From Trichostrongylus colubriformis (taxonomy: Eukaryota; Nematoda; Chromadorea; Rhabditida; Trichostrongylidae), in the NCBI GenBank assembly GCA_963978905.1, contig OZ022260.1, positions 45,777,551 to 45,841,550 on the forward strand: DNA of 64,000 bases, read 5' to 3'. The translations under genes and the position numbers were made by a program. This document shows, in pieces, positions 1-64,000 of the stretch. The notes beneath the pieces are model-generated. The model saw only the letters and a program-made list of their open reading frames with translations. It made no database searches and had not been told where the DNA came from. Position 1 is the stretch's first letter. Every line of letters starts with the position of its first letter.

Positions 1-186
1 GTGTATGAAACACGCTACGAACAGAAGTACTCGGAAGAAGTATAGATTTCATAGGTGGTCTTCATGAATCCTGGACAATTAGAGGTAGGCTTCTTACGCC
101 TCATCCGACTCGGGTGAATCGAAATCTCAGTTCGAACTGACATTTGAACTCAGCTCGCCACTCTAGGAATTTGCCTCACTACTTGA

Positions 187-545
187 AGATACCGGAAGGG
201 GCAAATTTGGCAGACTGTCGAACATGAAAGTAGCGGTGCTCAGCAATGTTACAGTAGAAAGAGAACAAGGCAAAAAGGCGGAAGTCCCCAGAAATAGAAA
301 ACCGAAAATCACTTTGTCTCTCGCACCCCTATGCTTCACTAGCCAGGGTAGACTGCAGACGGGCGGATAGGCTAAATTAGCCGGCCGCGAGCGTTGTTTC
401 GTCTCCGGCAACTCGCGCTACAGGACTGCAGGACGATACGCCGTGCTGTGGGGTCGTGTTAAGACCTCAGGCCGCACTTTTTCAATGCGAGTTTCGCTAC
501 ACGTCACCTTCTCTGATGTTTGAGATTTGTTTTCAGATAACACGA
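187..545. repeat. Partial copy of the TTAA-flanked repeat seen at 60397
   Basis: From 187 the sequence parallels 60397-60760 for about 350 bp. Shared stretches include GGAAGGGG.AAATTTGGCA, the CACTAGCCAGGGT.GACTGCAGAC region and the block before TTGTTTTCAGA. A TTGA precedes it where the other copy has TTAA. The right end was not found, so this copy is truncated or rearranged. Long open frames here on the minus strand are repeat sequence and not genes. A reverse-complement fragment of its left end also occurs at about 24262-24330. Confidence 0.6.
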
Positions 546-1852
546 ATTCGCAGTCCTCAATTCCTTTGTTCCTTCCCACGAATTTTGCACGCAAAAAAAG
601 TTTTCCTGTCACCCACGAGAAAGAGTGAGAGCCCGGCGAAGATGCAGCTCTCCTAAATGGTGACGACGGGACTGGGCCTCCGACTGGGTGCCCGCCCCCT
701 CGTCCGCTAGTTTGGAAAGCTACATCATTGACGGACCACGTCGGAGACGCAGAGAGGAAATAGAAAGACAAACCCAGAATACGACCCTTCGAGGATTCCG
801 TGGCCCATGCCTGACCATGACCATGAATGCAACGTTTTCCTTTGATTCTACAAAAATAAAAATAAGCTTGCCAATAAAAGTCCAAAATACTTTTGCAACG
901 TTCTTTTGCAATCATTTTTTGTGAAAGTGTTTTTGAATCTTTTGGAATAAATCTTGCAAGTCTCACATTGTTCAGTACATATTCAGATCAACATGAGGCT
1001 TCGGGACAAGACAATGCTGAAAAATAAAGGGGAAAAAGAGGGAAAGTGAAAGGCCAACTCTCCACAAAGTGCCGGTCTATTACGACGTCAACCAATTCAG
1101 TTAACGAAGTACGGATACGCGAAAACTGTTCTCTTCCTTCGTTTTTTGTAATTATTTGGGCACGCGTTGCCTCGGTGAAGCACTACAGCGATGGCATAGA
1201 AAGCTAAAATGTAGGTCATCGTGGTTAACACATTCCTCCAGTGTAACCTCGAACGTATGAACGGATGAGAAATGGAAACAAATGCGTAGAATGCGCCTAA
1301 CGTCAACAGTTCGAAGCATACAAGTGCATGTCGTAACCAGTGCTCCTCTTCGCATGAGGCAGTGACGCGTGTGAAACAATTCAGTCGATATTACTTTACT
1401 GTAGTGTTTTTTATGACGAGATTTACACGGTTAGAGAGGATTTGATTCCGAGAAGGGCGCGGTGAGGCTGGAATCGCTATTTGACTGGAGAATGCGGAAT
1501 TGCTATGGACGCGAAAAAGACGCTGAAAAATAATCCGTCGAGTCGAGCATGAAGCCCACTTCGCGGTTCAGACGTGATTGAATTCAAGGATCAAATAGGA
1601 GAAGAAATAATTTTGGAAGAAGTAGATGATTTCCATTATAATATAGATGGCGCTATCTGGTACGCACTTTCTCCCCACTGGGTCTTTCACGGAAAAGAGT
1701 GCAACGACCAACGAACGATGAGGATTGTGAATGGTACAGCATCAGTACATCGTACTTGTGTCTTCCAGGAAACAATGTCTTAATATTCCATGCAATCACA
1801 AAGCCTGGTATTTGTCTGAAGAAATATTTCTGAATTCATCATAGCAGCATGG
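546..1852. other. No recognisable gene
   Basis: The short open frames overlap on both strands and carry no family motif. I saw no terminal inverted repeats here. Low-complexity A/T stretches occur around 840-960. Confidence 0.5.
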
Positions 1853-1855
1853 TAA

Positions 1856-2155
1856 GGCCGCTTCCATACTTTGCGCACCGACGCCGTCACGCGCGTGACG
1901 GCGTCCATAGATAATGCGGTCCCAATCACACTACAGTATGGTGTTGTTGCCGATTCGAATCTTGGCGCTGTGCCAATAAGGTGACCGTGGCCGCTTCGTG
2001 TATTGATCGTGGCCGCTTCGTGTATTGGCACAGCGCCAAGATTCGAATCGGCCACAACACCATACTGTAGTGTGATTGGGACCGCATTATCGCCGTCACG
2101 CGCGTGACGCCGGCACGCGCGTGACGGCGTCGGTGCGCAAAGTATGGAAGCGGCC
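1856..2155. mobile_element. Palindromic PIF/Harbinger-like MITE
   Basis: A 300-bp element whose halves are inverted copies of one another. It starts GGCCGCTTCCATACTTTGCG and ends with the reverse complement. TAA lies on both sides (1853-1855 and 2156-2158), the 3-bp target type of PIF/Harbinger. Inner arms repeat GACGCCGTCACGCGCGTGAC, and the centre carries a second long inverted repeat around CGATTCGAATC. An AGCAGCAT octamer also occurs on both flanks (1843-1850 and 2158-2165), so an 8-bp duplication is an alternative reading. No transposase is encoded. Confidence 0.75.
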
Positions 2156-2248
2156 TAAGCAGCATAATATTCGTCTTTTCCCCGAGAATGCCATCCCTCC
2201 CACGGCTCGAAAAAGGAGCAAACTGAAAAGTCAGCCAGACCGTGGTAA

Positions 2249-2426
2249 GCCTGGGCTGCGTTCATACTTTGTGGTGCTGGCGGCAGGGCGTGGCTGCGTG
2301 CCTCTGCGTCTCGGACCGCGCATCCTGGCTCGTTGCCTGCATCACCTCTGCACCTCCCCCGTGCCACTCTGCCTCGCTGCCAGTGAACGCAGCCACGCGC
2401 TGCCGGCGCAAAGTATGAACGCGGCC
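2249..2426. mobile_element. PIF/Harbinger-like MITE, same family
   Basis: About 178 bp with CTGCGTTCATACTTTG on the left and CAAAGTATGAACGCGGCC on the right. TAA precedes and TTA follows it, with the left end slightly mutated. The interior (GGCGGCAGGGCGTGGCTGCG) is shared with copies at 10333 and 62428. It lies about 90 bp from the palindromic copy at 1856-2155. Confidence 0.7.
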
Positions 2427-2429
2427 TTA

Positions 2430-3021
2430 TAGTTCCTTCTAGTTAGCTATTTAGATACTACATAACATGTGAATTTTCTTTGGAAGGACTTCAGAGGTAA
2501 GAGGCTGTCCCCCTGTTTCTGCCCTTTTTAGCAACCTGCACCGAACATTGTCAAATAAGGGCACAGTTCCCGTCTGCTGAAGGGAGGTGACACATTCGGA
2601 TGTCATTGGTAGTCGGGCCTTGGAAGGTGGTCGCTCCACGTTCTACTGCCACCGACTGCCTGCATTGGGGCGTGGTCGAACCTTGCCTCAGCGCCCGACT
2701 ACCACTGAGATTCAGCTGTGTCTGATCTCCCTTCAACGAGTGCAGGATATGCCTTTAGTAAAACACTAGAGGAGTGCTCGAACTAGTGACTGAAGTGTTT
2801 CGTCGACAAAGCAACATGACAAGTGCTTCTCAACAGTTGTCATGAGAAAATCGAAAAAAAAAACCCCGGAAAGTTAGAACGACTGAGCGCACTCCAAGTG
2901 AATGTGACAGAAAAACATGTTACGGAGCCTGTTCGAAAAACCTCCGTCGTGGAAGAAAATCTCTTCAATCGATTGATATGCCATTCGGTAGACTGCTGGC
3001 TGCTGCGTGTCTCGAATGTAT
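2430..3021. other. No recognisable gene
   Basis: Short open frames only, with no motif. At 2580-2750 there are inexact inverted stretches around TAGTCGGGC and GCCCGACTA that may be MITE debris. Confidence 0.45.
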
Positions 3022-3025
3022 TTAA

Positions 3026-3564
3026 AGGCAGCTTTCGGGAAAATTCGGACGAAAAGTATAAGAAGTAGTGAATATGAAAGCCTAGATGCCTAGTAACAGG
3101 AAAGTGGAGAAAAACGAATGGAAATGGTCAAAAACCCGAGAAATCGGACCCCCTTCCCACCGTTGGCTCTGGGCGCGGACGACCTTTCCGTCAAGACGCG
3201 CGTAGTCCGCATAGGTTTTCCACTGGCATTACCAAGACGTAAGCATGAAGGGATGTTCGGAAATGCGACAGCATCTATTTTCATGTGGTCAGTTTCAAGC
3301 TAAAAGTGAGAAAGCGCGCTCGATACATTCAATCCTGCCGATCTCCTTGACCAACCGCACCGTGACCAACCCCTAATCACGTCGCCTGGAGACGGGCTGT
3401 CCTTGTCCAAGGCGGATTGTCCTGACGAGGCCGCCTCCGCCATAGCTCAAGGGGGCGCCTTCCGCGGGGGATTTCGCCATGCATAGGCCTTCCAGACCCG
3501 TAGTTTTTCACTCAATGCCTCCTTATGGGATTCCCTGTCACCCACATTATCCCGAACACTGTCT
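3026..3564. mobile_element. TTAA-flanked inverted-repeat element, copy 1
   Basis: A 539-bp element starting AGGCAGCTTTCGGGA and ending with its near reverse complement (TCCCGAACACTGTCT). TTAA lies on both sides (3022-3025 and 3565-3568), though the A/T-rich junction also allows a TTA or TTTA duplication. It is alignable along its length with 4389-4902 and partly with 46815-47311 and 54057-54180. TTAA targets are typical of piggyBac, but no transposase is present, so the class is inference. Confidence 0.7.
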
Positions 3565-3568
3565 TTAA

Positions 3569-4384
3569 ATCACCCGTCATGGGTCATGTGATGATAACGG
3601 CAGTAGTACAGCGGCAGCTAACGTGTATACGATCCAGAAACGTCGACCAGCCCTCACGAAGAGCCCCATTCATGACTAGTATGCACCCTCCTTCTCTTGG
3701 GATATGAAAATTCACACAATAGGTCCAACTTATCTCTGTAAACGAATGCGTACCTCAAATATACACTGGAGCGTATGAGGTATTCGACAGTAAGCCAAAT
3801 ATTCGTGGCTGATCGCATCGACAATGATTATCACCGTTGGTAGCACATACGCCCAATAATACAGATACATAGAATCCTAAGCACCATTCTGAATATATTC
3901 ATGACGTATGACCGCCGCATCTCACAGATCTGCGTGGCTTTGATCAATACGTGGATGTTGCAGGTGGTAAAGGACGGTAGCGGCGAGAATAACAGGGAGA
4001 GCAGAAACTTCATTCCCCCGGGCTTCTGCCCTTTCTCATCTCCATTCTCCTTTTCTAACGCATCACATATGTAGCATCCCTACTCTCATACTGGCGCGAA
4101 ATCATTCGTGTTGTCTTCAGTCCCCACACTCACATGGCCCACTCAGTTCCTATCCCCGCTAGAGAAGAGTTAGGCGAGTAACATCGAGCCGGAGCTCTCT
4201 CACATGCTCCATCAAATGAATAATTCCATCTATACTGACAATGCGTCATAGCAGCTCCACATCCGTGTCGCATTAATCATCGCCAACAACACCCTGTTCC
4301 ACTTTTTGCCACCTTATTGACAATGATTGAACGGATAGTCCTGCTCAGATTGACGCAATAGAGAGAGTCAGCGAGCTATCAGAC
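3569..4384. other. No recognisable gene
   Basis: Unique-looking sequence between two copies of the same element. No open frame with family similarity was seen. Confidence 0.45.
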
Positions 4385-4388
4385 TTAA

Positions 4389-4902
4389 AGGAAGCATTAG
4401 GGGAAAGTCGGACGAAAAGTAAAAGAAATAGTGCATATGAAAGTAGAGATGCCTAGTAACAGGATAGTGGAGAAAAAACGGATGGAAGTGGCCCAAAACC
4501 CAAGAAATAGGACCCCCTTCCCACTGTTGATTCTCGACGCGGACGACCTGTCCGTCAAGAGGGGAGTAGTCTGATCTAGTTTTCCATTGGCATGCTGCCA
4601 AGTAAACACAAGGAAATGTTTGGAAATACGACAACATCTATTTTTTGAGTGAGTTTCAAGCTAAAACTGCGCCTTGGCGCTTCCACCCCAACCAATCGGG
4701 AATTACGTCATCGGGAGGCGGGACCGCTGTGTCCAAGAGGCGGAACCGCTGCATGATTGCGGCGCTCTGCAGGGTTTCTAAGCTTAGATGGACGCTTTTT
4801 CACCGGGGTTTCGCCACAGGTAGCCTTTCTGGGCCCAGGACTACCATGTAAGTGACTTCTTGTAGGGATTTCTCCATTACCACATTACCCCTAATGATGT
4901 CT
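4389..4902. mobile_element. TTAA-flanked inverted-repeat element, copy 2
   Basis: A 514-bp element starting AGGAAGCATTAGGGG and ending CCCCTAATGATGTCT. TTAA occurs immediately outside both ends (4385-4388 and 4903-4906). It shares order and sequence with copy 1 at 3026, including CCTAGTAACAGG and GACCCCCTTCCCAC. Open frames inside it on the minus strand are repeat sequence. Confidence 0.75.
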
Positions 4903-4906
4903 TTAA

Positions 4907-7274
4907 GAGCGACGGAAGTGCATGAAAACATATCATGGAAACTTTCTTAAGCTCGAAAAGTAATCAAAAATAGCTGCGGCGCAACGATCCGTTCATGTCC
5001 CCTATCTTGCTCAGGAATACTAACAAGGTTACGGGTTACGACACAGCCTACGTTTTTCGTAGCTCACCAACTTGTGGTAGTGGGCGCAAATAGTTAAGAG
5101 AGGGCCGTGCCTTGGAATTTGAGGATGGGCTCTTTGACGTCAGCGTGCAATTTCAAGCCGTCTGATGGTTAACGAAAAAAGTGAGCTAGAATATGGAAGA
5201 GCGTAATTATTCCCCGTTCCGAAACGGAAAGCAGTCCATAAATACTCGGGAGAAAACACCATAATGACTCAAAACACCTACAGTGAGCAGGCTGCTTCGC
5301 ACTCTGCTGGGTGTGGCTTGTGCTAACAGCATAGTCTACCGCGTCTACCGCTGGTATCCCTAAATAAACGTTGAAGATCATGATTTAAACAAAGAAGGTT
5401 TTTGGAGAGTACGCGTGGACGTTCGTCTGCTTCCTTTCTGTCTCCGTTCGAGGCTCCTGGATGCGTAGAGCGGCGCATGGTCATAAATCCATTCCTCACA
5501 CCGTCTGCGCCGGCGTGTAACGAATTTCTAAGAAAGAACTGGAAGCTTCGATGGGAAAGCATCGGATCGAAACGCACTCAAAGGATGCCTCAATGAAAGC
5601 CTCAAGGAGCTTTCGCTCGTTGCCTATGCAACGCCAGAAGAAATTGGAAGATATTGGGAAAACGTTCACAAAATGATGATCGAAAGGAGGAGGAAAGGTA
5701 ATAGTTTTTTTCATATGTAAATATTGGTCTCTTCGAGAAAAAGTCGTCAATTGAGAAACATTAATTTGATTGCTACTATGTCCTACCTTTGTACAAAGGG
5801 CAATTATCGAATGACGACTTTTTTTAGAAATCTTCCCACTCGTCGGCTGGCACCCATGTCACCAAAGATGGAGAAAAGAAGTCGCTAAGGATACTCAAGA
5901 TCCAAATGTGTAAAAAATAAAAAAAAGTGAAAAAATACGCATCAAAATAAAAATCAGGGTGGCGATTGAGTGGCCTAATAGCACAAGTATAGATCATAAA
6001 AGACGAAAATGAAAAATTATGACCATGAGCATGAACTGTCAATAAACAGCTAATCATTTATCGTTTTGTGCGTGGGCGGATTGGCAGAAAAATCCATGGA
6101 ATATCGCTATTTCCGTTGGCAAACCCTCAAAGGAGAAATCGTGTAGACAAACTGGTATGTTTGGTAAGAATCAAGCGAACGACAGAATGGAAAACGGACG
6201 GGTGAAATGAAGCTACAGAGGCAAATGCTATTCTCCAGGAACGTCTACCTCGGTGAATGGGGTACTAAGTCCCCCTCCCCCTTCTTAATTTGTTCCTTTC
6301 TGCACGAATTCTTCGCCATTGGAACAGCTGTGGTACATCATTCGAGAACCACATGATTACCCAGTGACATTCTTAGTACAACTACATTCTACCAATTACA
6401 GGACGAAATGTAGAATTTGTGGAATTAGAGGACAAATCAGTACTATCGACAACGACCTTCCGCCCAAAGCAAAATGCTTCATTGCGAAGCTGCGCGAGAA
6501 ATGGTTGGTAGGGGCGGAAGGAGGGTATAGTGAACTAAAGGTTGCTTCAAAAGTTATGGTCCACCATACAATGAATGAGATGACCCAGTGAAAAAGCACT
6601 GATAGGGAAAACAAAGTATCTTAACTCCTCAAAGTCATAGTTGAAACAGCTGAATTTTTGTCTCTAAACTAACACACACTATTTTTAAATGTGTAGGCGC
6701 CTCGTAACCTTCAGATCTAAGTAAGCAGTAGGCTGAATTGAGTGGCAGTCTGAATTAGTTGTTTACTTGCAACCACACCTTGAAAACAACAAATTGCACG
6801 TCATTACTTGGGCAATGCCCAGTGACTTTCTGTAATCTAGGCAATGAATAGTAAAAGCACGGGAAGATGAAGAATGGAGGATTTTTCAAACTGCAAAGTT
6901 CGCTGAAAATTCCTAAGTGAACCAAGAACATGTAAAGCAACCTCCGCAAGGTATCCGCATAGGTAGAGAAATGAGACAAAGCTTCAAAAAGTAGTGGGTG
7001 GAGGACGGAAGTAGTGTCATAGTGACAGGCACTCCCACTCATATAAAGGGGGTTCAAATCCTGCATCGATGGCCGTGCACTACAATCAATCCCTTTGGAG
7101 TAGGTTGATTGGTACCAGGCTCGTCTGGGAAGACTGACTCGTGCATCGGCTGGCCCCCGCAAGCCATTTCATAGACAAAATCCATCTGTCAGAGATTCTG
7201 AATGATACTAGAATGCGCAGTGCATCCCACAGAAGAGATTAATTAACGCCAAGAGCTTTATCAGTCATCTTACA
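4907..7274. other. No gene supported
   Basis: An open frame on the plus strand at 6319-6591 (90 codons) has one CxxC pair but no recognisable domain and no splice context I can defend. A/T-rich tracts lie at 5890-6010. A tRNA-like B box (GGTTCAAATCC, near 7050) has no matching tRNA structure. Confidence 0.4.
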
Positions 7275-7276
7275 TA

Positions 7277-7784
7277 CAGTAGCGCTCAAAAGTCTTCGGC
7301 CAAAACTTTTTTGTCATAATTTTTTCTACTTGACCAAATTTGACAAAATTTTAATATGTGGTGCCTGAAACTATTGTCAACATTTCCTTCTAGTACTTGA
7401 GCGCCGCTTGCCACTTTTCATGATTTTTTACAAGAATTTACTACAAGACCACCCAAAAAAAGTAAGAGGCGTGTTCAAGGGAAACGGCTTTCTATACAAA
7501 AACAAAAAGAGCAAGCCTCAGAGAACATTAATATTTTGTAGAAAGACCACGACTTTTGATGACAGCGGCACAGCGGGACGGCATAGCGATGGCATGCCAA
7601 AATCAAAAAATTTCATATAACCACGTAACCTACACCGTTGCGCGCCAAAATAGTATATTGAGTATGCAGTGTCTCCAAGTACAACATACTAAAATTTCTC
7701 TTAAATCGGTCCACTTGCAAAAAAGTTACAAGTGAAAAAACCCAAGCGAAAGACCATTTCGCCGAAGACTTTTGAGCGCTACTG
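7277..7784. mobile_element. Tc1/mariner-type non-autonomous element
   Basis: A 508-bp element with terminal inverted repeats CAGTAGCGCTCAAAAGTCTT and its exact complement at the right end. TA flanks it on both sides (7275-7276 and 7785-7786). Ends beginning CAGT and TA targets are the Tc1 pattern. The interior has no transposase DDE motifs; the 70-codon open frame at 7408-7620 is not recognisable. It is probably a deletion derivative or MITE. Confidence 0.85.
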
Positions 7785-7786
7785 TA

Positions 7787-9106
7787 TGTGGCATTGGATA
7801 TTTGAGGTCAGAACTAAAAAAAAAACAAAAACGAACTCAACAAGAGGAAACAAAATTTGTTTCTTGTAAACCCAACGATAAGCTATGCAGTGACTCAGCT
7901 CTTCCAGAAATCATATTTGACCCTCCAAGTTAGTAGAATTTGCTGTATGAGAACATGCGCGACACTTTGCGAGAATTTTATAATCATTAAATTGAACTAA
8001 TGCATACGTGAAGTGATGCTATATGCATACAATCGATAAAAATGAAGGAATATTCTGGGAAAATTTTCATGTTAGGGGAAATGAGTTCCAAAAATACACC
8101 AGAACCTCTAATGAGGCCGCACGAGAAAGCGTTCTCCCACGCATACATATAACTAATTGATAAACAGGAAAGAGAGCAGTGGGAAACTCTTCAGAATGTG
8201 AAAAAGCAGCTATTTTCAGGGCTCATCTCGCCTTAAACCCTCAAAAGACTGACGATGTAAGGGATGTGGCCAAGTGACTATGAGGCTCTGCCACAATCAT
8301 TTGCTGATCTTCGAGCTTATTCCAGCACTATTCAACAGCACCCCGTTCCAAACATAAAACTATTTGGTTTTTTGAGGAAGCTAACCCATTTATTTGAACT
8401 TCTCCGAGTAGAGGCCTTACTTAGTTAGGCCAAAACTTAGGAGAACTTTACGATTTTCGCTTTCGACGACGGTGCATATTCTGATTACGTAACCAAAGAA
8501 AACTGGCACTTAAGGCTTCCCTTCCATTGTTCTTGAGCCCTGATATTTCTTGTTCTTGAATCTCGATTTTGCAAACTCAAAAAAGATTTTTTTCTCCCCA
8601 GCGCCGATAAGAGAAATGGACTTGTGAATTACAGGGTTTATTTCAATCAAACCTCAAGGAAGACCCAATAAATTTCGAAGGTCTGTTGAGGGAAACGATA
8701 ACTCCTGGACCAGCTAGACCTTTGAAAAGACTGTTCTGGAATAAAGCTAAGCAATTATCCGTCAGTGTTCATGTCGATGGTAACGGCTGACCTGGTATCT
8801 GGTTGTCTAGAAAGTAATGAGACCAATAAATTGGTGAGATTCAACAGCATATATTTTTGGACGTCTAAGTCATGAGAGGACAAATCTCTGGAATTTAGTG
8901 TATCGAAATGTGTACATATAGCCACCAAGGGAACATGGTCCACGCTGTCTTCATCTTTCACGAACGTGCCGGAGAAGCATGAGAGGAAACGCTATATCGA
9001 GCAGTTCTCATTCTATACTACCGTTCCCGCAAATCGGCGGATGTGGCCCATCGGCTCTTATCGGAGGAAATGAAGGATTAAGCACCTTCTCGAGTGGCTT
9101 GCTGCC
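7787..9106. other. No recognisable gene
   Basis: A/T-rich sequence with scattered short frames. Nothing with family similarity or terminal repeats was found. Confidence 0.45.
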
Positions 9107-9361
9107 GTGGTACGGCAAGTTCGAGAAATGTTTCAAAGACTGTGGTCGATCGGGACCTTCACCTACGCAAAGAAGCAGCTTAAACTTGCCATTTGTGAAG
9201 AACTGACTGACGTTACAGTGCGCGAGCTTGCGGCCTCCTCGGGTGCTCCGAAATCCACGGTACACAAAGTTCTTCGTGCGCCAGCTAAAGTGGTTGTACT
9301 ATGTAGTACTACGACATTTGCCTCTTATACTTTACGGACAACCAAATATTTCCGTGCATAA
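9107..9361 (+). pseudogene. Possible transposase helix-turn-helix fragment
   Basis: One frame reads a segment containing TVRELAASSGAPKSTVHKVL (around residues 37-56), which resembles the helix-turn-helix DNA-binding half of Tc1/mariner transposases. There is no catalytic half nearby, no terminal repeats and no splice context. The similarity is by eye only, so this may be chance. Confidence 0.25.
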
Positions 9362-9369
9362 GGAGGAGC

Positions 9370-9700
9370 AGCCTGAAAGTACCGGGAGGGGACACTGAAA
9401 GGGGGGGGGGGGGGGCAAAACTGACAATGAACTTCTCTGGGACGTACATTTGAATTTAGAAAAGATAATGTGCAGGAGAACTCGCACTGGAAAAGTTACT
9501 TCGAACTGCAGCGCTTCTGGCCGAGTTGCTGCGATGGCGTGCAATCCTCGTGGCTGGCTGACGCAGTTCTTCGCCGTCTGCGTCTACCACGTAACCCCTC
9601 GCCATCTGCATTCACTCCCCAGCAGTTAGTGATGCAGAGGTGAGGGGGGCGAATGGAATGGAGTGAGAAAGGAGTTGATTTATTCCTTTCTACCCGCTTC
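9370..9700. repeat. Dispersed repeat copy with a G-homopolymer
   Basis: The order ACCGG.AGGGG, a long G run (about 9401-9416), then AAAAGATAATGTGC matches 12810-12910. The later part (TTAGTGATG..CAGAGG to GGAATGGAGTGAGAA) recurs at 11795-11855. It is therefore a member of a local dispersed family. The 194-codon minus-strand open frame that runs through it is not treated as a gene. Confidence 0.5.
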
Positions 9701-10332
9701 ATCCAATACTTCTGTGAAGTTGCGCTACTTATAGTTGATGCCCCTGCTCTCAGTTTGGGAGTTTGACGTTTACCCAAACTTCTTGAGTCTTCGCTATCAA
9801 GCAAAGGTTCTGCAAAGACGGCATAATGAAAAATAGACGATATGCCACGCAAACGTCTTGCAAATGTGTTTTCAAAATGGGAAAGCAACCATGAGCCAAA
9901 GAAGAAGAGAAATAGCGCCGGTTCGCTCTTGAAATAGATGGCCGTTTCCTTCAAAATGCAAAAAGCATTCGATTTGCACGCGAAGCTGGAAAGTGGCACT
10001 GGAGATGAGCGGAAACAATGAAGCTTTCCAGAGCGAATTCGGGATGCTCCAGGGCAGCATTCCACAAATATGCAACTCACGACGGCTTGAACTGTTTCAT
10101 TGAGGTGGGAACTTCAATAATTAAGGGCGAAATTTAGTCAGTTTCATGATTCACCCCCTCAGTTACTGCTCTAGTGGCTTTTGTGATAGAATCGAAGTAA
10201 TTGCTCTGGCAGAATACATGCGTTTGGGCTTCTGAACGTACTCGTTTCCGCAAACTCGTTAAAGTGCTCGAATGCGTTACTCACCGCGCCGCGGGAGTGA
10301 TTGGGTGTTGAGGATGTAGAGGCGATTAGTAA

Positions 10333-10499
10333 GGCCGCGATCGTACTCTGCGGTGCCAGCGGCAGGGTGTGACCTGCGTCTCCACCTGTGCCACCCTGCA
10401 TCGTTGCCTGCGTCATCCCTGCACCTCCTCCGTGCCACTCTCTTTCTCGCTGTCTGTGAACGCAGCCACGCCCTGTCGGCGTTGAGTATGACCGCGGCC
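10333..10499. mobile_element. PIF/Harbinger-like MITE, same family as 2249
   Basis: A 167-bp element starting GGCCGCGATCGTACTCTGCG and ending GAGTATGACCGCGGCC. It is flanked by TAA on both sides (10330-10332 and 10500-10502). The interior runs GGCAGGGTGTG ... GAACGCAGCCACGCCCTG and matches the copies at 2249 and 62428. Confidence 0.8.
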
Positions 10500-10502
10500 T
10501 AA

Positions 10503-12789
10503 TGCTGCAGCGGATAAAGAACTGAAGGAATGATGGAGAAAAACTTCAAATAGGGGCCTATTCTACCCGTCGACCTTTTTGACGGACGTGTTTTCCGGCT
10601 CGTCCCATCGGTTACTATCGATCAGAGATCCTTGAATCCGCTATGTGTTGCGTGTATGCATAGCATGAAACACGTATTTTACAGCGACTTGCATTTGTCA
10701 CTTTGTCCTCCAGCTTTCTTCAATGCTGTCTACAGTTCCTCTCCTAAACACCCGTATTTCCATCGTGATCGCTTCAAACAGTGAAATAAATTACTAAGTG
10801 CGGCCAAAGTGCAGATTAGGTACTCATGCGCTCCGTCGGACAAACCCTGTTCAATTGGTCATATGCCCTCTGCTAAAGTGCGCATGAAAAACATTAATCA
10901 GACGCCATTGAGAAATGAGAATCGTCTGGTCGCTGATGGTTCTTAAAATAGAAATCGTGCCATATGCATCTTATTTAATTTTGAACATGCCACTTATAGC
11001 CAAGCCGGCATCATGTTAGAGGATCATTCTAGAAATCCGAAGCCCACACAACGACGAGCATCGTGTCCATCCAGCGATTGCGTTCACTCCGTCACAATGC
11101 AATATGGAGCTGTTGTGAGTATGCTAATTATAGGCAAGCTTCGGTTTCGGACGGGACCTGAAGCCGCACTCCATGCTTCTCGGGCAGATGGACTAATCCA
11201 ATGAAGTGAAGGAGCAGCATTAAGCCGCACGGTCCATGAAAAGATGACCTCACTGTGATGCCGTTTCGCACACGAACAAGCGCAAGGTCGCCACTGCAAA
11301 AGCGGTCTTACGAAGGAGAGGCATTCAGGTTCATGCAACTCCAATGCACGTTCATTGAACCATGCACAAAAAACTATAAGGTTGATGTCATTTCCTTCGA
11401 AATCACTTCTCAACGAAAAGTCCGAAATAGAATATGGTGTGGGTGGAGCCCTGTGATACACGGCTTCAATCGCTTGTCGTCTAGATGGCGTGCGCGAATT
11501 TTTCTTCGCGACTTCGTGACGCCGCATCGGCTTCTGCTGCCTAAAACGGTTTTTACAGTCATCGCTTGGACTAAGGAAAAATGAGAACTGGGAAGAAATA
11601 GATATTTCTGAAAACAAACATTCCAGCAGAAGGGGTGATGTGTGACCAACTCTCACTGAACAAACGCGATCGAGGCCTTGTCACGATCCCGCAGCACTGT
11701 GAGTTGAAGCCTTGCATTCATTGGGCGAGGTGCTGCCAGGGCCAACGTTTCTGGCTAACTAACTGAGCCCTCGGACGTCTGCATCACCCCACCGATTAGT
11801 GATGGGCAGAGGCGCGATTGGGATGGAGTGAGAAGGAGTCTTCTCGGGCATCGATGTTCTATTCCGTTTTTGCCCCCCTGTTCCACGGATGGGCACCCTA
11901 GTTTCGTATTCTACAATTATTCCATAACCTGTGTAATTAAGCCCTTCCGGTATTTTTAAACTTGACCACAGAAGTCAGGGCGATAATCCAGGGGGTCAGC
12001 AACGGTTTCGAATTGATCGACCACCATAGTTTCAATCATCACCACAACTACAGCTTTTTTGTATGAAGGTTACTGTTGAGGAAAAAACAGACGAGACAAC
12101 TGATAAAGGGGGCGGAAAGCCGACCCTGACGAAGAGTTCTTTTATAGTGGGGATTTGACGAGTTTTGAATAAAGCGGCTTCATTTACTCAAAAAACGGTA
12201 AAGCTCGTCCTGTCCGACTAGGAAGACGATCATGTTCAGCCCCGCTTTACGCGCTTTAATTGGGTACATGAACAATATAGAGAATTCGGAGCGTTGTACA
12301 CCGTCCATAGTCACCCAGAAATCTCGCATGAGCGACCGTTTCCGTGCTTATCCCCTTGACAGCCAGTTCCCCACATCAGCCCTATCAGCTTGGCGTCACC
12401 TATGACGCCAAGGATTTTGCATGGACAACAACGCATCGGAAACGCTATTTAGTATTCAGGACGCCGTAAAAGTTTGATCGGAACTGTTAGGACGTCTACA
12501 CGGTCGGAAAGCAATGATAAAACAGCTGCTCACTTAGGAGCGAATGCCAGGTAGGTTAGTTTCCAGCTAATGAGCAAGCTTTCTGAAAGGCCTTCTGCGT
12601 AACGCACTTCTGCGCTGCTTATTCCGATCACATAGCTACCATAGCAACGGACTTTCTGGAAAGCTCGTAGCTTTTTCGCCTTTATTATAAACGAATCATT
12701 GGTCGTACGTGTATATAGTTGCAGCTACAGAATCCCATTACCAGGTTTCCGGAATCCTTACAGTTGGGATTAGCGTCTTTCGAGCTGGT
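10503..12789. other. No gene supported; partial repeat at 11795-11855
   Basis: The long minus-strand frame at 11084-11656 overlaps an equally open plus-strand frame and has no domain. A fragment of the 9370 repeat lies at 11795-11855. A perfect short hairpin GGCGTCACCTATGACGCC lies near 12395. Confidence 0.4.
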
Positions 12790-13560
12790 GAATATCGATG
12801 TTGCGAAACGCTTTGAAGGCACCGGAAGGGGTGGGGGAGGAAGGAAGGAAAATTTCGAAACTTTTTTCTGTAAACGAACATTCAAGCTCAAAAGAGATAA
12901 TGTGCGGCAAAACACGCGTCAAAGAACGCGCCTTCGGGGGGCTATTGCGATTCTAGCGCGCTTCATCACAAACTGCAATCTTCAGTGGAAAAGTTGCCTG
13001 CTGTCAACGGGTGGTGTGTACCCTTATGCCAGGATTTCGCACCGCGACGAGCGACGTGCGACGCGGTGTGTGCCAGCTGTGCGCGCCGTTAGAGGTGAGC
13101 CTCTGAACGATTACGCGATAATGCTAGGGGCGCCGGGCGCCATACACAACTGACTTCTCATCGCTTTGGAACCCAACAACATAGCGCCTTTGACTCATCC
13201 ACAGCACTTCGCTTGTGACACGCCGCGCTGCGAAATCCTGACATAAGGGTACAAACCCGGCGACGGGCAGAGTAGCTTGACGCCACTGTCATCCGATGTC
13301 GCGTAGGGGGATTTTGATTTCACGGTGTTGAATAAGTGAAGTAACAAACAGCAACAAACAAGCGAAACAATGAGAAGTAAAATAAGCGAAAAAAGTAAGG
13401 AAGAGAAAAAGCGAAAAAAAGTGTTCGTGACAAAGCAATGAAGCCATACCCGACATTTTGGCAAGGCGTCGTGTGTGCAATTGGGCAAACTGAAAGGTTG
13501 CAAGCGTTCACTGGACGCTAAAGTTGCCCCTTTCCGGTGTCTCTGAGGCGTTTACAGATT
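12790..13560. repeat. Segment paralogous to 15095-15560
   Basis: Shared landmarks in the same order are GCTATTGCGATTCTAGCGC, a TGCCTG block, ATGTCGCGTRG, TTTTGGCAAGGCRTCGTGTG and GCAAACTGAA. This copy contains an inserted MITE (13011-13258) that the copy at 15.1 kb lacks at the corresponding place. Minus-strand frames at 13195-13511 are low-complexity sequence in this repeat. Confidence 0.6.
13011..13258. mobile_element. hAT-like MITE (GTACCC family), copy 1
   Basis: A 248-bp element with inverted ends. GTACCCTTATGCCAGGATTT is at 13018 and AAATCCTGACATAAGGGTAC ends at 13252. Flanking octamers GTCAACGG and GGCGACGG agree at 6 of 8 positions and could be a decayed 8-bp duplication. The same family at 48222-48453 has a perfect 8-bp duplication, which supports this assignment. 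Confidence 0.75.
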
Positions 13561-13987
13561 GATTCTTTCTGAATTCGCTTTGCTGCAAGGTACGTTCCCA
13601 TTTCACGGAAGGGGAAGTGGTTCGTCATTGGTGGGAGAGTGTGGGTGCCGCCTCCGTCTTTCTGCAAGTTGCAGTGTGGCTACACATCTCCAAATGTTAT
13701 CTGACTGTTGATGACCCAGCATGCTCATCCCCTACCGCCAAACGAGCCACCTGCCTTCGAAGATGAAGTATGGTTACAAGAGACTGAGATTTTTTGCAAA
13801 ACCGAGGAACTTCAGCTCATTGCGTTTGAGTGTGCACAAAGCAGAAGAGCCATCAGTGCTCAATATTAAAGTGCCTCAGGAACGTGTTTTTCTTTGGGAA
13901 TTGGCCTTGCTGATGCGGTGTTTTCGTAGTTCACAGCCACTCTTCGAAAATGAAAGTCTCAGTGTAGTGGTGTGGAACTAAAAGTTG

Positions 13988-14603
13988 TACTCAGAATTTA
14001 TTCCAAGTTCAATCATTCGGGATTCCTCGCTAATGATCTCATCGACTAGGCATACGGACTATCCGAAGTCTCATGATTATCTGAATGTTGAACAGCAATT
14101 GCCACTCCAAAATATTTATTCAACTAAACTAAAAGACCCCTTAAAAGTCACGAAATTTTTGAGGAATATTTTTGCGTACTCAGAACTTATTCCAAGTTCA
14201 ATCATTCGGGATTCCTCGCTAATGATCTCATCGACTAGGCATACTGACTATCCGAAGTCTCATGATTATCTGAATGAACTTATTCCAAGTTCAATCATTC
14301 GGGATTCCTCGCTAATGATCTCATCGACTAGGCATACTGACTATCCGAAGTCTCATGATTATCTGAATGTTGAACAGCAATTGCCACTCCAAAATATTTA
14401 TTCAACTAACCTAAAAGACCCCTCAAAAGTCACGAAATTTTTGAGGAATATTTTTGCGATATTTCCGTGTTCAACACATTTTTGAGGCCCTGCCAAAGAC
14501 GTATGTTGCTATCGCGAAAATATTCCAAAAAACTTTCGAGACTTTTGAGGTGTCTTTCGAGTTTTTTGAATAAATATTTTGAGTTTCAATTATTGTTGAA
14601 CAT
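13988..14603. repeat. A-B-A-A-B repeat with inverted B copy
   Basis: Unit A (about 93-100 bp, containing CATTCGGGATTCCTCGCTAA) occurs at 13988, 14177 and 14277. Unit B (89 bp, ending GAGGAATATTTTTGCG) occurs at 14088-14176 and 14370-14458. A diverged inverted B lies at 14513-14603. The repeat offsets are 189 and 93 bp, both multiples of three, so one plus-strand frame stays open through all copies (13985-14485). The same peptide pattern appears on the minus strand from the inverted B. It looks like mobile-element DNA; coding is not shown. Confidence 0.75.
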
Positions 14604-15094
14604 TCATTATTGAATAATACAGTTCCTAGAACTGACACGAAATCAGCTTTGAACGTTTCAAGTCTGCATGCTAGTTCGGCACGTGGAAAATCGATCAAGT
14701 TTGAACTATGGTTTGAATGCAGTAGACTTGCCATGTAATTTGAGAAGGGAGTTTGCACATGAACATATCGGTATTTCCCATTTCCCATTTTTTCAGAAAT
14801 ACTGTTTCAGCTTGAAGTCAAGCGTGCAATTTTCTCATTTTTCTGTTTCCAGTTGATCGTATGGTAATAGAGGTGAAGGAAAAGCTTGTTTTCGCTATTT
14901 CTCAAAACAGCAGAGCATATATGACTGAATAGGCCGAATCATGGCCCGTCAGCCTTTGACCGGCGTCGGATTTATAGAAAAGCTCCTGACCTAGCGAACA
15001 CGCCTGATGAGTCCGTAATGAATGCAATTCGTGTAATGCGGTATCCATAAATGACCAAGTCCTCCATGTTGCTTGACTGTACCCCATGTTGCCT

Positions 15095-15560
15095 TTGTCG
15101 GCGAATTTGAAGACACTGGGAGGATGACAAGGAGGGAGCCTATCTGGAAGCACTGTTCTATGAAAACGTATATTCGAGACAAAAGTGATGATAGTAGCGG
15201 AATCCGTAGCAAAAAAAAAACGCGCTTCCAAGACGCTATTGCGATCCTAGCGCCCTTCACCTCGAGCTACACGCCTCGGTGGCCGAGTCACCTGCCTGAG
15301 GTCGGCTGACAAAGCGGACGCCGCTATCATTTCATGTCGCGTGGAGCGAATTTGACTTCTCTCATGATTTCATGAGGATGTTAAGAACGAAGGAGTAGGA
15401 AATAAAGGTGTGTATGATAAAGAAATCAATGATTCGCCACACGACGTTTTGGCAAGGCATCGTGTGTATGTAGTTGCGCAAACTGAACGAACAGCATGTG
15501 TTTACCTAGGGCCAAAACTACCCCTCCCCGGTGTCGTCAATCATAGGAAATCCAGAGCAG
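15095..15560. repeat. Segment paralogous to 12790-13560
   Basis: This is the partner of the 12.8-kb segment and lacks its internal MITE. GCTATTGCGATCCTAGCGC lies at 15237, and the TTTTGGCAAGGCATCGTGTG block is near 15448. Confidence 0.6.
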
Positions 15561-16839
15561 AATACTCTGGCTTTGGGCAGTGGACTCCGGGCTATTCATC
15601 TTCAGGGTTTTTCATCGTTGCTGACTTCCATATTCCTAGGCCAACACTACCCCATTCAACGCGGGAACAACGCCGCAACGGACGGAGTTGCCTTCTTGAC
15701 GAGGGTGTTAATGAGCAGAACACTTGTAAGATTTTAGCTGACTGAAATGAGTCGCCTACATTCCACTAATTGAGTCAATGTTAAATGCATATAAAGCAGC
15801 TACGTAGGCGCAGATTCACCATTGAAAATGAAGGGGTAGTCTAGTGGATCGCCAGCGGTGTATGTCTGTGTGTGCCTAGTGATAAATCCAGCAGTCGTGG
15901 ATGAGAGAGTTCTTACTCCGATGTAAAAAACACCATATCAAAAAGTGTATAAACACCAGCGAAATCATTCGAAAGTAGAAAGTGCCTCAAAGATTTGTGT
16001 CGCCAACAAGCATGAATTACTGAAATCTTGCCTTTTTTCACCAAACCACGTATTCTTGGGAGAAACTGAGATTTTCGTAATTGTAGCAGTAGAAACACTA
16101 GATGGGTGGCTATGAAAATGGTGTGCTAAGCAATGTGAAATGGAGCAAAAAATAAAAGGTTGCATAGCTCCCATCCTTTGTTGAAACCTCAGCATGACTG
16201 GTAGACTGGTCTTCTTTTATAAGCCAACACGAGGGTGATATGACACCTCTATTGGCCTAATGTCTCGACCTTCTCGTTTTCTTCAGAAGCCTGAAGATGG
16301 CTCGAAGCTCTTGATTTGCAAAGTATCCGAACAAGCGCCTCCTCCCCTTTGGCTTTTCCAGAGTCGTTTCGGTCGCTCTCGGACAACCCACTCATAAAGC
16401 AACAGACTCACCCAGGATTCCACCAGCGGAGCAGTAGCTCACGCCTCAATCACATGTGTCAGTAAAGGCGAATGAGTCTCACTTGACTCGATGTTCCTTA
16501 TACGGCAGAAACTACTGCGCGCACGTTGCCTTTACTTTAACTCGCACTGTGATACGAAAGGCAGGAGTTCATTGCTAATCGAGAGACACTCGTTTCGGTT
16601 GTGCATTCGTGGCTTTCTTGTGGAAATCCAGAATGACTCTAGTACTTTCCGTGATGAAACTTCCGTCTGGTACGCCAATTTAAAGGTTATTCCGAGAAAT
16701 GGAGTTCTTTCTCCATACTTTCCTTTGCCCGCATCACTGAATATCGATCGACGATGCGAATCTATGTTGTGTAGCGATCAACGCAACACATAGGCTCGGA
16801 CTTGAAGGGAAAATTGAAGTTTTCTTCAGTCCCTTATAC
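15561..16839. other. No recognisable gene
   Basis: Short frames on both strands without motifs, and no inverted ends seen. Confidence 0.4.
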
Positions 16840-17235
16840 TTAAAAACACCACATTGAACGCGTTTCAACCCATCCACAGGAATAGTCAGAGACAACTGCT
16901 TTCACATTCTGAGCACCCACATAAACGTAGCCAGTGTCTTCAGGTTGGCTTGATGGCACAACAATCAACTTGAAAGATCCAATACATGTTTCCATCGGTG
17001 TTTTGATTCAAAACGAAAATACAAAAGGAAGGCCATGAGGGGCTCTGTAAGTGCATAAGATGACATAGATCCTTGAAGAGCTTCCGCACAATGTCACGTT
17101 AGTGAAGCACGGCGAGCAAACAACAAAAAAGGCTTTCAATACACTCAGTTCATCTTCCAAGCTCAACACTTTCGAGAAACTCTCAACATTTTTTTTTCTC
17201 CCCCACAGAATTCTAATCCCATAACTTCGATGCAT
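16840..17235 (-). pseudogene. Possible coding remnant, unknown
   Basis: Two open segments lie in one minus-strand frame, interrupted only by a single TGA near 17005. They read about 75 and 55 codons, with four cysteines and no low complexity. The composition (…LIVVPSSQPEDTGYVYVG…) looks protein-like, but I recognise no family and see no clear splice pair that removes the stop. It could be an exon pair of a real gene or a decayed one. Confidence 0.2.
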
Positions 17236-20200
17236 GAAAGCTTACTTTCCAGGAAAATCCTAAAATTCAAGTATAGCAATCTATTCATAATCAACTGTAC
17301 GGGCATGAAGAAAGCTTACTGTAACCCCCTTCGGAGAACATTTCCTTCGAGTCGCTTTTATGCGATACTCTTCAACCTGGAACACAGAATCAAAATGAGA
17401 TGGAATTGAATGATGTGAGAGGTGTAGGTACAAAGCCCGGAGAACACAGAATCGATGCAGTTCCTGGAGAAAGAGGATATCTTCATGTTACTATGAAATC
17501 CGAAGAATCAGAAAATCAAGTTGAGATGGGCTTCTGAGCAGTTTGAAGACCATTGTTAGTTGTGCCTTGTAACTAAGTTGGTTTGCTAATCGTTTTGCTA
17601 ATTTGTTAGCGGCAGTTCGAATGCACTATAGATAGATAAATAAACAGATAAATAAATAAATAAATAGAATGGATCTTTCAACACAAGGTAACACAGATGC
17701 GAAGGACTCCTGCTGAGAGCGGTATGAATCATCAGTGGATCTTTTGTGTTGGGGACCGTGGGTGCTGCTTCACTTGAGAGAAAGAAATAAGCGATTATTT
17801 ATGCACGCTCCATTTCCCCATACATACTACAGTGAATTGATTGCCTTCTACTATTCGAAGAGGATATTACGACAGCAATATACCTATCACATCGCAGCAC
17901 TCACACCCAAACGGGGAAGCAGCTTTCGTGAAAAGTGGACTACCTTCAGGCCCTCCCGTAGGAACATGAAAATGCCTAAACGTCGAACAATTGAAAAATC
18001 TACCGAAGAAACCGTACAGGAGTACTTATCAAATTAGATCGAATTACGATGACGAGAATTTTGCGAGTGGGCACGGTTCAGTTTGAAAGAAAACGATTGA
18101 GGAGTTTGGGAGAAAATGTGAATTGCCGGAAAAAATTCTAGGCATGTGTTCCTTCGTTGTTCCTTCAAATGAAAAGGTAAACAACAAGAAACATTCCACA
18201 TCAAAGCAAAAAAGCGGTCATGTGAATTGTTATTTGGAGGCAATTAGAATGGGCAACAGACGAACCATGCGGCGCTCACCGACCTCTTCGTGATGAGCCA
18301 CGCATTCGACTATAACTGAGATAACAGTGGTATTGGAATGCGAGGTGACCTATACAACGGCTTGCTGGGCCAATTCAAATCATTGTAATTCATTCAACCA
18401 GCGTGATGCCGCTGTCCCATCTTTGGTGGAATCTGCATTCATGTAGGGTCAGGCACGCGTTGAGAAATATTTTCAAGGATTCATCACTATCTGTTCCTAT
18501 ACCCAAAAGTTCGTCGGACGATAATCATAGCATTGCTACCTGGTACTAAGTATGATTATTGAACGACATCTATTTCCACAGATCACCTCATCGATATAAA
18601 AATTAAAATTGATCAAAACGGGTTGGTTGCCTATGGAAATTCTCGGGGAGAACTTTTCTTCCAGAGAACTTCTCGACCCATGGATCCTGCTTTATATGCA
18701 TGACTGAGAAAGGACACCAGTTCATATCATAGTACTACATAGCACCTAGTACAACACGAAATGAGGCCAGTTCATTTTTTCGAAGACTACCCGACCGTCT
18801 CCGTGAACATAAAAAATGGTTTGAGATTAGTCAAAGCTTTTGTCGGAAATCATGAAAATTTCTCAACCCATGCTTGACCCTGTGCTGATGGTTCAGTTGA
18901 CTTGCGTGGTCGGTGATTTAGCTTCTAAAAACCATGAGCGTGGATGCAGCGTCACTTCACGCTACAGTACATCCCCATCCAATTAGAATTTGAAGTAGTC
19001 TTAAAAGGAGGCATAGTTTAGTTTCAATCTCATATATGCCCAGAATCCAAATAAGTATATATACCTCAATCTGTGCTCATGATGCCATAGACTACTATGC
19101 AAATAATGACTCGAGGATCTTCTCTATGTCAATTTCAGGATGGCCAAATATGAGAGAAAGAGTTGGAAACAAAGGAAAAAGGAATAAAGCACGATCAATG
19201 TGTATTTGCCTGAGTTCAAACGCAAAAGAATTACACGATAAACAAAGTAGAACAGATGAAAAATTGGTGAAAATTGAATAATGTAATAATGATAATATAT
19301 AATAAAAGATATGATAAATGATAATAATAATGAATAATTGAATATGTATACAACACTCGGCACGAAAACTACTTTTAATAGAGCAAAGACGAAGTGCCGA
19401 CGTGAGCGGAAAGGGCTATCGAACGGCAACTAATCATGACCTCTGCGTCCGCCTTTCACAAAAGGAGCAGAAAAAAATTGCAGTGCAATGCAACGATGAA
19501 ATCGATCCTCGTCCGTGAGGGCCAGGGCAATTGGCTCTCATGAGGGAGATCGCTTAGCATCGAGAATCCGACTTGATGATGAGCCGCGCCCATAGAAGGT
19601 GGAAAGCTGGGCGGAGGCAGGGAGGTCTCAAAAGACGCCAGATGATCTCCGACCGCGGGAACTGAAGCGAGAGCGAAAAATCCGGGGAAGCAGAGCTGGT
19701 TGTTCATGAATTGGTAATGTGGAAACACTGATTTATAATGCCAGACTAAGAGGAAACATATAATATTTGCGCCTGGTGCACCTCTAGATCAAGCAAAACA
19801 GCTGCTGTCATCGAATCGGATGTAGAAACATTTGGCTAATAAAGCGTCGAGACATGCGTGGCTATCATTGCCCTCATTAATTGTTCATCGATCACTTCTA
19901 GAGTCCAGCCCAAGGGGCTCCTATTCTTGTCACACAAAAATATGAGTTCAGGATGTAACAAAATGGTGTATCGTAATGAAATGTGTTGCGTTCTAATCTT
20001 TGAACCCTTTTAGAAAACAAACGGTGTTCGATAGTATTACGACGGTGCATAAGTCTCGCAGCACTTCTTAGATTTCATGTGGTTTTACTGCTCTCTAACT
20101 TCATCAGCTATTAATTATGTATCTTGGCGAGTAGAGCATTTCCGATTGTTTACTTAAACTTTATATGATGTGATCTCACCATATTGTAGCAGGAATCAGC

Positions 20201-22650
20201 TCTCAGTTAGACTCCCATCTTCGAATCCCTAATTTACTGACTGGGTCTTCAGGATCCCTACATGATTGAGGTTACAGCTGCTGCTGTAAAAATTTATGAA
20301 AAAAGTGTGAATGAAAAAATATTGAAATTTATGCTGCATGCTGCTGCAATTTATTTATGCTTACTGGTAATGAGCTCTATATTCTATTACAGAGTACCAC
20401 TGCTCCTTTGGTTTTGGATGCGAATCTTGTTGTTCACCCGCACACCCAGTGTTGGACACCCACTGAACAGGATGATTTCGCTGAAAGCTTGGAAGCGAAT
20501 TCGAAGGTCAATGCAATAGGCAACAGAGCATTTACTGGACCAATACGACAACTAGCAGTTTACCATGTGGTTATGGCTTCCAGAAACTGTAAGAATTTTG
20601 AATGCCCTACCAACTCAGTGGGCCTGGCAAGACAGCACCCACTCCGCTGGCAGAGTAGTAGAGAAATGTCTCTAAGTATGGCAACAGCTGGATTTCAGTT
20701 CGGAGCGATTTGCTCTGTCTCAGGAATGCCACAGCTAGAACTGCTCGAGTGATAGTACTGTAACGACTACTGTTTCTGCTCAACCTTGATACCTTAAACC
20801 CGCTGATAGTACTTTTCATCCTTCCCAGAGAGCTGCTGATCTGCCAGCTGCATGGTCATGTATTCCAGCTGTTGCAAAGATAAGGCAGGAAAATAAAAGT
20901 AGCTGAGCTGTTAAGTTCCGTTTCATCATGAGTATTTTCTGAACGTGGCGTGTTCTAATTACTACTCAAAGGCACCTCCCGTGATAATGAGACTTGCAAC
21001 TCACTTTCTTAGGGCAAATAGATTCCCCGACAACTGTACTTTTTGCGGCTTCGCGACGCGCCTTCACGGCGCTAGGCCAACTCGAGCTTCTTCCGATCCT
21101 GCCCACCTACACCTACACTGGCATTGGACGGAGCTTTTTGGAAGGCGGATTTTATGTGTAGTTTTAGTAGTTAAGGGAATTTCAGTGGTCGAGGAAACGT
21201 TCACATGGGAAAACAGATGATATTCCAGGGTTCCTCATGATACCATCCTACGGAAACTGATTCAAAGGCTCGTTTCACGCGGTTACCTCGTACAAGACCA
21301 GATGTCAGAAGGCCTTATTTTCAAAACTTGCGGGGTCTTCTTTCGGATTTTCCTTTTTCGAGGTATTCCTCAGCACCTCTAACCGAATCAGCGCTTTAAC
21401 CCATCCAAGGTAATCGCCGAATGTACCTGCAAATAGGATGTTGAGCACAAATGACCGCGAAATGCATTAGAAGCTTTCAAAACCTCAAAAAAATCATGAG
21501 CTTCACCCCGAAGCAAGCACTTTGATAGAAAAAGATCCTGTGCACCCATTGCAGTAGCAAATGAAGGAGAAAGAATCGATACGAACTGTATAGACGAATA
21601 CAAGGAGACAGGAACTCAGGCGCCCATAATTCTGGGACATCCTGTAGAACCTTTGACTGACCTCCGAACCCATAAACAGGTGTGCTCCACTGTGTAGCCA
21701 ACAAATTCGGACAACGGTACCGTTCTTGCTTACAGTACCCAAACAAACGCACACAACGACACATCTCACGTGAAAACGCAGAAAGCGTTTTCACGTACTG
21801 CGCAGAAAGCACCTCCCTAAGAACCATACCTACATGTGTGCCTCGAAGAACTGAGGATTTCTACGGCCATCGTCCTGCCATGTTCGAGGCAGGCTCCTCT
21901 GAGCTGTAGTGGGAAGCAAAGTTATGTGATACGTAATGAAAAAAATGATGAAAAAAAACAAAAAGGAAAACTGCTCCTAAAAAATAACTGATCCACTCCT
22001 TCCGCGGGAAACTCAGAAAGTTTCGTTTCGAAGAAGTGTTGTCGACGTGAGTGCAAGTGTTGTAAACGTGAATATTGGCCAACCAATCAGCAGTAAGGTT
22101 TCGTTCAATGAAGATTCATAATGAAAGTGTGCATCCGAGCGTTATGTACTTACTCTACGAGAGAGCACTGCCAATCACTAGGATGACAGAATGCATCTGC
22201 TATCGAAGAGCACTGGAGCGTACGTGAGCTGAGGGAAATGAAGCACTTTGCTTTATTAACTTCTAACAGAGTTTACTTCTTCTAATTTTTGTTTAAAATA
22301 TCTCGTGATTGTTTAAAATATCTCGTGATGATCCTTATCTGCAGCGTACTCATGGTCCATGAGATTAGCTTGGTGCTGTGATGTTGATAATTGACGATGA
22401 CTGAATTTCGAAAAGGGCAAGCATCAGGTGCAAGACCGGCGACCTCAGCTCATTGAAGGGTCCACAAATGCAAAGTTCGAACTAAACACGAACGCTTCAA
22501 CAGTATACGATTGATTTTTGAAGTTTTATTCCTTGTCAGCTGCTGATTTTTTCGCAGCGATTAGAAAGTTGTTACTTGGATGTTGACTCATAGGCAGTAG
22601 CTTTAATCTCGGAGGGGCTCGAGTGGTGGTTCGAGTATCGCCTAAAAATA
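17236..22650. other. Mostly unassigned; microsatellites and one weak exon
   Basis: A GATA/AAATA microsatellite lies at about 17626-17668 and an AT-rich run at 19280-19345. Near 22284 a 20-bp unit containing AAAATATCTCGTGATT is duplicated in tandem. At about 20395-20560 (plus) a stretch after a TTCTATTACAG acceptor reads as an open, protein-like exon of about 55 residues, with no known family. Nothing else is supportable. Confidence 0.35.
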
Positions 22651-22659
22651 AGCTCTTGG

Positions 22660-22892
22660 CCATAACTCAGCATACAGTAAACAAATTGTAAAGAAGGCTA
22701 TAACACAGCATACTAATAAACAAATTGTAAAGAAAACAATATGACAATAAGAAATTTGATTTCTTCAACAAAGATGTCCATGATGGCGACCCATCGTGGA
22801 CATCTTTCTTGTAGAAATCGAATTTCAGAATGCTATGATTGTCAACAGTCTGTGGCATGATAACAGTCAGAAATACGATAGAGAATGTCCAA
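22660..22892. repeat. Inverted-repeat partner of 24162-24240, with hairpin
   Basis: 22814-22892 is the reverse complement of 24162-24240, with roughly 85% identity by eye over 79 bp (core TGACTGTTATCATGCCACAG). Next to it is a strong hairpin, AAAGATGTCCATGATGG paired with its complement (22770-22807). There is also a twofold direct repeat of a 40-odd bp unit ending AAACAAATTGTAAAGAA. It may be one end of an element about 1.4 kb long. Confidence 0.55.
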
Positions 22893-24161
22893 TGATATCA
22901 AGATGATAGTTTTTGTTTGAAATTGCTCACTTGGTACCACCACATTACATATGTAGTAAATTACTCATTTCTTATTTCGATTTTGCTCGTAGTATTCGTT
23001 TTGTTTCGGATTTCGAGAATCCTTTGTTTTTTTTTTTTTCGAATGAGCTATCATTTGCCTTTATTTGAGGAAGTTTATGAGTCCATCTACCATTATTTCG
23101 GTGGTGAGAAATTCAAGCAAACCTTTGCAACTTTTTTTTCAATCATTACCTCTAATCTTAACCTATTACTTGAACATTTTCTCTATTATTTATAGGTTAT
23201 ATATTTATATACTTATAAAAATTCTCTTTATACTACTTATGAGGAATATTTGAACAATGAAGATTATGAACAAGTTCCTGAACAGGTAGAAAAAATAAAA
23301 ATTTTTTGAATCAGTTCAATATTACTTCGTTCGCCGCCCGCGTCCATTGCGTTGAATCCCTACTCATAGAGGGGTAACGGAAGACTACCTCCGGAAATCG
23401 CCATTCCATCACAAGTCATGGAATGGAAGAACCGCCTGAACTGTTCAACAGCCTCTTTTTTGCACACCCCCGTGGGAGTTTTGACAGCTTCCGCTGCAAC
23501 GTAAAAATTGTAATTGCGAAAGATGTCCTTCTATTAATTTTCGTGTGTCAAATAATTATTTTAAGACATTGACGGATATTAGCAGCTTGGCCCTCTATAT
23601 GAATATTCTATAATCGCTGTGAGATTCAGGGGCAGTTAACAACCCTGGGTAAGTTCAATGAGATCATAAGTCACCCCGATCTAACGAAGTTTCAATACTT
23701 CGTCACCCGAATTATTGAAAACGAGAGGATATAGGATTCCCGGGGTAAAAGGTTTGCTCCAGTGAAGTCTTTCATGTTACAAATGATTCTGACAGGGCCT
23801 GAAGTTGCCTCGTCACGGCACTCAGTTTAATCAATAAAAATGCATAGGAGGTACATCGCCAATGTTCCCTTTTGAAGCTTACTCTACATACTCTAATCTT
23901 TTTGAACCAAATGCTCGCTTCTCGATCGCTTCGCTTCGCGGCACCGAGCCAAGGAGCAAAGAGCGGAAAGCAAAACTTGGTCGCTTTTGCGACCTCATTG
24001 CTACTAGTATTTCCAGCCGGCCTCAATTTCATTATGCTTAATTGAAATAGTTCCGCTCAAATTACGAAAGGTATCATGAGCAATGCTAGATTTCCAGTAA
24101 GGCGGTTATGTGTGCAGGCGCCTAGAAAGGGGTGTGTGCTCATACTATCATCTCGGTATTA

Positions 24162-24240
24162 TTGGACCTTCTTGATCGTATTTGTGACTGTTATCATGCC
24201 ACAGACTTTTGATAATTATGGCGTTCTGAAATTCGATTTT
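24162..24240. repeat. Inverted-repeat partner of 22814-22892
   Basis: The other end of the inverted pair. Beyond it, 24262-24330 is a reverse-complement fragment of the repeat that starts at 187 and 60397. The DNA between the pair is A/T-rich and carries no transposase motif. Confidence 0.55.
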
Positions 24241-24369
24241 TACACTTTCTCTACTGCTACATTGCTGAGCACCTCTACTTTCATATTGCACACTCTGCCA
24301 GACTTATCCTTCCTTGTCTCTAACAAACACTGGCACCGATCTTTGCTACTTGCTTTGTGGTCGTAGCCA

Positions 24370-25890
24370 TGCTGATGAATGCTGATTAGGGCTGCACATT
24401 ACTTCAGTGCTAATCGGAATGAAAGGATTGTTGGTTACATGGGAAGCCCACTAACAAGTGTCGTATACTGAACGGTATGGGTTACACGCACTGGCTTCAT
24501 AACCTTGAAGACCGTGCGTCTTTTCTGATGAGCAGTGCCTGTTGTCCACACTTGGGAGAAGGGCGCTATTATGATGTGTCATGTTTTAATATCGTCGATA
24601 GGTGAAGAAGCTTCTCGAGGAGTTCACCCCAGATCCTGTTCATTGAATGTTGCTCCACCGATATCTGTCCAATTCTGCGCAACAAGATGCACGGATCACC
24701 ACCCGTTCGGAGTGAAGCCTTCTGCAACAGAGTCACCGAACTTTCACCGATCCACAAAAATGGAAATAGGGTAAGGTGCCACGGGGTACGATGGTATGTA
24801 GGGTGCACATACCACATTTCGAGATGTTGCATCATCTCCGCTCATGATAAATTAGAAACTATTACAAAATCTTTTCGCCCAGAAAGATCTCCATTCTTTT
24901 CGAAAGAAGAGTTCATACGCAAGATGTACTTATCACTACTACACATGTCTCGCACACATATACCATCGCTTCATAACTAAAGATTATCCATGTGCTGCCA
25001 GCAATTTCGAGAACAAGTCAAGATTCGACATCAAAACAGTCTAAGGAAGCGGAGTACACCATGTTAACGGATGGAATGTAGCCTGGAAGAAACAGTTCAA
25101 AGAGACCACCCATGGAAAATTCGTGAAACCAGTCCCTTTAAAATCACTCAGTCATGCACAAATATTTCATGTGAATTACAAAACAGCAAGAAAAAACCAC
25201 TCGGGTTATGAATACAAGAGAATGGGAATGATCGTAACCGTTGAATTCAAATTCTTGCCGAACAAATATAGGAGCTGTTGATTGAGGGAAGATTTAGAAG
25301 GTAGATGTCTTAGCTAGAAGGCTTTGTCTGCTTTGACTGGTGCGCTTTTCTTTGTGCTTCTGTTTACCCCACACTTCACTCTACTGATTTTTCTGCTCTG
25401 AACATTTTTCCAGTCTCTTTTAAACTACGAGAGTCAAAAGCAACCCGCTAATGACATTGGACGAAGGTTACTCAGCTCGTATACGTACAATGCACTCTCT
25501 CTCCAAGGGCAGCAGAGGTGAAAACCGAAATTCGCTTTACCGTTCAAAAACTTTCCACAACATGAGCACCTAAAGAGGTCGATTCTCTTCCAAAGTTTCT
25601 TAGGAGTTTCGCACGTGACCAAGTGTCACATACTCAGAAGTGAGTTTATATGCCATGGGAGTTCAGCAAATTTCTGCAAACGATACCCTTGAACGACCTC
25701 TCAGAAGTGAATACACAATATGGGCAACCTTCTGAACCATGGATGAAAGCTCAGTCAAAAGAGCATACTACAGAATTATATAAGAGGGGTTGTAAAGCCA
25801 TCGAAGTCCCTCCTCCTATGGATTTTATCTCAGATTTCTAACACTTCGTTCGATGACTATAATTCTAGTCATATTGGAGGTTATGTAATA
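24370..25890. other. No gene supported
   Basis: Overlapping short frames on both strands at 24535-24980 have no family similarity. No inverted ends were found. Confidence 0.4.
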
Positions 25891-25897
25891 TGTAACT

Positions 25898-26174
25898 ATT
25901 AGCTTATTAGGTCCAAAGCCTATGCCATTGTTTTGATGCAAAAGCAAATTAATACCGACTGGTCTTTATTTTAGTGGAGTGTCAGTGTTTAATATATATT
26001 ATAAAATCAAGTATATATCAAGTATTGAAAACAAGCGGAAGCAAAAACGGAGAATTCGTGGTACGCGTCAGTGAAATAACGTTTTTTACCATTGTTGACC
26101 CACAATCGCAAGAAGATGATTAGCTTATTAGGTCCAAAGCGTATGCCATTGTTTTGATGCAGAAGCAAATTAAT
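25898..26174. repeat. Pair of 56-bp direct repeats
   Basis: 25898-25953 and 26119-26174 are near identical, differing at two positions (ATTAGCTTATTAGGTCCAAA ... AAGCAAATTAAT), and are offset by 221 bp. They could be a long-terminal remnant or a local duplication. The DNA between is A/T-rich and non-coding. Confidence 0.7.
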
Positions 26175-26369
26175 CGCTGGACGTGATGCGACGAGAACAC
26201 CATTGTAGAATAGGGGCTGGGCCCATCATAAACCACCAGGGCGTCCAAAAAGTTCGGAGAGAATTCTTCTCCTCAACTTCGAATGCGCCAATGTAAAACT
26301 ATGTAGCAATTGTTGAAAAAGGGTGCTGTCGATAGACTGTTGCTCACATAACACGTTCAGCAATAAGTA

Positions 26370-27268
26370 TTAGGTTGATTCATAATAAATCGGACAAATG
26401 GTAGTGATGATTTCTAGAGATCATAACTCAGTAACGAATTAACGAAAATGGACGCGCGAGGTACCGTTGGAATGAGTATGAAAAGCTCTTCAAAGTACCG
26501 CAAAATAATCACTCCAAAGTAAATTCATTCCGCCACAATGCCGCACGATTTCAAGCGGTCCAGAGACCACATCCGCAACGTCATACTATTTATATCGCTA
26601 TCTGGCCAGGAACCCGCGGATATCGGCAGACGTCTGATAGAAGTTCACAAGGAGCATGCCCCCGGCAGAGGTACACTGTAGTTGTAGCATTCGAAGTTTG
26701 CGTCAGGCGACTATTCCATCGAAGACGAAAACCGCGGTTGGTGGAGCGTACACGGCGTAGAGTACTGGGAGCTGCTCGATGAAGGTACCACAGTTTCCGC
26801 CGACGTCTACGTTCGTCAATTACGAGAATTGAAGGCCAATGTCCAAAGTTCGCTACGGCGGCGGTCACACGTCTACTTCCAGCACGACAACGTGTCTACT
26901 TCCACAGACCGCACTTCGCAAGATCGACCAAGGCCGAGCTGCTGTCGTACAGTTGGACCGTACTTCCATACCCACCGTACTCCCCAGACCTGGCCCCTTC
27001 AGATTTCCACCTTTTCTCCCACAGCCAACGCCACCTGGACGGCCAAGACTTCAAAACTCGCGACGAGGTCAAGGCGGCACTCGGCAACTTCTTCGAGCTC
27101 CAGCTTCCGGCCTTCTGGAGCAAGGGCATCCATGATCTGCCTATACCGTGGCAGAAGGTCATCGATAAAGATGGAGTATATTTCAAGTGAATCCCTGTTG
27201 TCGTAAAAAAGTTGTACGACAATGATTAAAATTGGTCAATTTGTCCGATTTATTATGAATCAACCTAA
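26370..27268 (+). mobile_element. mariner element, internally deleted, intact ends
   Basis: An 899-bp element with terminal inverted repeats of about 30 bp starting TTAGGTTGATTCATAATAAA on both ends. A TA duplication flanks it (26368-26369 and 27269-27270). The interior is a broken mariner transposase. An N-terminal start lies at 26538 (helix-turn-helix region), with a stop at about 26680. Middle and C-terminal pieces follow: a GVEYWELLDEGTT-like block, the HDN of the second catalytic Asp near 26885, PYSPDLAPSDFHLF near 26980, and a C-terminal GVYFK end at 27189. At least one frameshift (about 26895-26910) and a central deletion are needed to explain the arrangement. Full mariners are near 1.3 kb, so roughly 0.4 kb is missing. 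It is non-autonomous, but the ends could still be mobilised. Confidence 0.9.
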
Positions 27269-27603
27269 TATTCTACATCGCCGCTGGAAGTAAGTTGTCG
27301 TCGACCGAACTCTGTGCTACCGACGGGACTGCCGGCGCCTTCTGCTTCACTACTACACATCTGCACACTCCGGCACTCACGCCCAAATTGAGTCATGGTC
27401 TACCACAGGCAGGAGTGCATCCTCACTTGTCATCTGAGTTCGATCGTTTTTCTAGCGAAGATATTTGCCTCCATGGAATTCCTCGGAGTGGAGGATGACG
27501 TCCTCTAATACCGACTTCGTTCTAGTCGCTACACGAAAGGATATCTTCGAAGAAGAAATGAGTAAACGACTTCGACTCTCCATTTTTAACATTCACACAT
27601 TCC

Positions 27604-28040
27604 ATGAGAAGTCGAATTCGTGCAGCTCTGTCTGGAGTTACACAGCACTCCGTAACTGAAAACGAGCGTCGAGGGCTAATCGTTGTGTACCAGAGTTTCC
27701 TCGAACGTAAGCAAACGACGACATGGGCTGACTTCGTTATCACTCGAAACGAGAAGTGGATATCATATGGAAATCCACAACGCAAACCGCTGTGGCTACC
27801 ACAGGACAAGACCACAACTTGTTCCAAAACGAGGTGCCCGCCTCAAGACGTGGATGATCTTACGCTTTTTCAGCTCCACCCGGGTGTGTATGCCTACCTG
27901 AAGGTGCAATCGGATTCGCGATGGTATTTTGCGATCAACTGCGAGAAATGCCTTTTGAACCCTCATTTCACACCGTTCATGGGGAGAGTTTCTGATTGTG
28001 ATGGGCAAACTCGACCACACAATGAGGACGACGTCGGAGG
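27604..28040 (+). pseudogene. Second mariner transposase relic
   Basis: The frame from 27604 contains a block aligning with the centre of mariner transposases. NERRGLIVVYQSFLERKQ corresponds to the segment before the first catalytic motif. Next comes FVITRNEKWISYGNPQRKPL, where families have (V/I)TGDEKW. A Pro-rich stretch precedes the usual WW region. The catalytic Asp of GDEKW is Asn here. No C-terminal half and no terminal repeats are visible. It belongs to a different mariner lineage from the element just upstream. Confidence 0.7.
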
Positions 28041-28259
28041 ACGTGGAAAGATCTGGCATCACTTTCCCCTCTGAATTCACCTGACGTAGCCCTTGTGATT
28101 ATCTTGCTATCCGAAGTCTCTGGCCCACGCCAAAGAGGAGAATTCAGGAATCTTCAAAAAATGCATCGGTGTCTTGTGCAATCGGTAGAACACGTCGTGG
28201 CTAGGGAGAGGCAATATCTTGGTTAGATATCATACGCTTTTGTTGTGGCGATTTTCTGT

Positions 28260-28345
28260 TTAATAAACCGACTGAATTTTCTCGAGACTTCTAGGACACA
28301 AGTTCCAAGAAAGTTCTCAGAAGACGCTTATGAGCAGATGTGATG
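28260..28345. repeat. Paralogous empty site for the fold-back at 28899
   Basis: About 86 bp matches 28808-28898, including GACTGAATTTTCTCG, ACACAAGTTCCAAGAAAG and GAGCAGATGTGATG. It continues into AAGTATCGATATCTTG, matching what follows the fold-back insertion at 29325. It represents the uninterrupted version of the target. Confidence 0.75.
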
Positions 28346-28898
28346 ATAAGTATCGATATCTTGTGCACCACCGTAAACCCTGCGGGGATTGTGATCGAAA
28401 AAACCCGTTTGTTTTCCGTTCCCTTCTACTTCAATTACAAGTTTTGCTGGGAACTGAAGAGTAGGGAAACAATCGTGCGTAGTACCTTTGGGTTTGCCCC
28501 CTCCCCCATAATTCCTTACCTACAAACACATCCATGTAAGGTTTTCTCTAGGGATTTCGGTGGACGTTTTATTGGCGAATTTTCAGATGTTTTCGCTCAG
28601 ATGTCCCGATGCCTTTCTCTACTTGTCGCAATACTCAATAAACGTCTCGAGTAGAATGTTGACAACGAGGAAATTGCGTGAAGCAGCTAACACTTCACTT
28701 GGGGATCTGTGGGGATCCGCCTATTACACACCTGTCTAACAGGAAAAGACTAGTTTCCTAGTTTGGGATTATATATTCATAGGCCAGGGCATGAAAAAAT
28801 AGACGGATGTTTAATAATTCGACTGAATTTTCTCGGAACTATCAGGACACAAGTTCCAAGAAAGGTCTCAGAAGATGCTATGAGCAGATGTGATGTTA

Positions 28899-29324
28899 AA
28901 GGAATCGTCCACGGAAAATGCGCTTTTGTGTTACCCATACGTTTATGTTGTATTTGCCTGATGTGGGCCTCATGCAAAATTTCACGCGAAAAAATGCGAA
29001 TCTGGCTGAGATACAGCACCACAAAGTGCGGTCCCAGTGGGCGGGGCCCAGGAGTAAAAGCCTCGTCCCGTGGTCCGCCGCCGTTGGGAACGGAGAGTGG
29101 GACTGTTTACGAAACTTACTGCTCCTACAATGCGTCTCCGACCACGGCGGACGACGGAACGAGGCTTTTCTCTTAGGCCCCGCCCACTGGGACCGCACTT
29201 TGTGGTGCTGTATTTCAGCCAGATTCGCATTTTTTGCGTGAAATTTTGCATGAGGCCCACATTAGGCAAATACAACATAAACGTATGGGTAACACAAAAA
29301 CGCATTTTCCGTGGACGATTCCTT
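28899..29324. mobile_element. Fold-back element, copy 1
   Basis: A 426-bp palindrome with inverted ends AAGGAATCGTCCACGGAAAA and a TA (or TTA) duplication (28897-28898 and 29325-29326). The arms carry ACCCATACGTTTATGTTGTA and GGGCGGGGCC in mirrored order around a short centre near 29110. Every open frame here is repeated on the opposite strand because of the symmetry, so none is a gene. Confidence 0.85.
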
Positions 29325-29326
29325 TA

Positions 29327-31419
29327 GGTATTGATATTGATCTTGCCTTCCCATTCTTTCTATACTGCTAGAAGACTAGGAGAACTCAGCGGGATACCTT
29401 GTGTGGTGTTATCGATATCACGGTGGGGAGCAACTTAAGAAAAGTTCCAAACCGAAGCATCTTCGAAGGTTCTTTGTTCCTGCCCACTCGAGCGTTTTTT
29501 TTTTTTGCCCAAGCCTTAATGAGTGAAGGGAGGAGTCTCTCTCCCCTTCTAGACTTAGGTAAAAATAGCAGTCATAGCGAGATGCCCCTTCCCCTCCTTA
29601 TTGCGATGAGGACCCCTTGACGCAAATCCGAGCAATTTCTATAATGAATGCTTTCCAATACCGCCACCTTCTCAAATATAATCTCAGATATAAAAAGTGT
29701 GTGGAGGTCGCATTTGAGTGCGAAATGCTTTTTGTTCTTCTCACTTTCATCTTTCACATCAAGCGAAGTGAACGCCTGATGAAAACAGATAATTGAATCT
29801 GTCTACATACTTTTCTTTCATATAGAATCGAATAGAATCGAAGCATAGACAGGTGGTAAAAAGGAGAGCTGTGAAGACGAGCTAGACTAGATGGACCACC
29901 GTTCGCCCCAACAAAGAGGTACATAGTCGGCCATAGTCTGCGCTACTATCGCTATCGGCCCATACTGAGCTCATGATCTACAGTTTGCGAAGCATCTCAC
30001 GTGCTCCACATGGCACGTAATGGTATCGACGAGATCCATGATCCATGAAGCTCTGGTGGTCCGAGCAGCCGTGGACCACCATACCGTCGACAGCTGACGA
30101 GACCGATCCCTACAAGCGCCACCTTTGTCCACCCATTGTGCAGATCGTCGTTGACTGTGCTTTGCTGCATCCTGCCATAATACCAAATTTGGCTTTTCGA
30201 AAATGTATCAATAAACGAAGAGCACTTGAAATCTATAGGTTAACTGCAGAAGCAAGTGGACTCTTACCAGCGGCACATTCGGAGATTAATGGTCCGGAGT
30301 AAGGCCCTTTTACACATCGGCCTTCCATAGCTGCGCCTTTGACAAAAGAAAATAGCTCGTCTGTCTAAAGGTTGCTCATTTGTACATGCCTGGTCCGCGC
30401 AAACCATTCCTCATGCTAAATCGTATTCAAATGTTTGAAGAGTAGAACATGTGACCACTTAATTTACAATTGAGTGACGTTGAAGTTTGACCCTGTTATG
30501 CATTGATAAAATGAGCACCATTGATTTCGTGAATTATAGGATTCCCCGGACCAAACTGAACTACTGCGTCCACCTGTTAACGCCCATCCGCCTCATCAAG
30601 GGCTTGTATTTTTCAGAAGAAAAGTGCATATATCTAAATGTTACAAAGACAGGTATACCTAAAAGCGCACGATCTACGGCATATGCACACATGTCACTCA
30701 CTCTCCAGACAACAGCGGAAACATCGAAGAACTTTCCAGTATAAAGTGAGACAAAATTTTCAAGACCGTACATTATATGGTGTTATGCTCACTACGCAAG
30801 AAACCTGATGGTGTACCCGAAAAGAATAACGAAGGAAACTTCAAAGTATTGAAACTTTAGAAGTCTCATTAAAGAACTGCTATCCCAGCGCGATGAGTAA
30901 TGAAGAAAAGAGCTTTATCGGTTTGCATCTCTCCTCCCTCTGGGGTATTGAATATCACCGTTGCGCGACAGCAATCAAGATATTCGCTTTCATGGAGAAT
31001 GCTCTTTAAAGCAGCCCTCTTAAATTTGAAGAGCTATCTGCACCACTCTTGGTGGCGGAAAGCCACCAGTAGACACTGGTAAAAGTTATGAAAAAACAAG
31101 TCACACCAACTCTTCAATTTACAACAAACGTGGTCATCTGCCAGTTTTGTCTGTCTCACTAATCCTGTTGTTTTGCTATGAAGAATGACTCCTCTTCACC
31201 TTCATTAGACAGTTCAAATATCTAGCTAGTACGATCTATGTTCACAAATACAAGTTTTATATCACAGTGGGCTCGCAGTACTGCATAGGATCAATACTCA
31301 TGAAATAGGTAAGATATGCTAGGTTAAGGAGACAAAGCCAGTATTCAAATTGAAATTCAACCGCCACTTGACTAGGTTGAATAACGTTAAATCATTAGAA
31401 GTGCTTATTTACATACAAG
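29327..31419. other. No gene supported
   Basis: A poly-T run lies near 29496. A short hairpin (TGGTGGTCC ... GGACCACCA) lies near 30053. Open frames at 29971-30302 and 30487-30773 overlap on both strands with no family similarity. This is downstream of the Nudix gene and may hold its 3' UTR. Confidence 0.4.
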
Positions 31420-34314
31420 TCAGTCGACAAAAAACATTTTACATACTCTACCAGTGAATTTGCAAGATACCATATGACATCCAGCTCGCCCGGAATTCTT
31501 CCATTTATCGTATCTCGATAGAATTTCACGATGAAAGTCGCGGAAAACTTCTTCAGCTAGTAGCGTTATCTCTTCCCTAAATACAAAATATGGATAGAAT
31601 TATGCAAAGTTAGACAGCCATCAAATTTGGCGATTTTGCGGCGCGGCGCTTTCGACCGCAATACCGTGACCTTAAGATCTCGCATTGCTGCAACACTGCA
31701 AGATCGAGAAGTCTGGGCGACATGAGAAAGCAGCACAGTGTCCTCCACTGCCACAGATAACTGACAAGAAAGGTATCCTGCGAGTTCTACTATCAATTTG
31801 CTCGTGAGAAGTGCCAAAGAGGCTCCTACAAAATTGCTCCTATATAAAATCCTGAGTGAAACTGATAGCAGGCCACTAATTCGAGTCAACGCGCTAAGAA
31901 TTCGAATGTATTCTTTGTCACGTTGACTACCGTGTATCATGATGTTGTCACAGCTATTTTACAGATTCTTTTCTAACTTTCATCGGTTTTTTTCCAAATT
32001 ACGTATCCATCTTAGATATATTGGGTTGGGGAATAAGTCCTTGCGGTTTTGTTAATCCCTTTTTTCACATTGTTCCCTTCATCTTTCGACAAAGATTATA
32101 TATGTTTTCGATAGAGCTTTTTTCGCTCTACAAAACGCTACTATCTGTTTTTCGATTCCTTCGACTACCTGATATTTATGAGGTTTGGAACTGAAGTAAG
32201 CTAAAGGCAAAAAATTGGCACTTGCGCACCTCACCTTTCTTGTCTGCCATCAAGATCAAAAAATATTTGTGTATATGTTTCGATAGAGCTTTTTCAGCTC
32301 TACAGAATGGAACTACATTTTATTCGAATTGCTAACTTCTTGCGGTTTTTAAGACTCACAAATGCAGTACTCGCAAAAGTGTACACTTTCGTTACCTTCC
32401 TTCTTCGCCTACCACCGAAATTGGAAGACGGATTCCTACCCCTCGGCTTTTTTCCCCTTTCATTTCATTCTTTTTCCCCTGCTATCATATTCCACAACCC
32501 GCCAAATCTTCCGTCCGATGTATTTATCGTGTTTTTCAAATCCTAACAAACACAGCAGGTAGTTCTGAAGCATGGGCTCACTTCTGCCGCCTTTTGAATT
32601 GCTGCATCAATGCTGTATATAACACGGACGCACTGAACGGGCACATCGAATAAGGGGAATAGCAGAAATAATTTTGACAAAGCGTCTATGAAAACGGTTA
32701 CCTCGTGAACCATCTACACTCAGCTGCTTCTTCAGTACTACTTGCTTTCATTGTGTCATCCACGGGATCCATAACACAAATAAAATAGATATCACCAACG
32801 TTCTCGTATTGAGTTCTTGGAACTTGCCTGAAACAACGATTCTGAGAGTACTGTAGCTTTATAGACAGGAAATGACCGGAAGTGAAATTCAGAAAGCTCA
32901 TAATCTAAAGGAGGGGAAGCATGTTTTATGTTGGAAAAAAAGAGGGCTCTACCTTTAAACAATGATCTTTGAGCAGTGGGCCGATGAGGTGCCCTTCGAA
33001 GAATGTTTGACTGACAACCTTTATTAGCTATAGAAGACTATTTATCACACTAGGGTCAACAACACCCATAGAGAGATGGATTAGTATTTAACATAGATAT
33101 ACAAAACGCAATGCCTAACCATAGGCCCAAGTAGGCCTACCATCTCTGCAATATCGACTACTGATCCTCCAGATCAAAGATGAAAAATGGGGAGATGGTC
33201 TTCCATAAGTAATTGTGAAATGAAATATGGGAAATGCAACCCAATAAAAGCGCGCCTACTGCATGCAAATGAAAAATCTCCGACTACTTTACAATGACGT
33301 GCTTGGTAACCAAATAAACCACACTGGTCTTTAGCACACCTGAAACACAATACGGCTTTTCCTATCGTTTTTACTCCAGTTTCTTCAAACACCTCACGAG
33401 CAGCTGTATCGAAAATGCTTTCTCCGGGATCAGAAAGTCCACCAGGATACTTCCAACCAAGGTATAACCTGGAAACAGTTCATCGTATATGAAAATGTTA
33501 TGTAATATCATGCGAATTGAAAGAGCAAACACAATCCTACCAACCCTCGCCTTTCTCTCATCAACAGAACACGATCTTGAGAATCTATCACGAGCCCACC
33601 GACACCGATCATTGTATGCGCATATCTAGAATAATCAGCAACATAAATCGAACCAACCCGCTATACAAAACATTTCTCAACAGGCCAAATTTTCTAGCAC
33701 TTTACTCTCTTACCGTGGTAACGTTGATGGTGTTTCCGGTAGCCAATTTGTCATCATTAAGTAGTTTGGCTGTGTATGATGGAATGAAAAACCTTTATCC
33801 ACCAGCACTGGAATAATGTGAGAATCCTAAAACGTTCATTAGCCCAAGTGCATATGATGCCGCAAAACAACCTTCTACTTAAATTCTCGGAATAACGTTA
33901 GTTTCACAACAAGTACACACGGTCAATCTCAAGTTGTACAAGTTGCTCCATTTGAGAGAAAAGTAGTAAAAAATACGTAGTTCCTGCCACAAAAACATAT
34001 TCTTCCAAAACTAATTCGCGAAGAGAAACACCTCCCTGGGATAAATTCGTTTGACAGGGAAAAAGTATGTATATCCGTTTCACTAGAATTATTAGTGAGG
34101 GCTGCAAGGTGGACAACATTAACATTGGTAAAACACTGGAACTTGCCTTAATGTCCACCTTGATCCAGACCCCTCGAACACCGTCCTTCTTCCACGTGTC
34201 TAATGATTGAGATATAAGCGAAGAAAACGAGTCAACTTGTTTTTGCGTAGAAGTGAGATCGCATGACTTGACCGTCACCCCGCCGAAAACGTCCCGTAGT
34301 TCTTTAAAGAACAT
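31420..34314 (-). CDS. NUDT6-like Nudix hydrolase, six exons
   Basis: Nudix enzymes hydrolyse nucleoside-diphosphate-linked substrates using a Mg-binding Nudix box; the substrate of the NUDT6 branch is not well defined. Exons on the minus strand, in order: 34314-34147, 33826-33714, 33625-33545, 33468-33340, 32827-32702, 31576-31420. All phases join, giving about 257 residues. The N-terminal FGG(V)TV and W(I)K segments and the FHH motif followed by MMTNWLPETPSTLP match the NUDT6 pre-domain. The box at about residues 131-153 fits GX5EX7REUXEEXGU (GLSDPGE ... REVFEETGV) with every catalytic Glu present. Then come DIYFICVMDP and a C.W block. Intron 1 uses a GC donor (AAG|GCAAGT). The start ATG directly follows a TTTTGCAG acceptor. 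The last exon is the least certain: it fits by phase, but an alternative donor at 31470 would imply a further exon. The last intron holds a solo transposon arm. Confidence 0.8.
32021..32433 (+). mobile_element. Solo arm of the hairpin element, truncated
   Basis: Begins TTGGGTTGGGGAATAAGTCC after a TA (32019-32020) and follows the left arm of the 50287 palindrome for about 410 bp, including two of its CGATAGAGC...GCTCTAC mini-hairpins (near 32111 and 32280). It then diverges after TTGGAAGACGG. There is no second arm and no right end. It sits in the last intron of the Nudix gene, in opposite orientation to that gene. Confidence 0.85.
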
Positions 34315-34332
34315 CTGCAAAAGAGAAGGATT
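34315..34332 (-). promoter_or_regulatory. Splice (probably trans-splice) acceptor before the Nudix ATG
   Basis: On the minus strand CCTTCTCTTTTGCAG abuts the ATG at 34314. A pyrimidine-rich acceptor touching the start codon is typical of spliced-leader addition in nematodes. An ordinary 5' intron is the alternative. Confidence 0.55.
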
Positions 34333-34522
34333 GACGTACGGGAGCTTATACATACAACCTTCAAAATAAGAGAAAGCACTGGCAATAACAATTGTGCAAA
34401 GTAAAAGATAAGAAAACCGCACCCAACGCAATACAGGTTGGAAGGGGGGATGGAACATTGAGGCGCAAACACTATATCGCACCAAATAGCGTAATATCAT
34501 GCAGAAGACATTGCAGGGTTTA

Positions 34523-34694
34523 GTCGCCGTCAGACTCCGCAAAATCACGATTTAGGGATTCCGCGATTTTGCGCTGTCGTAGCTATGCACGGCTGCGACA
34601 TTGCAAATTCTCAAGGCGCAAAACTGCGTGCGAAAGTGCGACACCGCAAAATCGCGGATGCGCAAAATGACAAAATCGCGAAGTCTAACGGCGG
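34523..34694. mobile_element. Nested-palindrome MITE upstream of the Nudix gene
   Basis: The ends GTCGCCGTCAGACTCCGC and GCGAAGTCTAACGGCGGC are inverted copies. An inner pair, CCGCGATTTTGCG and CGCAAAATCGCGG (34561-34655), makes a second hairpin. Target duplication is not clear. It lies about 210 bp upstream of the Nudix start and may overlap its promoter. Confidence 0.6.
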
Positions 34695-35423
34695 CCTCTC
34701 ATTTGTGAACCACATCGAGCCCCTATAGTCTTCTTCATGATGTTGGAAAACTGAAAATTTTTCTAAATACAATGAAGGGGCTTCGGGGTTGGCGAACTTT
34801 TCTCTCTCATTCTCAGCTGAGTGATGAATCTCTTCAAAATGTTTCTCCAACTCTGAAGGCCTTCCCGTCACTATGGGCGAAAATTTCGATCTTCCTCGCT
34901 AGCGAAAGCGTGTTTTTTTTTCGAAAAAAGGAAGGGAACACTATCAGGTGCAGTATGACAGTTTTAGTATAATACATGACGCGCCTCCAACTCCGTAGGT
35001 TGGTCCGACGATTTTACACCGAAATTTGTCTTCCAGAGGAAAACTTCATAGGCCCGTAATGAAACGAGTTGGTAATCAAATATAGCAGAGTGTTCGAGAA
35101 GTTTTCGCCGGACCGGGAGTGCAGCGAGCGCAACCCACAGGTATCCAGCCATGACTTCAGTGAACCAAACTCATTGGCAGAATCGCACTCGAAAAAGATG
35201 AGTACTGGATGTTGTGTGTAAACAATATACAGCAGAAAAGTTCCCTCATAGGTAACGATCACATCCGAAACAACGGAAAGATAATTCCACGAAAAGGTGA
35301 TTCTGGGGGCGGAATTCCAAGAAAGAGCTCTACGATGAACTGCTGTCATCAGAAGACATTGTGACCCCGAAGCGTACTTCCAAAAAAGAATTCGGCAGAC
35401 ACAACCGGTCTAAAGCGTGTGAA

Positions 35424-35690
35424 AACTGACCATCTTGCTCTACTTCATGACAATGCCCGACTTCATGTTTGAAAGATTACTCGCCAGAAAATTGCCCAAC
35501 TTGGTTTGAAAACTCGACCTCACTCTGTTCAGTCTTCTGACTTGGCCCCATCCAGCTGCCATGAGTTCGGCGCACTGAAGTCGTACATGCAAGATAAGAA
35601 TTCGATCAGAAAGAGCTGGAAAACAACATTTGACAATCCTTCTGCACAGAACCGCCAAGTTCTATACGCTTCAAAATGATAATCAAGCAA
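35424..35690 (+). pseudogene. mariner transposase C-terminal relic
   Basis: A plus-strand frame reads LALLHDNARLHV, then a stop, then KITRQKIAQLGLKT and SSDLAPSSCHEFGALKSYM. These are the HDNARPH and SPDLAPSDYHLF blocks around the second and third catalytic Asp of mariner transposases. The in-frame stop, the loss of the third-Asp context and the lack of terminal repeats mark a dead copy. Confidence 0.75.
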
Positions 35691-36086
35691 AGAGCTAGGC
35701 ATAGTAGTGGATCATGACACTGATAACCTTGTCATCGATATCTACAAGCACAAAGTTGTAATTAACCAAAAAGCAGAAATGCAACAATGAAGACCGTCCC
35801 AATATGTTGGCGCCCTGTCGCAAGGAAACTCAGCGGGAAAATTTTGGCCGCCTTAAAAGTAACAATGGAACACCATTACCCAAGCAATGAAATAAGAAAA
35901 CTGGCTGCCACTAAATGAGTAAAAACTAACAACGACGCTACCAAAGAAAAATTATAAGTTCGGAACCTCAATTGTTCGATCTATCAATAAATTCAGACTT
36001 GCGCGGCGCGTGTCGCGTGCGCAAGTACTTTTGGAGCGCGAAATCACGGCTAGATCGAATCCCGCATATTTTGATCTCTTCCTATA
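35691..36086. other. No recognisable gene
   Basis: A/T-rich sequence after the mariner relic. No motif and no inverted ends seen. Confidence 0.4.
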
Positions 36087-36615
36087 TCAGCATCCGGACC
36101 GGCGCAGCCGCTTCACGTCAATCTTGCCAAATTTGAACTCCTGCCTCTTATTCTTGATGAATGACCATTTCAACATAAGGTCAATGAAGCTTGTTTTTTA
36201 AGACGCTACTCTCCCATATATGGTCAGAAAGACATTGTTCATTCATCGATTCACCTTAGTTAAACTTTTCTTATCATCACCCAATGAATGTTTTATAGAT
36301 GTTTTTACAGATTTTGCTTTTCGTACCTCGTCGGGGTCGCATAAAAAGGGAGTGAAGACGCTGCCTCACAGAGTTTTCAGCTCGGACAGTTCCATCGATG
36401 CTACCTTCGCTGCCGTCTAACAATACCTTCATCCACCCCGTCGTCATTGGCCAGAATCTTCTTATCGTCACTATTTTTCAGTATTTGGTAGATTGGCTGT
36501 ATAGCAAGACTCAGTTCATCCGCTTCTAAGCTACGATGAGCAACCAACCTAGTCGCAACGCCTGAAGGACTCAGCACACTAGAAGGAGTGTAAGCGTCAA
36601 AAGGGTCTGTGAGAG
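36087..36615 (-). CDS. Possible exons of an unknown minus-strand gene
   Basis: After a TCTCTCACAG acceptor, 36615-36440 reads about 58 open residues with varied composition (DPFDAYTPSSVLSP start, ...ILANDDGVDE end). A second open stretch lies at 36190-36087: basic, containing WSFIKNKRQEFKFGK, then a stop. A different frame, 36450-36277, also looks protein-like. I recognise no family and cannot find a splice pair that joins them convincingly, so this could be a small gene, a UTR or a decayed copy. Confidence 0.25.
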
Positions 36616-36930
36616 AATCAATATCTAAGACAAACCATCTTTTCCTCAATAGCACTAGTTTTCAGACATCATCAATATCAGCAATATTTTCCCTATACTA
36701 TCAGTTCCGCGCGGCCAGTCGATTTTGTCACTGAAAAGGCGACCTACCAACCTATTCCATATAGTTGTTTTCCTTCAAATCATATCTGTCTCCCCTACAC
36801 CTACCTATCCAGCTTACGATAACTGTTTTGACCATGATCAGCGTAGGAGAAAGTTAGGGGGATTAAGGGATCAGGTCAAAACCCTCAAGGGGTCACAAAG
36901 GGTGTCATAATGTGACTTAGATGCAGTAAG

Positions 36931-37143
36931 GAGTCAAATAAAGTCGAGGGAGAGACGCAACTTTGCGTCGACGTCAAAGCTCCTTTCCCACCCTAGGCTC
37001 AGGCTAAAATTGATATCCCTTCCTCCCACATGAAAAAGCATCTGTCAAAGCATAGGTTTCGTCTCTTCAGCCTAAGCCTGGGGAGGGAAAAAGCTTTGAC
37101 GTGGGTGAAAATTTTGCGTCTTCCCCCCGACTTTATTTGACCC
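36931..37143. mobile_element. hAT-like MITE (GRGTCAAAT ends)
   Basis: A 213-bp palindromic element starting GAGTCAAATAAAGTCG and ending CGACTTTATTTGACCC. The arms continue through AGACGCAA and GACGTCAAAGC. Flanking octamers GCAGTAAG (36923-36930) and GCAGTAGG (37144-37151) agree at 7 of 8. This is an 8-bp target duplication as in hAT elements. Confidence 0.8.
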
Positions 37144-37633
37144 GCAGTAGGCTTGAATAGCTCCTCCCTGCACCCACAGTCCCAAAATAAAAATAACACT
37201 CTGCTGTAGGCTACCGGAATGAGGTAAGGAACAGGTCCACAATGGTGAGGTGCAAAATTTCAAGAGATTTTTGAAAGTTTATTTTGTTATGAAGCGACGC
37301 ACATCGCAATGTTGCTACGTGAACATCACAAATGAGAACATTATGGAATTTTTTGAAACGAAATTTCACGCAAAGGCTACTAATGTGTGTCCAGCTTTAC
37401 AAATGGAAACAAAACGAGCAACCGTACAATGAGGTGGAAGAATGTGATGGCAATTACGATGTCATGACGAGAGAACTCCACAAAGATACAAGGAAACCCG
37501 AAAATGGTCACAAAATATTATTCACAATGGCGCTTAGCGATGGGCACATCAGTGATTTGGGAATACTACCAATGACGGCGCATTAAGTATCTGTGATGAT
37601 AAAGCTACTTGAACATCTAAGGTGGACTGAACG

Positions 37634-37901
37634 GGGAACATGGGGTGTGTGCAGATATGACGGAAAATCGCTTCGCGGCGTTTTGCTCGCGGCGCCACCA
37701 GTACGACTTGCGAGTCGATTGCTCTTGGAAGCCTGGCAGAGCGTGGCTGCTTCACCTATGCGCTTCCACCCCATGCCATAAACTGCCTTGCTTGAAGGCT
37801 GTCATGCCCTGCCACGCCACTGGCACTCGCACGCGCCGCGCCGGTCGCCGCGGGCTGTCACGCAATTTTCCGTCATATCTGCACACACCCCACACGTTCC
37901 C
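37634..37901. mobile_element. MITE with 30-bp inverted ends
   Basis: A 268-bp element with GGTGTGTGCAGATATGACGG (starting near 37643) and CCGTCATATCTGCACACACC near the right end. The interior is GC-rich (GGCGCCACC, CGCCGCGCCGG). The target duplication is not resolved. Part of a long plus-strand open frame passes through it; that part is not a gene. Confidence 0.75.
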
Positions 37902-37939
37902 GAGTGTCATATTCACGACGAGCAGCTTAGCAGAGGCCG

Positions 37940-38211
37940 TCATATTCAGAGATCGGCTTTCTGTGAGAAACGCTGAGTGCATGTCGATGGAAACGTTCTT
38001 AAAACAAGATCAGTTTCGCAATAAACACACATACGAGAATTCCTATGCAACCGTTGTTCACAAAAAGGTGCCACAACAGCAACTACAGTTATTTGGAGAA
38101 TTCGACGGTCTTCCATCTTTTGTTGGAGATATTCTGAGCGCTTCCAATCGCGAGAGCGGTACTTACTCCGCCCCATTTGAACGGTATAACACGGGAGTAT
38201 ATGAAATGTAG
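37940..38211 (+). CDS. Candidate terminal exon, unknown protein
   Basis: After a GTCATATTCAG acceptor the plus strand stays open to a TAG at 38209-38211, giving about 88 residues of varied composition. It contains METFLKQDQF, a QQQLQLF stretch and a C-terminal ERYNTGVYEM. Codon-like composition and a good acceptor favour a real last exon; I recognise no family. Upstream exons would lie beyond the MITE at 37634-37901, possibly in the open stretch 37332-37560. Its end is 58 bp from the arrestin stop, so the two would be convergent. Confidence 0.35.
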
Positions 38212-38269
38212 GTCCATATAAATGGCAGCGAAGCTGATCAGAACGTGAGGACGATTTGGCAAACAGTCG

Positions 38270-41200
38270 TTATGCTTTGGTGGATCCGATAATCCCAGGC
38301 TTATCCGAATCGGTGTCCTTCAACTGCGGATAGAATGGATAACGAGGCACGAATGGCTGAAATACTCAGGTTCAAAAGCGATTCAAGATAACATAAGAGA
38401 TGAACAACCTCCATGCCATCGGTGTCCATGGTGGTGCCGTCAACTCCCTGAACCGCTTCTTCATAACTAGGTGGCGGAGGTGGATTAACTGCAAAATGGA
38501 AGGAACATTTAAGAGCCTTTCCTCCAATTTATATAGCAGTATAATGCAGTCGATCATATCAAAGAAATTTAAGGAAAAACAGTGAACAAGTGATACTCAC
38601 CACTGACTCCATTACCTATTGGGTAAGGCAATGGCTCTTCCAGCGGTGGTGCGGAGGAGCCGCTCGACAATGGCGGCTGCGTGTCCAGCGGTGGTGCAGA
38701 AGGTTGAGGCAGTACATACGGATTTCCTACCGGAATAGTGCCTACTATTATATGGCAATGAGCGCCTATGTCTCCTTTGAATGAAGCTTGCGTCTTGAAT
38801 TTTACCTAAACAGGATTATGCGAGTTCAAGGTGGAGCCACGTACAGTTAACCGTCATTTTAAAAGGATGTTCCATGAAAGAAGATATATCTACAAACTTA
38901 GGAACCTAGTTGCTCTGAGAATCTCAAAGAGTGGCAGACCTTTCTGATTATGACGAAACAAAAGGAGACATTCGGTCGGTCATAATATCGACCATACGCA
39001 AACATGCGAAAAACACAAAACCTGCATGGAAGCTTTCCGCGAACTTCGTGCAAAAAATTCTTGCACCAACGTGGCGCAACTTTCGACAGTTTGGCGCACA
39101 GCGCCTTTTATAGCCCTCACAGGAAAAATTGTAGCGCTTTGCTTTCCAAATGACGGTTCCGACGATTTTTTTTTGAGGGTGAAGCCCCTTCCCCTTCTCC
39201 CCTCTCCCTCTCCCCTCCCTCCGAGGTCCGAGCCGGCCAATTCCATGTCGGCCACCGGATACGTGGTCAGGGACGCATAGTGGAAAGGAAACCACATTGG
39301 GTGCGATAAGTAGAACTGCGTTCATCACGCCGACAGCTTTTCAAAGGTAGTTCGTCGGGAAATCGAACGAGTTGCGATTCCTACAGTTTTCCTACCTCTG
39401 CACAAGAAAAATGCGACTTCTGGTTATTTTCGTGTTTCTGTTCATGTATTGTGTCTAGCAGAGGGATCTTGAGAATAGAAACATGGAACTTTTGAGGACA
39501 AAATCTTCAGAGACAACCGTGAAGTCAGATCAGATAACTGTGCAGTTGTGTACGGCGATTTCGAAGAACACCCCACCCACATTTATGGTATAAAGAAGGA
39601 GGATAGAGCGATCGATGTGAAAGTTGCTGTCACATTTCCGAAGTGGAGTAGAGTAGTCTTAAGCAACGCCCACATAATGCATCACAGAACAGAAATGCAC
39701 AAAATGTACAATCCCTTGATACAGGAGGGTCAACAAGTCATTTTATATATGTTCACCTCAACGGTATACTCAACGCAGACAATAGGACAGCAGTTGAATG
39801 TGGGCACTGTAGGTGGGACCTGTAGATATAACTGAACAGTGCCACGGCTTTTCTTCTCTATACAGATGTTCTGAAATCAAGTGTAATTACAGCAAAAGAA
39901 ACTGGTAACAGTGAAGAAACATTTTTATTCGTTGCCTATCTAAGAGCTCTAAACGAACTCATAGGGGACAGCTGGAGGCTGTTCGCCCCTCATGCTACCC
40001 CCAGTAATTTCTTTCTCGTTGTAAAAATATAGATCAAGCTACCAAGTATATTCAGCAGCTCACTTCGATCAAAACAAGAAAACGGGGAAGCAAAAAGCTT
40101 CACTGACGCTGAAGTTTTCCCCGTTGACAAACTTACATGAAATTCACAACCACCTGCTAACATTTTGCATAGTCGCGCAACCTTAACTGATTCGTTTTAT
40201 TGTGCCCAGATGAGGATTAATAAAATGGGTCATAAATGCTACGACTAAACCTCCCCCCCCCCTCCCTTCTTCCCCTTTCAGAACACAACATAAAACTGTA
40301 GGAAATGCATAATAGGCCTGATTCACTCTAGATTTGTTGGGCATTACAGCTCTTTCGGAGAACATAGTGCCACCCACAACTGCGTATTTGTACGTTCAAA
40401 GTGAGTGTCTGAGCTAGCCGAGCCATGCAGCAATCGGACTCCGCCAGCAGCGCAGTCCCGCCTTCTCTACGACGTGTTAGGTGGAAGCAGTGACAACGAT
40501 GTGGCAAGAACACTTTGTGGTGGATGCGGTCAGATAAGATTATGCAAAGCTATACATATTAGTGAACGCAACGCTGGCATGGGAAGTTATGAGATACTGA
40601 TAAAGTGCATGATATCATCTAACGGAAACAAACTCAGAGACTTACTTTCACGTTGTGGCCGCACACGAGGCCACAGCGTGAAACGCGAATTTGAAGGAAT
40701 CGTCCACGGTAAAATTAGGTTCTTTGTTAACCTAATATTCATGTTGTTTTTGCCTGATAAGGGCCACATGCAAGTTTTGGCAGGATGGGAGGGGCCTACG
40801 AGTAAAAGCCCCGTCCCGTCATCCGCCACGGTTGGAAACGGAGGGTGGGTCTGTTTACGTAACTTTCTGTTCCTACAATGCGTCTCCGACCGCGGCGGAC
40901 GACGGGGTGGGCACTTACTCGGAGGCCTCGCCCAACCGGCCAAGCTTTGTGGTGCTGTATCTTTGCCGGGTTCACATTTTTTCGCGTAAAACTTTGGATG
41001 CGGCCCACATTAGGCAAGTACAACATAAATACATATATGGGTAACATGATCATTCTTCCGTGGACTATTCCTTTGAGAAACCTTTTATTTGACGTTTTCG
41101 AGAGCTTTCTGTGACTGTGAACTACTCTTCATTACGCACTCCTCAGCCTGATTTCAGTTGGCGCGTTGACCCCCACAAGACAATTATGGACTGAGGCTAA

Positions 41201-44200
41201 CGGAGAAGCTATGAACGATGGAATCACATTAACAGACAATTCATGCTATTAGTGCTATTATATTAACTGTGATATGAACATCGGACCATAGGCAGGACAA
41301 AAACGCAACTGAAGTTCGATAAGAAAAACATAGAAGCTATGATAACAAGACGGATGATACCAGAAACCGAATATTCAGCACCCGTACGGGTAGCTGTCGG
41401 GTGGCAAATTCACCAGCGGACCCTAACTACGACAGCCATCAGGTAGGTAGATGATTCGGATTTTTTCTAATTTTACGACGATCAGCTTCCAGATTATTGG
41501 AACAATTATAATCCAGTCTAGGCATCTACCTTTAATCAAATGGGTCAAAATTGCTTCAGTTTTTGGACGTTCCGGGACCGCTGGCACCACAGGTTCAACA
41601 GACACCCTTGATTTCCAATTATCTTTTGTTACTTCGTTGTCAAGGGAAGAAATGTATCTCCAATTTTTCTTGTATGAATCGTTTAAGGGTTGACGCACTT
41701 GGTTAATAGAATGCAAGTGCAGCTTCGTACCTGCTCTCCCGTGGCGAGCTTCCGTCGTTGTTCACGCATGTTATCACCGCACTGATTCATGATGAAATAA
41801 CCATGGCTCAGTGTAGCACAGCGTTTGAACGCCACGTATTTGGATATTTCCACTAACTTGCTGACTGCCTGGAAAACAGTGCAATTCTGTGATGGAAATC
41901 TTCACTCCTATGTAATAATCAACAGTTTTGCAAAAAGGGACAATCAGATTTCAAAAGGGAACGACATGTCGACCTTTCCTTGCGAGACCCACATATATAG
42001 CAACCATATTTGTACTTATTTCATAAATTTCACGATGTTTTCTCGATGTGAAAACTCACTTTTACGACATCCTTTGAACTGTCATTGATAACGTATGCGT
42101 TGATCACCACTGTCTCTCCAGGCACGAAACCAGTCTTGGGAATCTCACACTAAAAACAAATCCGCAACATAAAGAAAAGTCCTTTACGAGAGACCCTCAG
42201 TAAGTCAAAAATAAAACTCAGCATCGTGCCATGTTAAACGGTTAAAGGGCCGGTGAATGTGTTCCCGTTACATGGCATAATGCTAAATTCAGTGATATCC
42301 CCTACTTCCCAATGTTTACATGGTCTTCACAACCGCAACTTCTGCCTTATCTCACCGTATCCAAGCCACTTCTGGTACGTCACTGCCGACAGCAAACACG
42401 TCGAAGGGTAGGCGGGAACGCACTACATGACGGAGACGAGCTGGATTAATTAGTTCTGTGCGATTCACAGACTCATCTTCAGCCTAGCTAAAGGTTCACT
42501 GGTTGTGGTTTCAGCTATGTGGCCCAGAGGGACCTTGAGCCAGTGTGCTTTCAAGAGCAGGCTTAGTTAGAGACTCTTTATGAAACTTATACACCCCGGT
42601 AGGTGGGTATCTTTTGGATGTACCTGGGTTAACAGGGGAGAGACGATACGATGATTAATTCTCCTATCATCACATCTCGTCTTCGGCGATTCTAGGAATC
42701 AATCTCTACAGTTTATTCTCTGATCATCGATTTACAACGTCCAAAGACGCAACGCATGATGCTATCACGCCCGCGTGCAATGTCCCAGGCGACCACAGAG
42801 GTACATATAGTGACGACAAACCTGTACAGACACCTTGCCATGTCTGAAAAGCACGATGCCCAAATTTTTCGCCGTCGACTCCTTAATGGGCATTGCAGCA
42901 TCAGGTATCGTGTTCAGGTCGAATACAGGTACCACTGAAATTGATACTCTTGGTGAACAAGAACAACGTTTGTCGGGATTTCCAGATAACTGCGCGCTCC
43001 CGATAAATTTTTCTTCAATAAGCTACACTCTGCTGCTAAGATTTTTGCTTAGGAACAACACTTATTTGTACGTCGCCCTCTGTCTTTACAATGACCTCAG
43101 AAAAATTCACTGAACCCTCTTATGTCCACTTATTTTCAGCGTTATGCTAGCAGAAGTTGCGCTCAATCAGTACGTCCCTACGCATAGTTATGCATTTTTC
43201 AATCAGCTCACCTGTGAAAAGACGCTTGTCGGTTTTGTTAAAGCGCCACGGTCGATCTAGTTCAACCTTCACCATGTAGCGTATGTACCCATTTAAACCT
43301 GTAAATGATAGTTTTGAAATTAGAAAATGATAGTATTCAGCTGGCATGCTCTTCGGCAAACCCGAAAAAAACGACGGCAGTGATTCAAATGAAGATAAGA
43401 CCGGACAGAAATTCTCAAAACCAACTATATCGCACCCACGCATCCTTCTGGTAATAATCCCTTCGACTTGCCCCTCCATACTCCTTCACATTACTGGCAA
43501 ACGCATCCATGGTCGTACTCACCTCCCTTGACTTCACGTCGGTTTGTGCCGCGTATTGCTACCTTCCGCCCTGTGGTTTTGCCCTTCCCACAATTCTCCT
43601 CCTATCGTTCGATGCCCAAGGAGACACGCAATTGATAGTATTACAGTTCATTTCGAAGCGCTTAATAGGGCGTGGCTTACGGAGTTGGGTGTGAGTGGAT
43701 CAAACTCTCTCACCACGCCACACACTCGTTCTCGCCACACACTCTCACTCTCGCCAGCCAGGCCACGCCCTATCTAGCGCTGTGAAGTGCACTGTATTCA
43801 TTCCCACAGAACATGGCACATTTCACTTCACAGCTGCGTCATTTTACAAGGGATCGCCTGTGGACACCTCAGTTCTCAGCTAACCATCAGCTAACCACCT
43901 AACTCTACTGATTCCATCTTTACCTGCTGCAGCAGGATAGCGAAGGGAATTTTTTGCAGATTCCCTTCTAGCATAAAAATGCATCTGAATGAGTATCCGA
44001 CGATGACAATGGAATACGGTTACAGTCGAGAAGGACAGCAGGTATTCTTATTCCCAAATGAGTATGTATGCTGACACCTCCGAGGCTATACGAAAAGGTA
44101 TGAAAGGTTCGAGTAGCCCGGACGATTCGATCCACTGTTTGTTCCCTAAACGGTTCAGCGCTACCCTCTGCCACTACCCACCTCACTCCTTGTTCTGCAC

Positions 44201-47200
44201 CCATCATGTCGCTCTCACCTACTCGAGTTATCATACCCACTTGAAAGTCCATAAAGCATCCCATGGCAAAACTGAACATTGTCTTTCAATAAACTGTACA
44301 CCTCGTAGCCGAAAATTTGAACTAACACTTGAACAAACCTTCAAAACTTGGAGCACAATCCGATGGTAATTGAAATGTGAACGGGAATTGGTAGGAGCCA
44401 GCATTGAGTACCTAACAATAATTTTCGATTGAATATGCAGATAAATTCCAATCAAATCGGTACGCTTCAAAGAGAAATAAGCGATGGCTTGTGTAGGAGC
44501 AGGTCTGACCTCTGTCAGCGATATCACTGGCAATGCGCTATATCAAGCAACCAATGACATCCTACAGCACTGGCCTTTCTTGAAGGAAATGTAGATCTAG
44601 AGACACTCAACCAAGACTAGTCACCAAAACTTGTATACACTATCGGTTTCCCGTTACCGTGAACCATGCTGCAACTGAAAAGAATCGCTCAAATTAGACT
44701 CTACGCTCGTCCCCCTCAAAGAATCGCGCCGGTCATAACGAGACAAAAGAACCTAATGTATCACAGTCCATGGACTCCATTAGAAGTTGGTTAATATTCG
44801 TCCGATGCGGTCTTTTGGCCTTCTTCAAAACCTTTTTCGTTTAACTAAGAACCATTCTAACCGGAGTAAAGTCACTTGGAACCCAGGTACGAAGCAACCC
44901 TGATGAGATGCCAGATCTCGAACAGACGGTTCCTATGTTGCTCACATAGACCAATAATCCGAGAAACACATAAAAGTACGGGTAGAGAATTAATGCAATT
45001 ACAACAGCATCTCAACGAATGTGCAGAGAATGCTGTTTTCGACTACTAAGTGACCCACAGTGATGTGATAGAATTCGCGCGTATTTTTTTGGTGGCCATT
45101 TTTTTGGATTTTTTCGGAATTGGTGGGTTTATACTTCCGTCAAGTACTCCTGTATAATACGCCGGATTTAATCGCTCGCTGTTCCTCTCCGATGCAGGGC
45201 ACCTCCATCACATGTGCTATTCGCTGCTTCAGCAAGGTCAGGCACACACCAATGGAGATCGTTCAGCTCTTGTGTGTGAACCGCTCAACTGTGTAGAGTG
45301 CACTGAAGAGGAGGATCACACGATGTTCTACGACCAGGGCGTCCCTAAGCTTTGTCACTTCACGACTCAGGAGGATTGTGAAAAAACGGACCGATCGCAA
45401 TGCATGCAGAAGTCAGCGGATTCAGCGCATTGATGGAATTGACGAAAAGATGTGAACGTGCGTTTTTGCAAAGTAAGAGGAAAAGGAATGCGTATCAACG
45501 AAAAAGCCATTCGGGAGAAGAAGAGAACTGGCGATTCATGATGTCACGCTTTCACAGAAACGCAAATTCACAATTCTTGCGATCGAAATGTAGCTAATCG
45601 CTTTTCAAAAATTCCGCATTTCTACAACACCACAAACTCTTCTACGGACGTCTTCCTTCTTACAGTTCTCCCCATTGACACCTATGTAGTTTCCACAGAA
45701 ACGGAATTTCCACACCTCTTCTAATCAATACCTACCCATTTCTTTCCAATAATTCAACACTTCCATTCCCGAAACGCGCTACTTTATCGATTTCCACCCC
45801 TACGAAAGCTGCTTGATAGTCAGAACCGTGGAAATAGTGATATCGCCAAATTGGCGATAACGCGGAGTTCGCGAAAATAGCAGAAAGATGACTTAAACGA
45901 TTTCCCACGAGTTCTGTGATTCTCCTACTCGATACGTGTGACTTCCTTTCCACGGATTCCACTATTCCATACACTCACAAAAGCGCTTATTCCAAAGTTC
46001 TACCGATTGATAGCTATTTTAATCATTCCCTAACAATTCCACGATGTCGCTAATTCCTCTAATTGCGACTTTGTGAACGTTTTCTCATGGATCTATGTGG
46101 ACCATACCTCCGAACACCTAGTCGGGACAATCACTGCGATCTAGAAAATTTTTTTGAGAATTACGAACTTTTCCCTAACTAACGCGACCCTCCATCCCTA
46201 CACCAAAGTATTGTTAGTGTCAGAGGTGGTCACTGAGTCGGAAAAAATTCCAAAAAGGCAACCTCCTTTTCTAACACAAAACACGACCTTCCCGAAAAAA
46301 TGCCTCAACCTGGTTGATCCGCCACCAAGGTGCGAAGAAGTTCGATTGCACCACTATCCTCCCTCCTTGCATTTAATTTTCTGGCGAAGAGTTAAGGGCA
46401 GCGAAGGGGGGGGGGGGGTGGGGGGGGGGGTGGGAAATGTAAGCTAAAACTGTCTCTTTCCGGTAACGCTCGTCAATGCTCATAAAGACCTGCTGTTCAA
46501 TATTCCAAAGTAACAGTATAAGTAGTTGTAAAGTATATAGTAACAGTTCAATAATCCAAAGCAAAAAAGAGTAACAACGAAGTCATCCAGTCAAAGGAAC
46601 GCATACCTCTTTCCCACCTTTCGGTGATAGCCATGCAGTGGTGGTACCTTCAGCATAGACTACAGAGGCTGTGTAGGTTTCAGTGTAGTTCTCCGTTCGC
46701 ATTGTGCTTAAAACTTCAAAAATAGTGAGATAAAACGTGAAATTCACAATATCAAACAGCACAGTGAAATATCGCCCTTTTGTCACATATAGTACCATCA
46801 CCGCAATCGTACAATTCACAGGGAGGGTCAGATGCCCTGTTACTAGGCATCTCGACTTTCACATTCACTACTTCTTTTACTTTTCGCCCGACTTACCCCT
46901 AACTGCCTTCAAAGGCAGCGTTAGGGGTAATTCGATTGTTTCACCTCTTCAAATCTTTGATACTGACTGGTGGACGTTCTCATCAGGAAAGCCGACACGT
47001 TAAACACCACGTCATTTCGATCGATATGGCTTTAATACGATACGATAAGTATCATTCCGCTATCATGCTGATTACTCTATACCTCAGTCATTCAGCGATA
47101 AACTCGACCCTAGGAGGCGGGATGGACTTATCAGAGGCGTCAGGTCTTATCCGTCACGCCGTCACTACAGCTCGGGGGAGGGGGGGGGGGGGGAGATAGT

Positions 47201-50200
47201 GGCACTTTTCGACGGGGATTTGCCTAGACTAATCTTTTCAGGCCCATAGTTGTTGTGTGAGTGACTTCTTTTAGAAATTTCCCATTAACCATATCGTCCC
47301 TAATGCTGTCTTCAGGTCATCAACGTACCGAAAGAACGCTTGGAAAACTAATTGGGTATTAAGGTGTTAATGTGTATAAAACAACAATATTCAACACGTA
47401 CTAGTTGTTGAGTGCTTGCATTTCGGGCTTCAAGTAGCAATAAAACGAATAAAAATGACGGTGGAGGATAAATAAAATAATGAACGGAAAGACAAGTGGC
47501 AAATAAAAATTTACAAAAAAAAAAAACTTAAAACGCAAGATGAATACGCCTACTGTCGCTGTACCATTTTTGCATATTATCACAACACCTTGCTGTAGAA
47601 ATTCGCTCACCCATCATTGTTCCTGAAATAAATGTCTGTCAGATAATTCTACAAAAAAATATGGTAAAGCAAACTATTAGAATGATAAAAATAAAGGAAA
47701 ATATTGGAATAAATATGCAGAGTTTAAGCATTGAGTACGTGCACAATTAGAGGTGTTCTCCTTTCCCTTCTATAGAAAATAAAGCAAAACACTGAGAAAA
47801 GTAAGGTCTTCCATAGTATCATAACCTATACATAAACCAGGAGTTTGGTGTGTCTGTTTGCTTGTTCGTTTGTTTGTCTGCTCTCCGATTCTCGGTGTTA
47901 CCACAGAAACAAGTTGCAGAGATCGAGTAAAGTTCGGGTTGGAGCATGGTCCAAGATGTGCGGAGCGCACATAGACCAAGTGGGGCTACGCCCATAGTAA
48001 GTGGGGCGCGCACTGCAAAGACTTCAGCTCAATGCGGAAATTCCACGATTCGTTTCAGAATTGCTCGGATTCTGAAAGGAGAGGCGAACATGAGTCCAGG
48101 GTATTGTAACGGATACAAGCATCACTTCCTTCAAGCAACTAGGTCCTTGGATAAGTACTGAGACTGCATCGTTGTTCCGGCTGCACGGCGCAACCTCACG
48201 GTGCCGTGCCTGCTTGAACACGGATATGTACCCTAATGTCAGGATGCCGCACGATGGCGAGCGGCGTGCGACACAGTGTGTGCGAGCTATGCGCGTCGCG
48301 GTAGTTGGGTCTCAAAACGATTACAACGTAATGCTAGGAGTGCGATACGCAGTTGACTTCTAATCGTTTCGGGACCCAACAATTTAGCTCGTCCGCATTG
48401 CTTCGCTTGCGACATTCCGCAGTGCGGCATCCTGACATTAAGGTACACATCCCTTGAACACAACCAAGCCACGCCCACTCAACCAGATCACACCTGACCT
48501 TAAACGAACATTTTTCAATGTGGAAGTTACTTACATTATCGAATTGGCTGTTTCACAAAATTCTCTTCTTTTTAACTCAAGTTTCTTTCTCCACGCGATC
48601 GCCACGTTGTAAATTGGTTAGTCAAAGGCTAGCTGTAATCTGGTTGGGTGGGCGGGGCTCGGTTGTGTTCAAGCAGGCACAACTCCGTGAGGGTGCACCG
48701 TGCAGCCGCAACAAAAGTGCAGCGTGAACAGTTATCTCAGAAACTTTTTGCCTTGAGAACCTTCTTCCCAGACAAAAACCTAAATTTGCAATAATTTTTC
48801 CTCAGCCATGATCGAACCATCAACCTTTTTCTTGACATTCATAGGGCTGCTCAGGAAAAATGAACATCAATTATGTTTCAGGCACGCATCTCCATGATGC
48901 GAAACACGGCTTTTGAACTTCTTTTGTGAGAAATTTATCTTCAACTGAAACTTCCAAAAACTACCTGATTGTTCTCGATCGCGTCACCTTCCAATGAGTA
49001 TGAGCTCTTCCGTCGACTGATATTCGTAATGATCTAGCCTAAATGGCAGATTCAGAGAACTGTGGGTGACCTGACAGTTTCCGACCATTGTTTTAAGAAG
49101 TCACGGCACCACAGCTATGCGGGGGGGGGGGGGCGATTCACTATGGCAACGTCGAAAATAAAATTCTTATGAGATTAAAGCTTTATATTCGTAGATCGTA
49201 GCCAAGATCAATAGCAAATCATTCGGCTCGTGAAGGAACCCAGTCAGGTCCATGTTTGCTTGCAATGCCTCACTGGCGAGGCATTTTGCTATCATCGCGA
49301 TAATGTTTGTCAGACAATGGCTTTGGTGGCTTAATGGTAGAGGGCCGGGATGTTGAGATCTTTTGCATTTTGTGTTTCATCGTCAATAAGTGCCTCACTT
49401 ACACTTCTGAACGTTTCCTTGTACTAGGACCTATGCGCACTAATCAACCGCGGAGATTTGAGTAATGTTGTTAATTTTTAAAATGAAATGGCAGTGTAAA
49501 TGACGGTGCGAAGAGGTGCCAGTACAATGAAAGTTCAGAAGTGAAACTGAAGCAGTTGCTGACGATGAAACAAAAAAATGCAAAAAGATCCGCACCCGCG
49601 GAAAGCAAACCTTCGACATCTCACGTACAGATCCGAAACAAGCCGTTGTTTCCTCACCAACCAGCCGCTCTCGACAAAGTGCCTCGCCATTGAGACATCA
49701 CGAGCAAGTTTTTGACCCTTCCTAGCTCGCTTCAGAATGGTATTTTGCAATTCTGGTTTTCACAGTTATAGGCAGTATTCGGACCTCTACCGACCCACCT
49801 GGGCTTCAATTCAAAGTTCCATGGAGAGTTAAAGCCCTTCCGTGGTTAGTGGAAAACAAATAAGAAGAAATAAGAAGCAAACACTTCGAAAGATTTTTAA
49901 GAAAGATTAGTAAATCAAAATAGTTAAGTGGTTCCTCTCGCATCTACTCTTACGAGCCACTGTGTTAGCAAACCATGACTCCGAAGAAATATCTTTTTCA
50001 TTTAATGGCCAAATGGATGGAAAAAAGTTTCTTTCTCCTCCACGCTCCCTTGATGGTCTAATTGCTACAGTCAAAAAATTCGAAAATTCAAAAAAATTTA
50101 CCTTTATAGACTCCTTGAGTTCAAGATGAACGACACCATCCACACTTGTTCCCGGATAAAAAACACCTTGTGGATTCGAGTATGATATGCATATAGAACT

Positions 50201-50209
50201 GCTTGGCAT
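38270..50209 (-). CDS. alpha-Arrestin (arrestin-domain protein), 14 exons
   Basis: Alpha-arrestins are cytosolic adaptors that link membrane cargo to WW-domain HECT ubiquitin ligases. Minus-strand exons: 50209-50102, 49038-48965, 46706-46618, 43967-43924, 43413-43362, 43298-43212, 42934-42834, 42149-42060, 41868-41731, 41668-41591, 39819-39757, 38805-38601, 38488-38409, 38356-38270. Every junction is GT-AG and phases agree, giving about 431 residues. The N domain shows FYPGTSVDGVVHLELKESIK, VDGRAHTHW and NGYIRYMVKVELDRPWRF. The C domain shows FDLNTIPDAA, PKTGFVPGETV, a VPPTVPTFNCCPIVCVEY strand and IIVGTIP. The tail has PPPPPSYEEA (a PPSY motif near residue 382) and PRYPFYP. The exon 3 donor (46618 used; 46607 is stronger but off-phase), exon 5 acceptor and exon 10 limits are the least sure. 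Introns carry many MITEs. The family is widely expanded in nematodes (arrd genes); the orthologue is not assigned. Confidence 0.87.
40694..41073. mobile_element. Fold-back element, copy 2 (arrestin intron)
   Basis: A 380-bp relative of 28899-29324, starting AAGGAATCGTCCACGG and ending CCGTGGACTATTCCTT. TG (or TTG) lies on both sides. It shares the GGGCCACATGCAA and CCGCGGCGGACGACG blocks. It lies in the intron between the exons at 41591 and 39819, so the open frames here are not coding. Confidence 0.82.
43666..43772. mobile_element. Short MITE (TAGGGCGTGGC ends), copy 1
   Basis: A 107-bp element with TAGGGCGTGGCTTACGG on the left and GGCCACGCCCTA on the right. The interior is rich in CTCTCACTCTCGCC. 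It sits in an arrestin intron. The second copy is at 52627-52735. Confidence 0.75.
46406..46435. repeat. G-homopolymer cluster
   Basis: A long G tract broken by single T residues inside an arrestin intron. Similar G runs lie at about 47177-47196 and 49121-49133 in the same intron region and at 9401-9416. They could form G-quadruplexes on the plus strand (C-rich in the pre-mRNA) and may be assembly-error prone. Confidence 0.8.
46815..47311. mobile_element. TTAA-type element, head-to-head fragment plus copy
   Basis: 46815-46910 is an inverted left-end fragment containing CCTGTTACTAGGCAT. It runs directly into a direct copy at 46913-47311 that begins AGGCAGCGTTAGGGG and ends CCCTAATGCTGTCT. The junction TTACCCCTAACTGCC/GGCAGCGTTAGGGGTAA is therefore palindromic. 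The element is related to 3026 and 4389. It lies in an arrestin intron. Confidence 0.6.
47837..47905 (-). repeat. CACACCAAACTCCTGG junction motif, inverted copy
   Basis: On the minus strand the sequence reads CAGACAAACAAAC, then CACACCAAACTCCTGG, then TTTATGTATAGGTTATGAT. The same order occurs at 59222-59270 and, in part, at 57297-57328. It is therefore the conserved end of a repeat family and not a chance microsatellite. Confidence 0.65.
48171..48712. mobile_element. Fold-back element interrupted by a MITE
   Basis: The left arm GGCTGCACGGCGCAACCTCA...CCTGCTTGAACACAACC and the right arm (48633-48712) are inverted copies, reading on to CTCAACCAGAT. The left arm is split by the element at 48222-48453; the right arm is intact. 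It sits in the second arrestin intron. Confidence 0.75.
48222..48453. mobile_element. hAT-like MITE (GTACCC family), copy 2, nested
   Basis: A 232-bp element with ends GGATATGTACCCTAATGTCA and its near complement. It has a perfect 8-bp duplication TTGAACAC (48214-48221 and 48454-48461). An inner inverted repeat (GTTGGGTCTCAAAACGATTA / TAATCGTTTCGGGACCCAAC) matches the copy at 13011-13258. Confidence 0.88.
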
Positions 50210-50240
50210 TGGATAATACCAGACTATAAAGAAATTCGGA
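50210..50240 (-). promoter_or_regulatory. Acceptor upstream of the arrestin start
   Basis: On the minus strand AATTTCTTTATAG ends at 50224, 14 bases before the ATG at 50209. This is a plausible spliced-leader acceptor. Only about 60 bp separate it from the palindromic element at 50287. Confidence 0.4.
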
Positions 50241-50286
50241 ACTATTCATCTATCACCCTATACACCGTCACTTGGTCAACAAATTA

Positions 50287-51667
50287 TTGGGTTGGGGAAT
50301 AAGTCCCCGCCGTTTTTTTCAACCCCGTTTTTCACATTGTTCCCTCCATCTTTCGACCAAGGCAATATATGTTTTCGATAGAGCTTTTCTTGCTCTACAC
50401 AATGCTACTATCTGTTTTTCGATTTCTTCGACAACCTGATATTTATGAGGTTTGGAAATGAAGTGAGCTGAAGGCAAAAAAGTGACACTTGCGCACCTCA
50501 TCTTTCTCGTCTGCCATCAAAATCAAAAAATGTATGTGCACACGTTTTCGATAAAGCTTTTTCAGCTCTACAAAATGGTACCACTCTTTATTCAAATCGT
50601 TCAAGTTTTTGCTGTTTTTAAGACTTACAAATGCAGTACTAGCAAAAGTGTGCTTTTTCGTTATCTCCTTTTCCTCGCCTACCATCGAGATTGGAGAGGG
50701 TGTGCATATATGCATTCGATAGAGCTCTTTTTGCTCTACAAAACGATGCCTTTCCTCTTTTGTATCCTCTCATATTTTAGCATGTGGGAGTAAGTCTCCA
50801 CGTGTTTTTCAATTCAAAATTGCGTAATGAAAACAAATACTTTTGGCAGATTGTTTTGTATCGTTCGATAGAGCTTTTTTCGCTCTATATGATAGTAATT
50901 ACGGCTTTTGTTCAAACTGATTTTTGACATTTTTTAGATCATTTAAAAGTCGACGAAATCGAGCATTTTTGTCACATGGTGTCGAAAATGCTCGATTTCG
51001 TCGACTTTTAAATGTTCTAAAAAATGTCAAAAATCAGTTTGAACAAAAGCCGTAATTACTATCATGTAGAGCGAAAAAAGCTCTATCGAACGATATAAAA
51101 CAATCTGCCAAAAATATTTGTTTTCATTACGCAATTTTGAATTGAAAAACACGTGGAGACTTACTCCCACATGCTAAAATATGAGAGGATACAAAAGAGG
51201 AAAGGCATCATTTTGTAGAGCAAAAAGAGCTCTATCGAATGCATATATGCACACCCTCTCCAATCTCGATGGTAGGCGAGGAAAAGGAGATAACGAAAAA
51301 GCACACTTTTGCTAGTACTGCATTTGTAAGTCTTAAAAACAGCAAAAACTTGAACGATTTGAATAAAGAGTGGTACCATTCTGTAGAGCTGAAAAAGCTC
51401 TATCGAAAACGTATGCACATACATTTTTTGATTTTGACGGCAGACGAGAAAGATGAGGTGCGCAAGTGCCACTTTTTTGCCTTCAGCTCACTTCATTTCC
51501 AAACCTCATAAATAGCAGGTTGTCGAAGAAATCGAAAAACAGATAGTAGCATTGTGTAGAGCAAGAAAAGCTCCATCGAAAACATATATTGGCTTTGTCG
51601 AAAGATGGAGGGAACAATGTGAAAAACGGGGTTGAAAAAAACGGCGGGGACTTATTCCCCAACCCAA
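50287..51667. mobile_element. 1.38-kb near-perfect palindromic element
   Basis: The left arm (50287-50971) and right arm (50983-51667) are inverted copies of 685 bp each around an 11-base spacer. They differ at only scattered positions. Ends read TTGGGTTGGGGAATAAGTCC and TA flanks both sides (50285-50286 and 51668-51669). The end sequence recalls mariner termini (TTRGGTTGG...AAGT). Each arm holds four mini-hairpins of the form CGATAGAGC-loop-GCTCTAC (left arm at 50376, 50549, 50717, 50866). The mirrored open frames on both strands (about 103 and 90 codons) are a product of symmetry and are not taken as genes. Confidence 0.95.
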
Positions 51668-51831
51668 TATTTTCGCTTAATCTTTGCAGAGGGTCAGTTG
51701 GGGTGCCGATCACGAAAATTTTATCCGTCTTTGACGCTAGCGTCAATTTGACGCAAGTGAATTAAATTGGTGCAGCCATCTAGCTTACCGATTCACATTA
51801 AGCTGTTTTCAGTTGAATTCAGGAGTAATTC

Positions 51832-51953
51832 GAGTCAATGTGGCTCGGTGGGAGGGAGGAGACGTGGCTTTGGCGAGCTCAGACGGCTAGAAAACAGCCC
51901 TCCTCCCAGCTGCAAGAAAGTGCTGCCGGCACGGCACCGAGCCACATTGACCC
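51832..51953. mobile_element. hAT-like MITE (GRGTCAATG ends)
   Basis: A 122-bp element starting GAGTCAATGTGGCTCGGTG and ending CACCGAGCCACATTGACCC. It has a perfect 8-bp duplication AGTAATTC (51824-51831 and 51954-51961). The terminal GRGTCAA is shared with the element at 36931, which suggests the same transposase type. Confidence 0.9.
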
Positions 51954-51961
51954 AGTAATTC

Positions 51962-53425
51962 AGTATGCTGATCATGTGTATAACCTTCATATTCAGCCCA
52001 TCGCCGTTTGGCTCAAAATGGCGCCAGTATTGCCCACTTGTGCTATAGTTGAGCTGCTGTAGCTGAGGAGCGTCGTTTTCCGCTGCTACCACCATCAACC
52101 TGCTCATTCAAGCGTATATTTTCGCCTGAGCATTGGTGGAAAAGGAAGCTTCCCTTCCTTCGTAAGCCTCAGGAAAAATAGCGGAAGCAGTGTGGTGCTT
52201 CTAATAACACTGCTGCGATGGCTCTGAACGATGAAAGCGCCTCAAACGGATGCCATGCTTGTGATCAGCACTCTGAATGTTGTTGATAGGGCATGTTTCA
52301 ATGATTTGGAGAAAACAAGTCGGCGCACCAATTTGGTGCAATTGCACCATGACGCCAATGTCCAAAAGGGATGTCACATTCTTGATCAGCATCCAAATAA
52401 CCCTTCAGACGAAGTCTCAGCGTAAATCATTTTCTGGCCAACTCGCGGTATACGGTATAGCGATAGATGGATAGTGCCAGAAATTCTCACAAAATACAGC
52501 TGAAGCTGTTCAGTCCAAAAAAAAAAAACAAAAGAAAACGACACAACATGAATGTAGCACAGGATAAAGAGCTGTCATAATAGACCGGGAACAAAATCGT
52601 AGTATAGTCCATTTTGGAGTGTTCGATAGGGCGTGGCCTACGGACATGGGTGGGAGTGTATCTAATTCTCTCACACCGCAACACACTCCAACTCTCGCCT
52701 CACACTCTCACTCTCGCCACTCAGGCCGTGCCCTATCAGCGTGTGAAATGGATTGTTAGTAGGTTCACAAAACAATAGCCGCCTAACGTAGCCACAAGCT
52801 CATAATTTACGCTGTATTTAATGATCGACAATAAGCAAGGGTGAACGTAAAAATAACGGTGAGACGCTGATGACACCTTCTGACGGCATAAACAGAAACG
52901 GAGAGTAGATGAGTCACATAAGATAGAGGATGACGAAGCGACAATGTGCAAATGCAAGTGTAAACAGCTATCGGACGAAATCGGATGCTACTCACACTTA
53001 GCTTACTATGTATAAGCACTTTGTGGTATTTGTATTTAACCGTGACAGATCTGTAGCAGCGGAAGTGTCACAGAAAACCGGCGATCTGTCATTACCCAAA
53101 CTAACTCTCACAGGATGGTCCGATATATGAGGAGCATGTTGCCGGGGAAGTTTTGTATGGATTTACAACAATAGCATTCGAGTTAAAGGTTCATTCCACG
53201 ATTACCTTGAGTGGGTTAAAGCGCTGAAATATGAAATATGAGGTGCTGAGACATGTGCAAGCAAAAAAAAAACCCGAATCCGAATGGCAGAATAAGACCT
53301 TCTCGCATCTGGCCTTGTGTGAAGATGGGCTTTCGAATGTGTTCCTCCTGAGGAGCTCTGAGATACCGACAGTTTCCCCAGATCAACGTCTTCTTTACTA
53401 TTGACATCTCTTCCTTACTTATCTT
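51962..53425. other. No gene supported apart from a MITE
   Basis: Contains the short MITE at 52627-52735. Other frames are short and unrecognised. The region is upstream of the candidate exon at 53426. Confidence 0.4.
52627..52735. mobile_element. Short MITE (TAGGGCGTGGC ends), copy 2
   Basis: A 109-bp element with TAGGGCGTGGCCTACGG on the left and GGCCGTGCCCTA on the right. It has the same CTCTCACTCTCGCC interior as 43666-43772. Confidence 0.78.
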
Positions 53426-53581
53426 ATGGCGCAATCGCAAGCCTCTTCAGCCACGTTGTTGCCACCGTTGCCATCGTCATTGCCAACAATCACGTCTGGG
53501 GTGGGCGGACCTGGGCTGCATGGTGTGGTCGCGCTTGATTCTCAGGCTCTTCACCCTTCAGAAACTCTCACTCGTGTCTCG
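53426..53581 (+). CDS. Candidate first exon, unknown protein
   Basis: ATG at 53426 follows a TTTCCCCAG acceptor by 44 bases, and the frame runs 52 codons to a CTCG|GTAAAG donor. The product is Ala/Ser/Leu/Pro-rich (ATLLPPLPSSLPTITSG...) without a recognisable domain. Further exons were not found, because the next 5 kb is repeats. It could be a real gene start or chance. Confidence 0.28.
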
Positions 53582-53695
53582 GTAAAGGTGCAGCTTACGT
53601 GTCGGTGGTGGAACTATCTGACCACGGAGAGAGGCTGCACTCCAATAAACCTGGAATGTGCCTTCAAGTAACCCTGAATTATACTCCACCAGTCG

Positions 53696-53894
53696 GGTTG
53701 GCCGGCTGACGCCGGCCAACCCTCCTGGACTCGGATTGGCCGGCTTCGCCGGCCAATCCTCGTAGGGTGGCTTTGAGGCTGTCTGCTTTGTAGCGGCAGG
53801 GTGGCTTTGAGGCTGTCTGCTTTGTAGCGAGGAGCGACTCTCGGCTCGCCGCTAGCGCGGCGAGCCGACTTTCGCATGCGCGCTTCGCGCGCAT
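53696..53894. repeat. Cluster of four GC-rich perfect hairpins
   Basis: Hairpins: 53696-53721 (stem GGTTGGCCGGC, loop TGAC), 53734-53758 (stem GATTGGCCGGC, loop TTC), 53841-53868 (stem TCGGCTCGCCGC, loop TAGC) and 53876-53894 (stem ATGCGCGC, loop TTC). All stems are perfect, three of them 11-12 bp. Between hairpins 2 and 3 a unit AGGGTGGCTTTGAGGCTGTC... is duplicated in tandem with a 34-bp period (53764 and 53798). Beyond them a GCGC.CATTGCAGCAGG unit is also doubled. No transposase was found. Confidence 0.9.
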
Positions 53895-54056
53895 TGCAGC
53901 AGGAATAGGCCCTGTGTATAGGGAGCGCACATTGCAGCAGGGAACTGATAATATGCGGCTTGTATATATTGTGAGCAAACCTCCAACGATGGCTTTGGTT
54001 GAAACTAAGAGACACCACACTCATCTGTAACCCCTTCCCCACTGAAGGCAAAACCC

Positions 54057-54180
54057 CTTTAAAGAAAGGCAGGATTCGATCCGAAAACAAAAATAGAATT
54101 GAAGCACTTAGTAGTACCAAAGTAAGGAAGATGGATCGAAACGGTCAAAAAATCCAAGAAAGAAGACCCCCTTCCCATCA
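54057..54180. repeat. Left-end fragment of the TTAA-type element
   Basis: Starts TTTAAAG and follows the left 150 bp of 3026-3564 to GACCCCCTTCCCATC, then diverges. It is a truncated copy. Confidence 0.55.
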
Positions 54181-54445
54181 TCCAAGTGTGTAAGGCACAA
54201 TCGCAGAGGGGCGGCCACGCTAAAAGGAGCTGCAGCAGTCGGAGGTGTCTCATCGTGAGCGCTGAGGCGATCCGTAGTAGTTGACTTTTGAGGGTTAAAA
54301 GTTTCGAGAGGACGTGCATGTATCAGTTCTATAAGAAACATCGACCTTAACTGATTGCCGAGAGATACATCTGATAATAACACACCACTCCCTAATGGTA
54401 ACCGAGAACAAACAGTCACTTTGTGAGTATAATACTAATATTGCA

Positions 54446-57279
54446 ATTATGGCCGGGCTGGGCTTAGAACTTATGTACTCTATACACAGGAGGTTGACGT
54501 GTACAGAGTACATAAGTTGGGTGGGTTGACTCCTACCCAATCCTAACCTGCCCGACCTCCACACACCCGTACCTAATTTGCTTCTTGTGTGCTCCCTACA
54601 TTTTGGTCTGTCCCTATCCAGTTCCTACTCGCACGACCTGAGCAGTCCCATTCCTGACCTTCCCGATTTTCGGAACCCATGCGAGGGTTTATAAATTTGA
54701 GTACCCATCGGTTCCGTCGCAGGCCCCGTCCATGGTGGGCGGAGCTAAGCTTAAAACTTATATGCTCCGTACACATGACCCCTACTCAATCCTAACCTGC
54801 CCGACCTCCACAGGCCCGTGCCTTATTTGCTTGTTGTGTGCACCCTTCACTTTGGTCAGTCCCTCCCCAGTCTTAACATGCGCGACTTCAACAGACCCTT
54901 TCCTAACTTGCCCGATTTTCCGCACTTAAGCGAGGACCTAAATTCGTTTATTCATTGATTTCAGCGCAAGCCCAGCTCATGGTGGGCGGAGGTAGGCTTA
55001 GAACTTATGTGATCCATACACTTGTGTTTGCCCCCACGCTATCCTAACTTGTCATACCTCTACAGGCCCGTTCTGCTCCTTGTGTGCTTCCTACAATTTG
55101 GTCAGTCTCTACCCACTCCTTACTCGCACGACCTGAGCAGTCCCATTCCTGACAGTCCCGATTTTCGGAACCCAGGCGAGGACTTAAATTGGAGCACCCA
55201 TCGGTTTCGGCGCAGCCCCCCCCTATGGTGGGGGGAGTTAGGCTTAGAACTTATGTGGTCTGTACACTTGGTCCCTACCCAATACTAAGCCTGCCCGACC
55301 TCCACTGCCCGTGCCTAATTTGCTTGTTGTGTGTTCCCTTTACTTTGATCAGTCCCTCCCCAGTCCTTACATGCGCGACTTCAACAGACTCTTTCCTAAC
55401 TTGCCCGATTTCCAACACCTGAGCGAGGACCTAAATTCGTTTATTCATCGATTTCGGCGCGAGCCCAGCCCATGATGGGCGGAGGTAGGCTTAGAACTTA
55501 TGTGCTCCATACACTTGTGTTTGCCCCTACGCTATCCTAACTTGCCATACCTCTACAGGCCCGTTCTGCTCCTTGTGTGCTCCCTACTATTTGGTCAGTC
55601 TCTACCTACTCCTTACTCGCACGACCTGAGCAGTCCCATTCCTGACCGTCCCGATTTTCGGAACCCAGGCGAGGACTTAAGTTGGAGCACCCATCGGTTT
55701 CGGCGCAGCCCCCCCCCCCTATGGTGGGGGGAGTTAGGCTTAGAACTTATGTGGTCTGTACACTTGGTCCCTACCCAATACTAAGCCTGCCCGACCTCCA
55801 CTGCCCGTGCCTAATTTGCTTGTTGTGTGTTCCCTTTACTTTGATCAGTCCCTCCCCAGTCCTTACATGCGCGACTTCAACAGACTCTTTCCTAACTTGC
55901 CCGATTTCCAACCCCTAAGCGAGGACCTAAATTCGTTTATTCATCGATTTCGGCGCGAGCCCAGCCCATGATGGGCGGAGGTAGGCTTAGAACTTATGTG
56001 CTCCATACACTTGTGTTTGCCCCTACGCTATCCTAACTTGCCATACCTCTACAGGCCCGTTCTGCTCCTTGTGTGCTCCCTACTATTTGGTCAGTCTCTA
56101 CCTACTCCTTACTCGCACGACCTGAGCAGTCCCATTCCTGACCGTCCCGATTTTCGGAACCCAGGCGAGGACTTAAGTTGGAGCACCCATCGGTTTCGGC
56201 GCAGCCCCCCCCCCCCCTATGGTGGGGGGAGTTAGGCTTAGAACTTATGTGGTCTGTACACTTGGTCCCTACCCAATACTAAGCCTGCCCGACCTCCACT
56301 GCCCGTGCCTAATTTGCTTGTTGTGTGTTCCCTTTACTTTGATCAGTCCCTCCCCAGTCCTTACATGCGCGACTTCAACAGACTCTTTCCTAACTTGCCC
56401 GATTTCCAACCCCTAAGCGAGGACCTAAATTCGTTTATTCATCGATTTCGGCGCGAGCCCAGCCCATGATGGGCGGAGGTAGGCTTAGAACTTATGTGCT
56501 CCATACACTTGTGTTTGCCCCTACGCTATCCTAACTTGCCATACCTCTACAGGCCCGTTCTGCTCCTTGTGTGCTCCCTACTATTTGGTCAGTCTCTACC
56601 TACTCCTTACTCGCACGACCTGAGCAGTCCCATTCCTGACCGTCCCGATTTTCGGAACCCAGGCGAGGACTTAAATTGGAGCACCCATCGGTTTCGGCGC
56701 AGCCCCCCCCCCCTATGGTGGGGGGAGTTAGGCTTAGAACTTATGTGGTCTGTACACTTGGTCCCTACCCAATACTAAGCCTGCCCGACCTCCACTGCCC
56801 GTGCCTAATTTGCTTGTTGTGTGTTCCTTTTACTTTGATCAGTCCCTCCCCAGTCCTTACATGCGCGACTTCAACAGACTCTTTCCTAACTTGCCCGATT
56901 TCCAACACCTGAGCGAGGACCTAAATTCGTTTATTCATCGATTTCGGCGCAAGACGCGCCCATGGTGGGCGGAGCTAGGCTTAGTTCTTATATGCTCTGT
57001 ACGCTTAGATCAGCTCCTACCCACTCCTAACTCGCGCGACCCTCCAGGATACAGTTGAGATGAGGCCCTACGGAGTCTTAACTTGCCCGATCCCTACAGG
57101 CCCACTCTTGATTTAGCCGATTTTTTCAACCATTTCTGCGCAAGCCCCGCTCACGGTGGGGAGAGCAAGGCTTAGTTCTTAATGAGCTCCGCACACTTTG
57201 GTCAACCCCTACCCATCCCCAACTTGTCCGACCTCTTCACGTTGCCATTGAGTTGAGAGTAGATTATGCGACAAAAAAC

Positions 57280-57317
<38 letters not shown>

Positions 57318-57590
57318 CAAACTTCTGGTTTTAGCTTGCCTCTCATGTGCTCCGTACATCTTGGCTTACCCCAACCTATCCCTAACTTGCCCGACCTCTA
57401 CAGGTCCATTCCTAGCCTGCCTGATTTTCGGAACCTGAGCGTGGACTTAAATTTGAACACCGGCAGTTTCCGCGCAAGCCCCGCTCACAGTGGGCGGAGC
57501 TAGGCTTAATTCTTATGTGCTCTGTGCGCTTAGGTCAGCACCTACCCAATTCTAACATGCCCGACCTTTCCAGACAGCAGTTCAGTTGAG
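54446..57590. repeat. Dimeric higher-order satellite, about 497-bp period
   Basis: Two related monomers of about 250 bp alternate. One contains the poly-C/TATGGTGGGGGGAG block and TTTGATCAGTCCCTCCCC. The other contains CCCATGATGGGCGGAGGTAG and CACGACCTGAGCAGTCCC. The second monomer starts at 55459, 55955 and 56453, so the dimer period is 496-498 bp. Core dimers (55205-56950) are nearly identical; the flanking monomers (54446-55200 and 56950-57590) are more diverged. The C run varies (8, 11, 13, 11) and can pair with the following GGTGGGGGG. Repeated open frames are a by-product of the array. Confidence 0.93.
57282..57328. repeat. (CA)n microsatellite plus junction motif in the array
   Basis: A (CA)n run of about 29 bp followed by AAA and CACACCAAACTTCTGG (57313-57328). 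It is preceded by ATTATGCG...CGGACA, as at 59175. It interrupts a satellite monomer. Confidence 0.8.
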
Positions 57591-57724
57591 ACATCATAAC
57601 AATGAGATAGGGGTGTATGTGGTGCAGACAGGTTGTAAATGGTTGACGCTGGACTGTGGGAGTGACATGGGTACCCTCGGTGTATCCCTAGGTAATGCCT
57701 CCTTTCCTTACCGGCCCATCACAA

Positions 57725-59177
57725 CACAGCTGCGTCGCCATTCGCCTTTCGAGGCTCCTTATCAGCCCTTATCAGTTGCTATCACTTCCGTTCCCTCACC
57801 ATTAATGTCCCCTTACCACCCCTACATTACCTTGAATATTGAGGATCCCAGCTTTGCTGCGACGCGAGATATGAATTTCCCGCCATTCGCCTTTCGAGGC
57901 TCCTTATCAGCCCTTATCAGTTACTATCACTTCCGTTCCCTCACCATTGATGTCCCCTTACCACCCCTACATTACCTTAAAAATTCAGGATCCCAGCTTT
58001 GCTGCGACGCGAGATATGAATTTCCCGCCATTCGCCTTTCGAGGCTCCTTATCAGCCCTTATCAGTTGCTATCACTTCCGTTCCTTCACCATTAATGTCC
58101 CCTTTCCACCCCTATATTATCTTAAAAATTGAGGATCCCAGCTTTGCTGCGACGCGAGATATGAATTTCCCGCCATTCGCCTTTCGAGGCTCCTTATCAG
58201 CCTTTATCAGTTGCTATCACTTCCGTTCCCTCACCATTGATGTCCCCTTACCACCCCTACATTACCTTAAAAATTCAGGATCCCAGCTTTGCTGCGACGC
58301 GAGATATGAATTTCCCGCCATTCGCCTTCGAGGCTCCTTATCAGCCCTTATCAGTTGCTATCACTTCCGTTCCTTCACCATTAATGTCCCCTTACCACCC
58401 CTACATTACCTTGAAAATTGAGGATCCCAGCTTTGCTGCGACGCGAGATATGAATTTCCCGCCATTCGCCTTTCGAGGCTCCTTATCAGCCCTTATCAGT
58501 TACTATCACTTCCGTTCCCTCACCATTGATGTCCCCTTACCACCCCTACATTACCTTAAAAATTCAGGATCCCAGCTTTGCTGCGACGCGAGATATGAAT
58601 TTCCCGCCATTCGCCTTTCGAGGCTCCTTATCAGCCCTTATCAGTTGCTATCACTTCCGTTCCTTCACCATTAATGTCCCCTTTCCACCCCTATATTATC
58701 TTAAAAATTGAGGATCCCAGCTTTGCTGCGACGCGAGATATGAATTTCCCGCCATTCGCCTTTCGAGGCTCCTTATCAGCCTTTATCAGTTACTATCACT
58801 TCCGTTCCCTCACCATTGATGTCCCCTTTCCACCCCTATATTATCTTAAAAATTCAGGGTCCCAGCTTTGCTGCTACGCGAGATATGAATTTCCCGCCAT
58901 TCGCCTTTCGGGGCTCCTTATCAGCCCTTATCAGTTGCTATCACTTCCGTTCCCTCACCATTGATGTCCCCTTGACACCCCTACATTACCTTAAAAATTC
59001 AGGATCCCAGCTTTGCTGCGACGCGAGATATGAATTTCCCGCCATTCGCCTTTCGAGGCTCCTTATCAGCCCTTATCAGTTGCTATCACTTCCGTTCCCT
59101 CACCATTGATGTCCCCTTAACACCCCTACATTACCTTAAAAATTCAGGATCCCAGCTTTACTGCGACGCGAGATATT
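57725..59177. repeat. 145-bp satellite, about 10 copies
   Basis: The unit contains TTCCCGCCATTCGCCTTTCG, CTTATCAGCCCTTATCAGTT and GGATCCCAGCTTTGCTGCGA. The ATGAATTTCCC landmark falls at 57871, 58016, 58161, 58306, 58450, 58595, 58740, 58885 and 59030, giving a 145-bp period with one 144. 145 is not a multiple of three, so frames change from copy to copy and the open frames are not genes. Two sequence subtypes (TTACCACCCCTACATTACC and TTTCCACCCCTATATTATC) alternate irregularly. Confidence 0.95.
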
Positions 59178-59195
59178 ATGCGGTGAGCGGACAGA

Positions 59196-59198
59196 CAG

Positions 59199-59233
<35 letters not shown>

Positions 59234-59270
59234 AACACACCAAACTTCTGGATTATATATAGGGTATGAT
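59196..59270. repeat. (CA)n plus CACACCAAACTTCTGG junction at the array end
   Basis: The last 145-bp unit breaks at GAGATATTATGCGG and is followed by a (CA)n run, CAGACAAACAAA, CACACCAAACTTCTGG (59236-59251) and TTATATATAGGGTATGAT. The same order occurs at 47837-47905 (inverted) and 57282-57328 (partial). Confidence 0.8.
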
Positions 59271-59813
59271 TTCGACGGCCAATGCCGTTCTTCATCGTTT
59301 ACGCTTCATCTTCTAATGGCTGCGGTAACAGAAAGCGGAAGCCCCCTCCCACTTAGGAAGAAACATCTCAGAAATCTTTCACCCATACTGTTTCTTCTGA
59401 TCAAAGAAAACATTAGTACTTTAATAATGCGCGACATGATCAAGTCAATCAAGTTCCATATTTTACACTCACCATCACCATGCACCCACAGTCACTAGTG
59501 GCAGCCAGTTTCTCCCTGCCTCTAGAGCACCGTTAATTACCCGATCGATCCGCATACTTTTCATCTCAGAGGAGTGGGCGAGATCATGAGCAGAGGGTAG
59601 CGAGGAAGGCATTCCACGAAACCGTCAGGAATTTGGTGCATCAAAGAACATGAACAAGGAAAGACGAAAGTAGACTGTTTGAATAGAGTTTATCAAAGGA
59701 CGTCGCTATCGGCACTAGACAGAAATACCACCGCTGTCAACGAACGGCAGGGCTAGACAATGATATAAAGAGCTCTCTATCGAGTTGAGTGAACTGATAA
59801 GGGAATGACGCGA

Positions 59814-60138
59814 TGTTCTTATCAGCAAAAAGATCACGCAACATTAGAGATGAGTAATGCCTATGCAAAGAACTGAAGACGTCAATCACAAGTGAACAAC
59901 AACGGAAGCTGAGAATTTTACATGTTTTTGAAGTAAATGTTTCCGATTTTTACTATAATTTTAGGATTGATAGCCAAATTGAAAAATTAATTCATCTTAT
60001 TATTTATTATTTTATGCCAGATTGTGTTCAATTCCGTTTTTATGTTCTTATCACCAAAAAGACTTCGCAGTATCAGTTATGAGTAATGTATGAAACGAAT
60101 TTCACGTCAATCACAAGTGAACAAAAACGGAAGCTGAG
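59814..60138. repeat. Pair of about 100-bp direct repeats
   Basis: 59814-59913 and 60043-60138 share TGTTCTTATCA.CAAAAAGA, ATGAGTAATG and GTCAATCACAAGTGAACAA in the same order, offset by about 228 bp. The DNA between is A/T-rich. No coding potential was seen in 59280-60390. Confidence 0.65.
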
Positions 60139-60396
60139 ACTATCGTGGGAGGTGTTATTTCAAGGACATAAACACCCATCCAGTCTGTGGCACGCGCAAA
60201 CATTTGCGATCAACAAAAGACCAGAGTTCCAACCTATCGACCTTGTTTGTTACCATGGCAAAGAGAAGTGAAACGGCGACGGACTTTTGATGAGTACCTT
60301 GTTCCAGTTAACCACCAGTACCTATCGGAGTAACATCTTCTCTGTTGTAGCATAAGTATACCTAATGCACATTGTAATCAAATTATTCACATTTAA

Positions 60397-60799
60397 AGAC
60401 AACGGAAGGGGTAAATTTGGCAATGGGAGGATTATGAAAGTACAGGTGCTCAGCAATATAAGAGTAGAGAAAGAACGTCAGAAAATTGCGAAAAAAAACG
60501 GTCAATAGGAACCCAAAAATCCTATTTTCTCCCTCGCGTTCCTCTGCGTCACTAGCCAGGGTGGACTGCAGACAGACCAGAGGCTGAATCAGCCGGCCGC
60601 GATCGTCTTCCCGCCCCTCGCGGACGACTGGTCCGGACGCAGGACCGCTGGACGACATGCCGTGCCGCGAGGTCGTCATAAGACCCCATGCCGCGTTTTT
60701 TTCAATTTCGCCACATATGACCTCTTCTGAAGTAGAAGGTTTGTTTTCAGAGAGCATGTACTCACAGATCTCAGTTTTACCTTATCCCTACTAGTGCCT
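60397..60799. mobile_element. TTAA-flanked inverted-repeat element
   Basis: A 403-bp element starting AGACAACGGAAGGGGTAA and ending TTATCCCTACTAGTGCCT. TTAA lies on both sides (60393-60396 and 60800-60803). It is related in its ends to 3026 and 4389 and along its length to 187-545. Confidence 0.65.
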
Positions 60800-60803
60800 T
60801 TAA

Positions 60804-62424
60804 CCATCCACTAAACCTCTAGGGTATGACCCACTCGATACCATCAAGGCGGTCTTTCAGATCATGATGCGCTTTTTGAAAACGACTGTTTGCGTTGTGT
60901 GGGGCACGAGCGTGAAACATATAACCCCATATTTGCTGAACGGCCGCTAATGCCAAAAAAAGGCCGATGGTTTGATCCACACTGAAGAAAATTTTTTCAA
61001 AATTTGGGTTGCCAGTTCATGGGTTCAAATACGTTTGAATACGAAAATCAGTGATCACTCTGAGAAATTTGACCAACCAATTTTGTGAGCCTGCGAGAGC
61101 TTAAAGCGCACGCAAGAGAATTTTGCGCGAAACGGGCTTAATATTCGTGTTCAGGGGGGACCAACCAGCACCAAGGACAATTCCTCCAAACCAATCGGGA
61201 TTTTGACCTGAAATCGAGTTTTGAGCTGAGCATCGGTACACCATCGACTGCACGTTCTACGAAGCAGACGTTCGTATTACATGGCAGAAAATTTTATTTT
61301 TCTTGTTTGATGCCTATTAGACGAAATTTAGCAAGAGGTGTCCATTCTGTGCATATTCAGCTAATTTTTATCGAATTCGTTAGTTGTTCATTTCTACGAA
61401 TAGAAATGGTACCATGTACCTACCTATTGATCCGTCGCAGTTAGGGCGAAAATTTGGATTCGGCTGTAAAAGTGTTCCCAAAGGTAGTCTAACCCCCAGA
61501 ACACGAACGTGATGCTCATTCAGCACGAAAACGTCAATTTCGAGCGCTAGGGACCCTTACGTGTCCAAAATAGTCAGATCACAAAATTCTTGAAAACCCG
61601 TACTTACAATTAGAGTCAACCCGGCACACTGTCAACAAAAATCTAGCTGTTTGGCATGAAGAGGCATGTATGAAGATGAAAAGGTTGAAGTAAAAGAGGC
61701 AAAAAAATTGGCAACGGCAGGATCCGAACCAAAAGTCCATAATAAGTCCGCGGAAGTTCACTATTGTACCCAGCAGGCCATTCGGTCGCTGCTACAGTCT
61801 AATTGTGGAACGGTTATGAGTGCTACGCACTTTTAGTGCATGCTACAACAATCTTTCAGTATTTCGCTTTGATTTGGATGTGCAATAGAAGACCACCTCT
61901 AATTCTGCATGCTCAAAACTACAAAGAGTTCATCTATAATAGGTATGTTCAAGTTATCTTTATCATGGTTGCAGGCTTTTCTTGTGGAAGAATTTTAAAA
62001 AAATTAAATTTTTTTTCAAATCTTCTCATTTTCCTTATGCCCATCCTATTTTTCCAAAGTTGATTCAAACACTTGACTCGGTTGAAAATTTGCACATAGG
62101 GATGGCTCGACCCCCAGAGCACCAATACCATAATCGTTTTGAGCAACGATGCCCAATTCGCGTGTTACGGGAGTCTGATCATCTGAACAAGATGTTTCAC
62201 AGAGTTCTCTTTGAACTTATGAACAGGGATAGTGAGGTGCGTGGGAAGCGAATATAACAGTTATTTTGCATGACAACACTTTTGGGGATGTTTGCCGGAC
62301 TCAAAAGAGAAAGATCCGTGAAAAGCAATAAAAATGTCTTCATTGGATTCCCATCATGGTTTCACCTCCCGCGAATCGCCGTGACTACCTCTGTGCTATG
62401 CTACTCTTGTCATGTTGGCATGCC
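60804..62424. other. No gene supported
   Basis: A stretch near 61720 has a tRNA B-box-like GGTTCGGATCC on the minus strand, but its flanks do not pair as T or acceptor stems. Open frames at 61803-62257 overlap on both strands and are A/T-rich without motifs. Confidence 0.4.
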
Positions 62425-62427
62425 TTA

Positions 62428-62596
62428 GGCCGTGGTCATACTCACCGCCGGCAGGGCGTGGCTGCATTCACAAGCAGTGAGGAAGAGTGCACGGGGAAGG
62501 TGCAGAGATGACGCAGACAACGAGGCAGGGTGGCATAGGTGGAGAGGCAAAGATACGCAGGTCTTGCCGCCGGGACCGCAAAGTATGACCGCGGTC
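62428..62596. mobile_element. PIF/Harbinger-like MITE, copy 4
   Basis: A 169-bp element starting GGCCGTGGTCATACTC and ending CAAAGTATGACCGCGGTC. TTA flanks it on both sides (62425-62427 and 62597-62599). It is inverted relative to the copies at 2249 and 10333. Confidence 0.8.
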
Positions 62597-62599
62597 TTA

Positions 62600-63274
62600 A
62601 ACTTCCTTTGTATTCATCTGAGACGTGGCCGAGGAACACGCTTTCACATGTGAAACCGGTGTATTTAGAAAAACCTCCATAAAATCACTAAGAGAATTGT
62701 TTGTCAGATTTTGAAAGTAGATTCGCGATCAGCATCGGTTGGCACATCGGATGGATGTTTTCTCATTGCAAATGGCCACTTTGGCCTGGTGTAAATCGCT
62801 TGTTTGAGAACGAATTGATAACGATATGAAAGGGCTAGAGTGAACTTCATACGACAAGTCAGTGCTAGCACACGCAAAATCAGGACATCAGAATCTTGGC
62901 ACTACAAAATACACGTGAAATACGGAACATTGTAAGCACACCTCAAAATAAGCGCACGGCCGACGATGACGACAGTTCTAGCAAATGATCCGTAAATTCA
63001 AGGGTAATGTCCGTAAACACACACATTAAACGGAAAATGGCCCAGGCGCGATGTGTAAACATAGCATGGCATTATAGCCATTATCTCAGATAATATACTC
63101 TGTATATCAAGTGGGATAAAATTCTAGCTATACTCACACCTCTGAATGATCCACAAATGATACACAACAAATTACTACTTGGTATTAATTGTGGGCTGAG
63201 TTAAACCTCTGGATTATCGGGTAATTTCCAACATTGACTAGATGTAGAATCAATAACCCTCAGGGCTGAGGTTG
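62600..63274. other. No recognisable gene
   Basis: A/T-rich, with short frames only. Confidence 0.4.
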
Positions 63275-63526
63275 ACCTTGCAATTTGTGCGGATCGTCCG
63301 AGTCGTCCGATCCGGACTATCCGCATAATCGCAGACCGCGACGCAGCGCGCACGAGCCAATTACCAGTGGGTGGCAGCGACTTCGCTACGTTCCGCGCAC
63401 AACTACTGTAGTGTAGCGAAGTTGACCCATTGCTGATTGGATCAAGCGCGCATGCGTCGCAGTTTGCGAGTACGCGATCTTGCGGACGACTCGTACGACC
63501 CGGACGATTTGCGCGAGTCGCGAGGT
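63275..63526. mobile_element. Imperfect fold-back element
   Basis: About 80 bp at the left (GATCGTCCGAGTCGTCCG ... GCGACGCAGCGCGCACGAGC) pairs imperfectly with the right end (GCGCGCATGCGTCGC ... GGACGACTCGTACGACCCGG). The centre lies near 63400. The open frames on both strands at 63437-63654 are partly its right arm. Target duplication not resolved. Confidence 0.6.
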
Positions 63527-64000
63527 ATAACTTTAGCTTTACGCAGACATTTTATAATTACTAGCAGCAGATGGATCCAAAGAATAAGGACCGACCGGCT
63601 GGTCGACGCCAGTACTGACCCTGTCACACTGCGAACTTGAAGTGAGTGACTCACGAGTCATATTCCTTCACAATAGCACATCCGAATTATGGGAGAAAAA
63701 GTTCAATTTAGAGTTACTCCCAATCACACGCATGGTCCTGGTCGAACCTATGCATTTGTTCGGATAAGTACACTACAGATCGCAATCGGGAAGAAACATC
63801 GCCGTGTGTTTCATCGGAAACACCCGAATTGCTCATCGCATATGCTGCTCGAAAAAGGATGATGGGGCGCGGAAACGGAAATCGAGGAGGTGAGGTTGTC
63901 GAACAACCAAACGAGCCCTGCAGCGAATCGATCTCTCCTTAAATTTGACCTGCCCAGCCACTAAAGGCTCCTCAAACGAGGTTACTGGCTGTGTCCTTTG
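63527..64000. other. No recognisable gene
   Basis: Nothing supportable up to the window end. Confidence 0.4.

What the first reader, a model, noticed from the sequence alone, without database searches (positions are those of the whole stretch)
50287..51667. 1.38-kb near-perfect hairpin element 78 bp upstream of the arrestin start
Two 685-bp arms with an 11-base spacer and TA flanks. The only room for an arrestin promoter or outron between element and ATG is under 80 bp, so the element may supply it. If transcribed, it would fold into a long double-stranded RNA that could feed small-RNA silencing of the neighbouring gene and of relatives such as the solo arm in the Nudix gene.
Basis: partly seen in the sequence, partly recalled or inferred. 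Interest (0 to 1): 0.8.

Follow-up and report, generated by a model that had tools for sequence, protein, structure and literature searches.

The report
Self-matching palindromic mariner-type transposon
The 1.4-kb hairpin beside the arrestin gene is one of hundreds of copies of a gene-less jumping element made of two mirror-image halves, and the halves of a copy appear to overwrite each other from time to time, so they stay more alike than the copies do.

Summary
Window 50287-51667 is a 1381-bp, TA-flanked palindrome with 685-bp arms (15 mismatches, 97.8%) and an 11-bp spacer, 77 bp from the arrestin ATG. It is one of a dispersed family. Its 20-base terminus occurs 745 times exactly in the 331-Mb genome. 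Of 68 loci that hold the first 100 listed termini, 61 have both ends and 7 one end. TA duplications, A/T-biased targets and a terminus like the Himar1 mariner ITR point to a non-autonomous, fold-back, mariner-type transposon; no helper was found. The arms are the surprise. Copies differ by 13% on average, but the two arms of a copy by 5%. For two old copies searched genome-wide, the partner arm is 97% and 95% identical, while the best other long match is 84% and 88%. Young copies show partial tracts where one arm overwrote the other. Best reading: recurrent arm-to-arm conversion inside inserted copies (template switching/quasipalindrome correction). The window's own copy does not itself show such a tract. 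The "solo arm" is a truncated fragment.

The parts
50287..51667 (.). palindromic (fold-back) mariner-type non-autonomous transposon, 1381 bp
50287..50971 (+). left arm (685 bp)
   Evidence: 15 mismatches to right arm
50972..50982. spacer, 11 nt, partly self-complementary (repeat finder counts 3 nt)
50983..51667 (-). right arm (685 bp), inverted
50285..50286 (.). TA target-site duplication, left
   Evidence: TA on both sides in 55 of 61 two-ended loci
51668..51669 (.). TA target-site duplication, right
50287..50312 (+). terminal inverted repeat, mariner-like (17 of 26 positions equal to the Himar1 ITR)
51642..51667 (-). terminal inverted repeat, other end
50374..50419 (+). internal motif copy 1 of 4 in the left arm (TTCGATAGAGC...GCTCTA)
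   Evidence: D1
50547..50592 (+). internal motif copy 2
   Evidence: D1
50715..50760 (+). internal motif copy 3
   Evidence: D1
50864..50909 (+). internal motif copy 4
   Evidence: D1
51060..51589 (-). stretch with the four mirror copies of the motif in the right arm (51060-51099, 51209-51248, 51377-51416, 51550-51589)
   Evidence: D2
50786..50812 (+). internal, weak second copy of the terminal sequence inside the arm
   Evidence: score 33 against a maximum of 29 in 500 shuffles
50097..50209 (-). arrestin-domain gene, probable first coding exon (not part of the element)
   Evidence: E=0.00096, below cut-off
43150..43485 (-). frame holding a later arrestin exon
   Evidence: Arrestin_N E=7.5e-8

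Best explanation
The element is a non-autonomous DNA transposon of the Tc1/mariner type, made of two inverted ~690-bp arms that meet at the centre. It is presumably moved by a mariner transposase acting on its two ends (inferred; helper not found). After insertion the arms do not evolve independently: from time to time one arm is copied over a stretch of the other (about 100-300 bp in the clearest case), so mutations become shared by both arms of a copy while copies drift apart. The likely mechanism is template switching or hairpin/cruciform-based gene conversion between arms during replication or repair (quasipalindrome correction). Shown: palindrome, TA duplications, dispersal, arm similarity above between-copy similarity, shared private changes and partial tracts. 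Inferred: the enzyme that moves it and the molecular route of conversion.
For: Family: 745 exact termini; 61 of 68 loci with both ends, 44 of 68 full length, TA/TA in 55 of 61; flank A/T 98% at -5 and 83% at -4 in 53 copies chosen for TA on both sides. ITR 17 of 26 equal to Himar1's, reached by 1 of 100000 shuffles, though I chose Himar1 because I recalled it as similar. Concerted arms: mean within-copy distance 5.4% against 13.4% between copies in 54 full-length copies; in 26 of 54 the partner arm is nearer than any other sampled arm; own arms are sisters in 29 of 58 copies. Genome-wide searches: arm of L078 finds its partner at 97%, other matches of 600 bases or more at most 84%; arm of L074 finds its partner at 95%, best other 88%, the rest of that length at most 86%. 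117 changes seen in both arms of one copy and in no other sampled copy. Partial tracts: longest identical run exceeds a rate-weighted permutation at p<0.05 in 19 of 54 and p<0.01 in 10 of 54; in the young set L034 is R/R at six successive diagnostic sites (arm columns 364-480) but asymmetric at 241 and 509, and L038 is L/L at 480-533. A 149-bp motif-to-motif deletion lies in both arms of L054, in one arm of L082.
Against: 28 of 54 copies, mostly young, are nearer to another copy's arm than to their own partner, and the run test is not significant at 0.05 in 35 of 54. The window copy itself shows no tract (p=0.24) and its arm differences are largely those of L010 and L011. Shared private changes lie in longer identical runs than random only modestly overall (p=0.015), and in 4 of the 13 copies listed singly at p<0.05. 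L054's double deletion could be two independent events, since L082 has the same one in one arm. Part of the pattern could be made in master copies at transposition. The genome searches scored 40 of about 2400 first-look candidates. Only two old copies were tested genome-wide (a third request did not complete). No GC bias of conversion was seen. No transposase with this ITR was found.
Confidence: 0.77

Rival explanations
1. Arm symmetry is remade wholesale at transposition: while a copy is excised or repaired, one arm is copied to form both, and inserted copies then only decay.
For: Young copies share one asymmetric pattern, as if struck from one master; foldback elements are thought to arise by TIR elongation (stated in PMC4079207, passages seen).
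Against: Tracts are partial (L034, L038; 19 of 54), and L078 and L074 carry both-arm changes without a close relative among the scored matches.
Confidence: 0.17
2. One reading: the element gives the arrestin gene its promoter or outron, and its transcript is a dsRNA that feeds small RNAs which silence arrestin and relatives.
For: 77 bp between element and ATG; predicted duplex of -1218 kcal/mol.
Against: No RNA data; several hundred copies are spread over the genome, so adjacency is expected by chance for some gene.
Confidence: 0.15
3. The palindrome arose once and the arms then drifted independently.
For: A few old copies have arms as far apart as copies are from each other (L057 13.7%, L086 12.8%, L049 12.3%).
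Against: Many old copies have arms 3-6% apart with every other sampled arm 10-17% away.
Confidence: 0.02
4. Assembly or read fold-back artefact.
For: Fold-back chimeras are a known long-read problem (recalled).
Against: The same boundaries with TA on both sides at many loci and 2-3% arm differences shared between copies.
Confidence: 0.01

Closest known systems
Tc1/mariner non-autonomous elements; ITR compared with Himar1 (irritans subfamily, subfamily recalled)
   Same: TA duplication, A/T-rich target context, 17 of 26 ITR positions
   Different: no transposase gene; the inverted repeat is the whole element, not ~30 bp
Foldback elements (Tetris, Galileo, FB; Tm1 of root-knot nematodes)
   Same: long terminal inverted repeats containing internal tandem units (Tetris passages)
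   Different: most foldback elements are put in the Mutator superfamily (PMC4079207) with longer target duplications and a middle domain; here TA and no middle domain
C. elegans palindromic families such as PALTA3 and PALTTTAAA3
   Same: DNA elements of a nematode named as palindromes with TA-type targets (names seen in PMC6873666; meaning of the names recalled)
   Different: sequence not compared; arm conversion not examined
Quasipalindrome correction / template switching; Y-chromosome palindromes
   Same: homogenisation of inverted-repeat arms (PMC8604942 abstract; PMC6649704 passages)
   Different: here in many dispersed copies of a transposon with ~690-bp arms

Membership tests
Tc1/mariner superfamily (non-autonomous) | TA target-site duplication | tested here: met
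   55 of 61 two-ended loci have TA on both sides
Tc1/mariner superfamily (non-autonomous) | terminal inverted repeat of mariner type | tested here: met
   17 of 26 with Himar1's ITR; 13 of 26 with each of two mariner ITRs of this genome
Tc1/mariner superfamily (non-autonomous) | autonomous partner with the same ITR | tested here: inconclusive
   four mariners with long open frames fetched; best match to the palindrome's 20-base terminus has 7-8 mismatches; 150 of 7221 first-look candidates were scored, four fetched
Foldback (FB-like) elements | very long TIRs with internal tandem repeats | tested here: met
   arms 685 bp; in 5 of 6 unit pairs the alignment score exceeds every one of 200 shuffles; the sixth pair was dropped because the pieces overlapped. 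The shared motif carries much of the score
Foldback (FB-like) elements | Mutator-type 8-10 bp target duplication | tested here: not met
   TA
Quasipalindrome correction | one arm templates the other over a tract | tested here: met
Quasipalindrome correction | event arises by polymerase template switch | not testable with these tools
   needs mutation accumulation or reporter assay

The most novel reading that the evidence does not exclude
The palindromic design is a self-repair device: because either arm can template the other, a damaged end or arm can be restored from its twin, which lengthens the mobile life of each copy and explains why a gene-less palindrome persists in hundreds of copies. 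The family would then be a genome-wide natural record of quasipalindrome correction in an animal.
Probability: 0.2. Interest if true: 0.75.

Novelty: new variant of a known kind. Interest (0 to 1): 0.52.

Why it matters
Long palindromes are usually regarded as unstable in eukaryotes. A family of several hundred near-perfect 1.38-kb palindromes, each an independent insertion of the same starting sequence, is a replicated natural experiment from which the rate, tract length and direction of arm-to-arm copying could be measured. A rough calculation from the means, assuming a star phylogeny, puts conversion per site at about 33 times the substitution rate. It also warns that arm divergence cannot be used to date such elements. 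If transcribed, each copy is a ready dsRNA source, which makes small-RNA effects testable.

Tried and rejected
Autonomous partner: none of four mariners with long open frames (L119-L122) has the palindrome's ends. A 1.28-kb pair of termini on C1 looked mariner-sized, but its middle is arm sequence with a deletion (L123). Insertion in L048 (1.28 kb) is another repeat, no long frame. GC-biased conversion: no difference between shared and single-arm changes (Fisher p=1.0). Rfam: no family in the window. The ITR string was in no paper of the open library by exact letters (7 papers matched only the 12-base pieces). 'Nematode' is an inference; the SL RNA search did not complete.

Arm homology between motif units 3 and 4 was discarded because the two cut pieces overlapped by 24 bases.

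Full report
Observation. The hairpin is real and exact: 50287-51667, TA on both sides, arms 50287-50971 and 50983-51667 with 15 mismatches, 11-nt spacer. Its minus strand folds as RNA into a single long duplex, -1218 kcal/mol. The arrestin ATG is 77 bp away on the minus strand; a first exon (E=0.00096, below cut-off) and a later exon (E=7.5e-8) support the gene.

Family. The 20-base terminus has 745 exact matches in a 331-Mb, 52-contig genome (the first 100, all on contig C1, are listed). These 100 lie in 68 loci. All 68 were read: 44 are full length (1320-1440 bp), 14 have both ends and an internal deletion, 3 have both ends and an insertion, 7 have one end within the fetched stretch. The sample is conditioned on at least one exact terminus and on one contig; scaling gives roughly 500 such loci. 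An arm search scored 40 of 2432 first-look candidates and found 85 matches at 89-100% identity, mostly pairs.

Nature. TA on both sides in 55 of 61, A/T at -5 (98%) and -4 (83%) among 53 copies selected for TA, and an end like Himar1's (17 of 26; the Himar1 string occurs in the papers listed, listing only) indicate a mariner-type element. No frame in the element is a transposase candidate that I could see (frames up to 108 aa lie in the arms; not searched against families). The genome holds many mariners: 150 matches scored of 7221 first-look candidates. Four fetched ones have other ends, so the helper is unknown.

Arm anatomy. Each arm has four copies of TTCGATAGAGC..GCTCTA at 173, 168 and 149 bp, and the units around them align better than shuffles in 5 usable pairs. 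Deletions often run from one motif copy to another (L054, L082, L093).

Concerted arms. Among 54 full-length copies (from 81 sequences: 67 of the 68 C1 loci, 13 chosen as best matches, and the window) the arms of a copy differ by 5.4% on average, arms of different copies by 13.4%; 26 of 54 have the partner as nearest arm. On a tree of 58 distinct copies, own arms are sisters in 29. 117 changes are in both arms of one copy and nowhere else in the sample. To exclude unsampled relatives I searched the genome with an arm of L078 and of L074. L078: partner 97%, the other matches of 600 bases or more at most 84%, with three shorter ones at 86-89%. L074: partner 95%, next 88%, the rest at most 86%. 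In both, 40 of about 2400 candidates were scored.

Tracts. Identical runs are longer than a rate-weighted permutation predicts in 19 of 54 at p<0.05 (2.7 expected), 10 at p<0.01. In 19 young copies, 8 are symmetric at columns 113-509 or nearly so, 11 share an asymmetric pattern. Against that pattern L034 is R/R at six successive sites (364-480), at least 117 and at most 267 bp, and still asymmetric on both sides; L038 is L/L at 480-533; L055 reads as swapped at 113-222, as a double exchange would give. L034's states at 422 and 480 are not those of the symmetric copies, so a copy of that group was not the donor there. An ectopic donor of its own group is not excluded.

Counter-evidence. The window copy shows no tract (p=0.24), and its asymmetric sites are largely shared with L010 and L011. 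Half the copies do not have sister arms; most of these are young. Differences are highest in the quarter next to the centre (651 of 1938), so conversion is weaker there or the centre mutates faster. Enrichment of shared private changes in identical runs is modest (p=0.015).

Mechanism. Arm homogenisation and spacer inversion by template switching are described for yeast inverted repeats (PMC8604942, abstract), and concerted arms for mitochondrial palindromes of Nematomorpha, whose authors cite maintenance of inverted repeats in Caenorhabditis (PMC6649704, passages; the cited paper not seen). I infer the same class of event here. Whether it happens at replication, repair or excision is open.

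The geometry is right; the regulatory reading is untested. The promoter room is short, but the element is one of hundreds.

Novelty. Foldback transposons, mariner non-autonomous elements and arm conversion are each known. I found none that joins them in the searches (listings, open library only), which is weak evidence of absence.

Noticed in passing
window 26368-27270: A degenerate mariner with perfect 32-bp ITRs. L122 (G000:C1:33098047-33099633) has the same ITR and a 368-aa open frame.
   Followed up: partly
G000: 34 of the 150 listed Transposase_1 matches share one score and a 345-aa open frame on C1, C3, C5, C6, C7 and C8, which suggests a very recent mariner burst. Its transposase (L119) is at most 74% identical to anything found, 67% to an Ancylostoma ceylanicum protein.
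   Followed up: partly
window 28897-29326: Another inverted repeat, stacked arms of 97 and 70 nt at 94-97%: a second palindromic repeat in the same window.
   Followed up: no
window 54579-56997 and 57736-59176: Tandem arrays of a 496-bp unit (4.9 copies) and a 145-bp unit (9.9 copies). The insertion in L048 looks related to the second by eye.
   Followed up: no
window 14183-14369: Exact tandem duplication of 93 bp that keeps an open frame.
   Followed up: no
L118: Composite of two truncated copies of the palindrome in the order + - + -.
   Followed up: no
L050 723-1190, L101 731-1040: Two copies of the palindrome carry similar insertions of about 300 bp at the same arm position (about 535), perhaps a short mobile element or one inherited insertion.
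   Followed up: no
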